Of a stretch of DNA of 64,000 nt, positions 1-64,000 are shown piece by piece; position 1 is the first letter of the stretch; the number at the start of each line of letters is the position of its first letter. The notes beneath the pieces were generated by a model that made no database searches, was not told the origin of the DNA, and saw only the letters and a program-made list of their open reading frames with translations. The translations under genes and the position numbers were made by a program. This DNA is from Arthrobacter stackebrandtii (GTDB taxonomy: Bacteria > Actinomycetota > Actinomycetes > Actinomycetales > Micrococcaceae), in assembly GCF_017876675.1 (NCBI RefSeq), contig NZ_JAGIOI010000001.1, positions 1,178,001 to 1,242,000 on the forward strand, read 5' to 3'.

Positions 1-2684
1 AGGTCCCCGACGACAAGACGCTCATGGTGGAGCGTTTCCACGACGAGCTCGGCGACTGGCGCGTGGTCCTGCACAGTCCCTTCGGTATGCCAGTCCACGC
101 GCCGTGGGCACTGGCCGTCGCTGCCCGGTTGCACGAACGCTACGGGCTGGATGGTTCCGCCATGGCCTCCGACGACGGCATTGTGCTGCGCGTGCCCCTC
201 ATGGACGATGAGCCGCCCGGGGCAGAGCTGTTCATGTTCGACCCCGAGGAACTGGGCGGGATCGTCACAGCGGAGGTGGGCGGTTCCGCCCTGTTCGCCA
301 GCCGTTTCCGTGAATGCGCCGCCCGCGCCTTGCTTCTTCCGCGCCAGAATCCGGGCAAGCGCTCGCCCCTGTGGCAGCAGCGACAGCGTTCCTCCCAGTT
401 GCTGGATGTGGCCCGGAAGTACCCGCAGTTCCCCATCGTGTTGGAGACCGTGCGCGAATGCCTGCAGGACGTCTATGACCTCCCCGCGTTGAAGAACATC
501 GCCGCCTCCATTGAACGGCGCGAGCTGCGCATGGTGGAAACCACCACGAACGAGCCCTCGCCCTTCGCCCGCTCCCTGCTCTTCGGCTACGTGGCCAGCT
601 TCCTCTACGAGGGCGATTCACCGCTCGCCGAGCGCCGCGCCGCCGCACTGTCACTTGACCCTGCGCTCCTCGATGAGCTGTTGGGCCGGGCTGAGCTGCG
701 CGAGCTCCTTGACCCCACCGTCATCGCCCTGACTGAGTCACAGCTGCAGCGTCTCGCCGCCCCCGGCAAGAACAATGATCGCCGCACCCGGGGCCTGGAA
801 GGTGTGGCGGATCTGTTGCGCCTGCTCGGCCCGCTCACCGTTGCGGAGGTTGCCGCCCGTCTGCTGCCTGCGTTGCAAGAAGCGGACGACGCCGGCCTGC
901 CGCCTGCCGCTGTCGACTCACCGCTGCACGTGGCACAGGCCGCTTCCCATTTGGAAGAGCTGCTCAGGACCAACCGTGTCCTCCGCGTGAACATGGCCGG
1001 GGAGGAACGCTTTGCCGCCATTGAGGACGCGGCCCGGCTGCGCGACGCCCTCGGCATTCCTCTGCCAATGGGTGTTCCGCTGGCCTTCATCGAGCCCGTG
1101 GCTGATCCCCTCGGCGACCTCATCGCCCGCTATGCCCGCACCCACGGGCCCTTCACCACAGCAGATGTTGCGGTGAGGCTGGGACTCGGTGTCGCTGTCG
1201 TCCATTCAGGGTTGACGCGGCTGGCCGCGGATCGGCGGGTCACGGAGGGCGAGTTTTTACCCACCGGGCTTGGCCGGCAGGATGGCGGCCCCGAATGGTG
1301 CGATGTTCAGGTGCTGCGGCAGTTGCGCAGCCGGTCCCTGGCGGCATTGCGGGCCGAAGTGGAGCCTGTGGATGCGGCCACCTTTGGGCGATTTCTCCCG
1401 GCCTGGCAGCATGTCACTGCCGTGTCCGGTTCCCCTGCCTTGCGTGGTTTGGATGGTGTGCTGACAGTGGTGGACCAGTTGGCGGGATTGCCGATTCCGG
1501 CGTCAGCGTGGGAGCCGTTGGTGCTTGCGGCACGGGTCAGGGACTACTCACCTGCCATGTTGGATGAGCTGATGTCCACTGGCGAGGTACTCGTCTCCGG
1601 CGCAGGTCCCATTGCCGGAAATGACGGTTGGCTGAGCCTGCACGTGGCTGAATCTTCTGAACTCACACTGCACCCGGCCGCCGATTTTGAGCCCACCGAC
1701 TTCCAGCAGCGGGTGCTCGCTGCATTGGGCAACGGCGGCGCGTACTTCTTCCATCAGCTGCGTGAGATGACAGCCGACGGGCCGGATCTGGTGGCCTCGG
1801 ATGACGAGTTGACCGTTGCGTTGTGGGATTTGCTGTGGGCAGGGCGCATCAGTAACGACACCTTCGCCCCAATCCGTGCCCTGCTGGCTGGCGGGCACAC
1901 TGCGCATAAGCAGAAGGCGCCGCCGTCTCGGTTACGGCCTGCGCGCGCTGGGCGGTACGGGCGGCTGCCCGGCCGTGCCGCGGGTGTGCAGCGCGGGGCG
2001 CCGCCCATGGGGGCCGGCCGCTGGAGCCTGCTGCCTACTGTGGAAGCTGCCGCAGACACAGCCCAAAATACCCTGCGCAGCCATGCCCTGGCCGAACTAT
2101 TTCTGGACAGATACGGCGTGGTGACGCGCGGCTCCGTCATGAATCACGGGCTGCCCGGCGGATTCGGGCTCATGTACAAAGTGCTGGCCCGGCTGGAGGA
2201 GGGAGGTCGGTGCCGCCGCGGCTACTTCATCGAGCACCTCGGCGCGGCACAGTTCGCCGTCTCCGCCACGGTGGATCGACTGCGCAGTTTCAGCGAAGAC
2301 GCCGCACTGAATCCTCACCCGCCGCAGGCTCTGGCGCTGGCCGCCACCGATCCCGCCAGCCCCTACGGCGCGGCCCTGCCCTGGCCACCGCTGGATTCCG
2401 GACACCGCCCGGGACGGAAGGCAGGGGCACTGGTAGTGATGGTCGACGGCGCACTGGTCCTGTATGTGGAGCGCGGCGGCCGCACGCTGTTGTGCTTTAG
2501 CGACGACGAATCATCCGTTTCGTTGGCAGCCGGGGCGCTGGTGCAGGTGGTCAAACGCGGGGCGATCGACAAAATGGCCATTGCGAAAGTCAACGGCGCG
2601 GACGTTTTGGGGACCCCTCTGGCCGTAGCGCTGCTAGCGTCCGGGGCCTACAGCTCACCCAGCGGAGTGCGGATCCGCGCCTAA
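1..2684 (+). CDS. lhr: Lhr-type ATP-dependent helicase, C-terminal part (5' end outside window)
   Basis: The reading frame is open from the first bases of the window (upstream residues VPDDKTL precede the first Met), so this is the 3' part of a longer gene. The visible ~894 residues match the Lhr-core and C-terminal winged-helix region that follows the two RecA domains in bacterial Lhr. Typical segments are ERFHDELGDWRVVLHSPFGM at the start and the NDTFAPIRALLAGG region near residue 620. Full actinobacterial Lhr is about 1,500-1,600 aa, so roughly the N-terminal 40 % (Walker A/B motifs) is missing here. Lhr is a DNA-repair 3'-5' helicase. The next gene on the same strand is a Nei-type glycosylase, the order also known from Mycobacterium. 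The family call is firm; the symbol is given on this basis. Confidence 0.9.
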   Translation, partial: VPDDKTLMVERFHDELGDWRVVLHSPFGMPVHAPWALAVAARLHERYGLDGSAMASDDGIVLRVPLMDDEPPGAELFMFDPEELGGIVTAEVGGSALFASRFRECAARALLLPRQNPGKRSPLWQQRQRSSQLLDVARKYPQFPIVLETVRECLQDVYDLPALKNIAASIERRELRMVETTTNEPSPFARSLLFGYVASFLYEGDSPLAERRAAALSLDPALLDELLGRAELRELLDPTVIALTESQLQRLAAPGKNNDRRTRGLEGVADLLRLLGPLTVAEVAARLLPALQEADDAGLPPAAVDSPLHVAQAASHLEELLRTNRVLRVNMAGEERFAAIEDAARLRDALGIPLPMGVPLAFIEPVADPLGDLIARYARTHGPFTTADVAVRLGLGVAVVHSGLTRLAADRRVTEGEFLPTGLGRQDGGPEWCDVQVLRQLRSRSLAALRAEVEPVDAATFGRFLPAWQHVTAVSGSPALRGLDGVLTVVDQLAGLPIPASAWEPLVLAARVRDYSPAMLDELMSTGEVLVSGAGPIAGNDGWLSLHVAESSELTLHPAADFEPTDFQQRVLAALGNGGAYFFHQLREMTADGPDLVASDDELTVALWDLLWAGRISNDTFAPIRALLAGGHTAHKQKAPPSRLRPARAGRYGRLPGRAAGVQRGAPPMGAGRWSLLPTVEAAADTAQNTLRSHALAELFLDRYGVVTRGSVMNHGLPGGFGLMYKVLARLEEGGRCRRGYFIEHLGAAQFAVSATVDRLRSFSEDAALNPHPPQALALAATDPASPYGAALPWPPLDSGHRPGRKAGALVVMVDGALVLYVERGGRTLLCFSDDESSVSLAAGALVQVVKRGAIDKMAIAKVNGADVLGTPLAVALLASGAYSSPSGVRIRA

Positions 2685-2687
2685 CCC

Positions 2688-2870
2688 CAACGCCGTATCA
2701 CCTTTGGCACCCTCTTTCCCGACCCCGTATCACCTTTGGCTGGATTCCGCCCAACGCCGTATCACCTTTGGTTGGGTTCCCTTTCTCCATTGCTACAGCG
2801 TTGCCGAAAACCCCACCAAAGGTGACACCGCGTCAGCGAATAATGAACCAATGGTGATACGGCGTCGGGG
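2688..2870. repeat. Intergenic 32-bp-period repeat array (three direct, two inverted copies)
   Basis: Immediately after the lhr stop, units begin at 2688, 2720 and 2752, exactly 32 bp apart. Each starts with CAACGCCGTATCACCTTTGG (the second has CGACCCC at its start) followed by about 12 variable bases. Two inverted copies follow at about 2813-2834 and 2849-2870 (CCAATGGTGATACGGCGTC). Direct copies facing inverted copies could fold into large hairpins. Related units occur at 24433, 42830, 49411 and 52131. Confidence 0.85.
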
Positions 2871-2893
2871 AGAGGGAGGGGTGTGGATCCGAA

Positions 2894-3712
2894 ATGCCTG
2901 AGGGCGATACCGTTTGGCGGCAGGCCCGGGACCTGCGCGCAGTTCTTGAAGGCAAGAAACTCGTTTCCAGCGATTTCCGAGTGCCTGCCCACGCCACGCT
3001 GGATCTATCCGGCCAAACCGTAACCTCCGTCGAATCCCGCGGTAAGCACTTGTTGATGTACGTTGGCGGACTCGTCATCCATTCGCATCTCGCAATGGAA
3101 GGGCATTGGGACAGTTATCCGGTGCACAACGGCCGGTCTGCAAAGTGGCGCAAGCCAACCTTCGCGGCCAGGGCTGTGCTCACAACGGACCAGGCCCAAG
3201 TGGTGGGATTCTCGCTGGGCACGCTGGAAGTCTTGCCGGAAGCGTTGGTGGGGAACGCCGTCGGACATCTTGGACCGGATCTGCTGGGGCCGGGCTGGGA
3301 TGCGGAAGAAGCGCTGCGGCGGTTGTTGGCCGAGCCTGAACGGGCGATTGGGCTGGCACTTTTGGATCAGCGAAATTTGGCCGGGATTGGCAACATCTAC
3401 CGCAATGAGTTGTGTTTCCTGGGCCGGATCCACCCGGCTTCGGCTGTCATGGGGGTGCCTGATCTGCCGCGGATGGCGGGTCTGGCCAAGCGGCTGCTCG
3501 AGGCCAATCATGACCGGTCGCAGCGTTCAACCACGGGAGGCCAGGCACGGGGCGAGGCGGCGTCGTGGGTCTACGGCCTGGCCGGGAAACCATGTAAGCG
3601 ATGCGGTGTGCTGATCACGCACGGCACGTTGGCCGACCCTGCGTTTACCGTCCGAGCCGCCCGAGATATTTATTGGTGCCCACGCTGTCAGGCGGAACCC
3701 GGCGCGAGCTGA
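2894..3712 (+). CDS. nei: Fpg/Nei-family DNA glycosylase/AP lyase (Nei2-like endonuclease VIII)
   Basis: 272 aa, the usual size of Fpg/Nei enzymes. It begins MPEGDTV, giving the catalytic N-terminal Pro (after Met removal) and the following Glu, with T at the position typical of Nei rather than Fpg. A zinc finger ends the protein, with Cys at about residues 233, 236, 262 and 265 (CKRC and CPRC). The central DQRNLAGIGNIYRNE segment is the helix-two-turn-helix DNA-binding motif. It removes oxidised pyrimidines and nicks at abasic sites. It lies 209 bp after lhr on the same strand; the lhr-nei2 order is also found in mycobacteria, suggesting a shared repair role. Its 3' end overlaps the convergent deacetylase gene by 25 bp. 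Confidence 0.9.
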   Translation: MPEGDTVWRQARDLRAVLEGKKLVSSDFRVPAHATLDLSGQTVTSVESRGKHLLMYVGGLVIHSHLAMEGHWDSYPVHNGRSAKWRKPTFAARAVLTTDQAQVVGFSLGTLEVLPEALVGNAVGHLGPDLLGPGWDAEEALRRLLAEPERAIGLALLDQRNLAGIGNIYRNELCFLGRIHPASAVMGVPDLPRMAGLAKRLLEANHDRSQRSTTGGQARGEAASWVYGLAGKPCKRCGVLITHGTLADPAFTVRAARDIYWCPRCQAEPGAS

Positions 3713-4437
3713 TCCGGCACAGCATTTGGAAATTCTGCCGGGCCCCCTCGCGGAAGCGTGAAGGCCCAGCCGGCGGCAATTTTTTCAGGCAACACCCTCT
3801 TCAGCGCCGTGACGGTATTGCGCCGGTCGCCCCCGCCATCATGTGCCAAGACAACGGCGCCGGGTTCAAACGCCGCCCGAAGATTGGCGGTCAGCGTTGG
3901 CACACTTAGATCGTTGCCGTCCCAATCATGAATGACATTGCCCAGACCCAGCGATTGCATGCCTAAGGCCGCCGCCACCTCGGCCGTGTTACCCCAGCTG
4001 CCATTGGGCGCCCTGAAATAGGGAACGGGCGCTGACGGATTCTCCACCACTTGCCGAATAATGGTGAGGTTCTCTTTCAAATCCCGCTCCACCTGGCTGC
4101 GGGTCCACGACCCCATGTCCGCAAACGATGTGCCGTGATTGCAGAGCACATGCCCCTCGGAGACGATCCGTCGCAGCAGTGCTGCGCCGCCAGGGGCCAA
4201 AATGTTCTCGCCGATGACACAGAAGGTGGCAAGAACGCTGTGTTCTCGGAGGAGGTCCAAGACGTCGGAAGTTTCGCCGGGGTTGGGACCGTCGTCGAGG
4301 GTGAGGGCAACCGTGTTGCCCTCACCCCGTGCGGCTGCCAGCGGCGCCGTCGTGGGGTTGACGGCCCCTCCAGCTACAAATTCCCGGTCGCTGGCGGGGC
4401 GCCACGTTTCCTGCGCCCCACCGCTTTTTGCTGTCAT
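3688..4437 (-). CDS. Polysaccharide deacetylase (NodB/CE4 family)
   Basis: 249 aa. CE4 motifs are visible: LTLDDGP (MT1, catalytic and metal Asp), NHGTSF (MT2), RAPNGSWG (MT3), DWDGND (MT4) and VLAHDGGG (MT5). MT2 is unusual because the second zinc His of the usual HxxxH is replaced by Phe; a nearby Asp (FADM) may compensate. There is no signal peptide or membrane anchor. The start at 4437 is preceded by a strong GGAGGGG. It is the last gene of a co-directional run and lies 40 bp after the LacI gene. Family members remove acetyl groups from chitin, peptidoglycan or xylan. With xylan genes nearby, deacetylation of imported acetylated oligosaccharides is possible but is only inference. Confidence 0.82.
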   Translation of the reverse strand: MTAKSGGAQETWRPASDREFVAGGAVNPTTAPLAAARGEGNTVALTLDDGPNPGETSDVLDLLREHSVLATFCVIGENILAPGGAALLRRIVSEGHVLCNHGTSFADMGSWTRSQVERDLKENLTIIRQVVENPSAPVPYFRAPNGSWGNTAEVAAALGMQSLGLGNVIHDWDGNDLSVPTLTANLRAAFEPGAVVLAHDGGGDRRNTVTALKRVLPEKIAAGWAFTLPRGGPAEFPNAVPDQLAPGSA

Positions 4438-4477
4438 GGTCCCCTCCGCATGGTTGTTAGCGACTGCCGGCTACTTT

Positions 4478-5500
4478 TCAGACTTGGGCGGGTGCCGCCG
4501 TCGAGCCTCTGACAATAAGTTCAGTACCGAGCTCGATCCGCTGGGGAAGTTCCTCGTCACCATCCAAGTGCCGCAGCAGCGCACGCATGGCCGTTTCAGC
4601 CATGTGGACCACGGGCTGTCGGACGGTGGTCAGGCCCGGTTCGATCCAATCGGCGGCGGGAATGTCATCAAAACCAATGATGCTCAGGTCCTGCGGAATG
4701 CGCAGTCCGGCATTGCGTGCAGCCCGGTAGGCCCCCAGTGCCTGTTCATCGTTGCCGGTGAAAATCGCCGTGGGGCGGTCCTCCAGCTCAAGAAGCTTGC
4801 GGGCTCCTGCCTCGCCGGCCGCTACCGAAAAGTCTCCGGGCACAATCAGGGCCGGGTCCATCTCAATGCCGGCGCGTCGCAACGCCGCCAGATGCCCGTC
4901 CTCCCGCGCGCTGCTGCATTGCAGATCGGGGCGTCCACCAATCATGCCGATGCGGCGGTGCCCCAAGGCCAGCAGATGCTCCACAGCCGAGAAGGCCCCC
5001 TCCCAGTTCGCAGCCCCCACCGTCATAAGGTCAGGTCCCGGCTGCCCCACAGGGTCGATCAGCACCACCGGGATGCCAAGGGATTTGATGCGTTGAATCT
5101 GCTTTGCGTCCAGTTCATAGACTGCCAGGAGCAGACCGTCTGATTTACGCTCCGCCAGATTGGCAAGCCAGGGGCGGATCCTGGAACCATCAAGCGACAA
5201 GCTGCTGACCACCGTGCCATAGCCCGCGTCTTGGGCTACGCGTTCCACACCCTCAATGATCTCAAGGGACCATTCCGATCTGAGTCCGGGAAAGACCAGA
5301 TCGATCAGGCCAGCCTTTTTTTGACGTTTGGCCGGTCGGCGCGAATAGTCACGCCGGGCGATGATTTCTTCCACCCGGGCACGAGTTTCGGCCGCAACGT
5401 GGGCGTGCCCGTTGAGTACCTTCGACACTGTGGGAACTGAGACCCCGGCTTCCTGCGCTATCTCACTGATCGTTGCGCGACCGGCGTCTTTTTTGGCCAC
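4478..5500 (-). CDS. LacI-family transcriptional regulator
   Basis: 340 aa. The start chosen is GTG at 5500 because AGGGGG lies just upstream and the helix-turn-helix begins a few residues later (TISEIAQEAGVSVPTVSKVL at residues ~8-27); longer in-frame starts would add an 80-residue non-homologous tail. The periplasmic-binding-like effector domain fills residues ~60-335, with the typical IGFDDIPAADWIEPGLTTVR near the C-terminus. It lies 37 bp downstream of the cupin gene and upstream of the deacetylase, so it is probably co-transcribed with the operon it may control. The effector is presumably a sugar, not identifiable from sequence. It is similar in build to the LacI protein at 8916. Confidence 0.9.
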   Translation of the reverse strand: MAKKDAGRATISEIAQEAGVSVPTVSKVLNGHAHVAAETRARVEEIIARRDYSRRPAKRQKKAGLIDLVFPGLRSEWSLEIIEGVERVAQDAGYGTVVSSLSLDGSRIRPWLANLAERKSDGLLLAVYELDAKQIQRIKSLGIPVVLIDPVGQPGPDLMTVGAANWEGAFSAVEHLLALGHRRIGMIGGRPDLQCSSAREDGHLAALRRAGIEMDPALIVPGDFSVAAGEAGARKLLELEDRPTAIFTGNDEQALGAYRAARNAGLRIPQDLSIIGFDDIPAADWIEPGLTTVRQPVVHMAETAMRALLRHLDGDEELPQRIELGTELIVRGSTAAPAQV

Positions 5501-5537
5501 TTGGACCCCCTTTCTACGGCCGGCACCTTCACCAGCC

Positions 5538-6287
5538 TCATGAATTTTCCGAAAGTCCCCACGTTTGGATCCGTCCGCACATGCCGTACGTCCTGTTGTC
5601 CTTTCGTTGCCCCATGGTAGTCCGCGCATCCTGCAAATAGTAACTATCGGCCCGCTCAAGAAACTCCAACTGCGCTCGTGTCGCCGCCGCTTGCCTTTCG
5701 GCCCCGTACACCAGCAGCTTCTGCCAGTGGGAAGTACGCGCACCAACGATCCTTGCCGCTGCGTGGTGGAAGTCTGCCAAGGCCGCAGAACCTTCCTCCA
5801 GTACAGCCTTCTTCAGCGCAAAATACCCTTCCAGCGCCAAATCCCGCCGACGGCGGGCCGCGGATTCCGTCGTCGGGTCATCGCTGTCGGCGTCGCCGGG
5901 TGTCAAGGCCGCTGCCTGGCTGTAGACCGTGCCATCAACAAGGTGTGCGGGCGGAAACGTCATGACGGCATCACCGTTCTCCGGCAGGCCCGCATTCTGC
6001 ATCACGACCAGGACACGCAGGTCTCCGGAATCATTGATCGCCCGGTGGATGGTGCCGGGGGTAAACCACAGCACGGTCCCCGGTTCCAATGGCGTGGACT
6101 TAAAACCGCCGGAGTCCAGGGTCTCCAGCCGTCCGTGCCCCTGCTGCACCGCATATGCCTCTGCCGACGTCGTGTGAAGATGTGGTGCACCTCCGGCCGC
6201 GCCGTCCCTTGCGGGCCAGTTGTAGATGCTGACCTCTGAGAGTGCAGTCGCACCTGGGAAGGTAGTCACAAGCGTGCTCAGACCCAA
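5538..6287 (-). CDS. Cupin-domain protein
   Basis: About 249 aa with one conserved beta-barrel (residues ~18-100). It carries a His-rich metal motif (APHLHTTSAEAYAV, then GTIHRAI), the pattern of small sugar- or polyol-related cupins. The C-terminal ~100 residues look helical and have no recognised domain. The frame opens at TTG 6287, overlapping the preceding gene by 10 bp; an alternative GTG start lies six codons in. It sits between a PmoA-like gene and a LacI gene, so a role in sugar-derivative turnover or sensing is likely. No specific reaction can be named. Confidence 0.72.
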   Translation of the reverse strand: MGLSTLVTTFPGATALSEVSIYNWPARDGAAGGAPHLHTTSAEAYAVQQGHGRLETLDSGGFKSTPLEPGTVLWFTPGTIHRAINDSGDLRVLVVMQNAGLPENGDAVMTFPPAHLVDGTVYSQAAALTPGDADSDDPTTESAARRRRDLALEGYFALKKAVLEEGSAALADFHHAAARIVGARTSHWQKLLVYGAERQAAATRAQLEFLERADSYYLQDARTTMGQRKDNRTYGMCGRIQTWGLSENS

Positions 6288-7231
6288 GCACCCAGGGCTG
6301 CCGTGGCTACCCCTGCCAGCGACTCTGCCGATTCCTGGTCAACCTCACCGTCGGAGATCACCACGGCATAGCGATACGTCAGCGGGGCGCCGTCCTGCAG
6401 CAATACTTCTTCGCTGAAGAAGGGGGCTGACCCCATGCAGGCAAACATGGAGGAACGGGCAAACCACTGGTTCGGGGCGCCCGGATTGGAGCCATCCTCA
6501 ACAAAAGTGATAGTGGAGGCATTGCAACTCTGGTCGTGCTTGCCGGTGAAGGCCAACCATTCGGAGCGGGTGCCCATGAACTCATCCGTGCCTGTTCCTG
6601 CGGCGGAACGGAACTGGCCACCGGTGAAGGACCGCGGACCACGCCAGAAGAGACCGCCGTAGCCGGCGTTGTCCCGTCCCTCGGTGGTGGGGCTGCCGAT
6701 GCTGATCGGGGCCGGGGAGATGTTGCTGATTTCGGTTTCAAAAAGCAGCGCCCAGGCGAGGACTCCGGGGACGTCCAGGAGTTGGATGTTGAAGCGGCGT
6801 TTCTCCGCAATGACAGGATCGCCTTCCTGGGAGCTCCATTCGAGTTCCTCGGCTGCCGTGATGCCAGCCCCGCCGTCGTCGATGCTGCTGAAGGCCTTGT
6901 GGTCCATGGCGCCGTTGTTGTCCAGATCCGTATATTCGGTGGCCCGGGTATAGCTTGCACCACCCCAGAAGTTGTCCTTGCCAACGTTGGGCAAGGCCAG
7001 GGAGAGTCCCTTGTGCCAGACATGATCCCATGGCCGGAAAATGGTGACTTCGTCGCCCCCCAGTGTGGTGAGCGGGTGGAAATAGGGCCGCGGGCTTTCA
7101 TATTGAACGTCGGTGGGGTTGTAGGTGTAGCTGGCGATCTGTTGGCCTCCGACGGTGAAGGTCAGTGCTGCACCGTCATCGGAGTAGCGCAGTTTTGTGG
7201 AGCTGGGGAGTGTCGTTACGGGGCTGGTCAT
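6278..7231 (-). CDS. PmoA-like (DUF6807) family protein
   Basis: 317 aa. The start at ATG 7231 is set by an AGGAG eight bases upstream; a longer reading frame upstream overlaps the Gfo/Idh gene and is not needed. The segment ESPRPYFHPLTTLGGDEVT and the later DHVWHKGLSLAL are typical of the family annotated as PmoA/DUF6807, a beta-sandwich protein common next to Gfo/Idh oxidoreductases in carbohydrate loci. No signal peptide. Despite the name there is no real link to methane monooxygenase. It lies 43 bp after the Gfo/Idh gene, implying one transcript. Biochemical function unknown. Confidence 0.75.
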   Translation of the reverse strand: MTSPVTTLPSSTKLRYSDDGAALTFTVGGQQIASYTYNPTDVQYESPRPYFHPLTTLGGDEVTIFRPWDHVWHKGLSLALPNVGKDNFWGGASYTRATEYTDLDNNGAMDHKAFSSIDDGGAGITAAEELEWSSQEGDPVIAEKRRFNIQLLDVPGVLAWALLFETEISNISPAPISIGSPTTEGRDNAGYGGLFWRGPRSFTGGQFRSAAGTGTDEFMGTRSEWLAFTGKHDQSCNASTITFVEDGSNPGAPNQWFARSSMFACMGSAPFFSEEVLLQDGAPLTYRYAVVISDGEVDQESAESLAGVATAALGAWV

Positions 7232-7274
7232 GTTGGTCTCCTGGAAAGAGTGACGGTCGATTAAGCAGGGTCGG

Positions 7275-8396
7275 TTAGACGGGGGAAGGCACGGAAAGGG
7301 CGGTTTCATCCAGAACCCGTGTGCCCAGCCCTGCTCCGTCCATCCCTGCATAGAACGGGTGCCCGGGCACGATGTCCCCACGGCGGACAGGTACACCGGT
7401 GAACGCGGAGGCATAGATGGCTGCGGCGAGTTCCAGCGTCTGGCGTGCCGAATCGGCGCCTGCAGGAAGAGGCTTGCCCGCATCCAGTGCGTCGTACATG
7501 GCCAGGAACTGGGCGGAGTGTCCGCTGCCTCGTTCCAGCGGCTGCCCGCTCCATGCGTTGGCCACCGTGGACTCGTGGCCGGGCGCCGGGGTGAGCGTCC
7601 AGTTGTCAGTGGAATAGCCATAGAGGTGGCTGAGCTCAATGGTGGCGAATTCGCAGTCGATCCGGATGTCTGAGGTTTCGCGGGGAGAGAGCAACGAGTT
7701 GATCAGAGTTGCCACTGCACCGTTTTCAAATCGGACCAACGCGACGGACAGATCCTCTGTGGAGGTGGCCCGCGCCTGCCTCGAGGCAATGGCGGTGACC
7801 TCAGTCCAAGGGCCCAACAGGTGCAGCAACAGGTCAAATTGGTGGATGCCATGACCCATGGTGGGTCCCCCGCCTTCGGCCTTCCAGCTTCCGCGCCACG
7901 GTAGTTCAAAGTAGCTGTCGGGGCGGTACCACAATGTGTCACAGCGAGCCACGAGGGGACGGCCAAAATCACTGCCGCCGATCAGGGCCTGCGCTGCCGC
8001 CGACGCATCACCAAAGCGGTGTTGGAAAACGCAGGAGAACTGCGTCCCGCCAACGGCCTGTGCTGTGTTGAGTCGGTCAAAATCCGCCAGGCTCAGTGCC
8101 GGCGGCTTTTCCGAGAGGACATGCACGCCAGCTTCGAGGCATTCGATGGCTTGGTCAATGTGCAACATCGGTGGTGTGCAGAGGTGGACAATGTCCGGTT
8201 TGGCTTCCGCCAGAAGCTGCGTCAGGTCCTGATACCTGCCAACGATGCCGTGCTCATCGCTAAAAGCCGCCAGCCGAGCCTCGTCCACATCACATGCGGC
8301 AACCAGTTCCACCCGGTCCTTGGCCCGAGACAGGTTGTCTGCATGGATGGCTGCGATCCCGCCCGTGCCTACCAGTGCTACCTTGTACGTCCTCAT
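7275..8396 (-). CDS. Gfo/Idh/MocA-family NAD(P)-dependent oxidoreductase
   Basis: 373 aa, the family's usual length. The N-terminal Rossmann fold shows GTGGIAAIHADN (dinucleotide loop) and the family's EKP signature as SEKPPALSL near residue 98. The C-terminal alpha/beta domain contains GGGPTMGHGIHQFDLL, which holds the usual catalytic His region. The start at 8396 has GGAG nine bases upstream. It is first in a five-gene co-directional run (oxidoreductase, PmoA-like, cupin, LacI, deacetylase) and divergent from the LacI gene at 8916. Substrates of the family are sugars, inositols or their derivatives; a sugar-derivative substrate is likely here but not identifiable. Confidence 0.87.
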   Translation of the reverse strand: MRTYKVALVGTGGIAAIHADNLSRAKDRVELVAACDVDEARLAAFSDEHGIVGRYQDLTQLLAEAKPDIVHLCTPPMLHIDQAIECLEAGVHVLSEKPPALSLADFDRLNTAQAVGGTQFSCVFQHRFGDASAAAQALIGGSDFGRPLVARCDTLWYRPDSYFELPWRGSWKAEGGGPTMGHGIHQFDLLLHLLGPWTEVTAIASRQARATSTEDLSVALVRFENGAVATLINSLLSPRETSDIRIDCEFATIELSHLYGYSTDNWTLTPAPGHESTVANAWSGQPLERGSGHSAQFLAMYDALDAGKPLPAGADSARQTLELAAAIYASAFTGVPVRRGDIVPGHPFYAGMDGAGLGTRVLDETALSVPSPV

Positions 8397-8915
8397 CTAA
8401 ATATCTCCGTCTTTGCAGCTTTGAGTGGTCGCGTCATTCGTGGAAAGTTTCTAACTTGGTCAAGAAGTTTCTTAGCAATCCGCAGGCAAGAAACCCCATG
8501 GCTATCAACCGTAGAAACAACATATGCTGAAAGTCAAGGGTTTTGTGCACAGAAAGTAAGCATAACTTTCTGATAATTGTTAAAATGGGCATTTCAAGTC
8601 CAAGACGGCTTTGGCTACCGGAATTTCGGGGCCGCGGCCACCAAAGGCTTGCCCCGAATACCACCTCGATTCCACGGTTTGCTTCGCCATCTATTCCGCC
8701 GGCAACGCCGCCTAGGCAAAATCGTTTGCGACAGGCTCCATGCCGGATGATTGGTCCCACACCGCCGGAAAGTACAGCGCCGCACAGTTGCTGACGGCAG
8801 TGGGGCGCTGGACCCTGCAAGGGCAGGCTACAGGGCAGGCTTGCCCTTCAATGCCCGCCTGAATCAGTACCATGTTAGAAGCCGAGGGTTTCGGCGTCTG
8901 GGAAAGGAACGGAAA
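8397..8915. promoter_or_regulatory. 519-bp divergent intergenic region with operator-like GAAAGT motifs
   Basis: No convincing gene lies here. The part near the oxidoreductase start is A+T-richer than its surroundings and carries repeated GAAAGT/ACTTTC words: the near-palindrome GAAAGTTTC at 8443-8451, GAAGTTTCTTA near 8466, and the inverted repeat AGAAAGT-N7-ACTTTCT at 8551-8571. Such spaced A/T-rich inverted repeats suit LacI-type dimers. The likely binders are the LacI proteins encoded on either side. The assignment is inference. Confidence 0.45.
8551..8571. promoter_or_regulatory. Inverted repeat AGAAAGT-N7-ACTTTCT, putative operator
   Basis: Perfect 7-bp arms (8551-8557 and 8565-8571) around AAGCATA in the divergent region between the Gfo/Idh and LacI genes. 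The arms match the GAAAGT words elsewhere in the same gap. Confidence 0.4.
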
Positions 8916-9932
8916 ATGGCCAAGGGCCGCATCACCATTGCCGCAATCGCGAAGGAACTCAGCGTGTCCGTACCGACCGTTTCCCGTGTGCTCAATGGCA
9001 AGGAAGACGTCGCCGAGAGTACTCGCGTTCGGGTTGAGGAAGCACTGACCCGCCACAACTACCGCAAGCCCGTCGCAGTGAATTCCACGGCCAGATCAGC
9101 AGAGTTGCTTGATCTGGTCTTTCACGAGGCAGGCAGCGGCTGGGCCCACGAGATTATCCAGGGCGTGGAGTACGCGGCGGGGCCGGAGCGTATCGGCGTC
9201 GTACTCTCACAACTGGGTGGCTCTCACCGGCCTTCCAAGGAATGGCTCGACAGTATTATGGCCCGCCGTTCCATCGGCGTGGTCCTCGTCCTGTCCGGAC
9301 TGGATGAATCTCAGCGCCACCAGCTCGATGCCCGTTCAATCCCCTATGTCGTCATCGATGCCCATGGTGACCCCGGGTTGGGTGTGCCCACCGTTGGCTC
9401 CAATAACTGGAACGGCGGCCTGGTCGCCACCCGGCACCTCATCAGCCTTGGACACAAGAGAATTGCTGTCATTTCCGGCCCCTCCGATGTCATGTGCAGT
9501 AGGGCTCGCGTAGACGGTTACAGAAGTGCCCATGACGAGGCGGGCATCGATTGTGACCCGGCGCTGGTTCGGTGGGGAGACTTCGAGATGACGGCCGGAC
9601 ACAAATATGCTCTCGAGCTTTTGCAGGGCCTTGACCGCCCTACAGCGATTTTCGCCGGTTCCGACTACCAGGCCTTGGGAGTCATGCGGGCAGCCCGCGA
9701 GCTGGGCCTGATCATTCCCCGAGACCTATCCATCGTTGGATACGACGATCTTCCCGTGACGGAGTGGCTCACTCCCCCGCTCACCACGGTGAACCAGCCG
9801 CTGGTGAAGATGGCAACCATGGCCACGCAGATGCTAATTTCCATAGCCCGGGGAAAGCCACTGGCCTCGTCGCGTGTGGAGCTGGGTACCGAATTGATCG
9901 TCCGGGAGTCAACCGCGCCGCCGCAGTCCTAG
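8916..9932 (+). CDS. LacI-family transcriptional regulator
   Basis: 338 aa from ATG 8916, which follows AAAGGA; upstream in-frame codons give no homologous sequence. The N-terminal HTH reads ITIAAIAKELSVSVPTVSRV, and the hinge and sugar-binding domain follow (IGHKR-type motif LISLGHKRIAVISG; C-terminal VELGTELIVRES). It is closely related in layout to the LacI protein at 4478. It is transcribed away from the Gfo/Idh operon and toward the xylan-oligosaccharide operon, so it could control either or both. Its stop codon lies within a perfect hairpin shared with the convergent GH10 gene. Confidence 0.92.
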   Translation: MAKGRITIAAIAKELSVSVPTVSRVLNGKEDVAESTRVRVEEALTRHNYRKPVAVNSTARSAELLDLVFHEAGSGWAHEIIQGVEYAAGPERIGVVLSQLGGSHRPSKEWLDSIMARRSIGVVLVLSGLDESQRHQLDARSIPYVVIDAHGDPGLGVPTVGSNNWNGGLVATRHLISLGHKRIAVISGPSDVMCSRARVDGYRSAHDEAGIDCDPALVRWGDFEMTAGHKYALELLQGLDRPTAIFAGSDYQALGVMRAARELGLIIPRDLSIVGYDDLPVTEWLTPPLTTVNQPLVKMATMATQMLISIARGKPLASSRVELGTELIVRESTAPPQS

Positions 9933-9946
9933 AACTGCGGCGGCGC
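9915..9946. terminator. Bidirectional hairpin between LacI and GH10 genes
   Basis: A perfect 13-bp inverted repeat (GCGCCGCCGCAGT at 9915-9927, ACTGCGGCGGCGC at 9934-9946) with a 6-nt loop overlaps the LacI stop codon at 9930-9932 and lies before the end of the convergent GH10 gene. There is no long T-run. Confidence 0.65.
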
Positions 9947-9966
9947 CCGCCGCGCCGGACGTGCGC

Positions 9967-11184
9967 CTACGCAGGAAGCTGCAGGTCAACCTGGGCCGGC
10001 CCCGCAGCGAGGTCCACCAACACGTGGGAGTCGCCCGAGGCAACGTCAAAGCTGCCGGCAAACGCGTCAAACTGGATACGTCCGTCGTTGTCGGTGACCA
10101 GCTCGACCGGATCCAGCCACCATTCTCCGCGGATGAGATCTCGCAGCGCTGAATACGAGGGTTTCTGCGTGCCGTCTGCTCGCAGAAAACCCACTGGAGC
10201 GCCCAGCCACGCGCCTGCATCGTCAAAGCCCCAATAGGTAATCGATTCGACGGCAGGATGCGCCACGAGGGCCGAATAGTGGCGAACAATGTCCTCAGCC
10301 TGACGCGCCTCACCATCCGTTGTGGTGGGCCAGTCAGCAACAACGTAATCATTGAGGTCCTCGATCTCCGGTGGCATCAGGTCACCGGACAGGATGGTCG
10401 TTTCCGTCCAGTGCAGCGGCAGTCCGAACCGTGCAAAGCGATTGCAAATTTCGTTGAGCTGGTCTTCCCCTCTGAACCCCTGATGCATGTGCGATTGCAG
10501 GCCAATGGCATCGATCGTGATGCCTGCCGCCAGTACTTCCTCCACGAGACGCTCATACCGGGGCCCCAAATCGAAGTCATTCAAGATCAGTTGCGCCTCG
10601 GGGTTCTGACTCCGCGCCTCCTCGACTGCGAGCGCCACCATGGCTACGCGCCCCTTCTCAGCGCACATGCGTGTGATGGCATTCTTGATGTCGTCCGGCT
10701 CGTTGACGAAGTCCGGCATGATGACGACCTCGTTGATCGCGTCCCAGGAATCAACGACGCCGGCAAAGTCGCCCACTTCACGGCGAATGCGCCCGCGCAG
10801 CAGCTCCTCTGCCTCGGACAACGGCAGCTCATCCACCCATGGGGCTTTGACTGTATGCCACACGAGCGGATGCCCCTTGAGCCGTACCCCGCGGTTGGCC
10901 AACCAATTGGCGCAACGAAGGACGCCCTCACGATCAGTGACACCTCGGACGGGCTCGTAGCGCCCCCAATAGAACGCCAGCGTTGCGGTATCGAATAGTT
11001 GGGTCCAGAGTTCGCGGGTTTCGCCTGACTCCTCCGCCATATCCGGCGGTGTGCAGCCAAACCCAAAAGCATGCTGACGTTGCGCAACGGTGATGGGCCT
11101 GCCTGACAACGGTCTGCCTAGCTCATCGGTGACTGTGATGGTCGCGTTGACCTTGCGGTGGGCATAACGATCTGTACTAGTCAT
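9967..11184 (-). CDS. Endo-1,4-beta-xylanase, GH10 family, without signal peptide
   Basis: 405 aa from ATG 11184 (AAGGAA upstream). The GH10 barrel is clear: KGHPLVWH near residue 103, acid/base Glu at ~152 in WDAINEV, ILNDFDLG near 200, QSHMHQG near 230, and nucleophile Glu at ~261 in HWTETT. The first ~50 residues look like a small beta domain. There is no secretion signal, so the enzyme should act in the cytoplasm on imported xylo-oligosaccharides, like XynA2 of the Paenibacillus aldouronate cluster. It is the last gene of the operon that starts with the solute-binding protein at 20637. Confidence 0.9.
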   Translation of the reverse strand: MTSTDRYAHRKVNATITVTDELGRPLSGRPITVAQRQHAFGFGCTPPDMAEESGETRELWTQLFDTATLAFYWGRYEPVRGVTDREGVLRCANWLANRGVRLKGHPLVWHTVKAPWVDELPLSEAEELLRGRIRREVGDFAGVVDSWDAINEVVIMPDFVNEPDDIKNAITRMCAEKGRVAMVALAVEEARSQNPEAQLILNDFDLGPRYERLVEEVLAAGITIDAIGLQSHMHQGFRGEDQLNEICNRFARFGLPLHWTETTILSGDLMPPEIEDLNDYVVADWPTTTDGEARQAEDIVRHYSALVAHPAVESITYWGFDDAGAWLGAPVGFLRADGTQKPSYSALRDLIRGEWWLDPVELVTDNDGRIQFDAFAGSFDVASGDSHVLVDLAAGPAQVDLQLPA

Positions 11185-11235
11185 GATTGATTTCCTTTTT
11201 GTTTTCGGCAAGCCCGGAGCTCAGGTAATTGCTAT

Positions 11236-12201
11236 TCAGCGCGGATAGAAGGCATCCAACGCTTTGTATTCGGAAGACTGCAAAGGCAGCACGGTGCCGT
11301 GTTTGGTATTTTCCGGGAGACTGAAATACGGCACCCTGCGCCAGTCACCGGCCTCGATATCGGTAGTAGTGTAGGCCTCGTAGCCTTGGGGTGAGCGCGC
11401 ATATTGGTCCACCCAGAGGTACCATCGGTTCTCATCGTTGTCCCGGAATGCCAATGGCCCTTCAACGTTGGGAGCAATTTCTTGGCCAATATCGTGGGCG
11501 ACTGTGACAAAGTCATGAGCAAAGAACGCGGAACCTCGTTGATGGAACACATGCAGGCTCCCTGGAGCTGCGTCGTCGTGCTTGGCGAAACGGTGAACGG
11601 AGGTGTCCGTCACGAGCACGCTCATGTCAATGACGCCACCGAGCTGCTCCAGATACGTCTCCGCGGGCGTGAAGGCAACAAAGTCCCGGGTTCGCGTCAC
11701 CATAATTTGGCTGGGCCCGGTCTCTGCCTGCATCTCTGATTCGTGCAGCTGCGGACCACTTGTGGCCAGGCCCGCAGAGAAGAAGACCAGATAATCTCCT
11801 GATAACGGATCGTAAACGGCCTTCGGCGCCCAAGCCATCCCTGCTCCTTCCGGAGCGACAGTGATGTATCGCGGCTCAGACCAGCTGATCAAATCGGTGG
11901 AATCCCAAATCACCAAATCCCGGCTGCCCTGATGCCTGAATTCCCACCAGTTCGGACCGGCTGGACGCCAGACACGCAGATCTGTCGCGACAATGTGGAA
12001 CACCCCATTGAGGCCGCGAACGATATTGGGGTCGCGAACGCCGCCTGTTCCACCGCGTGACTCAAGAATCGGCTCACCCTGATTCAAGCGACGCCAGGCA
12101 AGAGGGTTGTCTCCCTCGCTCAACGACAGGAATATTTTCTCCATGTGGCCGACGCGATCCTCGACGAAATGCACCAACAGGTAGCCGAAAGGCTCGTTCA
12201 C
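11236..12201 (-). CDS. Glycoside hydrolase, GH43-like five-bladed propeller protein
   Basis: 321 aa from GTG 12201, chosen because GGAGGG precedes it and it overlaps the upstream stop by 4 bp (GTGA). The repeated blade-like pattern with GGVRDPNIVRGLNGVFHIVA and DYLVFFSAG fits the GH43 clan; the nearest families are arabinofuranosidases and xylosidases. No signal peptide, hence cytoplasmic. It sits between a full GH43 xylosidase and the GH10 xylanase, so removal of side chains or terminal sugars from xylan fragments is likely. The exact specificity cannot be read from the sequence. Confidence 0.75.
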   Translation of the reverse strand: MNEPFGYLLVHFVEDRVGHMEKIFLSLSEGDNPLAWRRLNQGEPILESRGGTGGVRDPNIVRGLNGVFHIVATDLRVWRPAGPNWWEFRHQGSRDLVIWDSTDLISWSEPRYITVAPEGAGMAWAPKAVYDPLSGDYLVFFSAGLATSGPQLHESEMQAETGPSQIMVTRTRDFVAFTPAETYLEQLGGVIDMSVLVTDTSVHRFAKHDDAAPGSLHVFHQRGSAFFAHDFVTVAHDIGQEIAPNVEGPLAFRDNDENRWYLWVDQYARSPQGYEAYTTTDIEAGDWRRVPYFSLPENTKHGTVLPLQSSEYKALDAFYPR

Positions 12202-13787
12202 TGTCCCTCCCGTAAATCTGAAAAAATGGCGAAGCCGTGATCCCCCGCCGTCAGGGCCCCGTATGTAACTCCCACGAAGCCGCCGTCGTGCTTGGCACAA
12301 AGGTGCGAGATGTCCACAGCACCGGACCGTACGGCCACCCCACCATCTGGCTCCCAAACGGCGACCGCGCTGGTGCCGTGCAGTTCAAACGCCAGAACGC
12401 CTGACGCCGTTCCCGCCAAGAAATCCGGCGCAGCAAGAGGGGTCCGCAACGTGGTGCGGGCAGATGTTGTCGGAGCGTGCCCATTGAATGACTCAATTTG
12501 CACGGCACCGTCACCCACCGTGAGCGTCACGAAAGCCGTGGCGGAGTAACGCAGGCCCAGGCCGGCGCGAACCCCACTGCTGGCATCGACCAGTCGAACC
12601 TGCACTCGTGTTGTGAGCCCAGCCAGTCGCTTGGCAACAAAGGCCGGTGTGGATCCGCTGAGGCCTTCCCCGGACTCGATCCGGAACTCATCAGAATCGT
12701 CGGTCAACGTGCAGAACTGCGAGGGATGCCGCCGCACAGCGATAACATCTCCGTGCCGGCCAGTGCTTGACGTCGCCGTCTGCTCAGAGTTCACAAAAGT
12801 GGCAGAGCTCGAGGGTTGCTGGACTATGAACCCGCCGGGGTTGAGTGGCAACTGCCCCTCGCCCGGCGCGAACACCGGCCACCCGTCTTCCCACGACACG
12901 GGGACCAGGAACGTCTCCCGGCCCAGCAGGTCGCAGTGATCCCAGGCCCGGGTGGCCAAACAAACGGCCCACCAGGTACCGTCCGGCGCCTCAACAAGAT
13001 CGGCGTGGCCAACGTTTGACACGGCTGCCCCACGACCCAGATTTCGATGCGTCAACACCGGGTTTGCCGGGTTTCCAGTGAAGGGGCCGAGGGGAGATGC
13101 GGCCCGGGCCACAATAATCGCATGGTAAAAGCCCGTGCCGCCTTCAGCGGCCAATAAGTAGATATACCCCTCGTGGTGGAAGAGATGGGGGCCCTCCGAC
13201 CAGATTGCCCCGCGCAAGGCCCCGGACCAGATGATGGTCTCCTCGCCTTCCGGTTTAAGCGTTTGGCTGTTCAGCCGCCTCACCCAAACTTCTGTTTGCT
13301 GCTCCCATTCAGGCTCGGGAGCCAAGCGGGTGCCATGGGCCCACAGCGTGCCGTCGGGCTCAACCATGATGGAAGGGTCAATGCCGTCCATGTCCCACCA
13401 AATCGGATCCGACCATGGCCCTGCCGGGTCAGTGGCGGTGACAACAAAGTTTCCCGATCCATGTTCGCCGCCACCCACCAGCGTGCAAACCAGGAGGAAG
13501 CGGGTCCCGTCATGGCGGATCGTTGGCGCAAACAAACCACCGGAATCGCCAACCAGCGAGACATCGATTTGGCCGGTCCGGTCCAGCACATGACCGATCA
13601 ATTCCCAATTGATCAAGTCCCGGGAGCGGTGAATCGGCAGCCCGGGCAGATACTCAAAGGTGGAATTGACGAGGAAAAACCACGTTCCATCCTCCCCGTC
13701 AACACGACACACGGACGGGTCCGGATAGAAACCAGGCAGTACCGGGTTGACACTATCCCAAAGTAAGGCAGTTTGCTGATCAGTCAT
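12198..13787 (-). CDS. GH43 beta-xylosidase (xylan 1,4-beta-xylosidase-like)
   Basis: 529 aa, typical of two-domain GH43 beta-xylosidases. The three acidic residues are visible: base Asp at ~23 (GFYPDPSV), modulator Asp at ~137 (GIDPSIMVEPDG) and acid Glu at ~198 (IWSEGPHL). Residues ~320-529 form the C-terminal beta-sandwich that completes the active site in this subfamily. No signal peptide. It overlaps the DUF624 gene by 8 bp and the next GH43 gene by 4 bp, so translation is coupled. It probably releases xylose from the non-reducing end of short xylo-oligosaccharides; arabinofuranosidase activity is also possible. Confidence 0.87.
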   Translation of the reverse strand: MTDQQTALLWDSVNPVLPGFYPDPSVCRVDGEDGTWFFLVNSTFEYLPGLPIHRSRDLINWELIGHVLDRTGQIDVSLVGDSGGLFAPTIRHDGTRFLLVCTLVGGGEHGSGNFVVTATDPAGPWSDPIWWDMDGIDPSIMVEPDGTLWAHGTRLAPEPEWEQQTEVWVRRLNSQTLKPEGEETIIWSGALRGAIWSEGPHLFHHEGYIYLLAAEGGTGFYHAIIVARAASPLGPFTGNPANPVLTHRNLGRGAAVSNVGHADLVEAPDGTWWAVCLATRAWDHCDLLGRETFLVPVSWEDGWPVFAPGEGQLPLNPGGFIVQQPSSSATFVNSEQTATSSTGRHGDVIAVRRHPSQFCTLTDDSDEFRIESGEGLSGSTPAFVAKRLAGLTTRVQVRLVDASSGVRAGLGLRYSATAFVTLTVGDGAVQIESFNGHAPTTSARTTLRTPLAAPDFLAGTASGVLAFELHGTSAVAVWEPDGGVAVRSGAVDISHLCAKHDGGFVGVTYGALTAGDHGFAIFSDLREGQ

Positions 13788-14469
13788 GTGTGATGAACCT
13801 CCGTGTTATCTCAGTAATCAATGGTTGTGCAATGAGCCAGAGAATCCCCATGAAGGCCCAAGCGAGCAGTAGAAGTGCCAGTTCGGAGCCTAAATTGACG
13901 GTGCCCACGGCTACCACCAACAGGGCCAAGAAACCAAGGCTCACCCGCCACTGGCTAAACACCTCAACCGCGGCAATCCGCATCGAATCACGGGTCCTGA
14001 ACGAGAACAGCGAGGCAGCGACCAGCACATGCGCCGACCAGACACCGAGCAGCACCAGGATAACGAAGCCCACCGGCCGTAGTACTGAGGCGAACGGAAC
14101 GGAGTCAGCGAAGGCAATGTTGACGATCAGCACCGTGTCCGCCGCAACCACGAGGGTCCACCACTTCATGGTGTCTGTGAAGTTCAGCTTGTAGCCACGC
14201 CACAGGGCTCGGGCCGGAGAAAGATCCGGTGCTGCGGTCCACGCACGGAGGCCATAAATCGCCGCTGAGAGTGCAGGCCCCACAGGGAGCAGCGCAACGA
14301 CGAAGAAGCCAATGTTTGCCGAGTTGGCACCCAATAACGTCCACACAACAAGTGTTGGCGCGCACATCAGGGCGAGAAACGCGGCCAGCACGATCAGCCG
14401 GTAGGTGGTTGCTGTCATTCGAGACAAAGCGCCCTGCCCAATCTCGGCCGACAATGAATTCGAGCTCAT
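13780..14469 (-). CDS. DUF624 (YesL-like) membrane protein
   Basis: 229 aa with about five hydrophobic segments (residues ~22-48, 52-75, 105-125, 140-165, 175-215). The layout matches DUF624/YesL proteins, which are nearly always encoded with LplABC-type oligosaccharide importers. It follows GH3 by 2 bp and overlaps GH43 by 8 bp, so it belongs to the operon. Role unknown; an accessory to the importer is the usual inference. Confidence 0.8.
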   Translation of the reverse strand: MSSNSLSAEIGQGALSRMTATTYRLIVLAAFLALMCAPTLVVWTLLGANSANIGFFVVALLPVGPALSAAIYGLRAWTAAPDLSPARALWRGYKLNFTDTMKWWTLVVAADTVLIVNIAFADSVPFASVLRPVGFVILVLLGVWSAHVLVAASLFSFRTRDSMRIAAVEVFSQWRVSLGFLALLVVAVGTVNLGSELALLLLAWAFMGILWLIAQPLITEITRRFITHD

Positions 14470-14471
14470 CG

Positions 14472-16829
14472 CTAACCCCGCTTTGCTGTGTCGGGGTGAA
14501 CGTGGACCTGGCAGATGGCCAGCAATTCCCGGTCCATGCCAACGACGGTTTCGCGCCCCACCAATGTTCGCCGGAACACGGCGTGCACGTCGCTGCTTGA
14601 GCGGGAAACGCGCAGCTCCACCGAGCCCGGCTCCACAATTTGTTGCAAATTGAGCCCAGCGAAGGAGGTCAGGTCCGAGTGCAGCGAGAACTGCACATTC
14701 GCACTCTCCCCCGGCTCAAGTACAACCCGCTTGTAAGCCACCAAGCGGATGTCTGGCCGGGTCACCTGCGCCACAGGGTCGTGCAGGTAGACCTGTACGA
14801 CGTCGGCCATCCTCCTTGCGCTGCCATTGGTGATTTCCACACTCAAGTTCGTATGCTCCCCAATCGGCCATTCTTGGGCGTCACCGTTCGTTTGTCCCCA
14901 CGTAAGTTCGCCATAGGAAAGGCCGTGCCCGAAAGCAAAAAGTGCCGTGGGGTCCAGATTTGATACGTCGTTGAGCATCCCCAGTGGCGGAGCAAGGTAT
15001 GTTCCTGGCTGCACGTTGGGTTCCCGCGGAATACTCACGGGAAGGTGCCCGCTGGGGTTGACCGCACCCGTAAGGACTTCGGCGATGGCCTGGCCTCCAC
15101 GCTGACCGGGGAAAAATGTCTGCACAATGGCCGCACATTTATGCGCCACGTCGCCCAACGCGTAGGGGCGCCCGGCGAGCAGGAGCAGGACCACCGGTGT
15201 TCCGGTTTCCAATACTGCTTCCAGCAGAGCCTGCTGCTCGCCCGGCAGGCGTAGATCCGCCGCATCACAACCTTCTCCTGACGTGCCCCGGCCAAATAGG
15301 CCGGCCTGGTCACCCAGAACCAGCACAGCAACCTCAGCGCCTGCTGCTGCCTGTGATGCAGCAGCAAACCCGCTCCTACCCTCAGCTTTAACGTCACATC
15401 CCTGCACGTAGGAGATCCCACTCCCGTGCTGTTCACGCAGTTCGGACAGCACCGTTCCAATCTCCAACCCAAGTCCACGTTCTGGGTGTTTGACGCCAAC
15501 ATGTGCGGGAAATGAGTAGCAGCCAAGCATGGAATACGGGTCATCGGCCAGAGGACCGATCACTGCGATGCGCGCGGCTGGTTTAAGCGGCAACACCCCA
15601 TCGTTCGCTACCAAGACCACGGCCTCACGGGCGAGCTCAAGTGCCAGCGACTGAGACCCGGGAGTGTCGAAATCCACGGTCTCCGGCGCAGTGGGCTGGT
15701 AATCGGCATCCAGCAATCCCACATCAATCTTCTGGATTAGGACCCGCCGCAGCGCCCGGTTAACGATGTCCTCGGAAATCGAACCGGCACGGACCGCATC
15801 GTTCAGCGGTTTCCCGTAGGCGGCAACCGAGGGCAGTTCAACGTCAATCCCGGCTGAGAGCGCCCGGCCGGCTGCTTCGCCGTCTGTTCCTGCGACGCGC
15901 TGCAGCGTTCGCAGAAACGCGATGGCAAAGTAGTCGGCCACCACCACACCCTGGAACCCCCACTGCTGACGCAGTACTTCCGTGAGCAGTTCCCGGTCCG
16001 CAGCAGCAGGGACGCCGTCAACTTCGGCATAGGAGTTCATGACAGAGCGGGCCCCTCCATGGCGCAGGGCCATTTCAAAGGGCGGGTAGTAAACGTCCGC
16101 CATTTCCCGGGGACCTGCTGCCACAGGAGCATGGTTGCGGGCCGCCCGCGATCCGGAATATCCGGCGAAGTGCTTGAGCGTCGCGACAATTCCGGTACTT
16201 TCTAGGCCCTGAACATAGGCTGCACCAATGGTCCCGACCAAGTATGGGTCTTCACCGATGGTCTCTTCCACCCGGCCCCAGCGATAGTCACGAACCACGT
16301 CCAGCACGGGCGCCAGACCCTGATGCACGCCGACGGAACGCAATGACTGGCCAATTTGCGTAGCTACCCGGGCCACTAGCTCTGGATTGAAACTCGCCCC
16401 CCACGACAAGGGGACCGGGTATGCGGTGGCTCCCCACGCGGAGAAGCCCGCAAGACACTCTTCGTGGACTTGGGCTGGTATGCCGAACCTGTTGGCTGCC
16501 ATGATTTGACGCTGGGCCTTGGCCAGCGACTGAGCCCCTGACAACGGATCAACGGGAACGGTGCCGAAGGGCCGGGTGAGTTGTCCGAGCCCGTCGATAA
16601 TGACGTCCGCGAACACCGGCGCGTCCTTGCTCATATCACTTTGGTAGGGGGCGACATCGCCACCCCCGTCATCAGCACCAACCCACAAGCCGACCAACTG
16701 GCTCGTTTTCTCCTCGAGCGTCATTTCTGCGATCAACGCATCCGCCCGAGCTGCCGATGAAAGCGAAGTGTCCTGCCATGGTTTGGCATGGAGGGATGTC
16801 GTCTGGGCGACGGAGCTGTCAATTGTCAT
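14472..16829 (-). CDS. GH3 beta-glucosidase/beta-xylosidase
   Basis: 785 aa from ATG 16829; a longer frame upstream lacks homology. Domains: TIM barrel (~30-370) with ATLKHFAGYSGS near 217 and nucleophile Asp at ~299 in GVVVADYFA; alpha/beta sandwich (~410-630) with AREAVVLVANDGVLPLKP; C-terminal fibronectin-III-like domain (~670-760). The domain order is that of bacterial GH3 beta-glucosidases and beta-xylosidases. No signal peptide. In the context of GH10 and GH43 a beta-xylosidase acting on imported oligosaccharides is most likely. It lies 80 bp after the permease gene. Confidence 0.9.
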   Translation of the reverse strand: MTIDSSVAQTTSLHAKPWQDTSLSSAARADALIAEMTLEEKTSQLVGLWVGADDGGGDVAPYQSDMSKDAPVFADVIIDGLGQLTRPFGTVPVDPLSGAQSLAKAQRQIMAANRFGIPAQVHEECLAGFSAWGATAYPVPLSWGASFNPELVARVATQIGQSLRSVGVHQGLAPVLDVVRDYRWGRVEETIGEDPYLVGTIGAAYVQGLESTGIVATLKHFAGYSGSRAARNHAPVAAGPREMADVYYPPFEMALRHGGARSVMNSYAEVDGVPAAADRELLTEVLRQQWGFQGVVVADYFAIAFLRTLQRVAGTDGEAAGRALSAGIDVELPSVAAYGKPLNDAVRAGSISEDIVNRALRRVLIQKIDVGLLDADYQPTAPETVDFDTPGSQSLALELAREAVVLVANDGVLPLKPAARIAVIGPLADDPYSMLGCYSFPAHVGVKHPERGLGLEIGTVLSELREQHGSGISYVQGCDVKAEGRSGFAAASQAAAGAEVAVLVLGDQAGLFGRGTSGEGCDAADLRLPGEQQALLEAVLETGTPVVLLLLAGRPYALGDVAHKCAAIVQTFFPGQRGGQAIAEVLTGAVNPSGHLPVSIPREPNVQPGTYLAPPLGMLNDVSNLDPTALFAFGHGLSYGELTWGQTNGDAQEWPIGEHTNLSVEITNGSARRMADVVQVYLHDPVAQVTRPDIRLVAYKRVVLEPGESANVQFSLHSDLTSFAGLNLQQIVEPGSVELRVSRSSSDVHAVFRRTLVGRETVVGMDRELLAICQVHVHPDTAKRG

Positions 16830-16909
16830 TCTTTGCAAACCTTTAACTTGTAGATGGTCCTGGGCAGAGAGCCGAGGAAAGAGCACCGAACAGAGTGCGA
16901 ATGGTACGT

Positions 16910-17857
16910 CTAGCCCTTGACGGAGCCAAGCATGATGCCCGAGACAAAATGGCGCTGGACAAATGGGTAGACGCACAGGATCGGAATAACGGTGAGGATC
17001 ATGGTGACCGATTGGATGTTGGCGGACAGTTCAGTTGCTGTGCTTCCCGCCGCGGCAGCGCCTTCTGTCGCAGCGCTGGACGCACCGGCGAGCAGGTTCC
17101 GAAGAAACAAGGTGACGGGGAAGAGTTCACTTTTGTCGAGGTAAAGGAACGCGGCAAACCAGTCGTTCCAGAACGCCACAGAATAGAACAGCACCATCGT
17201 GGCGATCACTGCCTTCGACAGGGGCAGGACAATTCGACCGAAGATCCCAAACCAGCTAAGCCCATCGATCTGGGCGGCTTCCTCCAAATCCTTCGGAAGG
17301 TTCTCGAAAAACGATTTCATCACCAGCAGGTTGAACACGGAGATTGCACCAGGAATCACCAGCGCCCACATGGTGTTCTTCATGCCCAGAGAAGAGATCA
17401 GGACATAGTTTGGAACAATTCCACCATTGAAGAACATGGTGAAAACGGCAAGCCCAATTAAAATCTTTCGTCCACGAAGGTGCTCCTTGGCCAGTACATA
17501 GGCGAAACTCGTGGTGAGCACCATGGCGATGATCGTCCCCACCACGGTATAGAGGACTGTGTTGCCGTAGTTGCGCCAGAACATGCCGTTGTTGCCTACT
17601 GCTATGTAGGTGTCTATGTTGAAATCGACTGGCCAGAAACTGACCATTCCTGCCTTGATCGCCCCAGGGGAGCTGAAGGACTGCGCCAGCACGGTCACGA
17701 AGGGGTACAACATGATCAAGCACAGAATCACCAACAGTGTTGAGTTCACCCACGTGAATATCCTGTAGCCCTTGGACTCCCATGGGCCCCTGGGCTTCCT
17801 TGGCTTGTCTGACCGGCGTGTTTTCGCACCTTTAGCCAGGTCTGTTTGAATCACCAT
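16910..17857 (-). CDS. Carbohydrate ABC transporter permease (YtcP/LplC type)
   Basis: 315 aa, six predicted membrane segments after a basic N-terminus (~1-33). The cytoplasmic EAA loop reads EEAAQIDGLSWFGIFGRIVL near residue 190, the ATPase contact site. The start at 17857 follows GGAGCAAG and overlaps the preceding permease by 7 bp. Together with that gene and the binding protein it forms an LplABC-type importer, a class that brings in larger oligosaccharides. No ATPase gene is present; such importers usually share a general MsmK/MsiK-type ATPase encoded elsewhere. Confidence 0.92.
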   Translation of the reverse strand: MVIQTDLAKGAKTRRSDKPRKPRGPWESKGYRIFTWVNSTLLVILCLIMLYPFVTVLAQSFSSPGAIKAGMVSFWPVDFNIDTYIAVGNNGMFWRNYGNTVLYTVVGTIIAMVLTTSFAYVLAKEHLRGRKILIGLAVFTMFFNGGIVPNYVLISSLGMKNTMWALVIPGAISVFNLLVMKSFFENLPKDLEEAAQIDGLSWFGIFGRIVLPLSKAVIATMVLFYSVAFWNDWFAAFLYLDKSELFPVTLFLRNLLAGASSAATEGAAAAGSTATELSANIQSVTMILTVIPILCVYPFVQRHFVSGIMLGSVKG

Positions 17858-18888
17858 AGACTTGCTCCTACCACTCGACGCGAAATAAAGTTCGCGGTCA
17901 GAACCATTACCAACCCAATCAACGCTTGAAACAATCCGATTGCAGCGGCATAACTAAGATTGTTTGACACCAGGCCCACGCGGTACAGATATGTCGAAAT
18001 GACGTCCGCCGTGGAGTAGGTCAAGGGGTTGTAGAGCAACAGGACTTTTTCAAAGCCGACGTTAAGGAAGGTACCGATGTTCAGAATCAGCAGGGTCATC
18101 ATGGTCGGACGAATGCCTGGCAGGGTGACATGCCAGATCTGGCGCCAGCGATTGGCGCCGTCGATCTCGGCAGCCTCATAGAGTGAAGCATCCACCGTCG
18201 TCAATGCCGCCAGGTACAGGATCGTTCCCCAACCCACTGTCTGCCAGACTTCAGAGCCAACGTAGATCGCGCGGAACCATTCGGCACGTTGCAGGAAGGG
18301 AATCGCTTCCCCTCCCATCCCCGTGATGATCTGATTCACGGTGCCCTGCAGGGATAGCAGCTGCATGACCATGCCGACGATAATTACGATCGAGAGAAAA
18401 TGCGGCAAATATGAAATTGACTGCACAATACGTTTGAACGTCTTCTTACGTACCTCGTTAAGAAGGAGCGCAAGCAGGATAGGAAGGGGGAAACAGACGA
18501 TGAGCGTCAGCCCGCCTAATATTACAGTGTTGGAGAAAACATGCCAGAACACTGGGTCGTTGATGAACATGGAGACATAGCGCATGCCCACCCACTCATC
18601 ACCGAATATATTGCCGCCCGGGCGAAAACGCCGGAAGGCAATGACGTTTCCAAGCATTGGTGCATAGCGGAAGATGGCAAGGAAAATCAGTGGCAAGATA
18701 GCGAGCGCGTAAAGCTGCCAGTCCCGCTGGATGGCTTTGCGCAGCGGCCGCCGTCCCGCGCTCTTTTTCACGCGTCGTGATTGCCCCAGCGGTTCGGTGC
18801 CAATCTGGCCCACTGCCCCGCGGCCGGGGAGCCCGCCCGGGGGTGGTGCCGCAGCCGGGTCCGGCTGCTTCGTTTTTATTGTGGTCAT
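17851..18888 (-). CDS. Carbohydrate ABC transporter permease (LplB type)
   Basis: 345 aa. A long Pro- and Lys-rich cytoplasmic N-terminus (~1-50) precedes six membrane segments. The EAA loop is YEAAEIDGANRWRQIWHVTL near residue 237. The start at 18888 has GGAGCAAAGAA upstream. It is paired with the YtcP-type permease (7-bp overlap) and follows the solute-binding lipoprotein by 78 bp. Import of xylo-oligosaccharides or aldouronates is inferred from the downstream hydrolases. Confidence 0.92.
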   Translation of the reverse strand: MTTIKTKQPDPAAAPPPGGLPGRGAVGQIGTEPLGQSRRVKKSAGRRPLRKAIQRDWQLYALAILPLIFLAIFRYAPMLGNVIAFRRFRPGGNIFGDEWVGMRYVSMFINDPVFWHVFSNTVILGGLTLIVCFPLPILLALLLNEVRKKTFKRIVQSISYLPHFLSIVIIVGMVMQLLSLQGTVNQIITGMGGEAIPFLQRAEWFRAIYVGSEVWQTVGWGTILYLAALTTVDASLYEAAEIDGANRWRQIWHVTLPGIRPTMMTLLILNIGTFLNVGFEKVLLLYNPLTYSTADVISTYLYRVGLVSNNLSYAAAIGLFQALIGLVMVLTANFISRRVVGASLW

Positions 18889-18966
18889 TTCTTTGCTCCA
18901 TCAGTTCGACCGTTTATCGGTTCGAGGCGCCGTGGGGCGCCTCGAACCAGCGAAAATTGCAACGGA

Positions 18967-20637
18967 CTACGCTTTGGCCGCAAAACGCTCGCGGGCGTTG
19001 TTCATCAGGTCAACATATCCGGCAAGCCCTTGACCTTCGAGCTCCTTGACGAACGCGCCCCATTCGCTGAGGTCACGTTGTCCGAGGATGAACTTCAAAG
19101 TGTTGGTGTCGACAGTGTCCTTCAGCGGAGTAGCCGTCAATGATGCCTGCTCGAGTTCACCTTCTTCCAATGGAGCCGGCGGGGTAGGGGCAAGTGGCGT
19201 TCTGGTTGAAAGAACGGCATCGATATATTCAACGTCTTCTGGTGTGCTGTATGACTCCTTCAGCTTTCGACTCTCCGTCGATTCCGAGGGGAAGGTCGCA
19301 AAGCCGAGATCAACTTCAAGGTCGGTCTTCCCGTCCGGGTTCAGGTTGCGAGCGTCAAGGGAGAACTCTTTGTTCAGCGTGATTGTTCCGGCTGCGTCCT
19401 TGGTGTAGTGCTTGCCCTCAACTCCCCAGCGCAACAATTCACGCGCCTCCGGGTTGTAGTAGAACCAGTCAAGGAACTGCAGGAGGGCCAGGAAGTTCGG
19501 CTCGTCTTTCGCCTTGGAACTGATCATGAAACCATGCCAGAAGTTACGAGGCTCCACTATGTTGCCTGCAGGGCCACTCGGAGGCGGAACGAGGCCTACC
19601 TTGTAGGCACCGGCACCCAAGGTCTTATCGAGCGCGATCGAGTACTCAATCGCGGTATTAGTGGAACCGGACGCGGCGAAGATCTTACTATTGGCGAACT
19701 TCTCGGAAACTGTCGCGTTTCCGCCGCCCGCGTCGGCCGCCGTCATGGACTCAACATCAAGCAAGCCGTCTTCCACCAGTCCGTGGAAGTAGGTGACCAT
19801 CTCTTTGTATTCGTCAGAAGTTGCAGCGTACTTGAACTTACCTGCGCTTTCGTCCCACATCATGCCGTTGCCGAAGCCCCAGCCTGCCTGCGTCCCGAAC
19901 GCACGAGCCGCGTAATTCAGCAGCGACTGACCCTCAAAGCCGTCGGCCAGCGGGTACGAATCGGGGTATTTCTCCTTGATCTTGAGCATTGCGGTGCGCA
20001 ATTCATCCCAAGTATCGGGGATTCCTCCGCCAACTTCCTCAAACACGTCTTTACGAAGCACCACAGAGAACACAGGTACTGATACTTCCTGCAGGCCCGG
20101 CATCATGTAGTATTTGCCGTCGGACTGACGCAGGTTTTCAACCATGGCCTCCAGATCCCATTCCGTCGCATACTTCTTGAAGTTAGGCATCATGTCCGAG
20201 TAATCACTCAGCGGCAGGACAGCACCGGAGGACACAAATGCTTCCTCTTCGCCTGTGTAAATGAGCGGAATGATGGAGGGGGCGTCACCGGCGCTGATGA
20301 GCAGACTCCGCTTTTCCTTGGCGTCGCTGAAGGGGATGTGTGTCAGGTCAAGGGTGACGTTGGTGCGCGACTTGATTTCCTTGAAAATCTCCCAGGAATC
20401 CTTCACCGGGGTGTCGGGCCAATCAGTCCAGAGCAAACCAAGGTTCAGTGCTTCGGTGCTCTTGAACTGCGTGTCCGCAGCAAAGTTCTCCATCGCACCG
20501 AAATTCTGGGTCGTGATATCAACTTCGGCTTTAGGTTTGCTGCTGCAACCTACCATCGCAAACAATCCTGTCGCGGCAATGCCCGTGATGAACGCGCGCC
20601 GACTGACGGGCGGTGTCTTGAACGTGAAAGGTGTCAT
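18967..20637 (-). CDS. Extracellular sugar-binding lipoprotein of an LplA-type ABC importer
   Basis: 556 aa, larger than classic sugar-binding proteins and typical of the LplA/YtcQ group that binds long oligosaccharides. The signal sequence has a twin-arginine motif (SRRAFITG, residues ~12-19) followed by a lipobox ending at Cys31 (AMVGC), so Tat export and lipid anchoring outside the membrane are both suggested. The RBS is AGGAAGAG. It is the first gene of an eight-gene operon running to the GH10 gene, and an operator-like CGATA cluster lies upstream. Confidence 0.92.
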   Translation of the reverse strand: MTPFTFKTPPVSRRAFITGIAATGLFAMVGCSSKPKAEVDITTQNFGAMENFAADTQFKSTEALNLGLLWTDWPDTPVKDSWEIFKEIKSRTNVTLDLTHIPFSDAKEKRSLLISAGDAPSIIPLIYTGEEEAFVSSGAVLPLSDYSDMMPNFKKYATEWDLEAMVENLRQSDGKYYMMPGLQEVSVPVFSVVLRKDVFEEVGGGIPDTWDELRTAMLKIKEKYPDSYPLADGFEGQSLLNYAARAFGTQAGWGFGNGMMWDESAGKFKYAATSDEYKEMVTYFHGLVEDGLLDVESMTAADAGGGNATVSEKFANSKIFAASGSTNTAIEYSIALDKTLGAGAYKVGLVPPPSGPAGNIVEPRNFWHGFMISSKAKDEPNFLALLQFLDWFYYNPEARELLRWGVEGKHYTKDAAGTITLNKEFSLDARNLNPDGKTDLEVDLGFATFPSESTESRKLKESYSTPEDVEYIDAVLSTRTPLAPTPPAPLEEGELEQASLTATPLKDTVDTNTLKFILGQRDLSEWGAFVKELEGQGLAGYVDLMNNARERFAAKA

Positions 20638-20968
20638 TTTTCTCTTCCTCGAGTATTGATTGAGCTATCCTGCATCTAGTCCGATAGTTTCGATATATTT
20701 CCGATACTTTTGAAGAGTAATTCAGGTCACACTCTATGTCAATGGCTTCTCACGAATGCACAGGCGCAAGAAGACACCGCAAGGCGGAAGCGAGATATCA
20801 CCCGCCACCACGCAGGGGATGCAAAGCGATTTACCATGACGCGTCGGTACTGGTTCCACCGTCGTTTATTGAGTGGTTGCCACAGACCCCTTGGACGTAG
20901 TCCATCCACTGGTGCTGCGTTGCCAAGTTGCCCCGACAGTCAAAGACTGCGGCGCTCAAAGTCCTGCC
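20638..20968. promoter_or_regulatory. 331-bp intergenic region with triple CGATA motif upstream of the xylan operon
   Basis: No gene is seen here. At 20681-20706 three CGATA words (20682, 20691, 20702) are separated by A/T-rich steps; on the operon's strand this reads ...TATCGGAAATATATCGAAACTATCGG, 44-70 bp before the binding-protein start. The GAAACTATC part resembles the GAAACTTTC near the Gfo/Idh start (8443-8451, minus strand). Together these suggest a LacI-type operator overlapping the promoter. The rest of the gap shows nothing recognisable. Confidence 0.45.
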
Positions 20969-21610
20969 TTACGGCTCCAGACGCGTGCCCAGCAGCTCCA
21001 CACCGGGTCCCCGGAGGTCGTCGAGGTAGGCGGCGCGGCCGGCCATCGCCATGACCAAGTTCAGAGTTGGGCCGGTGACGAGCGGGCCGTCTCCGTATAT
21101 GAAAGGGCCGTCAATGGCTTTCAGGCGCAACCCGGCAACGTTGTTCTTGCTGGGTACGGCAAAATTGCGACTGGCGAAGAATTCAGCAACTGGGGTCAGT
21201 GCTTCAACGGTAGGCTCCGTGCTGAGCCCCAGCGGCTGGCGGATGTCCTGGGCATGGACCACAACCTCGCCGAGATACGCCGGAATGTCCGACGTCGGAG
21301 CAACAGTGCTGCTCACAACTCGCCGAAAGTTTTCCAGAGTTTGGCTCGGCGTGGTCCCCTTGTGTTCGTTGAGGCGGCGCAGGTTGTGCATGTCAGGGCG
21401 GAATCGGGCGCCCGCCATGCTGCGGATCCAACGCCACTGGCCAATGCTTGCCGCGGCGGTCAGGTGAGCCACAACCTGTTCCACGTTCCATTGTCCACAC
21501 AGTGTTTCATGCTGCCATTGCTCCGATGACAAGCTTGCTAGGTCATCTGCGAGCGCCGCACGTTCAGCATGCACCAGGGCCCACAAATTGTTGTGTTGGT
21601 TCTTCGCCAT
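20969..21610 (-). CDS. MDMPI-family (mycothiol-dependent maleylpyruvate isomerase-like, DinB fold) protein
   Basis: 213 aa. The N-terminal helical bundle has the family pattern LSSEQWQHETLCGQWNVEQV followed by VAHLTAA, and the C-terminal part (~150-213) resembles the second domain. A metal-binding His is supplied by VAHL, and another by VVVHAQDI near residue 119. The family acts with mycothiol, the actinobacterial thiol, but most members have no known substrate. It is monocistronic on the minus strand with its own short upstream gap. Not linked to the xylan genes by any sequence evidence. Confidence 0.82.
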   Translation of the reverse strand: MAKNQHNNLWALVHAERAALADDLASLSSEQWQHETLCGQWNVEQVVAHLTAAASIGQWRWIRSMAGARFRPDMHNLRRLNEHKGTTPSQTLENFRRVVSSTVAPTSDIPAYLGEVVVHAQDIRQPLGLSTEPTVEALTPVAEFFASRNFAVPSKNNVAGLRLKAIDGPFIYGDGPLVTGPTLNLVMAMAGRAAYLDDLRGPGVELLGTRLEP

Positions 21611-21674
21611 GTGGTTACTTCCCCTATTTCCGTTTACGTGGCTCTAATCCTATGGGGCTGTCCTTAAAGCAGTC

Positions 21675-21718
21675 TGCTGGTGCGGTTGGCCCCGTTCGTT
21701 GAGTCAACCGCACCAGCA
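21675..21718. terminator. Inverted repeat downstream of the CU044_5270 gene
   Basis: Perfect 14-bp arms (TGCTGGTGCGGTTG at 21675-21688 and its complement at 21705-21718) around a 16-nt loop, located between the end of the sigma/CU044_5270 pair and the MDMPI gene. No clear T-run follows on the minus strand, so it could be a terminator or another hairpin element. Confidence 0.5.
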
Positions 21719-21749
21719 AGTCTTGTGTTCATCCCCCACGGAAGGAGGT

Positions 21750-22781
21750 TTACGGCGCTGAATCCACCACCGAAGTGCGGATGGTGGTCCAGCCAATGGT
21801 GGTTCCTGCCGGGATGGATCCCCGATCGGTCAGGGCCACTTCCCGTTCCCCGATCAACTGCCCCGTGGCCGGATCAATGATGATGTCCTGGCGAAATTGG
21901 GAAACGTCTTCCACCCTGCCGATGGCGACGCCGGTTTGACCGTCTAGGGTGGCTTGACTCTCCGTGACAGTTACACCCGGAATCATTGCAGCGGCCTTGT
22001 AGAGTGCGGCTCGCAGGTCAGCCGGAACAAGTCCCGTTCGCAGAAAATCTGCAATGAAGACGAGGGCCTCCCCGTCCACCGACTGGCCCTTCCCCGCGGT
22101 TTTCAGGTAGATGCTGTTCAGCAGCATGCGCGGGTCCCGGGAGTAGGCGGCTAGTTCTTTTTCGTCTGGAAAAGAGCTTACTGAGTCATAAAACGCCCCC
22201 CGGTTGCCTCGGAGAAGTTCGGAGGTGTCCCCCATTTCTTCCTTTTGACTCATCGCGACTTCCTTGGCTTCCTCGCTGAAGAACGTGGTGGGGATTCGTC
22301 CTGATCGTTCCCAGACCCACTCTTGGTCACGGTCGGCAGGAACATACATGGACATCTTTTCCGTGTCCAGCCAATCCACCTCACCATGAGCACCAACGCC
22401 GTCTGGTGGATAGTGCGCACTGGAACGCGTCAGCCAAAGGTTGGTGCTGTCAATCTTCAGGTACTGGCCGGGCCCCACGACGGGATCGCTGGTCTTGATG
22501 GCCATCTCGGCGGCCTGGTTGAGTACCTCAGCGGCCTCAGCAGTGGAGGCTCCGCGCCAGCCGGCGAGCCCCACCACATTGGTAGCCACCAGCGCTGTTG
22601 CCAAACCCAGCGTGGCAACAGAAGCCAACGAGATCCGCAGAGCCTTGGTCCGGCGTCGTACCTTACCCTTGGCGCGCGGATCAATCCGCTGCAGCAATTG
22701 CTGCCGACCGCCGTCGAACACGGCGTCCTTCACGATGGGGGTATCTTTGCGCATGTCACGCAGTAGCTGGAGCTCGTCCAT
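21750..22781 (-). CDS. CU044_5270-family membrane protein, probable partner of the adjacent ECF sigma factor
   Basis: 343 aa. A cytoplasmic N-terminus of ~45 residues (MDELQLLRDMRKDTP start) is followed by one membrane segment (~48-72) and a long outer domain with PGQYLKIDSTNLWL. This is the arrangement of the CU044_5270 family. The start at 22781 has a strong GAGGAGG and overlaps the sigma gene by 26 bp. By position it may act as an anti-sigma or signal-sensing protein, but no anti-sigma zinc motif is visible. That role is inference. Confidence 0.75.
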   Translation of the reverse strand: MDELQLLRDMRKDTPIVKDAVFDGGRQQLLQRIDPRAKGKVRRRTKALRISLASVATLGLATALVATNVVGLAGWRGASTAEAAEVLNQAAEMAIKTSDPVVGPGQYLKIDSTNLWLTRSSAHYPPDGVGAHGEVDWLDTEKMSMYVPADRDQEWVWERSGRIPTTFFSEEAKEVAMSQKEEMGDTSELLRGNRGAFYDSVSSFPDEKELAAYSRDPRMLLNSIYLKTAGKGQSVDGEALVFIADFLRTGLVPADLRAALYKAAAMIPGVTVTESQATLDGQTGVAIGRVEDVSQFRQDIIIDPATGQLIGEREVALTDRGSIPAGTTIGWTTIRTSVVDSAP

Positions 22782-23427
22782 GATCTGCCTCCTCAGTGTT
22801 GTTCAGAAAAGCTCCGGCAGCCTCTTTGAGTTTGCGCCGGGCCCGGTTGAGTCGTGACCTCACAGTGCCGACAGGGACGTTGGTTGCCTCGGCGATGCCT
22901 TCATAGTTCAGGTCCGCCCAGGCGTAGAGCAGGATGCACTCCCGGTCCGCCGCGGATAGTTTCCGCAGCGCTGCCGCCAGGGCCGAGGTGGCCGCCGCCG
23001 CATCAAGCTGCTCGGCGATCCGCTCCGTGCTGTCCGCATAGGCGTCACGACCGGATGACTTGGCCATGATTTTCAGCATTTTCGCCTCGGTCCGATGGTG
23101 CTTGCGCAGCAGGTTGGTGGCGATGCCAAAGAGCCAGGGCCGGGCGTCCTCCCAGGCATGGTCGAAGGATTCCCGCCGCTCAAAGGCGATGAGGAACGTC
23201 TCTGCCATGACATCTTCCGCGGCAGATTCGCCTGCCCGGCGGCCTGCATAGCGATAGATCATGCGGGCGTATTTGTCGTAGAGCGCGGTGAAGGCGTGGG
23301 GGCTCTCACCGGATCTGCGGATCAATTCACTGTCTGTAGTCACGCCATGTATTGCACGGTGGGTCGAAAAGAGTTCACGGGTGCCGCCGTCGTGCTTGTT
23401 GTTGCTGTCCGCCAGCGGGTCCTCCAA
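22756..23427 (-). CDS. ECF RNA polymerase sigma factor
   Basis: 223 aa if it starts at TTG 23427 (AAAAGG just upstream); an in-frame GTG at 23343 would give 195 aa and a more usual N-terminus. Sigma region 2 spans ~45-110 (FTALYDKYARMIYRYAGRR, ARPWLFGIATNLL), and region 4 ~150-205 with YEGIAEATNVPVGTVRSRL as the -35-binding HTH. It overlaps the following membrane-protein gene, suggesting coupled sigma/regulator expression. It is divergent from the pseudouridine synthase gene with only 65 bp between, so both promoters lie there. Confidence 0.9.
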   Translation of the reverse strand: MEDPLADSNNKHDGGTRELFSTHRAIHGVTTDSELIRRSGESPHAFTALYDKYARMIYRYAGRRAGESAAEDVMAETFLIAFERRESFDHAWEDARPWLFGIATNLLRKHHRTEAKMLKIMAKSSGRDAYADSTERIAEQLDAAAATSALAAALRKLSAADRECILLYAWADLNYEGIAEATNVPVGTVRSRLNRARRKLKEAAGAFLNNTEEADHGRAPATA

Positions 23428-23492
23428 TGATCCTTTTCACCCTAGCAAGCGCTGTGGTCCGGGCTGACCGGAAGCCTCGGTACCCTTGAAAG

Positions 23493-24419
23493 GTGATGAA
23501 ATCTCCTCTTCCCGTGCGCAATGGCGTCAATGCCACCCGCATGAGAATGCCCGAAGAAGGCCCCTGGGCTACTGCCATGGAATACGTGCTGGACAAGTTC
23601 AACCACGTTGACCCGGTGGGCATTGTGGACCGTTTTGAACGCGGCGAGGTCAAGGCGCTGGGCGGGGAAATCGTCACTCCAACCACACCCCTGAGCGAGC
23701 ACCTGTTCATTTGGTACTACCGCGAACTGCCGGTGGAAAAGCGCCTGCCGGTGGAGTTGTCTGTGTTGCACCAGGATGAGCATCTGGTGGTGGTGGACAA
23801 GCCGCACTTTTTGCCGACGACGCCGGGCGGCATGTATGTGCAGGAGTCGGCGCTGGTGCGCCTGCGCGTGCTGCTGGACCTGCCGGACCTGGTGCCGATC
23901 CACCGCCTGGACCGCATGACGGCAGGCGTGCTGCTGTTCTCCGCGAACCCGGAGACCCGCGGCAAATACCAGATGCTGTTTGAGAAGCGCCGGATCGAAA
24001 AGACGTACCGGGCCGTGGCCCCCGTCCGTGACGAGCTGGAGTTTCCACTGGTGGTGCGCAGCCGCATGATCAAGTCGCGCACCTACCTGCTGGCGCAGGA
24101 AATTGCGGGCGAGCCCAATGCGGAAACCCGGATCGAGCTGATGGACACCCGGGTTTCTGCCTCCGGCGCCACGCTGGGGCTCTACGACCTCCAGCCCCAC
24201 ACGGGCAAGACCCACCAGTTGCGGGTCCATCTGGCGTCGCAGGGAATTGGGATCCTCAATGACCTGTTCTACCCGGTGCTCCACGAGCAGGCGCCGGACG
24301 ACTACACGAAGCCACTGCAGCTCTTGGCACACAGCATTTCCTTCCAGGACCCGTTGACGCGCGAGCCCGTGAAGTACTTCTCGCAACTGGAGCTCGCGGC
24401 GTTTCCGGACCACAACTAG
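23493..24419 (+). CDS. RluA-family pseudouridine synthase
   Basis: 308 aa. The catalytic motif HRLDRMTAG places the nucleophilic Asp at ~140, and the downstream LYDLQPHTGKTHQLRVHL is the second conserved RluA block. No S4 domain is seen; the N-terminal ~90 residues are a short extension. The protein converts uridine to pseudouridine in rRNA or tRNA; which site cannot be told. It ends just before the 32-bp repeat array at 24433. Confidence 0.88.
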   Translation: MMKSPLPVRNGVNATRMRMPEEGPWATAMEYVLDKFNHVDPVGIVDRFERGEVKALGGEIVTPTTPLSEHLFIWYYRELPVEKRLPVELSVLHQDEHLVVVDKPHFLPTTPGGMYVQESALVRLRVLLDLPDLVPIHRLDRMTAGVLLFSANPETRGKYQMLFEKRRIEKTYRAVAPVRDELEFPLVVRSRMIKSRTYLLAQEIAGEPNAETRIELMDTRVSASGATLGLYDLQPHTGKTHQLRVHLASQGIGILNDLFYPVLHEQAPDDYTKPLQLLAHSISFQDPLTREPVKYFSQLELAAFPDHN

Positions 24420-24432
24420 CCCTCGGGTCTTG

Positions 24433-24517
24433 CCCCTATGTGATGCGGCGTTGGTGAAAACACACCCCTATGTGATGTGGCGTTGGGGAAAACACACCCC
24501 TATGTGATGCGGCGTCG
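24433..24517. repeat. Intergenic 32-bp tandem repeat (2.7 copies)
   Basis: Units begin at 24433, 24465 and 24497 with CCCCTATGTGATGCGGCG, then TTGGTGAAAACACA. Complemented, each reads CAACGCCGCATCACATAGGGG, matching the box of the arrays at 2688 and 49411 but with its own second box (ATAGGGG). Located between convergent genes. Confidence 0.85.
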
Positions 24518-24528
24518 CAGGCGCGGGA

Positions 24529-24834
24529 CTAGAGGGTGAGCCACTTCCCGGCGGAGCGGCGGAAGGTGCGCAGCGCACCCGTGGTGGCCACGGTGTTCAC
24601 ACCATGGGCCAGCGAAACCGCAGCGTTGCGCGCAAGCTGGTTCTCGGCGTCGTACTCGCTGGCCTCCACCATGAAACGGACGGTGATCCGGGGAGTCCCG
24701 GCCACAATGTCGAGCTGGTTGGCCTCGACCACATGGGCGGCGCCGACGGCGGCGACGGCCATGTCCATGACCTCTTCGGGGGCGTGGCCGGGACGCAGGC
24801 CGGTGATCTGGATGGTGGCACGGAAGGAAGGCAT
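24529..24834 (-). CDS. Small protein of unknown function
   Basis: 101 aa; not recognised. The sequence alternates short hydrophobic strands and helices (FRATIQITGLRPGHAPEEV, then an AVAAVGAAHVVEANQ helix), suggesting a small alpha/beta domain. No signal peptide or membrane segment. A weak GGAACA precedes the start. It is convergent with the pseudouridine synthase and divergent from the VOC protein at 24936. Confidence 0.6.
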   Translation of the reverse strand: MPSFRATIQITGLRPGHAPEEVMDMAVAAVGAAHVVEANQLDIVAGTPRITVRFMVEASEYDAENQLARNAAVSLAHGVNTVATTGALRTFRRSAGKWLTL

Positions 24835-24935
24835 TGTTCCAGCCTATTGCGTGCGGGCGCCATCCTTTCCACTGGCGGGGCGGATCAAGCAGTCGTAGGC
24901 TCGAGACGGCGGCAAAACAGCGTTGAGGAGCAGCC

Positions 24936-25733
24936 ATGAGCGAAAGAAACCAATACCCGGCCGGGGTCCCGTGCTGGGTGGAGACGTTCCAGCCAGACGT
25001 GGATGCGGCCGTGAAGTTCTACTGTGACGTGTTTGGCTGGGAATCAGTTGGGCCCGGACCGTTGGGCGACGGCGGCCGATACTATGTGGCGCGGCTGCGG
25101 GGCCTGGACGTGGCCGGCATTGGCTCGCAGCCTTCCCCGGATGTACCGACGTCGTGGCTCACATCAATTGCGGTTGCGAACGTGGACGACGCCGTTGCCT
25201 CCGCCGTGGAGGCCGGCGGCTCCGTTGTCATGGGCCCCTTGGACGCCGCCCCGGCCGGTCGGTCCGCCGTGGTTGCCGATCCGCTGGGCGCCGTGCACGG
25301 ACTGTGGGACCGCGGCACCCGAGCCGGCGCACGCCTGGTCAACGAACCCGGCGCCTGGGCCATGAGCCAACTGCGCACACCGAATCCCGCCGGTGCTGCA
25401 GACTTCTATGCGGCCGCCCACGGCTGGACCACCGAAACGTTCGGTGAGGGCGACGGCGCAGCCACCATGTTCCGGCTCCCCGGCTACGTGGGCGGCCTGC
25501 CGGAACAGCCGGTGTCCCGGGAAGTCGTGGCCACCATGGTGCACGGCCGCGGGCCGGCGCAGTGGAGCCCCAACTTCTGGGTCCCGGACGCCGATTCCGT
25601 GGAAAAGCTGACGGCGGAGCGCGGCGGGCGGACCGTGGTTCCGGCCTTCAGAACGCCAGCCGGCACCACGGTGGTCCTGCTGGATCCGCAGGGCGCCCTG
25701 TTTTCCGTGACAGAGGTGCGCCGCAAGGGTTGA
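24936..25733 (+). CDS. Two-domain VOC (glyoxalase-fold) protein
   Basis: 265 aa with two beta-alpha-beta-beta-beta repeats: domain 1 at ~8-125 (PCWVETFQPDVDAAVKFYCD) and domain 2 at ~140-260 (NPAGAADFYAAAHGWTTETF). The build is that of the hydroxylase-like VOC proteins common in Actinobacteria. It is clearly paralogous to the protein at 61060, which opens with nearly the same motif. Metal residues are not obvious and the substrate is unknown. It is followed by a strong bidirectional hairpin. Confidence 0.83.
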   Translation: MSERNQYPAGVPCWVETFQPDVDAAVKFYCDVFGWESVGPGPLGDGGRYYVARLRGLDVAGIGSQPSPDVPTSWLTSIAVANVDDAVASAVEAGGSVVMGPLDAAPAGRSAVVADPLGAVHGLWDRGTRAGARLVNEPGAWAMSQLRTPNPAGAADFYAAAHGWTTETFGEGDGAATMFRLPGYVGGLPEQPVSREVVATMVHGRGPAQWSPNFWVPDADSVEKLTAERGGRTVVPAFRTPAGTTVVLLDPQGALFSVTEVRRKG

Positions 25734-25752
25734 TCGGCGCTGCCGTCACACA

Positions 25753-25819
25753 AAAATGATCCCAATCCCGCTTTCTGACACCGGGATCGCGGCGTCAAAA
25801 GCGGGATCGGGATCATTTT
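25753..25819. terminator. Long bidirectional hairpin between VOC and ppc genes
   Basis: Arms of 22 bp with one mismatch: AAAATGATCCCAATCCCGCTTT would pair from 25753-25774 with 25798-25819. A nested 7-bp stem (TGACACC/GGCGTCA, one mismatch) sits in the loop. Terminal A/T runs on both sides let it work in both directions, ending both convergent genes. Confidence 0.75.
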
Positions 25820-25918
25820 CCAACGGTGCAGGTGTGGTGTGCGCGGGGAGCTGTTGGGAGGGGCCCACGCTCCCGAGGGCCCCGCCCCGAGCTCGCGAGA
25901 GGCGGGAGGGAGTGGGGA

Positions 25919-28738
25919 TTACCCCGTGTTGCGCAGGCCGGCGGCCACACCGTTGATGGTGATCAGCATGGCGCGTTGCAGGCGTTCGTCGACCTCGCTC
26001 GCAGTGATGTCTGCCTCGCGGACGCGGCGCAGCAGTTCCACCTGCAGGTAGGAGATGGGATCCAGGTACTGGTCGCGGACGTTCAGGGAACGCTTGAGCA
26101 GCGGCTGGTTGTCCAGCAGCTCCGTTTCGCCGGTGAGGAGCTGGATTTCAGCCACGGTGAGGTCGTACTCGGCGCGGATCGTGGCGAACAGGTGCTGCAG
26201 TTCGGCGGGCACCAGGGTGGCCACGTAGTGTGCGGCAATGGCCATGTCCGTCTTGGCCAGGGTCATTTCAACGTTGGAGATGGTGGAGGAGAAGAAGTGC
26301 CAGTTGGCCAGCATCTCCTTCAGTTCGGCCTCGCGGCCTGCCTCGCGGGCCGCCTTCAGGCCGGAGCCGACACCGAACCAGCCGGGCACGATCTGCCGTG
26401 ACTGGGTCCAGCCGAACACCCACGGGATGGCGCGCAGGCCGCCCAGGCCGGCGCCGGAGTCGGGGCGCTTGGACGGGCGTGAGCCGATGTTCAGCGACCC
26501 CAGCTGCTCCACCGGCGTGGAGGCCAGGAAGTAGGCGGGCAGGTCCTCGTGGTCGATCAGGGTCCGGTAGCTGCCGAACGCGGCATCCGACATGACTTCC
26601 ATGATCTCGCCGAAGCGGCCCAGGTCGTCCTCGGAGTGGCGCGGCGCCTGGTGCAGCGCTGAGCCCTGCATCACGGCCGCGAGTGAGAGTTCAAGGTTTT
26701 CGCGGGCCAGTTCCGGCAGGGAGTACTTGTCGGAGATGACCTCGCCCTGTTCGGTGAACTTGATGGCACCTTCCAGGACGCCGTTCGGCTGGGCCATGAT
26801 GGCGTCGTAGGTGGGCCCGCCGCCGCGGCCCACGGAGCCGCCGCGGCCGTGGAACATGCGCACGTTGACACCGTGCTTGACGGCGACGTCGCGCAGCTTG
26901 CGCTGGGTCTTGTGGATCTCCCACTGCGAAGTCAGCACGCCGGATTCCTTGTTGGAGTCCGAGTAGCCGAGCATGATTTCCTGCACGTTGCCGCGCAGGC
27001 GCACCAGTTCGCGGTAGGCCGGGTCGGAGAGCAGCTGGTCCACGATCTCGGCGGAGGCGCGCAGCTCGTCAACGGTTTCCAGCAGCGGGGCGAAGCCGAT
27101 CTTGGCGTAGCGGTTTTCGCCCGTGAGCTGGACGAGGCCGGCCTCTCGGGCCAGCACGGCGGGGGCCAGGACGTCGTCGGCGCCGCGCGTCATGGAGATG
27201 ATGTAGGTTTCCACCACGTCCGGACCGTAGGTGCGCAGGGCGCGGCGCACCACACGGAAGACGTCGTAGGTGCCGTTCGCTGCGCCGTCGAGCTTGATGG
27301 GGTGGCCGGAGAGCGGACGGTGGCTGGCCAGCTCGGTGCTCAAGACGGCCATGCGCTCGGCGCGGTCCAGCTCCGCGTACGGCTTGCCCAGTTCGCCCAC
27401 ACGGTCCACCAACTGGCCGACGGCGTCGTGGTGGTGGTCGGCGTGCTCGCGGATGTCCAGCGTGGCCAGGTGCAGGCCGAAAGAGGAAATGGCCCGGCGC
27501 ACCGAGGCGAGCGCGCCGTCGGCCACCAGTGCGGCCGAGTTGTTGCGCAGGGAGTTTTCGAGCAGGCCCAGGTCCGCCAGCAGTTCGGCGGTGGTGCTGT
27601 AGTCGCGGCCGGGCTCGTGGTAGGCATCCGCAGCCACGCGCTTTTGCGTGTTGATGAGCTTGGCCTTGATGCAGGTCAGCTTCAGGCGGTAGGGCTCGTC
27701 GGCATTGAGCTCAAGGACGCGGGGGTCGATGTGCGGCAGGTTGAGCAGGTCCGCCACGATGGAGTCAGTCAGCGCCTCGTCCGCGCCGTACAGCGCAATC
27801 GAGTTGGAGAGGATGCTGAGCAGCTCGTCAATCAGGGCCAGGGAGATCTTGACGGCGTTCTGGTTCTGCAGGATCAGGACCTCGCGCGTGACGTCGGAGG
27901 TGACGTTCGGGTTGCCGTCGCGGTCCCCGCCGATCCAGGAGCCGAAGCGCAGCGGTGCGGCGTCGGCCGGCAGGGTGACGCCGTGCTCGCCGAGAAGGTC
28001 GCTGAGCTCGGTCAGGACCTCAGGCATGGCGTCGGTGAGGATGTTGCGCAGGTAATAGATGGCGTTGCGGGCCTCATCCATGGGGGTGGGGCTGACCTTG
28101 CGCAGCTCGTCCGTCTGCCACATCTGGTCGATGATTTCCGCCAGGGCGCGGTCCTGCCGGGCGCGGGTGGTGGTGCCCTCGTCGGACGGTGTGGCCAGGA
28201 TGTCGGAGAGCTTTCGGATCTTGTCCAGCACGGACCGGCGCGATGCCTCGGTGGGGTGGGCGGTGAAAATGGGGCGGACGTCGAGTTCGTTGACCACCTT
28301 TTGCAGCGCCTCGGTGCCGGCCTGTTCGGCAATCTCAGACACAGCCTTCGCCAGCCAGCCGTCTTTTTCGGCGCGGCTGCGCAGGCTGCGCACGCGGTGC
28401 ACCTGCTCAGCGGCGTTGGCCAGGTGGAAGTAGAACGCAAAGGCGCGCACCAGGTCGGTTGCCTGCTCAAGCGGCAGGGAGGCGAGGACCTCGCGGACCT
28501 GCTCTGCGACGTCGTTGGCGCTCCACGGGCCGGTGCCGGTTTCGCCGCGGGCGGCTTCCTTCGATTCCTTGGTCAGCAGGCGGACCTGTTCCACCATGGC
28601 CAGCAGTTCGGGGCCGTGCTGGCGGACCAGTGATTCACCCAGCAGGGTGCTGACGCGGCGCACATCACGGCGCAAATCGGTGTCCTGCTGCGGATCCTGC
28701 GCGGCGTCCTGGGGTGTTGTGGGCAAGTCTGAGCTCAT
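25919..28738 (-). CDS. ppc: Phosphoenolpyruvate carboxylase
   Basis: 939 aa, full length for the bacterial enzyme. The first active-site signature [13 protein letters not shown] holds the catalytic His at ~161; the others are [10 protein letters not shown] and [14 protein letters not shown]. The protein ends in the canonical RNTG. It makes oxaloacetate from PEP and bicarbonate to refill the TCA cycle in the cytosol. The start at 28738 has AAGGACG upstream. It is monocistronic. The opposite strand carries a long open frame, which is a codon-bias shadow and not a gene. Confidence 0.97.
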
Positions 28739-28930
28739 GAGTCAGCGTCCTTACGGTCTGTGAATCTGGGGTGCTCGTATGCGGCATTGAATACGGTTGG
28801 GCCCAAGACAGGGCCTCTAGGATCCTACTTTGCGCAGGCGATCGGCGGCGAATCTGTCTCACATGATGACGACGCTGCAGCCTGCGCTGCCATCCATGCC
28901 CGACGGCGGGGCGCGCCCGGGTGCCCGGCG

Positions 28931-29509
28931 CTACCCGGCGGCGTACAGCGCGTGGACCTGTTGCCAGCAGGGGTGGAAATCGTCCCACCAGTGCTGCCAG
29001 TCAACGCTTTTGCCCTGCAGCGCCTCCTGCAGGTGGTCCAGGTGGACGTGCCAGCCCGCCAGTTGCATGGCCACCACCTCAGCCGGCACCTCAATGGTGT
29101 TGCGGAACGTCATCACGGTGCCGCCGCCGTCGGGCTCCAGCTCGATCCGGATCCGCCCGTGCATGGCGTTGGAAATTTCCAGCAGCCGGGGTGCGTCGGC
29201 CTCTATGACGCGTCCGTACCACCAGTCGGTCTCGATCCCGTGGCCTTCGTCCTTGACGTTGAGCCATTTCAGGTCGAAGGAGGAGCCGGTCTTGGCCATC
29301 CCCCGCGTCCGGGCCCACCACATTTCCGTCTTGTCCGGATCGGTGAACATGGCCCAGACGTCCCCGGGTGCGGCGTCGTAGCGGCGGGTGAAGACCAGCT
29401 CCGTCCGTTCCTTGTCCACGGCGGTGAAGGCCCCCTGGGGGAAGCGGGTCATGTCCTTGTTCAGGCCTGCATTGTTTGCGCCTGGTGAATTTGCTGCGTT
29501 TGTTGCCAT
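28931..29509 (-). CDS. SRPBCC/AHSA1-domain protein
   Basis: 192 aa. The START-like fold spans ~30-170 with RYDAAPGDVWAMFTDPDK and the ending LAGWHVHLDHLQEAL, typical of the AHSA1-like 'activator of Hsp90 ATPase' group in bacteria. Function is generally unknown; small hydrophobic ligand binding is assumed. It is divergent from the DUF1684 gene, with about 130 bp between. Confidence 0.8.
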   Translation of the reverse strand: MATNAANSPGANNAGLNKDMTRFPQGAFTAVDKERTELVFTRRYDAAPGDVWAMFTDPDKTEMWWARTRGMAKTGSSFDLKWLNVKDEGHGIETDWWYGRVIEADAPRLLEISNAMHGRIRIELEPDGGGTVMTFRNTIEVPAEVVAMQLAGWHVHLDHLQEALQGKSVDWQHWWDDFHPCWQQVHALYAAG

Positions 29510-29643
29510 GGGCCCATTGTTTCATCACCATGGCACCGACGTACCGCGCAGCCGCGGTTGGCGGACCCGCGGCTGGCGGCGGAATACGTTCGCGCCTCCG
29601 CCCGTTGTGGCAGGCAGTGGACCACCCGCCTCAAAGGAGCAGC

Positions 29644-30450
29644 ATGAGCACCAGCACCGCCGAACTCGACCGCCTGACCCAGCGCTGGGACTGTTTCCGC
29701 ACGGGCCGCAACGCCGCCCTGGCCGCACCGCACGGCTGGCTGTCGCTCACCTCGTTCCACTGGCTCCCCGCCGCCCCGTCCGCACTTCCCGGCGTCCCTG
29801 GTCTCTGGTCCTTTGACGGCACGACGGCGTACCTCACCGCCGCTGCGGAGGACGACCTTTCGATGGTCTCCAGCGGGCAGCCTGTTCTGGGGACCGTCAC
29901 GGCTGAGTTGTCGGACGAGGAGTCGCTGATGTGGGTCGCGTCCGGCTCCATGGTGGTGGAGCTGGGCATGCGCGCCAACCGCTACATGGTCCGCACCCGC
30001 GACGCACAGTCACCCACCCTGGCGTCCTTCTCCGGGGTCCCCGCGTTTGACTACGATCCAGCCATGGTCGTCACCGGTTCCTTCACGCCGTTTGACGCAC
30101 CGCGGCCCACACCCATTGCCACGGCAAGCCCCGAGGTCCCCGGGGTGGCCGTGCTGGCGGGCGAGGTGTCCTTCGAACTCGACGGCATCCCGTACACACT
30201 GGCCGCCGAGGAAGGTGCGCTCGGCTCGCTGGTCATCACCTTCCACGACGCCAGCAATGATGTGTCGTCCTCGCACTGGCGCATGCTGGAGCTGACGAAT
30301 CCGCGCCCCGACGGCTCCGTGGCGGTCGACTTCAACAGGGCCATCAACTACCCCAGCGCCTTCACAGATTTTGGCACCTGCCCGGCGCCCGTGCCCGGCA
30401 ACACGCTGCCCGTGGCCATCGAGGCCGGCGAGCGCGACCCGCGGAAGTAG
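29644..30450 (+). CDS. DUF1684-family protein
   Basis: 268 aa from ATG 29644 with AAAGGAG upstream; a longer frame starting at 29476 lacks an RBS. The opening WDCFRTGRNAALAAPHGWLS and the ending NRAINYPSAFTDFGTCPAPV are diagnostic of DUF1684. No signal peptide and no known activity. Downstream lies a convergent region full of short inverted repeats. Confidence 0.83.
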   Translation: MSTSTAELDRLTQRWDCFRTGRNAALAAPHGWLSLTSFHWLPAAPSALPGVPGLWSFDGTTAYLTAAAEDDLSMVSSGQPVLGTVTAELSDEESLMWVASGSMVVELGMRANRYMVRTRDAQSPTLASFSGVPAFDYDPAMVVTGSFTPFDAPRPTPIATASPEVPGVAVLAGEVSFELDGIPYTLAAEEGALGSLVITFHDASNDVSSSHWRMLELTNPRPDGSVAVDFNRAINYPSAFTDFGTCPAPVPGNTLPVAIEAGERDPRK

Positions 30451-30536
30451 GGACCGCCCGGCCCCGCACCCATCCCCGCCCCAGGTCCAGCGCGACATTC
30501 CTCGTGCGCCGCACCTGCACGGGGTTCCACTGCTCC

Positions 30537-30768
30537 TGCGCACGGTCAAGTCCTCATGGTGCGCAGTTCCTGGAGTTGCGCACGGTTCATGAAGCACGGT
30601 GCGCAGGAGTAGTGAAGCTCGACGGCGCCCGGCCCACCCGAGGCGGGTTGGCCGCCGTCGGACATGGCAGACCGGCGCACAAGTGCACTGTTCTGCGCAG
30701 CGTCCCGCGCCCACCTGGCGCACAACACTGTTCTGCGCCACGCCGGCACCTAACCCTGCGCAGAACAG
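30537..30768. repeat. Intergenic cluster of TGCGCAC/GTGCGCA repeats
   Basis: Between the convergent DUF1684 and acyl-CoA dehydrogenase genes (347 bp without a gene). TGCGCAC/TGCGCAG words occur at 30537, 30560, 30577 and 30600, giving two 40-bp units. Further on, CTGTTCTGCGCAG (30688-30700), a second CACTGTTCTGCGC (30726-30738) and the complement CTGCGCAGAACAG (30756-30768) form direct and inverted copies. Confidence 0.65.
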
Positions 30769-30797
30769 CACGCTTGCACCGGATTCGTCCGGAGATC

Positions 30798-31997
30798 TCA
30801 CACGATCGCGGAGATGCCTGTGACCGCCCGGCCTGCAATGAGCGTGTTGATCTCGTGCGAGCCCTCGTAGGTGTAGATGGCCTCTGCGTCGGCGAACACC
30901 TTCGCCATGCCAAAGTCAGAGACAATGCCGTTGCCGCCCAGGATGGAGCGGCCCAGCGCCACGGTCCTGCGCATGGCCGCCGTGGTGTGTGCCTTGGCAA
31001 GGGCAACCTGCCCCATCGCCGGGCCGTCCGGGGAGGCATCCTGCAGCCCGGCGATCCGCACCATCATGGCCAGTGATGCGGTGGCGTTGCCGAGCATCTC
31101 CACGAGCTGCGACTGGACCATCTGGAACGATGCGATGGGCCGGCCGAACTGTTGGCGTTCCACCGCATAGGCACGGGCAATGTCAAAGGCGGCCAGTTGC
31201 TGGCCCACAGCCTGCCACGCCACGGAGATGCGAGATCCGCGCAGCAGTCGGTTCGTGTCCTCAAAGGAATCCACCGATGCAATCCGGTCGGCTTCCGGCA
31301 CCCGCACGTCCGTCAGCGTAATGTGCGCGTTCTGCACCGTCCGCAGCGCAATCTTGTTCTCAATCTTCACCCGCTCAACGCCGGGCAGGTTTGCATCCAG
31401 GAAGAAGCCGCGAACTTGCCCGGTTTCGGCGTCCCTGGCCCAGAGCAGCATCCGCTCGCAGAATGTCCCGTTGCCAATCCAGCGCTTGGCGCCGTTGAGC
31501 ACCCAGTGGGTGCCGCCGTCGTCCTCCACCTTCAGCGCGGTGGCGGCCATGCCCCCAGCGACGTCGGAACCGTGGTCCGGCTCGGTCAGGGCGAAGGCGC
31601 CGGTGGTCCGCAGCGCCACGGCGTCGGCGAGCATCCGCGCCTGCTGGTCCGGGGAGCCGAAGTCGATGAGCGCCTGGACGAAGAGGTCGTGGTGGACCAG
31701 GAAGAACGTGGCGAGGGACGTGTCCGCCCGGGTCATCTCCGCGACCACGAGCCCCGTGAAGAGGTGGCTGTAGCTGCGGCGGTCGGGGGCGGCAAGGTCC
31801 AGGGCGGCGATCTTGGGCAGGAGGTGGGCCGGGAACTCGGCGTCGTTCCACCAGCCCACTGCATGCGGGGCCACCTCCTCCGCCAGGAAGACGCGCAGCT
31901 GGGCCAGCTTCGCAGCCTCCTCCGCACTCAGCAGCGCCTCGAAGTCGTAGAAGTCGGCGGCCGGCAGCTCCGCCGCCCCTGCGGCAAGGGGGCTCAC
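30798..31997 (-). CDS. Acyl-CoA dehydrogenase (glutaryl-CoA dehydrogenase-like)
   Basis: 399 aa. The FAD-binding signature [16 protein letters not shown] lies near residue 130, and catalytic Glu is in [18 protein letters not shown] near the C-terminus, the pattern of the glutaryl-CoA and medium/short-chain group. It oxidises an acyl-CoA at the alpha-beta bond, passing electrons to ETF. It overlaps the SDR gene by 4 bp and is translated after it, so the two likely act in one acyl-CoA pathway. The substrate is not determinable. Confidence 0.88.
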
Positions 31998-32779
31998 TTG
32001 GGTGCCATCCGAATGGCGCCGTCGAGCCTGATCGTTTCCCCGTTGAGCATGGCGTTGGCAACGATGTGCTCCACGAGCGCGGCATACTCGGCGGGCTTGC
32101 CCAGGCGGGAAGGGTGCGGGACCTGCTGGCCGAGGGAATCCTGCGCGGCCTGCGGCAGCCCCGCCAGCATGGGCGTCTCAAAGATGCCGGGCGCAATGGT
32201 CATGACCCGGATCTGCGAGCGCGCCAGCTCCCGCGCCACCGGCAGTGTCATGGCCGCCACGGCGCCCTTCGACGCCGCATACGCCGGCTGCCCGATCTGC
32301 CCGTCAAACGCCGCAACCGACGCCGTGTTCACAATGACCCCGCGCTCCGGGCCAAACTCGCCGGCGAGGGGTTCGGCGGCAGCCATCGCCTCGGCGCACA
32401 GGCGCAGCACGTTGAAGGTGCCCACCAGGTTGATCTGGACGACGCGGCTGAACTGCTCCAGCGGCAGCACGCCCTCGCGTCCCAGCACCTTGCCGGGGGT
32501 GGCGACGCCGGCACAGTTCACCACGACCCGCAGCGTTCCAAGCTCCGCGGCGGCGGCAATCGCGGTGCGCACCTGCCCTTCGTCGGTGACGTCGGCGGCC
32601 GCAAACACTGCCCGCTCCCCCAACTCCGCGGCCAGGGCATTGCCGGCCTCCGCGGCATGCGGCAGGTCAACCAGCACGACGGCGGCTCCCGCACCATGCA
32701 GGCGCCTCGCCGTCGCTGCGCCAAGGCCCGAGGCACCGCCGGTGATGAGTGCGACGGTTCCGTTGGACGAAATTTCCAT
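31994..32779 (-). CDS. SDR-family dehydrogenase (3-hydroxyacyl-CoA dehydrogenase type 2-like)
   Basis: 261 aa, standard SDR length. The NAD loop is [10 protein letters not shown] (~13-22), the NAG motif is NCAG at ~88-91, catalytic Ser is in NTASV, and the Tyr167/Lys171 pair is in YAASK. The sequence best fits the HSD17B10-type 3-hydroxyacyl-CoA dehydrogenases. Its stop overlaps the acyl-CoA dehydrogenase start by 4 bp, supporting a shared beta-oxidation-type role. Confidence 0.87.
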
Positions 32780-32946
32780 GGTTCCTCCTCGTTGAGGTCC
32801 GCCCCGGCCGAAAACAGGGACGAAAAGAAAATGTTGCGTTAATGCATACTAACTGAATAAGGTCCCCGTTGGCCCCCTCCCGCCGCGCCGGCACACAGGC
32901 ATCCGGCCCCACATGCGCCGGCTTCCCGGCCGGTACGCTTGGGCTT

Positions 32947-33996
32947 ATGACAGGCGAGTCCCACCATCCCGCAGCACCCGCCGGCTGGGCAGCCCACGCC
33001 GAGAATGCTGCCGCGGAGGTCAACAGAATGTTCGGGCACCGCCTCATGGGCCTGCCCGGCACATGGATCGGCGCCATTGCCAGCCCCGCCACGCAGCGTC
33101 CCGTGCCGTGGTCGGAATGGCATTACTGGTGGCAGTCGCACTATCTCGACGCCATCATCGACACCGGATTCCAAGGCCTGGAACGCGGAGACAGGACGGG
33201 CGCCCGCCGCGAACTGCGACGGGCCCGGGCACTGCTTCGCGGCATCCTCATCCGCAATTTCGGCCGCTTCCCCAACTTCTACTTTGACGACATGGCCTGG
33301 CTGGCGCTCGCAGCCGGACGGCTCAACAACCTCTCGCTGCGGCTGGCGGCCCGCCCTGCACGCCTGTCCGCCTTCGCCGCGGGGACACTGACCCGCCAGC
33401 TCCACGCCGCCCATGACAACGTGCTGGGCGGCGGCCTCTACTGGTCCCGCAAGCGCGACTTCAAGAACACCCCCGTCAACGGCCCGGCCGCACTTCACTT
33501 TGCCAGGACCGGCGACACCGGCACCGCCGCCGCCATCACGGACTGGCTGCGCCGGGAACTGTTCAGCCCCGAACTTGGCCTGTACATCGACGGCGTCCAC
33601 CCGGCGGCCACCACCCCGGCCACACCCAACGGCCGAAACACGGAACACACCATCTACACGTACAACCAGGGCCCCATCCTTGCCGCCCTGCTGGAATTGG
33701 GCCGCCCGCAGGACCTTGCGCAGGCAGCCGCCCTGATCGATGCCGTCGAGGTGCAGCTGGCAACCCCCGGCAACGGCATCCGCCTGGAGCCGGGCGGCGA
33801 CGGCAGCCTGTTCACCGGCATCCTGTGCCGCTACCTCGCCCTTGCCGCGCACGACGCAAGGCTGCCCGCCCATAGCAGGGACACGGCGTCGCGCCTCATC
33901 CAGGACACCGCCCGGCAGGTCCTCGGCCAGCAGCCACAACAGCTCTCGGCCGCCGTCCAGCGCTGGATGGTCTTCTCGGCTGCCGCCTCACTTTAG
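32947..33996 (+). CDS. Glycoside hydrolase family 76-like protein
   Basis: 349 aa from ATG 32947 (in-frame codons upstream give a low-complexity tail and no RBS is clear for either). An (alpha/alpha) barrel is suggested by HYWWQSHYLDAIIDTGFQ and FYFDDMAWLALA near residue 115, with the double Asp that is catalytic in alpha-1,6-mannanases. GRNTEHTIYTYNQGPILAAL is also typical. There is no signal peptide, unlike secreted mannanases, so a cytoplasmic role would be unusual. It is divergent from the SDR/acyl-CoA dehydrogenase pair. Confidence 0.8.
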   Translation: MTGESHHPAAPAGWAAHAENAAAEVNRMFGHRLMGLPGTWIGAIASPATQRPVPWSEWHYWWQSHYLDAIIDTGFQGLERGDRTGARRELRRARALLRGILIRNFGRFPNFYFDDMAWLALAAGRLNNLSLRLAARPARLSAFAAGTLTRQLHAAHDNVLGGGLYWSRKRDFKNTPVNGPAALHFARTGDTGTAAAITDWLRRELFSPELGLYIDGVHPAATTPATPNGRNTEHTIYTYNQGPILAALLELGRPQDLAQAAALIDAVEVQLATPGNGIRLEPGGDGSLFTGILCRYLALAAHDARLPAHSRDTASRLIQDTARQVLGQQPQQLSAAVQRWMVFSAAASL

Positions 33997-34038
33997 GCAC
34001 GACGGCGCCCGGCCGGCGGCAGGTGCCCCGCCGCCGGA

Positions 34039-35277
34039 TCAGCGGGTGGCAGCGCCAGCTGCCAGTTCCGTCCGCGCCGAGTGCGCTGCAGCGAGGGCCT
34101 GGTCGAGATCGGCCATCAGGTCGGCCGGGGATTCCAGGCCGATGGACAGCCGGACAAGGTTCGCGGACGGCCTGGCCTCGGGTGCGACGGGGCGGTGGGT
34201 CAGTGCGGCGGGGTGCTGGATGAGCGAGTCCACGCCTCCCAGGGACACGGCGTGCGTGAATAGCCGGACGCCGGACGTCAACGCCTTGGCCGCCTCGAAA
34301 CCGCCGTGCAGGCTGATGGAGACCATGGCGCCGGGGCCGGACATCTGGTGCTGCAGCAGCCCCTTCGGGTCGCCGTCAAGGCCCGGGAAGTGGACCTTTT
34401 CCACCGCCGGATGGTTCGCCAGCCATGCTGCAACTTGTTGGGCGCCTTCCTGCTGGGCCCGGACACGCACGGGCAGCGTGGCCAGCCCGCGGTGCAGGAG
34501 GTATGCGCCTAGCGGGTGGAGGATGGCGCCGGTGATGGCGCGGACGCGGCGCAGGGACTCGGCCGTCTCCTCGCTGCAGGCGATGATCCCGCCGACGGCG
34601 TCGCCGTGGCCGCCAATGTACTTGGTGGCGCTGTGCAGCGACATGGCTGCCCCGAGGCTGATGGGGTTTTGCAGCACCGGTGTGGCGAAGGTGTTGTCTA
34701 CCAGGACCGGGACGCCGTCGGATTGCGCAACGACGTGGCGGATGTCCACCAGGTCCAGGGTGGGGTTGGCCGGTGTTTCCAGGATGACCAGCACAGTGGT
34801 GTCGCGGATGGCGGCGGCCACCCCGTCCTCGTCGCAAAACGTGGTTTCCACCCCGAGCAGTCCCGAGTCCAGCAGGTGGTCGGTGCCTCCGTAGAGCGGG
34901 CGCACGGCCACGATGTGGGGCAGGGCGCCGTTGCCCGCACCGGCCCGCGCCGACCCCTTGCCGGCCAGGATCGCAGCCGTCACGGCAGCCATGCCCGAGG
35001 CGAAGGCCACGGCGGCCTCCGCCTTTTCCAGCACCGCGAGGCCGGCCTCAAAGCGGGCGACCGTGGGATTCCACAACCGCGCGTATACGTTCCCGCCCCC
35101 GGGCAGCGGGTGCCCGCCGGTGGCCATGGACTCGTAGGAGTCCCCGCCATGGTCAATGTCCGGCAGCGGGTTCGTGGTGGACAAGTCAAGGGGCAGGGCG
35201 TGGACGCCCAGTGCCGTCAAGTCGTCCCGCCCCGCATGGACGGCCTGGGACTCGAGGTTCATAAATTCAGCAGTCAT
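34039..35277 (-). CDS. PLP-dependent trans-sulfuration family enzyme (cystathionine gamma-synthase/lyase type)
   Basis: 412 aa from ATG 35277. The PLP Lys is at ~219 in HSATKYIGGHGD, with the cofactor Asp at ~194 in VLVDNTFATPVLQ. The family fold and YGGTDHLL (LYGGT) fit cystathionine gamma-synthase/lyase. The Cys of methionine gamma-lyase is replaced by Gly at the LYGxT position, arguing against that activity. It is divergent from an Lrp/AsnC gene, an arrangement like mdeR-mdeA of Pseudomonas, so the substrate may be a sulfur amino acid. The exact reaction is uncertain. Confidence 0.82.
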   Translation of the reverse strand: MTAEFMNLESQAVHAGRDDLTALGVHALPLDLSTTNPLPDIDHGGDSYESMATGGHPLPGGGNVYARLWNPTVARFEAGLAVLEKAEAAVAFASGMAAVTAAILAGKGSARAGAGNGALPHIVAVRPLYGGTDHLLDSGLLGVETTFCDEDGVAAAIRDTTVLVILETPANPTLDLVDIRHVVAQSDGVPVLVDNTFATPVLQNPISLGAAMSLHSATKYIGGHGDAVGGIIACSEETAESLRRVRAITGAILHPLGAYLLHRGLATLPVRVRAQQEGAQQVAAWLANHPAVEKVHFPGLDGDPKGLLQHQMSGPGAMVSISLHGGFEAAKALTSGVRLFTHAVSLGGVDSLIQHPAALTHRPVAPEARPSANLVRLSIGLESPADLMADLDQALAAAHSARTELAAGAATR

Positions 35278-35390
35278 GCCCCAACCATGAACGAAAATGC
35301 AATGAATGGCTAGATAGTTGGGCGAAAGGCCCATAGAATCGGCCCAATCAGCATTTTTCACCACCATAAGGCAATGAGACGGGTGTCACC

Positions 35391-35882
35391 TTGGAGAAAA
35401 AGCAACGGGCGGCAGCCGCACCGGCGGGGCTGGACCACACCGACCTGGCCATCCTCCGCGCCCTCACCGCAGACGGCGGCCTGACCAACAAGGCCGTCGC
35501 ATCGCACCTGGGCCTGGCCGAGTCCACCTGCGCGAACCGCCTGCGCCTCATGCGCAACTCCGGCGTCATCATCGGCAACCGCATCACACTGAACCTGGCC
35601 GCCCTGGGCTTCCCCATCCAGGCCGTCATCAAGGTCCGGCTCGGCAGCCACAACGCCGAACACGTCAATGCCCTCTACACCGCGCTGACCCAGGTCCCCG
35701 GTGTCATCCACGCATTCCATGTGGCCGGCGAGGACGACTTCCACCTCCACGTCGCGGTGGAGAGCCCGGAGGCCCTGCGCGACCTCGTCCTCAAGCACGT
35801 CACCGTCAACCGAGTGGTCCGCCAGACCGAAACCCAGCTGATCTTCGAGGCCCGCGACGGTGTGGGCGTCCTGGCCAACTAG
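35391..35882 (+). CDS. Lrp/AsnC-family transcriptional regulator
   Basis: 163 aa from TTG 35391; no ATG or GTG is available in this frame nearby, and the HTH starts soon after ([20 protein letters not shown]). The C-terminal RAM ligand-binding domain covers ~80-155. It is divergent from the PLP enzyme gene with a 113-bp gap, so it probably controls that gene in response to an amino acid. Confidence 0.87.
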
Positions 35883-35917
35883 GAGACTCCGGTCACAAAA
35901 CTTTCTCCTGCCATTTC

Positions 35918-35944
35918 CAATCCGTGCCGGGAACGGCTCCGAAG
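35918..35944 (+). promoter_or_regulatory. SigK-like promoter upstream of the fasciclin gene
   Basis: CAATCC (35918-35923), 15 bp, CCGAAG (35939-35944), within GGCTCCGAAGTAC. The same two boxes with the same spacing precede the molybdopterin oxidoreductase at 38285. It resembles the CCATCC/CCGAAT type reported for mycobacterial SigK. It lies 94 bp before the fasciclin start. Confidence 0.65.
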
Positions 35945-36037
35945 TACTCCCTGACAGCCCAAACCGGCGTCGCATTTGCGGCAACGGTCTGGGAAGCGAA
36001 ACGGAATCCTTCCGCTTTCACACTAGGGAGAATCATC

Positions 36038-36712
36038 ATGAACACCACCTTGAAGTTTGGAAACCGTAAGAGCCTCAGCCTTGGTCTGGGCCTCTTGGCC
36101 ATCACCGCCTTGGGCATCACCTCGTGCAGTGCTGGAACCACAACCACTCCCAGCCCCACGACGGAAGCCCCGATGACAACGTCGGCACCCGCCAGCACGG
36201 AAGCCATGGACGGCGAAGGACTCGTGGGCGCCGGTTGCGCCGCCTACGCAGCTGCTGTCCCCAGCGGAGCTGGTTCGGTGGCCGGCATGGCTGCGGACCC
36301 TGTTGCCACGGCCGCATCCAACAACCCCTTGCTGAAGACCTTGACGGCCGCAGTTTCTGGGCAGCTGAACAAGGACGTCAACCTGGTTGACACGTTGAAC
36401 TCCGGCGAGTTCACGGTGTTCGCCCCGGTTGATGACGCCTTCGCGAAGATCCCGGCCGAGACCATCGAGGGATTGAAGACGGACTCCGCAACCCTCACGT
36501 CGATCCTGACCTACCATGTTGTCCCCGGCCAGTTGGCCCCCAGCAAGATTGCCGGCGAGCATGCAACAGCCGAGGGCAGCAACTTGGAGGTCACAGGCAC
36601 CGGCGACAACTTGGAGGTCAACGGTGCCAAGGTCATCTGCGGCGGCGTCAAGACCGCCAACGCCACCGTGTACCTGATCGACACGGTCCTGATGCCGCCG
36701 GCCAAGAAGTAG
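36038..36712 (+). CDS. Fasciclin-domain lipoprotein (MPT83/MPT70-like)
   Basis: 224 aa from ATG 36038 with AGGGAGA upstream. A lipoprotein signal ([13 protein letters not shown], Cys ~30) is followed by a Thr/Pro-rich linker and one FAS1 domain (~85-222) with [14 protein letters not shown] and [13 protein letters not shown]1 proteins are surface adhesion-type domains. In Mycobacterium the SigK-controlled antigens MPT70 and MPT83 have this build. It is directly upstream of sigK and rskA, with a SigK-like promoter in front. Confidence 0.9.
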
Positions 36713-36760
36713 CCGGTCAAGCAGCAGAACTTTCCAACACAGATCGAAAGGCGCGGTCCC

Positions 36761-37372
36761 ATGGGCACTGAGCGTGACAAAGTGGAGACCATGCGTTTAC
36801 CCTGGTTGCGTTCCGTGGAGCCCCTGGCACCACCAACCCACGAAGACTTGATCCGCCTCGTCGCCCTCGGCGACGAGGCGGCCTTCGAGGAACTCTACGA
36901 CGCGGTCGCACCCAGGGTTTTCGGTTTGGTGCGCAAAGTGGTCCGAGACCCGGACCAAAGCCAAGAAGTAACCCAGGAAGTCTTCGTCGACATTTGGGCG
37001 CAGGCTTCCCGCTTTGATGCCGACAGGGGAAAGGCGATGTCCTGGATTCTGGTTATCGCGCACCGCAAGGCAGTGGACAAGGTTCGGGCCAGCCAGGCCA
37101 GCAGCAACAGGGACCTGCGCGAGGGCATCAAGGAGTATCAGGAAAGTTACGACGATGTCGCGGATACTGTTGAATCCCAGTTGGAGGCAGAGCGCGTCAA
37201 CAAGGCGCTTGACTCACTGACGCAGGTACAACAGGAAGCGATCCGGCTGGCCTACTACGGCGGGTACACACACCAGGAAGTAGCCGAACTGTTGAAGATC
37301 CCGGTCGGTACTGTTAAGACAAGGATTCGGGACGGCATGATCAGGCTCAGGGACAGGTTAGGAGTGGCGTGA
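36761..37372 (+). CDS. sigK: ECF sigma factor SigK
   Basis: 203 aa. Region 2 (~32-100) contains YDAVAPRVFGLVRKVVRD and DIWAQASRFDADRGKAMSWI; region 4 (~140-200) contains YTHQEVAELLKIPVGTVKTR. The SRFDADRG...MSWIL stretch is typical of the SigK group. It is followed by rskA with a 1-bp stop/start overlap (TGATG) and preceded by the fasciclin gene 48 bp upstream. No separate SigK-like promoter was seen in front of it, so it may be read from the fasciclin promoter. Confidence 0.9.
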   Translation: MGTERDKVETMRLPWLRSVEPLAPPTHEDLIRLVALGDEAAFEELYDAVAPRVFGLVRKVVRDPDQSQEVTQEVFVDIWAQASRFDADRGKAMSWILVIAHRKAVDKVRASQASSNRDLREGIKEYQESYDDVADTVESQLEAERVNKALDSLTQVQQEAIRLAYYGGYTHQEVAELLKIPVGTVKTRIRDGMIRLRDRLGVA

Positions 37373-38223
37373 TGGAACAACAATTGCATTTACTGACCGG
37401 CTCCTACGCCTTGAACGCCCTGGGCGAGACGGAACGGGGAGACTTCGAACGCTACGCGTTGACTGACCCCCAGACATTGGAGGAAGTCCGCAGCCTGAGC
37501 GAAACGGCCGCACTGCTGGCCTACGGCACTCCCACTGAAGCCCCGCCCGCTGCATTGAAGGCGGAGATCATGGCGGCGATTCGCAACACCAGACAGCTTC
37601 CGGCAGCCTCCGTGGTGCGCGATATTTCCACCGCGACGGGTACTCCGGCACAATCAAGGCGAAATCATGTGGCGCGCGGCCGCGCAACTGAGCGCCCGCA
37701 AACCGCCGACGGCACGATAAAGCGCCGGGTTCCTGTGCTCAGCGCCGCGGCGGCACTGGTGCTCTTTGCCGGCGTCGGCCTGGGCGGTTGGGTCGCCGGA
37801 CAAGCCGCAACGCAGCGGGACATGGAACAAAAACTTGTTGCCATCGCGGCACAACAGCAGGCTGCACAAACCCAACAAGAAGCCATGTTGGGCATCGTCA
37901 GCTCTCCCGATGCCAAGATCGCCACCACGGCGCTTTCGGACGGCGGCTCCGTGACAGTTGCCTCCTCAAGCGAGGCGAACAAGGCTGCCGTCATGGTCCA
38001 GAATTTGCCTGCGCTGCCCTCCGGCAAAACATATGAATTGTGGTTCATTTCGGCGGCCGGCGCCGTTCCGGCAGGGCTCATGTCCACCACCGATCCCACC
38101 GTTGCCGGCATGCAGGTGCTCAACGGGCCCCTGGGCGGGGCAACCCATGTCGGCATCACGGTGGAACCTGCCGGCGGTTCCGCTGCCCCCACCTCCACCC
38201 CCATAGTGGTGCAGGAGCTCTAA
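37372..38223 (+). CDS. rskA: Anti-sigma-K factor RskA
   Basis: 283 aa from ATG 37372 (AGGAG upstream; a GTG one codon earlier is also in frame). The N-terminal zinc-less anti-sigma domain begins LHLLTGSYALNALGETERGD, as in RskA. One membrane segment lies at ~122-145 and the outer RskA domain (~180-283) has LPSGKTYELWFISAAGAVPA. It should hold SigK at the membrane until regulated proteolysis releases it. Its stop is 154 bp before the oxidoreductase gene. Confidence 0.9.
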   Translation: MEQQLHLLTGSYALNALGETERGDFERYALTDPQTLEEVRSLSETAALLAYGTPTEAPPAALKAEIMAAIRNTRQLPAASVVRDISTATGTPAQSRRNHVARGRATERPQTADGTIKRRVPVLSAAAALVLFAGVGLGGWVAGQAATQRDMEQKLVAIAAQQQAAQTQQEAMLGIVSSPDAKIATTALSDGGSVTVASSSEANKAAVMVQNLPALPSGKTYELWFISAAGAVPAGLMSTTDPTVAGMQVLNGPLGGATHVGITVEPAGGSAAPTSTPIVVQEL

Positions 38224-38284
38224 GGCCTCTGTTGCGCCGGCACCACAGTGGCCTTCAGTTTTTGCAAGCAATCTTGCCGGCGGG

Positions 38285-38311
38285 CAATCCGGCGGGCGCC
38301 CGGCTCCGAAG
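38285..38311 (+). promoter_or_regulatory. SigK-like promoter upstream of the molybdopterin oxidoreductase
   Basis: CAATCC (38285-38290), 15 bp, CCGAAG (38306-38311), within GGCTCCGAAGTAC. The -10-side 13-mer is identical to that at 35932-35948. It lies 67 bp before the start of the oxidoreductase gene. Confidence 0.65.
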
Positions 38312-38377
38312 TACAAGAAAGCACTTCCACCGGCTTCGTCCAGCGGTGGCCACAAAAGATCTTTCAAGGAGCCTGGC

Positions 38378-39994
38378 ATGGGCAAGCGAAGCACCACCAC
38401 ACGGCACAGCAACTGGCGCAGCATGGCAGCAGGATCACTCACGGGCATCGTCGCGGCAGGCAGCCTCTTTGCTGTGGCAGAGCTGGCATCGGCCTTCTCT
38501 GGGCCTGCAGCGTCCCCACTGGCCTCGGTGGGGTCAACGTTCATCGATTTCACCCCGGCGTGGCTGAAGAACTTTGCCATCGCCACCTTTGGCACCAACG
38601 ACAAGCTCGTGTTGCTGATCTCCATGGTCGTTGCAGCGGCAGTGCTGGCGGCGGCGGCTGGCGTGGTGGCACAGCACAAGCCCAGGGCCGGCGCTGCCAT
38701 GGTGCTGGGTTTCGCCGTCGTCATGGGCTTGTGCATCACCACCCGAGCCGGTGCCGGCGCCTTTGACCTTGTCCCGCTCCTGCTCGGCACCGCGGCCGGC
38801 CTCTGGGTCCTGCGTTATCTCACGGCTGCCGCTGCCGGACACTCCACCAACTCGCGACCACCGGCGGAAAGCTCGACGGCGGCAGGAGCCACAGCGGCTC
38901 TCGGCCAGGGGGATGCCTCCTCACCCAGCAGACGCGCGTTCCTGTTGCGTTCGGCAGCGGTGGCCGGCGTGGCCGTCGTCGTCGGTTTTGGCGGGACACT
39001 GCTCTCCACTGCCCGGAACACGGCGGTGGCGGTGCGCGAGTCGCTGAAGCTGCCGGCACCGAAGTCCAAGGCCGCCCCGCTGCCCGCGGGCGTTCAGGCC
39101 CCGGTGGAGGGTATAACCCCGTTTGTCACACCCAACAGCGACTTTTACCGCATCGACACGGCCTTGATTGTGCCTGAAATTGACCCGGCCAACTGGGAGC
39201 TGCGCGTCCATGGGATGGTGGAGAATGAGTTCACCCTGAGCTTTGACGAGCTTCTGGCCGCCGAGCTCGTTGAGTCCCATGTGACCCTGACCTGTGTTTC
39301 CAACGTGGTGGGCGGGAATCTGGCTGGCAACGCCAAATGGCTAGGCTATCCGCTGCGGGAGGTCCTGGCCCGCGCCAAGCCAACAGCCGGGGCCGACATG
39401 GTGCTCTCCACCAGCATTGACGGCTTCAGCGCTTCCACCCCACTGCCGGTGTTGCAAGACGGCCGGGACGCACTGCTGGCTGTCGGCATGAACGGCGAAC
39501 CGCTGCCCCTGGAACACGGCTTTCCGGTCCGCATGGTGGTGCCGGGACTGTACGGTTTTGTTTCCGCCACCAAATGGGTCGTGGACCTGGAAGTGACAAC
39601 GTTCGCCGAGAAGGCCGGTTATTGGACGTCCCGCGGCTGGTCGTCCCACGGACCCATCAAGACCGCATCCAGGATCGAGGTGCCGCGGGCGCTGGCCCGG
39701 GTCCCGGCAGGAAAGGTCGCCATCGGCGGCAGCGCCTGGGCCCAAACCACGGGGATCTCCAAGGTTGAGGTCAGGATTGACGATGGCGGTTGGCAACGTG
39801 CGGAGCTGGCTGCGGAAGCGTCGGTGGACACTTGGCGGCAGTGGTCCTACTCCTGGGACGGCGCAGTGTCCGGCACCCACAAGGTGCAGGTGCGCGCCTA
39901 TGACAGCCAGGCCCGGTTGCAAATCGAAGAGCAGGCCCCGCCGGAGCCCGACGGCTCAACGGGCTGGCATTCCATAACGTTCACGGTGGCGTAG
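38378..39994 (+). CDS. Membrane-anchored molybdopterin-dependent oxidoreductase (sulfite-oxidase fold)
   Basis: 538 aa. Four membrane segments occupy ~17-155, then a linker with a twin-arginine-like SRRAFLL followed by a fifth hydrophobic stretch (~186-212), then the molybdopterin domain (~235-435). The molybdenum Cys is at ~306 in LTCVSNVVGGNLAG, and a dimerisation domain follows to the end. It lacks a heme domain. Such proteins accompany SigK/RskA loci in mycobacteria. The substrate is unknown. The SigK-like promoter 67 bp upstream suggests it belongs to the regulon. Confidence 0.88.
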   Translation: MGKRSTTTRHSNWRSMAAGSLTGIVAAGSLFAVAELASAFSGPAASPLASVGSTFIDFTPAWLKNFAIATFGTNDKLVLLISMVVAAAVLAAAAGVVAQHKPRAGAAMVLGFAVVMGLCITTRAGAGAFDLVPLLLGTAAGLWVLRYLTAAAAGHSTNSRPPAESSTAAGATAALGQGDASSPSRRAFLLRSAAVAGVAVVVGFGGTLLSTARNTAVAVRESLKLPAPKSKAAPLPAGVQAPVEGITPFVTPNSDFYRIDTALIVPEIDPANWELRVHGMVENEFTLSFDELLAAELVESHVTLTCVSNVVGGNLAGNAKWLGYPLREVLARAKPTAGADMVLSTSIDGFSASTPLPVLQDGRDALLAVGMNGEPLPLEHGFPVRMVVPGLYGFVSATKWVVDLEVTTFAEKAGYWTSRGWSSHGPIKTASRIEVPRALARVPAGKVAIGGSAWAQTTGISKVEVRIDDGGWQRAELAAEASVDTWRQWSYSWDGAVSGTHKVQVRAYDSQARLQIEEQAPPEPDGSTGWHSITFTVA

Positions 39995-40036
39995 CCCCGC
40001 TCCCGGGACGGCCCCGCCTGGCATGCCGCCATCGGC

Positions 40037-40627
40037 CTACGCGGGGCGGCGTTTTTGCGGATATGGCGTTTCGCCAGCCTCGAGCATTTGCACAAATCCG
40101 GCGATCTTTGACGCCCGGACGGCCGGGGTCTTGACCGAGGTGGTGCGGTAAATAAGGGCATATCGGTTGACCGAGGTAAGCACGTCGAACATGGCCTGCG
40201 CCGCTGGACTGGCCGAAATCGCCTCGGCAAGATCATCCGGGACCTGGGCATCCGCCTGCCCGGAGTATGCAATTTCCCATCGGCCGTCTGCCTTCGCTGC
40301 GTCGGCGGCTGCCGTCCCGGCCGGGCGCATGCGGCCCTCCTCGCAGAGCCGCTCATAGTGCCCGGTGTTAATCTTTGACCAAATACTTCTGCGCGTCCGG
40401 GGCGTGAATCGCCGCAGGTGGCTGCCGTCATCGCGTTTGCCGGCCACCCCGTCGATCCAGCCGAAGCACAGCGCCTCATCCAGCGCGGCCGCGTAAGTCA
40501 GCTCCGTGACGGTGCCGCCCTTCTTGTGCAGGACGAGGCGGACGCCGAGGCTTGCAGCGTGGTGTTCAACGAGCCATTCTCGCCAGGCAGCAGCATCGGG
40601 CAACAGAAGTTCAGGGAGTTCAGCCAT
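40037..40627 (-). CDS. YdeI/OmpD-associated family protein
   Basis: 196 aa. The opening LPDAAAWREWLVEHHAASLG and the core LCFGWIDGVAGKRDDGSHLRRFTPR are the family's signature (PF13376-type). The C-terminal helices end in a basic tail (QKRRPA). The family is linked to bacteriocin or stress protection, but the mechanism is not known. It is divergent from the VOC gene at 40676 with only 48 bp between. Confidence 0.83.
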   Translation of the reverse strand: MAELPELLLPDAAAWREWLVEHHAASLGVRLVLHKKGGTVTELTYAAALDEALCFGWIDGVAGKRDDGSHLRRFTPRTRRSIWSKINTGHYERLCEEGRMRPAGTAAADAAKADGRWEIAYSGQADAQVPDDLAEAISASPAAQAMFDVLTSVNRYALIYRTTSVKTPAVRASKIAGFVQMLEAGETPYPQKRRPA

Positions 40628-40675
40628 GGTCCAACACTAATATTGGAAACAACCACCGCACCACCAGGAGAAACC

Positions 40676-41242
40676 ATGCTGCGCGTCCGCCCCGTCCACT
40701 TCACATCCGATCTCGACGGCTACGCCGCCCAGTTGGAAGACCAGGGCCTCAAATGCGTGGAAAACCACGGCGACTGGCGCGTCTTTGACTCCGGCAACGG
40801 CAAGGTGGGCATCCACCAGGCTGATGCCGGCAGCCCCATGGACGGCGCCACCGAGCTGGGCTTCGAGGTGCGCGACCACGAAATCTTTGTCCGCCGCACG
40901 CTAGAGGACGGAACACAGGCGGAGGTGGTGGATTCCCGCCACGGCGGCACGGCCCGCGTCACGGCGCCCGGAGGGTTCAATTTTCTGGCCGACCCCGTCA
41001 CGGACCTCAGCCTCCCCACGGGCGGGCCACTTGCCGTCACGGCTGTCTGGCACACCCCGGACACCGCTGCCGCCGAAAAGGTCCTGGCCGACATCGGCGC
41101 GAAATTTGTGCAGCACCGTGCGGACGGCGGATCACTGTTCCGGGCCAAGAACGGCGGTTTCGTGGCGACAATCAAGGGTGGGTCGAACGCCGTCGAACTT
41201 GAAATCAGCCGCGACCTGGACGGTGGGGGCAGCGAACAGTGA
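40676..41242 (+). CDS. VOC-fold protein
   Basis: 188 aa from ATG 40676 (CCAGGAG upstream). Two VOC half-domains are visible (VRPVHFTSDLDGYAAQLEDQ near the start; VWHTPDTAAAEKVLADIG near 123). Substrate and metal use cannot be told. It is followed 55 bp later by a NUDIX-like gene on the same strand. Confidence 0.75.
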   Translation: MLRVRPVHFTSDLDGYAAQLEDQGLKCVENHGDWRVFDSGNGKVGIHQADAGSPMDGATELGFEVRDHEIFVRRTLEDGTQAEVVDSRHGGTARVTAPGGFNFLADPVTDLSLPTGGPLAVTAVWHTPDTAAAEKVLADIGAKFVQHRADGGSLFRAKNGGFVATIKGGSNAVELEISRDLDGGGSEQ

Positions 41243-41297
41243 CGGCATTTGTGCAGCGGAGGCGGCACCCGGGCCGCGGATGGGGTAGAACTTAGTT

Positions 41298-41837
41298 ATG
41301 AGCGTGCGCACCCCTGACCCGTATCCCGGCTGGCTGTCCCCCGAGGACCTGTACGAGGCCCGCAACCGGCTGCCCATGGTCTACGTCGAGGCGGTCCCGG
41401 TGCGCCTGGATCCCCTCGGCTACGTCAACGAGGTGGGGCTGCTGCTGCAGGCAGACGAGGAAGGCTCCATGGTCCGGACCCTGGTGTCCGGGCGCGTGCT
41501 GTACCGCGAGACCATCCGCGCCGCGTTGATCCGCCACATCGAGAAGGATTTGGGGCCGCTCGCCTTCCCGCAGCTGCCGGTCAGCCCGGTCCCGTTCACG
41601 GTGGCGGAGTACCTGCCGTCGCCGTCCCAGACCGGCTTCACGGATGAACGCCAGCACGCCGTGGCCATGGTCTACGTGATCCCCGTGACGGGCGAATGCA
41701 CGCCGCGGCAGGACGCGCTGGAGCTGACCTGGATGACGCCCGAAGAGGTGCTCAGCCCCGGCGTGCAGGCCGAGTTCGTGGGCGGCCGCGGCGCCCTGGT
41801 CCGCCAGGCGATCTCCTACGCCGGCCTGGGCCGCTGA
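41298..41837 (+). CDS. NUDIX hydrolase family protein (DUF4916-like)
   Basis: 179 aa. The sequence YPGWLSPEDLYEARNRLPMV followed by VYVEAVPVRLDPLGYVNEVG matches the DUF4916 branch of the NUDIX superfamily. The classic GX5EX7REUXEEXGU box is not intact, so hydrolase activity is uncertain. It is followed by a 32-bp-period repeat array. Confidence 0.75.
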   Translation: MSVRTPDPYPGWLSPEDLYEARNRLPMVYVEAVPVRLDPLGYVNEVGLLLQADEEGSMVRTLVSGRVLYRETIRAALIRHIEKDLGPLAFPQLPVSPVPFTVAEYLPSPSQTGFTDERQHAVAMVYVIPVTGECTPRQDALELTWMTPEEVLSPGVQAEFVGGRGALVRQAISYAGLGR

Positions 41838-41846
41838 CCCTCCCCT

Positions 41847-41926
41847 CGACGCTGTCGCAGCAATGACCGCTTTTTAGCCGACGCCATCGCAGCAATGACC
41901 GGTTTTTCTGCGATGCTGTCGCACTG
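41847..41926. repeat. Intergenic 32-bp tandem repeat (diverged family member)
   Basis: Units begin at 41847, 41879 and 41911. The first two read CGACGC(T/C)(G/A)TCGCAGCAATGACC plus ~9 variable bases, and the third is partial (CGATGCTGTCGCA). The exact 32-bp period and the opening CGACGC match the arrays at 2688 and 49411, but the second box (AATGACCG) is its own. Confidence 0.75.
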
Positions 41927-42043
41927 CCCGGCACGGCGCCGGAACGCGGCGGCACGCTGGAAGGTGGGCTGCCGCCGTCGGACTTTGGGCCGGGAATGCC
42001 GGGATGCTGGCCCGAACAGCCGTTCCAGCGTAGATTACGTGTC

Positions 42044-42760
42044 ATGGCGACTAACCAGCTCTCGGTCCTCATCAACGCCGATGCCGAACAGGTCTGGCTC
42101 ATGCTCCGCGAGCCGGCCCGCATTGCGCAGTGGCACGGCTGGGACATGGACGGCCTGGACGAGGAAATCCGGCAGATCTACGACTCCAACGTGGTCGAGA
42201 GCGGCGACCACCTGCGCCTGACGCTGGAAATGGGCGACGTCTTTACGCTGGAACCGCAGCCTGACGGCACGCTGCTGACCATGACGCGCGGCGTGGCAAC
42301 GGGCGAATGGGCCAAGTATGACCCCGACATCACGGAGGGCTGGACCATGTTCCTCCAGCAGTTGAAGTTCGCCCTGGAACGGCATCCGAAGACGGCGCGG
42401 CGCACCTTTTACGTTGACGGTGCCAGCTCCGCGAACACCAACTTGTGGGACGCCCTGGGCATCGACACCGGCTGGCTTCCGGATCCGGGCGAACCATATG
42501 AGCTCACGCTGGCCACGGGCGCCACACTGTCGGGCAAGGTCTGGTACCGCACCGATTCGCAGCTGGGCCTGACGGTGGAGGACTACGCAGAGCACGGCGA
42601 CGGGCTGCTGATTTTGGCCAGGCAGTCGCGGCTGGAGGGCATCCGCGAACATCCGGGGGCACAGGTTATCGCCACCACGTACGGCCTGGGCGCAGCGGAC
42701 TTCGACGCGATCGGCAGCCAGTGGGATGCCTTCATGGAGACCCATTTCCCGGACGAATAG
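42044..42760 (+). CDS. SRPBCC-domain protein
   Basis: 238 aa from ATG 42044; no clear RBS. The START-like fold occupies ~1-120 (LINADAEQVWLMLREPARIA, then WHGWDMDG), and the rest (~130-238) is an additional alpha/beta segment with GIDTGWLPDPG. No signal peptide. Function unknown; ligand binding is assumed from the fold. Confidence 0.78.
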   Translation: MATNQLSVLINADAEQVWLMLREPARIAQWHGWDMDGLDEEIRQIYDSNVVESGDHLRLTLEMGDVFTLEPQPDGTLLTMTRGVATGEWAKYDPDITEGWTMFLQQLKFALERHPKTARRTFYVDGASSANTNLWDALGIDTGWLPDPGEPYELTLATGATLSGKVWYRTDSQLGLTVEDYAEHGDGLLILARQSRLEGIREHPGAQVIATTYGLGAADFDAIGSQWDAFMETHFPDE

Positions 42761-42829
42761 GCCGGCCGGCGGTGCGACAGGGTTCCACAGAACCTGGCCA
42801 TTGCTGCGCTGGCGTCGGCAAGAATTGAG

Positions 42830-42852
42830 CCAAAGGTGATGCCGCGTCGGGG
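42830..42852. repeat. Solitary copy of the 32-bp repeat box (inverted)
   Basis: CCAAAGGTGATGCCGCGTCG followed by GGG, the complement of the box at 2688 (second box CCTTTGG shared). Located 54 bp before tgt. Confidence 0.75.
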
Positions 42853-42906
42853 AGGGGTTGGACACCTTCTGCCGCACCAGCCGGCAATCACTGGCAAAAT
42901 GGTTGA

Positions 42907-44280
<1,374 letters not shown>

Positions 44281-44304
44281 CCGCACCGCAGAACCTTTAA
44301 ACGT

Positions 44305-44356
44305 ACGACGGCGGCACCTGGGTGGGCTTTCCAACTCACCCGGGTGCCGCCGTCGT
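44305..44356. terminator. Bidirectional terminator hairpin between tgt and transporter gene
   Basis: Arms of 20 bp with one mismatch (44305-44324 and 44337-44356, ACGACGGCGGCACC...) around a 12-nt loop, between two convergent stop codons. Confidence 0.82.
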
Positions 44357-44391
44357 TCATCACATCACGCGGCCGGCGCAGCGGCCGGGGA

Positions 44392-45162
44392 CTACGCGGC
44401 TGGGACGGCCTCCACGTAGGAGGGCTCGTGGCGCTTGAACCAGCGGATTGCCAGCGCGGTGACGGGGATCAGCGCGTACTGCACGCCCACCTTGTAGACG
44501 AAGCCCACCAGCACGTAGTTCGCGAACATGCCAAAGCCCACGATCCCAATGACGGGGGCTGCGACGGCGCAGAAGATCAAGGTGTCCAGGAACTCGCCGG
44601 CGCCGCTGGAGCCCATGAGCCGCATCCACAGCTTCCGCTCGCCGTGGTGCGCCTTGAGCCGGACCATGATCCAGGAGTTGACGGTCTGGCCGGCCAAAAA
44701 CGCCAGCAGGCTCGCCAGCACAATTTGCGGGACCGGGCCCAGCGCCTCGGTCAGGGCGGCCTGCTTGGCCACGCCGTAGTCGTCGGTGAAGCCGGGCAGG
44801 GCGATGATCACCCAGTAGCAAAGGGAGGCGAAAATGGACAGGGCAAAGGTGGTGAGGATGGCCTTGCGGTTGACCTTGAAGCCGTACAGTTCGCTGATCA
44901 CATCGCCCAGGATGTACGCGAAGGGGAACAGGAAGAAGCCGCCGTCGGTGATGATGGGGCCAAACTGCACGCCCTTGGAGGCGCCAATGTTGGACAGGAT
45001 CACAATCACGGCCATGCATGCCAGGAGAATCCCAAAGTAGGGGCTCCCGACGGCGGCAAAGGCGGCACCGGGTGCCGGGGCGGGGGTCGTGGATTTCCCG
45101 GTCTCTGGGCCGGTGGTGCGGGGAGGGGTTGCCGAAGCATTGCTTTGCAGCGGGGACGTCAT
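44392..45162 (-). CDS. Queuosine precursor transporter (YhhQ/VUT family)
   Basis: 256 aa from ATG 45162 (a TTG three codons upstream is also in frame). A Pro/Thr-rich N-terminus of ~35 residues precedes about six membrane segments. GGFFLFPFAYILGDVISELY is the family signature, and SGAGEFLDTLIF the second. The family imports queuine or 7-deazapurine precursors (preQ0/preQ1). It is convergent with tgt, matching the salvage pathway. A preQ1 riboswitch was looked for upstream and not found. Confidence 0.9.
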   Translation of the reverse strand: MTSPLQSNASATPPRTTGPETGKSTTPAPAPGAAFAAVGSPYFGILLACMAVIVILSNIGASKGVQFGPIITDGGFFLFPFAYILGDVISELYGFKVNRKAILTTFALSIFASLCYWVIIALPGFTDDYGVAKQAALTEALGPVPQIVLASLLAFLAGQTVNSWIMVRLKAHHGERKLWMRLMGSSGAGEFLDTLIFCAVAAPVIGIVGFGMFANYVLVGFVYKVGVQYALIPVTALAIRWFKRHEPSYVEAVPAA

Positions 45163-45452
45163 GGGTCTCAAATTTCTTTAGCTGAGTGGTTCGCTCATGC
45201 CGCACCCGCAGGGGTACGGCCGGCTGTATTATCACTGGGCCCGTCTGCACCCGGGCCATGCACCATTGTGTCACGGCGCCGAAACCACCCGGTCAACCAC
45301 GGCATTTCACCTGCGCACCCCCGCCCTGTACCGCACCGCCCTTGCGGCAAAAGCGATCTTTCTTCCCGCAGGCCCGGACACGAAGGGAGGGGACGCGTTA
45401 GGCTGAATCGAACGTCGAGTGCCATCGCACGGGAAGCCGAGGAGTTGCACAA

Positions 45453-46370
45453 ATGAATTACTGGTGGGTCAGCCATGGCCGCAATTACGAATCAGCCATC
45501 AATGACGGAATGCTGTGGAGCTGCCCGGATCCACACGGCGATCCGGACGGCACCCGCGAGCTCATCAAGGAGCTGCGCAAGGGCGACATCGTGTTCAACT
45601 ACTTCGGCCCGTATGTGCGCGCTGTCAGCGTGGTGCTGGAGAGGTGGCAGGACGCGCCCCGGCCTGAGGGCTTTGAAAAGGGCCTGGACGAGTCCGACAA
45701 CGGTTGGCTGGTCCGCACGCATCCGCTGGCCAAGAACCTCCAGCTGCATCGGGACCGCGCCGCGGACATCACTGCCGCCGATGAGCCCGAGGCCGGCGAA
45801 CCCAAGCCGTTCAACGCCGCCGGCAAGCCCCGGCCGCGCTACATTTCCCCGCTGACGGCGGAAGAGGGCCAGGAGCTGCTGGCGGAGGCCGGCGTCACGG
45901 CGCCGCAGTCCTCCGCCATGAGCCTGCGCGGGCTGCCCGGCAGCGCCTGGGGCGCGGACGAACCCGATGACCAGACCCTCACCACCATCCGCCTCGAGCA
46001 GGCCTACCTGCGCAAACACCTGCTCAGGGACCGGCTGACGGCCTCCTGCGCCATCTGCGGCGAACACCTCCCGGCCCGGCTGCTGATTGCCGGCTATATC
46101 AAGCCCCGGCCCGCCAACAGCGAGGAGGAGCGCATGGACTACGAGCACAACGCCATGCTGACCTGCGCGCTCGGCTGCGACGCCCTCTACGAGTGGGGCT
46201 ACATCGTGGTCGGCGCCAAGGGCCAGATCCAGCCCGGCCAGCCCGCGGAGACGCCGCGCATCGAGGACGCCGTGGAGGCGCTCGTGGGCCGCAACTGCAG
46301 CGCCTTCGACGAAAACACGGCAGATGCCTTCGCCGAAAACAAGCGGCTCATGCTGGAGCCGCAGCCCTAA
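45453..46370 (+). CDS. EVE-HNH protein, probable modification-dependent restriction endonuclease
   Basis: 305 aa. Residues ~1-110 fit an EVE domain (NYWWVSHGRNYESAINDGML, then KGDIVFNYFGPYVRAVSVVL), a fold that reads modified bases. Residues ~195-255 form an HNH-type nuclease: CAIC (Cys199/202), LLIAGYIKPR, EHNAMLTC and CDALYEWGYI (Cys238/242 completing a zinc site). Where the nuclease His of the usual (A/G)HIKPR is expected there is Tyr215. EVE-HNH enzymes cut DNA carrying 5mC or 5hmC. A defence role is therefore likely, but the Tyr makes activity uncertain. No methylase gene is nearby. Confidence 0.75.
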   Translation: MNYWWVSHGRNYESAINDGMLWSCPDPHGDPDGTRELIKELRKGDIVFNYFGPYVRAVSVVLERWQDAPRPEGFEKGLDESDNGWLVRTHPLAKNLQLHRDRAADITAADEPEAGEPKPFNAAGKPRPRYISPLTAEEGQELLAEAGVTAPQSSAMSLRGLPGSAWGADEPDDQTLTTIRLEQAYLRKHLLRDRLTASCAICGEHLPARLLIAGYIKPRPANSEEERMDYEHNAMLTCALGCDALYEWGYIVVGAKGQIQPGQPAETPRIEDAVEALVGRNCSAFDENTADAFAENKRLMLEPQP

Positions 46371-46390
46371 AGGCACCGCAGGATGGTCGA

Positions 46391-46418
46391 CGGCGGGCAC
46401 CCGCCAAGGTGCCCGCCG
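46391..46418. terminator. Hairpin between convergent EVE-HNH and GNAT-like genes
   Basis: Perfect 11-bp arms (CGGCGGGCACC at 46391-46401 and its complement at 46408-46418) around CGCCAA. Placed between two convergent stop codons. Confidence 0.7.
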
Positions 46419-46438
46419 CCGGCTTTCGCTGTGCCCGG

Positions 46439-47038
46439 CTACCGGGCGAAGGTGAGCACCTCCGCCAGCTGGCTCCACCCGTCCACGGCGGCGAATCGCT
46501 GCGCCTGGGCCTCCCCGGCCACCAGGTAGATGACGTCGGCGCCGTGGGCGAAGGCCTCGTCACCCAGGCCGGCCACCATGGCGTGCTCAAACCGGGCAAG
46601 CTGCTCCTCGTGCCCGTCGTCAACCGCCAGCCGTGAAATGACGGCCAGCCCGGCACCCATGGCCAGTCGGCCGCTGCCCACCGGCCGGTCAAAGAGGGCC
46701 AGCTCCACCAGGTCGTAGTTTTCCATGGGCGCATCGGCCAGGTACGCGTCCGCCGGCAGGTCGGGGTTCAGGTCAAGGTCCTCGGTCGCTGCCCGCAGCA
46801 GCAGGGCTCGGTCCGTGGTGCGCAGCCCCAGCGACTGGGCATACCCAACGGCCCCCGCCGCATCCTCGGTCACCAAGACCAGCTCGGCACCATCCACCGG
46901 CACGGCCGCCTCACCCGGCCAGACGGCCACGCGCCGGCCGCCCATGAGCACCGCAGCGCCCTCCGCCGTGGACTCAAGGTCCTGCACCGCCGCCCATGCC
47001 CGGGCCCAGTCCTGAAAAGTGTCCTGCCAGGAATCCAT
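46439..47038 (-). CDS. GNAT-like acetyltransferase-fold protein, function unknown
   Basis: 199 aa with a good RBS (GGTGAGGAC). The N-terminal half (~1-100) has no clear fold. The second half (~120-195; AGLAVISRLAVDDGHEEQLA, then AFAHGADVIYLVAGEAQAQR) has the strand-helix order of GNAT enzymes, but the acetyl-CoA loop is not well formed. Convergent with the EVE-HNH gene. Confidence 0.6.
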   Translation of the reverse strand: MDSWQDTFQDWARAWAAVQDLESTAEGAAVLMGGRRVAVWPGEAAVPVDGAELVLVTEDAAGAVGYAQSLGLRTTDRALLLRAATEDLDLNPDLPADAYLADAPMENYDLVELALFDRPVGSGRLAMGAGLAVISRLAVDDGHEEQLARFEHAMVAGLGDEAFAHGADVIYLVAGEAQAQRFAAVDGWSQLAEVLTFAR

Positions 47039-47202
47039 GTCCTCACCTTTTCCTCACGTACGAATCTGCCGCGCAGCCGCAGGATCCAGCCGGAGAGCGG
47101 CCGCGCCCCTCCAGCATAGGCACACGGCGGCGCGGATAATTATCGGACACCGCACGGCCCGCCACACTCGCCGCAGACACCCCAACCCGTTAGCATCAAG
47201 CC

Positions 47203-48384
47203 ATGACCTCTTGGCAGCAAGACATCCTCGGCCCGGACTTTGAACAGCTCACCCTTGACCTGCTCGAGGGCTCCCCCGCCACCCTGGTGAGGTACGCAGG
47301 CCATGCCCCTAAATGGGAGCCGTCGTCGCTGACCGGGGCCGACATCCTCTACGTCCACGGCTGGTCCGACTACTTTTTTCAGCGCGAACTTGCCGAATTC
47401 TGGCACCGCGCGGGTGCCAACTTCTACGCCCTGGATCTGCACAACTACGGCCGCAGCCTGCGCCCCGGGCAGGTTCCCGGCCAGGTGGCCTCGCTCAACG
47501 AGTACGACGGCGACATTGCGGCGGCGCTGTCGGCGATGGGGCGCGCCGTGCCCGCAGAAGGTGACGCGGCGCCGCCGGTCCCGGCCCGGGCCGCCGACCA
47601 GCAAACTTTTGAACGGGCCTTTCTGGAGGAGGCCCGGCAACGGCTCAGCGCCGCCTTCGACGCCCTGGCTGGGCGGGAACGCACCGAGGTGCCGGAACCG
47701 GTTCCCGGTGTCCGGCCTCTGGTCCTGTTGGGCCATTCAACCGGCGGGCTGACCCTGAGCCTGTGGGCCGCCCGGCACCCGGGTGCGGCGGCCGCCGTCG
47801 TGCTCAACAGCCCCTGGCTGGAATTCCAGGCCAGCGAGGTGGGGCGGGCCGTGGTGGCCCCGCTGATCCAGGCGCGGTCGCGGTTCAAGCCCCATGCCCC
47901 GCTGCCGCAGATCGATCCCGGCTTTTACACGCGGGCGGTGTCCAAGAAGTTTGATGGCGAGTGGGAGTATGAGTCCCAATGGCGCCCGGACCACGGATTC
48001 CCGGTGACGCCGTCCTTTTTGAATGCCGTGTTTCAGGGCCAGGCGACAGTGGCTCGCGGGCTGGGCATCGACGTTCCTGTGCTTGTCATGCTGTCCGACA
48101 AAAGCTACCTGCAGCCGAAGTGGTCGTCGGACGCGCTCGCGGCAGACGTGGTGCTGAACGTTGATTCGGTGGCGCGGCGGAGCCTGGAACTCGGGCCCGC
48201 CGTGACACTGCAGCGGATCACCGGAGCCTTCCACGACGTGTTCCTCTCGCCCGGAACCGTGCGGGCGCAGGCCTATGCCGGGATGGGGCGGTGGGTGGAG
48301 GCGGCATTGAACACCGACTCGCGGCGGTTGTGGGACCAACGGACCCGGCCCGGGCAGGCGCAGGTGGGGCAGGCTGCCGGATAG
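47203..48384 (+). CDS. Alpha/beta-hydrolase (lysophospholipase-like)
   Basis: 393 aa. The nucleophile elbow GHSTGG puts Ser at ~residue 178. The N-terminal VHGWSDYFFQRELAEF holds the oxyanion HG. An insert of about 50 residues between strands (~120-165) carries many Ala/Arg. Catalytic Asp/His are probably in VMLSDKSYL and GAFHDVFLS. No signal peptide. The substrate is a lipid- or ester-type compound; not further assignable. Confidence 0.82.
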   Translation: MTSWQQDILGPDFEQLTLDLLEGSPATLVRYAGHAPKWEPSSLTGADILYVHGWSDYFFQRELAEFWHRAGANFYALDLHNYGRSLRPGQVPGQVASLNEYDGDIAAALSAMGRAVPAEGDAAPPVPARAADQQTFERAFLEEARQRLSAAFDALAGRERTEVPEPVPGVRPLVLLGHSTGGLTLSLWAARHPGAAAAVVLNSPWLEFQASEVGRAVVAPLIQARSRFKPHAPLPQIDPGFYTRAVSKKFDGEWEYESQWRPDHGFPVTPSFLNAVFQGQATVARGLGIDVPVLVMLSDKSYLQPKWSSDALAADVVLNVDSVARRSLELGPAVTLQRITGAFHDVFLSPGTVRAQAYAGMGRWVEAALNTDSRRLWDQRTRPGQAQVGQAAG

Positions 48385-48469
48385 GCCGAACCGTGTGAGC
48401 AAGGGCACGGAATCCCGGCCGGGGCGTGCCCGTTGAAACAGGTGCAGCGACGAAAGGAACGTATTCACC

Positions 48470-49408
48470 ATGAGTGCAACCATGAAGGCCATGAGCTACG
48501 CCGTGTACGGCGGCCCCGAGGTCCTTGAATTGACTGAACGCCCGGTGCCCAAGGTGGCTCCCGGTTCCGTGCTGGTCCGGGTCAAGGCCGCCGGGGTGAA
48601 CCCGGTGGACTGGAAAATCATGGCCGGCGGGCTCGACCCGTTCATGGACATCAACTTCCCGGTGACACCGGGCTGGGACGTGGCCGGCGTGGTCGAGGCG
48701 GTGGGCTTTGACACCCCCGAATTCCAGGTGGGCGACGAGGTGTATTCCTACGGCCGGCGCGACACCGTCCAGGGCGGCACCTTTGCCGAGCTTGTGGCGC
48801 TGCCCGCCGCAATCGTTGCGCACAAGCCCGCCGCGCTCAGCTGGGAGCATGCCGCGGCCCTTCCGCTGACCGGGATGACCGCCCAGCGCACCCTCGACAC
48901 ACTGGGCGTCAGCCCGGGCGAGACCCTCCTGGTCCACAACGGTTCCGGCAGCGTGGGCCGCACCGCCATCCAGTTGGCGGTGCTTGAGGGTGTGCGGGTC
49001 ATCGCCACCGCGTCCGCGAAGAACCACGCACGCCTGCGCCAGCTCGGTGCGGAGCCGGTGGAGTACGGCCCCGGCCTGCAGGACCGCGTCCGGGAACTGG
49101 CCCCCGACGGCGTCGACGCCGCGGCCGATTTCGCCGGAGGTGTCCTGGAGGACACCCTCGCACTGCTGAAGCCCGGCGGACGGCACGCCTCCATTGCCGA
49201 CTGGACGGTGCTACAGCACGGCGGGCAATACGTTTGGGTCCGGCCCGACGCCGACGAGCTGGCCCGCCTGTCCCTCTTGGTGGAGGCCGGCGCACTGGTT
49301 GTCGACGTCGCGCAAACGTTCCCGCTGGAACAGGCCGCCGACGCCTTCCGGGCGAGCATGTCCGGCCACGGCGCGGGCAAGATCGTCCTGACCCCCTTCA
49401 CCCCCTAA
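48470..49408 (+). CDS. NADP-dependent quinone-oxidoreductase-type MDR protein
   Basis: 312 aa. The GroES-like N-terminal domain has VKAAGVNPVDWKIMAGG; the NADP loop is VHNGSGSVGRTAIQLAV near residue 155. No zinc-binding Cys set is present, so it belongs to the zinc-free QOR-like branch of the MDR superfamily. The start has AAAGGAA upstream. It lies 85 bp after the hydrolase gene on the same strand. Confidence 0.87.
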   Translation: MSATMKAMSYAVYGGPEVLELTERPVPKVAPGSVLVRVKAAGVNPVDWKIMAGGLDPFMDINFPVTPGWDVAGVVEAVGFDTPEFQVGDEVYSYGRRDTVQGGTFAELVALPAAIVAHKPAALSWEHAAALPLTGMTAQRTLDTLGVSPGETLLVHNGSGSVGRTAIQLAVLEGVRVIATASAKNHARLRQLGAEPVEYGPGLQDRVRELAPDGVDAAADFAGGVLEDTLALLKPGGRHASIADWTVLQHGGQYVWVRPDADELARLSLLVEAGALVVDVAQTFPLEQAADAFRASMSGHGAGKIVLTPFTP

Positions 49409-49410
49409 CC

Positions 49411-49530
49411 CGACGCCGCATCAGATAATCCCCACTTTCCCCCAACGCGGCATCAGATAATCCCTATTTCCACCCAACGCGGCATCAGATATGGCGCCGT
49501 TCGTCCCAACGCCGCATCACGTGCGGGCAT
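49411..49530. repeat. Intergenic 32-bp-period repeat array (four copies)
   Basis: Units start at 49411, 49443, 49475 and 49507, exactly 32 bp apart, each opening C(A/G)ACGC(C/G)GCATCA. The first two share the second box GATAATCCC, the third is partly changed, and the fourth reads CGTGCGGG. It lies before the first gene of the unknown paralogous pair. Confidence 0.87.
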
Positions 49531-49583
49531 TCTTCGCCGATGCCCGCACGCCGGAGGCGATAACGTTGTAGGGATTCGTCCCG

Positions 49584-49654
49584 CTGACCGCAAGGAACCC
49601 TGTGGCCAAGAAGTCCAAGAACACCAAGAAATCCCGATTCGGCAACCCGGCCAA
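49584..49654 (+). repeat. 71-bp leader block shared with the next paralogous gene
   Basis: Runs from 18 bp before the GTG start through codon 17 and is 69/71 identical to 50871-50941. It contains the AAGGAA ribosome binding site and the first 17 codons. The coding regions after it diverge strongly. Confidence 0.88.
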
Positions 49655-50804
49655 AGCAGCGGCGGATGCTGCAGCAAAGACTGAAGCCCGCAGTGCTGCC
49701 GATGCCCGGCTGGACCGTGCCATGACGGCTTTGTCGTCGGGTTTTGTCGACTGGCTCGAAGCCCAGAGCCGCCCAGATACGTCAATCGATGTCAGTTTGG
49801 CCATCTTGGACGACTTCTTCGACATGTACCGGATCATTGAGCCGCACGCGGACCCCACCAATCTGGTGCCCGAGGCCGTCTACGAGGTCATGGATGTCAC
49901 GGCGGACGCCAACCCCCTCGGGGTCCTGACCCTGCGCAGCGGTGTCAACGATTACGTCAGCTATCTGGCCCAGGCCAGCCTCTGGACGGGGACGCCGGAG
50001 GACCTGGCAGCGGTGCGTGCCGAGTTGGTGCGCACCGATGCGCCGGAGACGCTCGACGGCGCACACCTCACCGATGCGGACGGACCGGACGGCGGCGACT
50101 TCGAGTTCGCTGACATTTTTATTCCGGAGCTGTCGCCGGAGGATCTCGTGGCGGCCGCGCAGCATTCCCCCTTGTGGTTGAACACCCTGGCACTGTTGGA
50201 CTGGGTGGGTGACGGCCGCGAGCTGGGGCCGGACGGGAAAATTACCGACCAGGAACAGGCAGCCGCCGTCATCAGCCACAGCGGATTCAAGCGCTTCACG
50301 AACGCCCAAAACAACAACACTGCTGGCCAGCATGGTGCAGACCGGTTGGCCTTCTATTGGGAAATGCTGGCCGCGAACAGCATCATCACGGTGGCCGACA
50401 ACAAGATTTGCGTGGCCGATGGCGCCCCGCAGCAGGACGACACCGACGACATTGCGCACACCATGAGCAACCTGCTCGGCTACTACGTTTTCTCGGTCAT
50501 CCTGGCGGACGCCGTGGACGATGACCTCGAGGACTGGCAAAATGCCATGGCCGGTTGGCTTTCCAGTGCCGCATCCGCAACCCCACCGGCGGCCGCCGTG
50601 CTCTTGCACGCCTTGGAAGAGCCCGAGGAAGATCCGGCCGCCTACTACACGGCCGAGTACATCGCACGATGGGCGGAAGAAGGCCTGGTCACCTTGGATG
50701 AGCACCTGCTGGTTCCACCCGCATGGCGCGCCGACGTGTACGACATCCTGCACGATGATTTCCCCATCCAGGCCGTGGGTCCGGGCGCCGAAGCGGGCCA
50801 GTAA
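49602..50804 (+). CDS. Unknown protein, first of a tandem paralogous pair
   Basis: 400 aa from GTG 49602 (AAGGAA five bases upstream). The basic N-terminus reads AKKSKNTKKSRFGNPAKAAA. The rest is acidic and mostly helical, with DPTNLVPEAVYEV near 87 and LALLDWVGDGRELGPDGKIT near 196. The latter resembles a short motif seen in plasmid pRiA4b ORF-3/IS1096-passenger-like proteins (L..WVG.GR.LT..G.L...D). No signal peptide, membrane segment or catalytic motif is recognised. Its paralogue follows 84 bp later with a nearly identical 5' leader. Confidence 0.72.
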   Translation: MAKKSKNTKKSRFGNPAKAAADAAAKTEARSAADARLDRAMTALSSGFVDWLEAQSRPDTSIDVSLAILDDFFDMYRIIEPHADPTNLVPEAVYEVMDVTADANPLGVLTLRSGVNDYVSYLAQASLWTGTPEDLAAVRAELVRTDAPETLDGAHLTDADGPDGGDFEFADIFIPELSPEDLVAAAQHSPLWLNTLALLDWVGDGRELGPDGKITDQEQAAAVISHSGFKRFTNAQNNNTAGQHGADRLAFYWEMLAANSIITVADNKICVADGAPQQDDTDDIAHTMSNLLGYYVFSVILADAVDDDLEDWQNAMAGWLSSAASATPPAAAVLLHALEEPEEDPAAYYTAEYIARWAEEGLVTLDEHLLVPPAWRADVYDILHDDFPIQAVGPGAEAGQ

Positions 50805-50870
50805 CCGCAGCAACTCCCGCTGCCGAAAGATCCCCTGTGCCCGAGCAGCTACGGTTGAAGCATTCATCCC

Positions 50871-50941
50871 CTGACCGCAAGGAACCCTGTGGCCAAGAAG
50901 TCCAAGAACACCAAGAAGCCCCGATTCGGCAACCCGGCCAA
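50871..50941 (+). repeat. 71-bp leader block, second copy
   Basis: 69/71 identical to 49584-49654; includes the RBS and first codons of the second paralogue. Confidence 0.88.
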
Positions 50942-52139
50942 GGCCGCCGCCTCAAAAGCCGCTGGGACGGAAGCGAGCAACGTCCTCTCACTCAGTGACG
51001 CCATTGCACAACGTGCCAAGGCCGGATTGCTCCCAGAAACCATGGATCGCCTGGCAGCTGACTTCCGGTCATGGATGACTGCGGCCGGCGTCCCTGGCGA
51101 CGAGGTCGACCGCTTGTCCAGCCTCCTCATGAACTACTTCCGCAACTACGCAGCCAGCGTGAGCATCCCCGATCCCACGAATCTGGACGTTGAGTTGACC
51201 GGCCTGATGCTCGAAGACGCGGGACGTTTCCACCCCGAAATGCGCATCAGTGTCTCCCTCGCACTGAACTCGTACCTCAAGTTCATGGTGACCACCGGGG
51301 CATGGACGGGTCCGACAGATGCGATGCTCGAATTGTTGGACCTGACGGCCACCGACATCCTCGCCCCGCCACGCCACGAGCTGGCACCTTATGTTTTCCA
51401 CGACTCGGCGAATCCAGTTGCGGACGGCGTGGACCGTGCCTCCCGTCCATACGTCCAGCGGGCGGTGGCCCTCCTGACCTGGATCGGCGGAGGCCGCCCG
51501 CTGACCGCCACGGGCCTGCTGCGCCGCAAGGACATTGCCGAGGCTGCCGCGTGCGTTGATGCGCACGTTGTCGGCAGCGCACGGGTCGACTACGCAGGGC
51601 CCGGCAACGGATCTCCCCGGGCGGTCACATCCATGGCGAACGTGCCTCGCCTGATGGACTATTGGCATGCCCTGATTGACACAGGCCTGCTCACGGCCGG
51701 AAAGACCAAGGCGGCACCGACCAAGGCAGCCGAGGCCTTCCTCAAGGCCCCTGAACTGGCACAGGAAAAGACGATGCAACTGGCATACTGCCTGTTCTAC
51801 GATTGCGCCATTCCTTTCGATGACGCGGCCCCGTCTGTATCCGCCGAGGCTGGGGTCGCCCGTTTGTTGGCAGCGGCCGCTTCCAACCGTCCCGACATCG
51901 CTATCCCGTTTGACCCTGAAGAACCCGAGCCGCAAGCAGACACCGAGGGACCAACCCCGCCTTTTCGGCTCAGCTCGTGGCGGACACTCAGGGTGAACAG
52001 TTCAATTAGCGAGCTTGTCGGCGCCGGCCTTGTCGAACAAGGACCGTTTCCGGTGGTCCCGCCGTCACTGCGGGGCGCATTGGCGCCCGTATTGGAACAC
52101 TTTGACGAGATGATCCAGGCAGCAGGGCCCGAAAGGTGA
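50889..52139 (+). CDS. Unknown protein, second of a tandem paralogous pair
   Basis: 416 aa from GTG 50889. The basic N-terminus AKKSKNTKKPRFGNPAKAAA is almost the same as in the gene before. Shared later motifs are IPDPTNLDVE near 95 and VALLTWIGGGRPLTATGLLR near 195, so the pair is homologous over most of its length despite low identity. No recognised catalytic domain. The stop codon (52137-52139) lies inside a copy of the 32-bp repeat box. Role unknown; possible nucleic-acid contact through the Lys-rich start is only a guess. Confidence 0.72.
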   Translation: MAKKSKNTKKPRFGNPAKAAASKAAGTEASNVLSLSDAIAQRAKAGLLPETMDRLAADFRSWMTAAGVPGDEVDRLSSLLMNYFRNYAASVSIPDPTNLDVELTGLMLEDAGRFHPEMRISVSLALNSYLKFMVTTGAWTGPTDAMLELLDLTATDILAPPRHELAPYVFHDSANPVADGVDRASRPYVQRAVALLTWIGGGRPLTATGLLRRKDIAEAAACVDAHVVGSARVDYAGPGNGSPRAVTSMANVPRLMDYWHALIDTGLLTAGKTKAAPTKAAEAFLKAPELAQEKTMQLAYCLFYDCAIPFDDAAPSVSAEAGVARLLAAAASNRPDIAIPFDPEEPEPQADTEGPTPPFRLSSWRTLRVNSSISELVGAGLVEQGPFPVVPPSLRGALAPVLEHFDEMIQAAGPER

Positions 52140-52150
52140 TGCCGCGTTCG
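52131..52150. repeat. Solitary copy of the 32-bp repeat box (inverted), spanning a stop codon
   Basis: GAAAGGTGATGCCGCGTTCG, the complement of the CGAACGCGGCATCACCTTTC version of the box. The TGA stop of the preceding gene lies inside it. Confidence 0.7.
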
Positions 52151-52188
52151 CCGAAAGAGGCCATTGAGGTGCAGCGCCCGGAAGGGTT

Positions 52189-53112
52189 TTAGCCCCGGGC
52201 CATCCCCGCCTCGTGGACGCGCAGCTGCAGCAGGGCCAGGTCCACCAGAGGTGTGTCCACGCCAACGCTGCGCGCCCTGCGGGCGAAGTCGCCCACGATG
52301 TGTTCCCCCTCGTTGGGCAGCCCGGCCGTGACGTCGCGGTACAGCGAGGACGTGAAGTCGGACCCGTCTTCGGTCAGGAAGGCCACCGTCTCCGCCTGCT
52401 CCCCCGGGGACACCGGGAACCCGGCAGCCGCCGCCACCGCACCGGCCTCCGCCACGACGTCGGCCACAAAACCGGCACCGCCGGGAACCGCGGCGATGTC
52501 GCCCACGGGCCCGCGCATCAGGCACGTCACCACGCCGGCGGAGACGATGAACACCCACTTCTGCCACATCGCGTCGAGGCCATCCTGCGCCGGGACCACA
52601 TCGATGCCCGGCACCGAGACCTCCGCCACCAGCCGTGCCAGGCGTTCCGACGCGTCGCCGCCCTGCTCCCCCAGCGTCCACCGCGCCAGCGGCCGCAGCA
52701 CCGCAATGTCGCCGGCCGCATCGATCGTGCCCACCAAATGCACCACGGACCCCAGCACCTTCTCCGCCCCAAACGCCTCCGCGAGCGCATCCATGTGCGC
52801 CATCCCGTTCAAAAACGGCACGATCACGGTCTCGGGCCCAACGGCCGGGGCCACATCGGCGATGGCGCTTTGGAGCCCGGCAGCCTTCACGGTGAGAAGG
52901 ACGACGTCGAACGTCCCACCCAGCTGCCCCGCCGTGGCCACCTTTGGCTCGATGCGCAGCTCCCGCTCCAGGCCGGCCACGCGCAGTCCCCGCTCCCGCA
53001 GGAATTCGGCGCGCCGCTCACGGACCAGGAAGGTGACGTCGCGGCCGGCGTCGGCCAGCCGGGCACCAAAATAGCCGCCGGTGGCGCCTGCGCCCACAAT
53101 GAGAATTTTCAT
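52189..53112 (-). CDS. panE: 2-dehydropantoate 2-reductase (ketopantoate reductase) family
   Basis: 307 aa from ATG 53112; a longer frame upstream overlaps the DUF2127 gene. The NADP loop is ILIVGAGATGGYFGARLADA at the N-terminus, and the ApbA C-terminal helical domain (~175-300) has the DGLDAMWQKWVFIVSAGVVT stretch containing the catalytic Lys. It reduces 2-dehydropantoate for coenzyme A synthesis, though many family members act on other 2-keto acids. It overlaps the DUF2127 gene by 4 bp (ATGA). Confidence 0.85.
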   Translation of the reverse strand: MKILIVGAGATGGYFGARLADAGRDVTFLVRERRAEFLRERGLRVAGLERELRIEPKVATAGQLGGTFDVVLLTVKAAGLQSAIADVAPAVGPETVIVPFLNGMAHMDALAEAFGAEKVLGSVVHLVGTIDAAGDIAVLRPLARWTLGEQGGDASERLARLVAEVSVPGIDVVPAQDGLDAMWQKWVFIVSAGVVTCLMRGPVGDIAAVPGGAGFVADVVAEAGAVAAAAGFPVSPGEQAETVAFLTEDGSDFTSSLYRDVTAGLPNEGEHIVGDFARRARSVGVDTPLVDLALLQLRVHEAGMARG

Positions 53113-53609
53113 GCCGTGCCGTCCTTTTGCCCAAGCCGTGTTCGGTGCCGGCGGTATTCGTGCCAGGTGAGCACCACAATCAGAATATCGAACAGCGTCA
53201 GTGCCACCAGCCCCGCCGACGGCGTCACGGCCAGCTGGTAGAACTGGTACAGGATGAAGATGGCCAAGACGACGATCATCCACGGATACGCCCATAACTT
53301 ATTACGAAGCAGCGCGGCCACGAGCACCACTTTCACAATGCCGTGGGCCAGCAGGTAGAAGGCGGTGAAGAGGACAACATGGTCGGTCAGGCTGTCGGCG
53401 CCACGAAGGATGTGGGTCGCGATGAAGTCGTTGGGATCCTCCGTCAGTTCCGGCTGGGTGACAAGGATGGCCAGCTGCCTGATCCTGTCCGGTGCGGTGA
53501 AGAGCAGAAGCGTGCCGGCAATGAGTTCCAGGACGCCGTCGAGGCCCTTGACGATGATGCCGACGTAGAAAAGCCGGGCCCACCAGTCGAATTTTTGAGT
53601 AATTTTCAC
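53109..53609 (-). CDS. DUF2127 membrane protein
   Basis: 166 aa from GTG 53609 (GAGGAG upstream). Four membrane segments; WWARLFYVGIIVKGLDGVLE at the start and HVVLFTAFYLLAHGIVKVVL in the middle are typical of DUF2127. Coupled to panE by a 4-bp overlap. Function unknown. Confidence 0.82.
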   Translation of the reverse strand: MKITQKFDWWARLFYVGIIVKGLDGVLELIAGTLLLFTAPDRIRQLAILVTQPELTEDPNDFIATHILRGADSLTDHVVLFTAFYLLAHGIVKVVLVAALLRNKLWAYPWMIVVLAIFILYQFYQLAVTPSAGLVALTLFDILIVVLTWHEYRRHRTRLGQKDGTA

Positions 53610-53828
53610 CGTATCTCCTCGCCGCTTGGTGTGAGCGTAGCACCGGAGGGGTGGAGTGGGGCCCGGGCCCCACGTACCCCGGCCCTGGTTGACGTGGGCG
53701 CAGCGGCGGCGGAAGCTTGAGCTACATGGTCCGGACGCCGCCCGGCGGAACGGGCCATGGCAGCGCAACCGCCGCGGCCGCCCCGGCCCCGGCAGCAGTC
53801 AACGGCGACCGTCAAGGCGGGGTGTTTC

Positions 53829-55361
53829 GTGGAGCAGGTTTCAGCAGGCACGTTCAGGCAGGCGGGCAAGGTCATCGCCGTCCATGTGTCCTACCGCTCG
53901 CGTGCCGAACAGCGCGGCAGCATGCCAACGGAACCGTCCTACTTCCTCAAGGCCGCCTCGTCGCTGGCCCTGTCCGGCACAGAGGTTGAGCGCCCCGCCG
54001 GCTGCGAGCTGCTCGCCTTCGAAGGCGAGATCGCGCTGGTCATCGGCACCGCCGCCCGCCGCGTCAGCCCTGCGGAGGCGTGGTCCCACGTCCGGTTCGT
54101 CACCGCCGCCAACGACCTCGGGGTCTACGACCTCAAGTATGCCGACAAGGGCTCCAACGTCCGCTCCAAGTCCGGCGACGGCTTCACCCCGCTGGGCCCG
54201 GCCCTCATCCCCGCCCCCGCCGTGGACCCGGCCGGCCTGCGCATCCGCGCCTGGCTCAACGGCGCGCTCGTCCAGGATGACAGCGGCGCGGGCATGCTGT
54301 TCCCGTTCAGCCGCATCATCGCGGACTTGTCGCAGCTCATGACGCTGGAACCGGGCGACATCATCCTCACAGGCACCCCGGCCGGATCCTCGGTGGCCGT
54401 GCCGGGCGACACCGTCGAGGTGGAGGTGGACGACCCCGCCGCAGCCCTGTCCACCGGCCGGCTGCGCACCCCCGTTGTGCAGGGCCAAACCCCCATGGCG
54501 GTGTACGGCAGCGGGCCCCGTGCCACCGACGCCGACCGCATCGACGCCTGGGGCTCCCCCGCCGCAGCCGGCATCCCGGAGCCGGCCCCGCCCCTCCCCG
54601 CCGGCGGACTCAGCCCGGAACTGCGCCGCAAGCTGCTCAGCGTGGGCACCGCCACCCTCAGCTCCCAGCTGCGCCGCCGAGGCCTGGACAACGTCAGCAT
54701 CGACGGCCTCGCCACCACCCGGCCCGGGGTGCGGATCGTGGGAACTGCCCGGACACTGCGCTTCGTGCCCAATCGCGAGGACCTCTTCAAGCGCCACGGC
54801 GGCGGCTTCAATGCCCAGAAGCGCATCATCAATTCCCTGCACGACGGCGAGGTGCTGGTCATGGAGGCCCGCGGTGATCCCGGCGCGGGCACCTTGGGTG
54901 ACGTCCTGGCCCTGCGGGCCCAGGTGCTTGGCGCCGCCGCGATTGTCACCGACGGCGGGGTGCGCGACATCGCCGAGGTCGCGGCCCTGGAACTGCCCGT
55001 GTTCCACGCCGGAGCCCACCCCGCAGTCCTGGGCAGGCGCCACATCCCCTGGGACACGGACGTCACCGTCTCCTGCGGCGGCGCCACCGTCCAGCCCGGC
55101 GACATCATTGTCGGCGACGATGACGGCGTGCTGGTCATCCCGCCGTCGTACGCGGAGGACGTGGCGGACGCCGCCATCGCCCAGGAGCACGAGGAAATGT
55201 TCATCGCGGAAATGGTCGCACAGGGCCACAGCGTGGAGGGGCTGTTCCCCATGGACGCGCACTGGCGGACCCGGTTCGCCGTATGGGCCGCCGCGCCCGG
55301 AACCGCCCGCCACCCGGGCCACACGGGCCATGACAGCCAAGCAGAAGGAAACGCCCCATGA
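53829..55361 (+). CDS. Fusion of FAH-type isomerase/decarboxylase (HpaG-like) with an RraA-type domain
   Basis: 510 aa from GTG 53829 (AAGGCGGGG upstream; the frame could extend 24 codons further). Domain 1 (~1-220) is FAH-like: GKVIAVHVSYRSRAEQRG, LAFEGEIALVIG (metal Glu pair) and NDLGVYDLKYADKG. Domain 2 (~255-480) is RraA-like with AIVTDGGVRDIAEVAALELP carrying the Arg-Asp pair. In E. coli HpaG a second FAH domain decarboxylates the ring-cleavage product; here an RraA domain, a family that includes oxo-acid decarboxylases and aldolases, may do this instead. First gene of the hpa operon. Confidence 0.85.
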   Translation: MEQVSAGTFRQAGKVIAVHVSYRSRAEQRGSMPTEPSYFLKAASSLALSGTEVERPAGCELLAFEGEIALVIGTAARRVSPAEAWSHVRFVTAANDLGVYDLKYADKGSNVRSKSGDGFTPLGPALIPAPAVDPAGLRIRAWLNGALVQDDSGAGMLFPFSRIIADLSQLMTLEPGDIILTGTPAGSSVAVPGDTVEVEVDDPAAALSTGRLRTPVVQGQTPMAVYGSGPRATDADRIDAWGSPAAAGIPEPAPPLPAGGLSPELRRKLLSVGTATLSSQLRRRGLDNVSIDGLATTRPGVRIVGTARTLRFVPNREDLFKRHGGGFNAQKRIINSLHDGEVLVMEARGDPGAGTLGDVLALRAQVLGAAAIVTDGGVRDIAEVAALELPVFHAGAHPAVLGRRHIPWDTDVTVSCGGATVQPGDIIVGDDDGVLVIPPSYAEDVADAAIAQEHEEMFIAEMVAQGHSVEGLFPMDAHWRTRFAVWAAAPGTARHPGHTGHDSQAEGNAP

Positions 55362-56899
55362 GCCATTTCATCCCGGACAAGCTGCCCGCGCACATCCGGC
55401 ACTACATCGACGGCGGCCATGCGGACTCTGTGGGCGGGGAGACCTTTGACGTGCTGGACCCGGTGTCAAACGGCAACTACGCCACGGCCGCCGCCGGGCA
55501 GAAGGCGGACGTGGACCGGGCCGTGGACGCCGCCACGCGCGCATTCCGGGACGGGCCGTGGCCGCGGCTGAAGAACCGCGAGCGCGCCCGCGTGCTGAAC
55601 AGGATTGCCGACGCCATCGAGGCCCGCGAGGACCGGCTGGCCGAACTGGAAACCTTTGACACCGGCCTGCCCATCACCCAGGCCCGCGGCCAGGCGCAGC
55701 GCGCGGCGGAGAATTTCCGCTTCTTCGCAGACCTGGTGGTGGCCCAGCTCGACGACGCCATGAAGGTTCCCGGCGCGCAGCTGAACTACGTGAACCGCAA
55801 GCCGGTGGGCGTGGCCGGGCTCATCACGCCGTGGAACACGCCGTTCATGCTGGAGTCGTGGAAACTGGCGCCCGCGCTCGCCTCCGGCTGCACCGTGGTG
55901 CTGAAACCGGCTGAATTCACTCCGCTCTCCGCGTCGCTGTGGGCCGGGATCTTCGAGGAGGCGGGCCTGCCGCGGGGCGTGTTCAACCTGGTCAACGGCC
56001 TGGGCGAGGAGGCCGGCGACGCCCTCGTGAAGCACCCCGGCGTACCGCTGATCTCCTTTACGGGCGAGACCACCACGGGGCAAGCCATCTTCGCCAACGC
56101 CGCCCCGAACCTGAAGGGCCTGTCCATGGAGCTCGGCGGCAAGAGCCCCTGCGTGGTGTTCGCCGACGCCGACCTCGACGCGGCGATCGACTCCGCCCTG
56201 TTCGGCGTGTTCTCCCTCAACGGCGAGCGCTGCACGGCCGGCTCGCGCATCCTGGTGGAGCGGGGCATCTACGAAGAGTTCTGCGAAAGGTATGCCGCCC
56301 GGGCCAGGAACATTGTGGTGGGCGCCCCCCACGACCCCGCCACCGAGGTGGGCGCGCTGGTGCACCCGGAGCACTACGCCAAGGTCATGCGGTACGTGGA
56401 CCTCGGCAAGTCGGAGGGCCGCCTGCTCGCCGGCGGCGGCCGCCCCCCGGGCCTGGACACCGGAAACTACGTGGCCCCCACCGTCTTCGCGGACGTGGCC
56501 CCCGACGCGCGGATCTTCCAGGAGGAGATCTTCGGCCCAGTCGTTGCCATCACGCCCTTTGAGGACGACGCCGGGGCGCTGGCCTTGGCGAATGGCGTCA
56601 AGTACGGCCTGGCCGCCTATGTGTGGACGAACGACCTGGTGCGTGCCCACACCTTCGCCCAAGGCCTGGAGGCGGGCATGGTGTGGTTGAACAGCCACAA
56701 CGTGAGGGACCTGCGCACCCCGTTCGGCGGGGTCAAGGCGTCGGGGCTGGGGCATGAGGGCGGCTTTCGCTCCCTCGACTTCTACACCGACCAGCAGGCC
56801 GTCCACATCACGCTGGGCACCGTGCACACGCCCAGGTTTGGCGCGGGGCCGTCTGGGGATGCAGGCCCCGGCCGCCCGCCCCGGGAGGAGCGGCCATGA
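55358..56899 (+). CDS. hpaE: 5-carboxymethyl-2-hydroxymuconate semialdehyde dehydrogenase
   Basis: 513 aa, an aldehyde dehydrogenase. Catalytic Glu lies in SMELGGKSPCVV (~259) and Cys ~292 in GERCTAGSR. The start overlaps the previous stop by 4 bp (ATGA) and the stop overlaps hpaD by 4 bp, so translation is coupled. It oxidises the ring-cleavage semialdehyde of homoprotocatechuate with NAD. The specific name rests on the operon context, since ALDH sequences alone rarely give the substrate. Confidence 0.9.
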   Translation: MSHFIPDKLPAHIRHYIDGGHADSVGGETFDVLDPVSNGNYATAAAGQKADVDRAVDAATRAFRDGPWPRLKNRERARVLNRIADAIEAREDRLAELETFDTGLPITQARGQAQRAAENFRFFADLVVAQLDDAMKVPGAQLNYVNRKPVGVAGLITPWNTPFMLESWKLAPALASGCTVVLKPAEFTPLSASLWAGIFEEAGLPRGVFNLVNGLGEEAGDALVKHPGVPLISFTGETTTGQAIFANAAPNLKGLSMELGGKSPCVVFADADLDAAIDSALFGVFSLNGERCTAGSRILVERGIYEEFCERYAARARNIVVGAPHDPATEVGALVHPEHYAKVMRYVDLGKSEGRLLAGGGRPPGLDTGNYVAPTVFADVAPDARIFQEEIFGPVVAITPFEDDAGALALANGVKYGLAAYVWTNDLVRAHTFAQGLEAGMVWLNSHNVRDLRTPFGGVKASGLGHEGGFRSLDFYTDQQAVHITLGTVHTPRFGAGPSGDAGPGRPPREERP

Positions 56900-57999
56900 C
56901 AGATTTCGTGCACACCCCGAGCCTCCCGCCGCCGGACATCGTGCGCTGCGCCTACATGGAACTGGTGGTCACGGATCTCGCCGCGTCCCGCGAATTTTAC
57001 GTGGACCTGCTGGGCCTGCACGTGACCTTTGAGGACGCGGACACCATCTACCTGCGCACCCTGGAGGAGTTCATCCACCACAACCTGGTCCTGCGGCGGG
57101 GCCCGGTGGCCGCTGCCGCCGTGGCAGCCTTCCGGGTCAGGACCCCCGCCGACGTTTCCCGCGCCGAGGCGTACTACCAGGCGCTGGGTGCCCGCACCGA
57201 GCGCCGCCTCGGCGGTTTCGTGAAGGGCATTGGCGACGCCGTCCGGGTGGAGGACCCGCTGGGCTTCCCCTACGAGTTCTTCTACGAGGCGGAGCACGTG
57301 GAACGACTGACCCAGCGCTACGACCTGTACAGTGCAGGCGAGCTGGTCCGGCTGGACCACTTCAACCAGGTCACCCCGGATGTCCCGCGCGGCCAAAAGT
57401 ACCTGCAAGACCTGGGGTTCCGCGTCTCCGAGGACATCCAGGACGCCGCCGGAACCACGTATGCGGTGTGGCTGCACCGCAAGCAGACGGTCCACGACAC
57501 CGCCCTGACCCAGGGCGACGGCCCCCGCATGCACCACCTGGCGTTTGCCACGCATGAAAAACAAAACATCATCGCGGTCTGCGACAAGATGGGGGCGCTG
57601 CGCATCTCCGACAGGATCGAGCGCGGGCCAGGCCGGCACGGTGTCTCCAACGCGTTCTACCTCTACATCCTGGACCCCGATGGGCACCGGGTGGAGATTT
57701 ACACGCAGGACTACTACACGGGCGATCCCGACAACCCCGTCATCACGTGGGACGTGCACGACAACCAGCGCCGTGACTGGTGGGGCAACCCCGTGGTCCC
57801 GTCCTGGTACACCGAGGCCTCCCTGGTCCTGGACCTCGACGGGCGGCCCCAGCCGCTCAGCCAGCCGGCGGGCGTATCCGAGCAGGACGTCACGGTTGGC
57901 GCCGACGGCTTCTCCTACACGCGCGGGCCCAGCGGCGTGCAGCACGGCGAGGGCCACGGCGATGGGCCGCAGGGTTTCAAGCTGGGCGGCCAGCTGTGA
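56896..57999 (+). CDS. hpaD: Homoprotocatechuate (3,4-dihydroxyphenylacetate) 2,3-dioxygenase
   Basis: 367 aa, the length of the Arthrobacter MndD and Brevibacterium HPCD enzymes. The three metal ligands fall at His155 (VRLDHFNQV), His214 (RMHHLAFATH) and Glu267 (VEIYTQDYYTG), the same numbers as in those proteins. Extradiol (VOC-type) fold throughout, with a C-terminal tail closing the active site. It opens the ring next to the hydroxyls. MndD uses Mn and HPCD uses Fe, so the metal cannot be decided from the ligands. Central gene of the operon. Confidence 0.95.
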   Translation: MTDFVHTPSLPPPDIVRCAYMELVVTDLAASREFYVDLLGLHVTFEDADTIYLRTLEEFIHHNLVLRRGPVAAAAVAAFRVRTPADVSRAEAYYQALGARTERRLGGFVKGIGDAVRVEDPLGFPYEFFYEAEHVERLTQRYDLYSAGELVRLDHFNQVTPDVPRGQKYLQDLGFRVSEDIQDAAGTTYAVWLHRKQTVHDTALTQGDGPRMHHLAFATHEKQNIIAVCDKMGALRISDRIERGPGRHGVSNAFYLYILDPDGHRVEIYTQDYYTGDPDNPVITWDVHDNQRRDWWGNPVVPSWYTEASLVLDLDGRPQPLSQPAGVSEQDVTVGADGFSYTRGPSGVQHGEGHGDGPQGFKLGGQL

Positions 58000-58011
58000 G
58001 GGGGCCGGGCC

Positions 58012-58797
58012 ATGCTTGACGCCGCCACCGTGGCAGCCATCGCCGACGAACTCGTGGAGGCCGGACGGACTAGGATCCCCGTCCCACTCCTGACCGCACG
58101 TCACCCCGGCATGACCGTGGACGACGCCTACCGGGTGCAGCGCCTGTGGCGCAGGCGCGGCGAGGCGTCTGGCCGGGTGGTCGCCGGGCACAAGATCGGC
58201 CTGACGTCCAAGGCCATGCAGCGCGCCACCGGCATCACGGAACCGGACTACGGCGTCATCTTCCGCGACGCCATCCTGGACAGCGGCGCCACGCTCGAGT
58301 GGTCACGCTACACCCGCCCGCGCGTCGAGGTTGAACTCGCCTTCCTGCTCAACAACGACATCCACGGTCCGGACGCCACTGTCTTCGACGTCCTGCGCGC
58401 CACCGAATACGTCACCCCTGCCCTGGAAATCCTGGACTCCCGCATCGAGATGGAGGGCAGGACCATCGTGGACACCATCAGCGACAACGCCGCGCTCGGC
58501 GCCGTGGTGGTGGGCGGCACCCCGGTGAAGCCGGACGCCGTCGACCTTCCCTGGGTGGCGGCGGTGCTGCACCGCAACCACACCGTGGAGGAAACCGGGG
58601 TCGCGGCCGGCGTCCTGGGCCACCCGGCAAACGGCGTCGCCTGGCTGGCCAACAAGCTCGCCGCCCACGGGGAGATGCTCAGGGCGGGCGAACTCATCCT
58701 CGCCGGATCCTTCACAGCCCCGTTGTGGGTCAACGCGGGCGACACCATCTACGCCGACTACCGCGAACTGGGGACCATCACATGCCATTTCGAGTAG
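58012..58797 (+). CDS. hpaH: 2-oxo-hept-4-ene-1,7-dioate hydratase
   Basis: 261 aa, a FAH-related hydratase. GHKIGLTSKAMQRATGITEP at ~60-79 and RVEVELAFLLNNDIHG (metal Glu) are typical of the HpaH/MhpD family, as is DNAALGAVVVGG. It adds water to the dienol product. It is 12 bp after hpaD and overlaps the next gene by 16 bp. Confidence 0.92.
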   Translation: MLDAATVAAIADELVEAGRTRIPVPLLTARHPGMTVDDAYRVQRLWRRRGEASGRVVAGHKIGLTSKAMQRATGITEPDYGVIFRDAILDSGATLEWSRYTRPRVEVELAFLLNNDIHGPDATVFDVLRATEYVTPALEILDSRIEMEGRTIVDTISDNAALGAVVVGGTPVKPDAVDLPWVAAVLHRNHTVEETGVAAGVLGHPANGVAWLANKLAAHGEMLRAGELILAGSFTAPLWVNAGDTIYADYRELGTITCHFE

Positions 58798-59558
58798 ACC
58801 CGTCGCTCAAGGACGCCCTCGCCGACGCAACCCGCCCGCTCGTGGGCATGTGGGTGTCCTCCGGCAGCGCGCTCATGGCCGAGATTTGTGCGGGGTCCGG
58901 GCTGGATGTGGTGCTGGTCGACGGCGAGCACGGCCCCAACGGGCTCGAGGGCATCCTCGCCCAGCTGCAAGCCGTCCGCGGCCACCCGGTGACGGCGGTG
59001 GTGCGCCCGCCAGTGAACGATGCCGTCGTCATCAAGCAGTACCTGGACATCGGTGTGCAGTCGCTCATGGTCCCCATGGTCCACACCGCGGCCGACGCCG
59101 AGGCTGCCGCAGCCGCCGCGCACTACCCGCCGCGGGGTGTGCGCGGGGTCGGCTCGGCACTGGCCCGGTCCTCCCGCTGGAACCGCATCCCGGACTACGT
59201 CCAGCGCGCGTCGGAGACGATCACGGTCATGGTGCAGATTGAATCCGCCGAGGCCGTGGGGAACGTGGCGGACATCCTGGCCGTGGACGGCATCGACGCC
59301 ATCTTCCTCGGCCCGGCCGACCTCGCAGCCTCCATGGGCAGGCTGGGGGCGCAGGACCATCCGGAGGTGGTGGCCGCCGTCGAGCATTGCATTGCTGCGG
59401 CGAAGGCGGCGGGCAAGCCGGCGGGGGTCAACGCCTTCGCCGAGGCCACGGCCCGGCACTACCTCGGCGCCGGTGCCGGCCTGGTGGTGGTGGGCGCGGA
59501 CGTCACCCTGCTGGCGCGCGGCAGCGAGGGGCTGGCCGCCACCTATATTCCCCAGTGA
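58782..59558 (+). CDS. hpaI: HpcH/HpaI-family class II aldolase (2,4-dihydroxyhept-2-ene-1,7-dioate aldolase)
   Basis: 258 aa from ATG 58782. The catalytic His lies in VDGEHGPNGLEGI, the substrate Arg in VVRPPVND, and the metal Glu/Asp in VQIESAEA and FLGPADLAASMG. It cleaves the hydratase product to pyruvate (or oxaloacetate-type acid) and succinic semialdehyde. It overlaps hpaH by 16 bp and ends the operon. No isomerase (hpaF) or regulator gene is found nearby. Confidence 0.92.
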   Translation: MPFRVDPSLKDALADATRPLVGMWVSSGSALMAEICAGSGLDVVLVDGEHGPNGLEGILAQLQAVRGHPVTAVVRPPVNDAVVIKQYLDIGVQSLMVPMVHTAADAEAAAAAAHYPPRGVRGVGSALARSSRWNRIPDYVQRASETITVMVQIESAEAVGNVADILAVDGIDAIFLGPADLAASMGRLGAQDHPEVVAAVEHCIAAAKAAGKPAGVNAFAEATARHYLGAGAGLVVVGADVTLLARGSEGLAATYIPQ

Positions 59559-59633
59559 TGGAACGACGGCGGCGCACCGGCCAGCGGGCTGGGCCCGGTT
59601 TTGCCGTGTGGCAGGTGCCCAGTCAGCGGAGCG

Positions 59634-60014
59634 TTAGCCGGGGCGGACCGCCGTGAGGCAAAACGGGTGGCCTGCCGGGTCCAGCAGCACCCTCCATTGG
59701 TCGGGGGCCGGCTGGATCTTGGCGGCAGTGGCACCCAGTGCCACGGCGGAATCACTTGCCGCATCCAGTTCCTCCACGGCGATGTCCAAGTGAAGTTGCT
59801 GCCGTTGGGGGCCTTCCGGCCAGTCCGGGGGAACAAAGCTGTCAACGCGCATCAGCGTGAGCATGGGACCTGCCCCTGCCAGGGCGATGACCCCTCGGTC
59901 CGGAGTCGCGAAGGCCTCCGTGAGGCCCAGAAGCCGGGAGTAGAAAGCCGCCAACACGTCTGTATCCGGGCAGTCCAGTGAGATGGAGGCAAGTTGTCCG
60001 ACACGCTCAGTCAT
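59634..60014 (-). CDS. VOC-fold protein
   Basis: 126 aa, one glyoxalase-like domain: ISLDCPDTDVLAAFYSRLLG, then the central QLHLDIAVEELD and the ending VLLDPAGHPFCLTAVRPG. Substrate unknown. Convergent with the hpa operon and divergent from the MBL-fold gene. Confidence 0.8.
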   Translation of the reverse strand: MTERVGQLASISLDCPDTDVLAAFYSRLLGLTEAFATPDRGVIALAGAGPMLTLMRVDSFVPPDWPEGPQRQQLHLDIAVEELDAASDSAVALGATAAKIQPAPDQWRVLLDPAGHPFCLTAVRPG

Positions 60015-60164
60015 GGACTAAAACTACAGGAACGTGGCCCGGTCCGGGCGCCCTCGAATTGGCCCAGCCGGTTGAGGAAGTCGGCACGGGCGGCGGAAGG
60101 CAGGGGTAGCGGGCCAATAGCATGCCAAGGACACGTCCCAACCGGCCGCAGTAGTATCAACAAC

Positions 60165-61001
60165 ATGTCATGGACAGAAGTGGGTGCCGGCGTGTTTGTG
60201 CAGCGGTATGAGGCCGGGGACATCAACATCGCGGCCGTCGTCGGGCCGCACGGGGTGACGGTGGCCGACACCCGCGGTTCCGGCGCGGAGGCGCAGGAAG
60301 TCCTGGACGACGTCGCGCGGCAGTTCGAGCTGCCGGTGGTTGCGGCCATCAACACGCATGCGCACTACGACCACAGCTTCGGCAACGCAACTTTCGCCGG
60401 GCTCGGGGTTCCTGTCGTCGGACACCACCGGATTCCCGCCCACTACGCAGCCTTCGAGGCCCCGCGCCTGGCAGCATGGCAGGCAGATCCGTCCCGCGAA
60501 CCCGACAAGCATTGGCACGACGTCGTGCTGGCGCCGCCCACGGACTCCATCCACCGGCCCACGACGCTTGCGCACAGCGGCCGGGACATTGCGTGCATCC
60601 CGGTTTCCGCCGGCCACACCGACACGGACCTGGCCGTCCTCGTGCCGGATGCGCGGGTCTGGCTGCTCGGAGACCTGGTGGAGGAATCCGGGCCGCCCAT
60701 GTTTGGTTCCGGAAGCCGGCCGCTTGGCTGGCCGGGCGCCGTCGATGAAATCCTGCTGCAGATCCGGCCTGGTGACGTTGTGGTGCCGGGCCACGGCCGG
60801 ATAGTTGACCGCGATTTTGTGGTGCACCAGGCATCCGCCCTGCACAGCGTGGCCGGCGCCATCCGCAGTTCCCATGCCGCGGGGCACACGGTCGACGAGG
60901 CGGTGCAGGCCGCGGCCCTGCCCTGGCCGGATTGGATGCTGCGCTCCGCGTTCGAGGAGGGGTTTTCCGAGCTGGGTGCAGCCCCGCAGGAAGTCCGTTG
61001 A
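60165..61001 (+). CDS. MBL-fold metallo-hydrolase
   Basis: 278 aa from ATG 60165. The metal motif is INTHAHYDHSFGN (His65, His67, Asp69, His70), with later ligands likely in VSAGHTDTDLAV, LLGDLVEESG and VPGHGRIVDR. The fold is that of the SoxH/lactamase-like hydrolases. The substrate cannot be told. Followed by a convergent VOC gene. Confidence 0.85.
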   Translation: MSWTEVGAGVFVQRYEAGDINIAAVVGPHGVTVADTRGSGAEAQEVLDDVARQFELPVVAAINTHAHYDHSFGNATFAGLGVPVVGHHRIPAHYAAFEAPRLAAWQADPSREPDKHWHDVVLAPPTDSIHRPTTLAHSGRDIACIPVSAGHTDTDLAVLVPDARVWLLGDLVEESGPPMFGSGSRPLGWPGAVDEILLQIRPGDVVVPGHGRIVDRDFVVHQASALHSVAGAIRSSHAAGHTVDEAVQAAALPWPDWMLRSAFEEGFSELGAAPQEVR

Positions 61002-61059
61002 CGTAGCCTGCGGCCTGGCCTGGACGCAATTCTCGCGGTCCTGGCCCCTGACCGCGCCG

Positions 61060-61902
61060 TCAGCCGGACGGGGGCGTGAACTGGCTGGCGGTGAATTGGG
61101 CTCCCTGGGGGTCCCGGATCAATGCCGTGCGGGTCCAGAGGCTGTCGCTTTGGCCCATGATGCTGGCACCGAGCCGCCCGGCCGCATCCACCGCCTGGTC
61201 GCGGTCGTCAACCGTGAACGAAACATGCCAGTGAGGCGGCTCGTTGGGTGCGGAGTCCGCAATCCACGCAATGGCATCCTCGAATCCGGAGGGTGTGGCT
61301 ACGTTTGCCTGCCGCGCCCTGATGCCGGGATCGATGGTCGCCTCAAGGTGGTCTCCGTAGCCGGGCCTGCGGATCAGCAGCCCGAAGCCAAGGTCGTCGA
61401 CCTGCCAGCCGAATGCGCCGCCATAGAACGCCGTCGCCGCGCCGGGGTCTGAGGTGTGGAGGTCGCTGAAGTTCCAGGAACCGGGCATGTTCGCCACCTG
61501 CGACCCCGGACGGCGCCGGGCCTGCCAGATGCGGAATTCGGCGCCTTCAGGATCTGTGAGCACTGCCGCTCGGCCTCCCTCCCCCGCGTCAGCCGGAGGT
61601 GATTTCATCGTGGCACCAGCGGCGACCAGTCGCTGGGAGGAGGTATCGGCGTCGTCCACGGCGATGTAGGTGTTCCATGCTGCCGTGCTGTTCCCGGTGC
61701 CGGCGATCCCGCCCACATCCTGGCCGTTGAGCTTGGCTATCAAGTAGCGGCCCGGCGCGTCAGGCGGCATGGCGTCCTCGAATGTCCAGCCAAACATTCC
61801 GCCGTAAAATGCGGCGGCCGCATCGACGTCCGGCTGTTCGGTGTCAATCCAGCATGGCACGCCCTGGGGGTAGGTCCGTTGTGTCTTCTCAGTCCCGTCC
61901 AT
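61060..61902 (-). CDS. Two-domain VOC (glyoxalase-fold) protein
   Basis: 280 aa from ATG 61902 (a TTG two codons earlier is in frame). Domain 1 begins PQGVPCWIDTEQPDVDAAAA, nearly the opening of the protein at 24936, and domain 2 begins near 140 (SDPGAATAFYGGAFGWQVDD). The two are clear paralogues. Metal ligands and substrate unknown. Confidence 0.83.
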   Translation of the reverse strand: MDGTEKTQRTYPQGVPCWIDTEQPDVDAAAAFYGGMFGWTFEDAMPPDAPGRYLIAKLNGQDVGGIAGTGNSTAAWNTYIAVDDADTSSQRLVAAGATMKSPPADAGEGGRAAVLTDPEGAEFRIWQARRRPGSQVANMPGSWNFSDLHTSDPGAATAFYGGAFGWQVDDLGFGLLIRRPGYGDHLEATIDPGIRARQANVATPSGFEDAIAWIADSAPNEPPHWHVSFTVDDRDQAVDAAGRLGASIMGQSDSLWTRTALIRDPQGAQFTASQFTPPSG

Positions 61903-61961
61903 GTCCAAAGCCTAGCGAGGAAGGGTCCGCCCGGGTACCCCTGGGCCACGGCAGCACCGCA

Positions 61962-62363
61962 TCAAGGCAGCATGCGGGCGAACAATGCCGGGTAGTCCCG
62001 ATCGGCCAGGTCCAGGGTGTTTGCCTCGTCAACGCTGAACCAGGCGATTTCGTCATGTTCATCCGGTGCAGCATTGACCACGTCACCATCCCAGTCATCA
62101 ATCCGCCACACCTCCACGAAGAGACCACCATCGCGGCGAGTATGAACTGCACTGCCGGCCGGCGGACTGATTGCCACGTTCAGTTCTTCCCTCAGTTCGC
62201 GAACAAGTGCCTGCCTGCCACTCTCGCCGGGCTGCCGATGCCCGCCAGGAAGGTCCCAGACATTGGGGTGGGAAGGCTTGGTTGGCGACCGGTGCACGAG
62301 CAACACGCGCCCAGCCCGAACCAGCAATCCGCACGAAACCTGGTGCCCCACGGCCTGATCCAT
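61962..62363 (-). CDS. NUDIX hydrolase (MutT-type)
   Basis: 133 aa. The Nudix box is intact (GGHRQPGESGRQALVREL, then REELN). The small single-domain build fits (d)NTP or nucleoside-diphosphate-derivative hydrolases. Specificity cannot be read. Confidence 0.87.
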   Translation of the reverse strand: MDQAVGHQVSCGLLVRAGRVLLVHRSPTKPSHPNVWDLPGGHRQPGESGRQALVRELREELNVAISPPAGSAVHTRRDGGLFVEVWRIDDWDGDVVNAAPDEHDEIAWFSVDEANTLDLADRDYPALFARMLP

Positions 62364-62467
62364 GAAACGAGTCTACGGACTTCTGAGCTGCCCGGGCCAT
62401 GCGGATCCCCCGCCCCGCCTTTCGTATCTGGTCCGTGCAGGAGTGCCGCCACCCCACGATGGTGCAG

Positions 62468-62821
62468 CTAGCGTGCCAGTTGGCGAAGTTGGTCCTCCGC
62501 AACCGGGAACGGCAAGGTGTAGTAGATCTGGGGTGCGGTCATGTCGCCCCAGTCGTCCTTCTTGACACGGACGGCTGTGGGCGACACCTCGGCGATTCGT
62601 ACGCGCAGCCATCCGCCGTCGTCCTGGCGCAGCTCATGTGGTTCGGCAAGGTAGGCCAAGCCAAGTTCATCAAGGGTCTCTTCGGCGTGCAGCCAGTCCA
62701 CCGCGCCTGTCCGCCGGCGTCCCAGCAGGTCGATGGCGACAAATCCTTCCCCGTGGGGCACCATCCATCCGACGCGCTCCCCGTCACCGGTTCTGCGATG
62801 TTCTATCCAGCCCTCTTCCAT
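62468..62821 (-). CDS. Small protein of unknown function
   Basis: 117 aa; not recognised. Charged and Trp-rich at the start (EEGWIEHRRTGDGERVGWMV), predicted alpha/beta, no membrane segment. Situated 104 bp upstream of the NUDIX gene on the same strand, which could be co-transcribed with it. Confidence 0.58.
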   Translation of the reverse strand: MEEGWIEHRRTGDGERVGWMVPHGEGFVAIDLLGRRRTGAVDWLHAEETLDELGLAYLAEPHELRQDDGGWLRVRIAEVSPTAVRVKKDDWGDMTAPQIYYTLPFPVAEDQLRQLAR

Positions 62822-63014
62822 CCATCCACTCTATAGATCCCGCGCCCCTGTTGCCGGGCATGTCACTGGGGCGTCCCGGCTCGCGGGATACCCCTGTCCT
62901 GCCACCGCCAGGCCGGTGGAGCACCATCGACACAACGTCGGGCAATCGCCTTGGACTGTCGGCCGCCATCGGAGCGGTTGTAGAGTCAAATCAATCGAGA
63001 AGACAGGGGAACCC

Positions 63015-63404
63015 ATGAGGCTGCATCACGTGCAAGTTTCAATGCCCAAAGACGGCGAAGACCAAGCCCGGATGTTCTACGGGCAGGCCCTGGGGCTGAC
63101 AGAGGTTGAAAAGCCGCCATCGCTGGCTGGCCGCGGCGGCTGTTGGTTCCGGGCGTTTGAGGGTTCCTCCGTCGTGGCGGAAATCCACTTGGGCGTCGAG
63201 TCTGTGTTCATGCCGGCCCAAAAAGCCCACCCCGGCCTTGTGGTTGCCTCCACGGCCGAGTTGGAGGAACTGGCGGACAACATTCAGTCGGCTGGCCTGG
63301 AGCTTTCATGGGAAGAGCGGTACACCTTTGAGGGCTACGAGCGGTTCCATTGCCGGGATCCCTTCGGCAACCGGGTTGAAATTCTCACCGCACTGAGCGA
63401 CTGA
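63015..63404 (+). CDS. VOC-fold protein (glyoxalase/bleomycin-resistance type)
   Basis: 129 aa from ATG 63015 (CAGGGGA upstream). One VOC domain: LHHVQVSMPKDGEDQARMFY at the start with a His, and the ending FHCRDPFGNRVEILTAL with the family's metal Glu. Function beyond the fold unknown. Confidence 0.83.
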   Translation: MRLHHVQVSMPKDGEDQARMFYGQALGLTEVEKPPSLAGRGGCWFRAFEGSSVVAEIHLGVESVFMPAQKAHPGLVVASTAELEELADNIQSAGLELSWEERYTFEGYERFHCRDPFGNRVEILTALSD

Positions 63405-63446
63405 CGCCCGGAAAAGCCGCCCGCCACCTCCAGCACGCCCGCATAT

Positions 63447-63962
63447 TCAATCACTGAACACAGACCAACAGATGTCATTGCGGCGTGCCTGGTCTTCGAG
63501 TATGAGGTCATAAAGGCCGCCGGGAAGCTGCCTGCGCTGCCAGTCACGCTCGGCGCGGCCCGCCTCTTTGGCCCGCACGCTGGGTGCCGCGGCCTGAACG
63601 GCCTTGATGGCGTAGGCGGCAGCGCCGAGGTCGTGCTCCGGCACATGGGCGACGCAGGCTGCCTGGCCGGCCGCATAGGCGGCAAACCGTGCGGCGCCCC
63701 GCAGCGGGCGCGCTGCCCCCATGGCGTGCCCGCCCAACGCTCGGGTCGCCATCATCTTGGCCTGGCCGAGGGCCCAGGCACGCGCGGCCCCGATTGCCTC
63801 GCGGGGACGGGTGTCGCCGCCGCAGGCCTCCTCAAAGAAGTGCAGGACGTGTTCAGCACAGTCGGCCGCCCACAGCGCGAGAAGCCAGTGGTCGCCATCG
63901 CCCAGAGTCCCGCCACGGCGGATGCCCACGAGCCGCGGGTCTCGAACATCAGGGAGAATCAT
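63447..63962 (-). CDS. Imm5-like putative immunity protein
   Basis: 171 aa. RRGGTLGDGDHWLLALWAAD, the Ala-rich GAARPLRGAARFAAYAAGQA and the ending RRNDICWSVFSD match the family annotated as 'putative immunity protein' (Imm5 superfamily), all-helical. Such proteins usually neutralise a polymorphic toxin encoded next to them. No toxin gene is seen in the visible flank; the sequence right of 63962 is cut by the window end. Confidence 0.75.
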   Translation of the reverse strand: MILPDVRDPRLVGIRRGGTLGDGDHWLLALWAADCAEHVLHFFEEACGGDTRPREAIGAARAWALGQAKMMATRALGGHAMGAARPLRGAARFAAYAAGQAACVAHVPEHDLGAAAYAIKAVQAAAPSVRAKEAGRAERDWQRRQLPGGLYDLILEDQARRNDICWSVFSD

Positions 63963-64000
63963 GCGGCCACTTTACGCCGCCACGGCGCCTGAAAGGGGAA

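Follow-up and report, generated by a model that had tools for sequence, protein, structure and literature searches.

The stretch of DNA analysed here (64,000 nucleotides, hereafter the window) spans positions 1178001-1242000 of the Arthrobacter stackebrandtii genome, a single contig of 4,427,938 bases. Near its left end an array of short repeats lies between two plus-strand genes, which we take to encode an Lhr-type helicase (lhr) and a Nei2/Fpg-type glycosylase (nei2), and further repeat loci were located across the window (Table 1). The original prediction, which had described a family of intergenic repeats with an exact 32-bp period, had placed the boxes correctly. Its array at 2688 is real, but it had to be redrawn as three plus-strand units facing three minus-strand units. 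The left half, of type CGTAT with CCTTTGG as the second box, starts a few nucleotides past the lhr stop codon. The CGTAT type is rare in the A. stackebrandtii genome and nearly foreign to it; it is the resident type of genomes G255 and G263, which hints at import of the array or of the region. The second box had been thought uniform within each array, which does not always hold, as units 3 and 4 of the array at 49411 differ from units 1 and 2. Two copies had been regarded as solitary; the one at 42830 turned out to be the first unit of a mixed two-unit array, whereas the one at 52137 does stand without a second box at 32 bp.

Table 1. Repeat arrays in the window and the two genes around the array at 2688 (window coordinates)
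Feature	Position	Strand	Details
Helicase ORF, C-terminal part	24..2684	+	Runs in from outside the window
Array, left half, three 32-bp units	2688..2764	+	Boxes 2688-2700, 2720-2732 (one mismatch), 2752-2764
Array, right half, three units facing the left half	2791..2867	-	Boxes 2791-2803, 2823-2835 (two mismatches each), 2855-2867
Glycosylase ORF downstream of the 2688 array	2894..3712	+	
Three-unit array, types CGCAT and CACAT with ATAGGGG	24441..24517	-	Between genes called convergent
Type B array CGACGCTGTCGCA-GCAATGACC...TTTTT	41847..41924	+	Two complete units plus a degenerate third; some 10 nt past a stop codon
Mixed two-unit array	42805..42849	-	Type A box 42837-42849, then type B box 42805-42817
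Four-unit array	49411..49519	+	3 nt past a stop codon
Single box	52137..52149	-	At the 3' end of a plus-strand gene

The genome-wide search that the original prediction had proposed found the family throughout the genome: the pattern CRACGCSGYATCA gave 63 exact matches in the whole 4.43-Mb sequence, against one for the pattern read backwards. With up to two mismatches it matched 36 times in the window, whereas 100 shuffles averaged 15.5 matches (sd 3.75) and never exceeded 27. The general unit consists of RACGC-N5-CA, followed by a second box and a T-tract, with the N5 setting the type. Two types dominate the examined stretches of the A. stackebrandtii genome, type A (RACGC-SGCAT-CA-GATAA...) and type B (RACGC-(TGT/CAT/CAG)CG-CA-GCAATGGC...). 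Both have a period of 32 bp and usually carry the T-tract at about unit positions 25-28, and arrays mixing units of the two types exist. The earlier description had caught one subtype and missed the second common one, type B, seen at window position 41847. As the type B box is nearly identical when read backwards, reversed-pattern controls were not used for it. The predicted period itself was borne out, since same-strand spacings of up to 140 bp in the examined stretches of this genome were mostly 32 (109 cases), 64 (35) or 96 bp (4), with 33 (3), 31 (2) and 21, 38, 39, 66, 70 and 71 bp (once each) off the multiples. Neighbouring units had the same N5 in 73 of 153 listed pairs (mean of 33 in within-genome shuffles), and unit position 19, which is free in the pattern, was G in 94% of the 153 listed unit pairs. 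A box with N7, RACGC-(T/C)CGGTTG-C(A/G), is used by one clade of the partner protein described below (flanks in L265, L266, L267 and L275); it often runs into ACC, making GGTTGCAACC, and shows the 32-bp spacing where two units stand (G270 and G211b). An Rfam scan of the window and six other loci gave no repeat match and one tRNA.

The distance between facing boxes on opposite strands was 28 + 32k bases or exceeded this by about 10 bases (by about 21 in one case). Among 45 facing array pairs, 27 from the A. stackebrandtii genome and 18 from named relatives, 32 were at 28 ± 2 modulo 32, nine at 6 ± 1, one at 17 and three elsewhere, and 42 of the 45 fit one helical lattice. A Rayleigh test at 32/3 bp gave R = 0.78 in each set, with p values of 9e-8 and 1.5e-5 that treat the pairs as independent and may be inflated by shared descent of the arrays. 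A strict 32-bp lattice alone would score at 32/3 bp as well; it is the pairs lying one turn off, together with the unlike spacers, that argue for a rotational rule. The spacers between facing arrays are unlike one another in sequence, and their lengths vary (5, 15, 35-37 nt and more). The earlier idea of units three helical turns long with all boxes on one face is supported by these data, as opposing arrays keep the same rotational phase. Opposite-strand arrays on one helical lattice point to sites in double-stranded DNA and not to RNA hairpins. By arithmetic, the T-tract of a plus unit coincides on the lattice with the GCGT of a minus unit, and we infer that the 32-bp cell resembles a pseudo-dyad whose halves are unequal, a strong one (ACGC) and one formed by the T/A-tract.

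A search for a partner gene had been suggested with a RAYT-type transposase or a binding protein in mind. A partner was found, but it is a nuclease-like AbiEi-DUF559 protein and not a RAYT. It was identified from an open reading frame of 316-322 amino acids that lies between inward-facing arrays in four elements. The protein combines an N-terminal part like that of AbiEi with a DUF559 domain at its C-terminus. The latter was detected with PF04480 in all four proteins at 23.5-25.9 bits (cut-off 20.6); the former was detected in two proteins with padloc AbiEi models (E = 2e-13 and 5e-10), and no AbiEi family was reported in Pfam at E up to 1. When 23 genus genomes were searched with a profile, 28 matches scored high (390-666 bits) and were sharply separated from a tail of 237 bits or less. 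Of these 28 clade members 26 were placed, the other two being a copy with an internal stop in G052 and a split copy in G247. The split copy, the third member in G247 (L297:3024-3967), has TCCCT arrays about 1.6 kb away on one side and a TCCCT box 0.1 kb away on the other. All 26 placed members carry the motif QYDG, whereas all 12 readable paralogues have E at the position of this Q (11 of the 23 paralogues could not be read with the pattern used); the clade-wide Q could mean altered or lost catalysis. Each of the 26 elements (L247-L275) also has TGTGGATAA 14-47 bases before the gene start used. This 9-mer, presumably the reverse of a DnaA-box-like 9-mer, occurs three times in 418 kb of A. stackebrandtii sequence, part of which holds the genome's own nuclease loci. 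Phage and plasmid carriers were sought, and only distant homologues were found (one phage and four plasmid records, <40% identity); viral contigs yielded no confirmed carrier, solved structures no match at E up to 1, and structure prediction from three sequences a pLDDT of 39, too poor for use.

The A. stackebrandtii genome has one nuclease gene (826761-827708) between type A arrays and another (2528770-2529714) between type B arrays. The N5 is CGCAT or GGCAT at one gene and CATCG, TGTCG or CAGCG at the other, matching the two main types of the genome. Strict inward-facing boxes within 250 bp on both sides were found at 23 of the 26 clade genes, at none of the 23 paralogues and at one of 197 background genes, of which 56 came from the array-rich window and 141 from nine 20-kb stretches at 2.94-4.40 Mb where listed arrays are sparser. 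At least one side had such a box in 24 of the 26 clade genes and 23 of the 197 background genes. Two strict boxes exactly 32 bp apart were present on both sides in 14/26, 0/23 and 1/197 genes, respectively, and on at least one side in 22/26, 0/23 and 4/197. Around the 26 clade genes the upstream boxes were 60 plus and no minus, and the downstream boxes 57 minus and 10 plus; the paralogues had two single boxes, in the wrong sense. The three genes missed by the strict box (in G270, G170 and G076) carry the N7 version. A box relaxed to allow N5 or N7 and a final CA or CG, tried after these three had failed the strict one, was found on both sides of 26/26 clade genes, 0/23 paralogues and 5/197 background genes.

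The type of the arrays was also related to the protein. The best N5 Hamming distance between left and right arrays was 0 in 19, 1 in three and 2 in one of 23 elements, whereas the 494 between-genome comparisons gave a distance of 0 in 52 cases and of 1 in 115; agreement within one mismatch was thus seen in 22/23 elements versus 167/494. On the protein tree the array type needed 14 changes, with a minimum of 13, and the shuffled labels needed 21.3 on average (0 of 200 as low); the N5 labels had been assigned before the N7 variant was recognised, which left three rows as 'none', and the rows of G113 and G157 are identical. In the A. stackebrandtii genome 0.96 of the dispersed units lay within one mismatch of a resident type, against 0.28 for the types of other genomes. 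With nuclease-flanking units removed, the dispersed units fitted the resident type better than the types of other genomes in seven of nine genomes, among the matches listed. The two that speak against type matching, again among the matches listed, are G291 (0.33 vs 0.41) and G170 (0.08 vs 0.16), the latter with dispersed units mostly of TCCTG and nuclease flanks of N7. Array pairs numbered 0 in G231 and 1 in G128, both without the gene, and 1 in G052, where it has an internal stop. With an intact gene they ranged from 0 in G270, 2 in G024 and 3 in G284 up to 94; the flanks in G270 carry the N7 box, which the pattern misses. By eye, the flanking arrays at the main locus of the gene also start at the stop codons of neighbouring genes, and part of the association could therefore reflect a general 3'-end rule. 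Overall, the association of the arrays with the AbiEi-DUF559 clade is in our judgement very probable.

Twenty of the 26 nuclease genes are at one conserved syntenic locus, which indicates that the gene is mostly inherited in place. Four others adjoin a gene that we take to be fdhD, with two different left neighbours, and two stand alone. The nuclease tree at the main locus rejects the species clade G000+G202+G221, G000 being the A. stackebrandtii genome (AU p = 1.9e-6); this clade has a support of 95/94 in a three-protein tree and was chosen after the nuclease tree had been seen; from this rejection, cassettes appear to have been exchanged.

The two-unit pattern RACGCN5CA-N12-TTT-N5-RACGCN5CA was found in 21 of the 23 genus genomes, with no control matches, and in 6 of 297 genomes of an order-wide sample, belonging to two genera of one family. 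A narrower type A pattern was found in 11 of 395 genomes of the family, all of one genus. The N5 varies between genomes, and five genomes of g10, a second genus of the family (G009, G039, G063, G086 and G123), have arrays of the same build with N5 types GTCCT, CCGCT, TCTCT and TCCCT. Type A pairs were located in 47 stretches of named genomes. Two of these appear to be chance matches, and the other 45 come from Arthrobacter assemblies or from one carrying the title Sporosarcina beigongshangi REN13. L053 (an alphaproteobacterial bin) and L075 (Marinobacterium) were dropped as chance matches before the spacing and phasing counts. The REN13-titled stretches (L031, L037, L043, L045, L046, L062, L065, L071, L073, L074 and L076) have 64-69% G+C, Arthrobacter-type arrays, and sequence and coordinates in common with G202, and the record is probably mislabelled. 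Since G202, G239, G255 and G211 resemble REN13, HY1533, GMC3 and A. silviterrae in equal sequences or coordinates, the genus set and the named set are not independent.

Among the matches listed for the A. stackebrandtii genome, 81 of 92 distinct arrays lie behind the stop codon of a co-oriented gene, 53 of them between convergent and 28 between co-directional genes; genes were called by a simple codon score, which missed nei2. Of the remaining arrays, two have divergent genes on either side and nine lie in the opposite sense between co-directional genes (one called inside a gene). The gap between stop codon and array has a median of 22 nt (range -18 to 822), and for 42 of the 92 listed arrays a box facing inward is present within 230 bp. 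A comparison of three orthologous gene ends across 22-23 genus genomes showed arrays to be present in some and absent from others, with type, number and strand changing as well. The lhr stop codon overlaps the next start (nei2) by 8 nt, GTGCCTGA, in 15 of the 23 genus genomes, whereas A. stackebrandtii has an array-bearing spacer of 209 nt there, and the spacers of this genome, G202, G221 and G211 span 204-293 nt. The GTGCCTGA octamer stands on both sides of the array spacer, intact in G202 and G221 and altered in A. stackebrandtii and G211; both copies may have been kept by selection, since the same 8 nt also form the gene overlap. Among the other junctions, the spacer in G128 measures 32 nt, and the pattern used did not locate the start of the next gene in G096 and G170. 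The junction in G239 (L185) carries a different repeat, GAGCCTGTCGAAATC ... TCTCGACAGGCTCGACCACC, which is duplicated there.

Four other explanations were weighed. The arrays could be useful to the host as 3'-end insulators, with a protein bound on one face blocking or ending transcription and the AbiEi-DUF559 protein being a domesticated DNA-binding factor that moves nothing. The close placement behind co-oriented genes fits this, as does the excess of convergent over divergent settings, and in some relatives a plain hairpin seems, by eye, to replace the array at the sites orthologous to 49411 and 41847; the clade-wide Q for E would suit a domesticated protein. However, the same gene has an array in one relative and none in another, with type and strand differing, and the lhr-nei2 overlap in 15 of 23 genomes leaves no room for one. 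A similar downstream bias is described for REPs in the available part of PMC3733652. We consider an insulator role unlikely. Still less likely, in our view, is that the protein is a passenger, with the arrays spread by slippage or by another enzyme and the gene located by chance at a convergent, array-rich site that the genus inherited. The single syntenic locus of 20 genes and the arrays starting there at the neighbours' stop codons would agree with a passenger, and an unrelated, non-nuclease gene of the window (42044-42760) also lies, by coordinates, between an inward-facing plus array (41847-41924) and minus array (42805-42849). That gene is probably the single background gene scoring on both sides and may be flanked as cargo or by chance. 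Against a passenger, the six genes elsewhere are flanked too, the array type tracks the protein tree, and none of the paralogues is flanked.

Action at the RNA level, with each unit a mini-terminator of short hairpin and U-tract, would account for the T-tract in most units. The mean MFE of 373 pooled units was indeed -4.36 kcal/mol, lower than that of chimeras (-4.13, z -3.2) and letter shuffles (-3.43). Yet in none of the 11 genomes taken singly could native and chimeric folds be clearly told apart (z between -1.8 and 0.6), arm pairing by register was within 0.08 pairs of the chimeras (best z 3.7), and the column-pair excesses were small, the largest in number being 151 versus 137 of 229. Neither the column pairs nor the comparison of native and chimeric folds revealed a consistent conserved stem in the units, and RNA pairing does not require the phasing between strands, which makes this a very improbable account. 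An intrinsic terminator per unit, that is a stable hairpin plus U-tract, had been tried as a candidate and was set aside, as the MFE of singly folded units goes little beyond shuffles. True REP or BIME elements with a RAYT would share the intergenic location, the 3' bias, the facing pairs and the flanked partner gene, but the RAYT family PF01797 had no match in the A. stackebrandtii genome (it is present in 2 of the 23 genus genomes), so that a RAYT partner was rejected, and the units lack a consistent stem. The REP/BIME-like label given originally is apt as an analogy, while actual membership is hardly credible.

The RAYT of REP-RAYT systems is the best-known bacterial enzyme tied to a genome-wide repeat family. 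In the available parts of PMC2817692 and PMC3733652, the partner gene is flanked by inverted repeats that are also scattered, mostly downstream of genes, and the trees of repeat and protein agree. As far as these parts go, the present system is like REP-RAYT, or the REPtron (IS200/IS605-related Y1), in its flanked partner gene, its scattered gene-end repeats and a repeat type that follows the protein. It is unlike REP-RAYT in that the enzyme is AbiEi-DUF559 and not Y1/HUH, and in that the units have no consistent stem and are 32-bp tandem and rotationally phased. CGTC-tagged REPs are described in the same available part of PMC3733652 as short, intergenic and often facing dimers with 8-9 bp stems, with no RAYT flanked by them and no dedicated enzyme reported. 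Compared to that description our arrays are likewise short, intergenic and facing, and their box read backwards ends in GCGTCG or GCGTTG, but the units are without a consistent stem. The word 'arthrobacter' has no occurrence in the text of PMC3733652. AbiEi proteins, according to the available part of PMC7319586, bind 23-bp inverted repeats upstream of their own gene. The N-terminal part of our protein resembles this antitoxin/repressor family (AbiE, Rv2827c), but it is joined to a DUF559 domain, and the sites here repeat every 32 bp, flank the gene left and right and also follow many other genes. Gene-less facing arrays resemble deletion derivatives of the flanked gene, as in MITEs; unlike MITEs, no uniform terminal inverted repeat was seen, target duplication is unproven, and the sequences between boxes differ from copy to copy. 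In a literature search that was thin on subscription journals we recognised no description of these arrays or of repeat-flanked DUF559 proteins. RepRanger tabulates counts for Arthrobacter livingstonensis, and the available part of its text (PMC12306157) describes no such arrays. Taken together, this suggests an element family of repeat plus nuclease, undescribed so far, that resembles REP-RAYT pairs and is unrelated to them.

Our preferred reading, to which we give a probability of about two in three, is that the arrays are multi-site double-stranded DNA binding lattices of a REPtron-like family of nuclease-repeat elements with an unrelated nuclease fold. What the sequences show is the flanking, the left-right type agreement, the type-phylogeny fit, the matching of dispersed arrays in most genomes, the phasing, the 3'-end placement and a RAYT search that found none in the genome; binding, cutting and movement would be further steps. 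A full element would consist of a left array of plus units, TGTGGATAA, the AbiEi-DUF559 gene with QYDG and a right array of minus units. The dispersed arrays behind other genes would be non-autonomous members without the gene, and facing pairs of them resemble an element that has lost its middle. Given the binding of AbiEi proteins to inverted repeats in their own promoters, the natural guess is that the N-terminal domain binds the units, with the N5 and the second box presumably read for specificity and the subunits aligned on one face every three turns. The DUF559 domain might then nick or cut, and arrays or whole cassettes could be copied or exchanged. Arrays would persist behind stop codons because they are harmless there, or useful as insulators. 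Against the element reading, no set of near-identical copies was seen among the listed arrays of the A. stackebrandtii genome, and by eye the spacers differ between loci. Active movement, as judged from these comparisons, seems less probable than the element reading as such. A more specific version is that AbiEi-DUF559 reads the N5 as an address in 32-bp same-face lattices, that nicking and conversion rewrite the array type genome-wide and swap cassettes between species, and that the enzyme co-evolves with dozens of gene-end arrays; we offer it tentatively, at slightly short of even odds.

If the element reading is true, a second, unrelated class of enzyme has the same layout, and nuclease-repeat partnerships arose more than once. 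It would also hint at what a DUF559 protein with an AbiEi-like domain does, and the naturally occurring, matched variants of protein and DNA address could be used to study how DNA specificity evolves. With this system one could ask, in a simple test, whether repeats at gene ends are selfish or useful. Additionally, TGTGGATAA before the nuclease gene raises a possible link to replication.

Two minor observations concern the window itself. By eye, the last box of the array at 49411 runs directly into a hairpin, CGTGCGGGCAT...ATGCCCGCACG, at about 49520-49550, and hairpins seem to close some other arrays too. Between 2900 and 24400 the G+C content is lower (about 0.55-0.64 in 2-kb windows, compared to 0.62-0.72 outside) and the codon scores are poor. 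This stretch starts at the 2688 array and ends near the array at 24441, and is possibly an island bounded by arrays.
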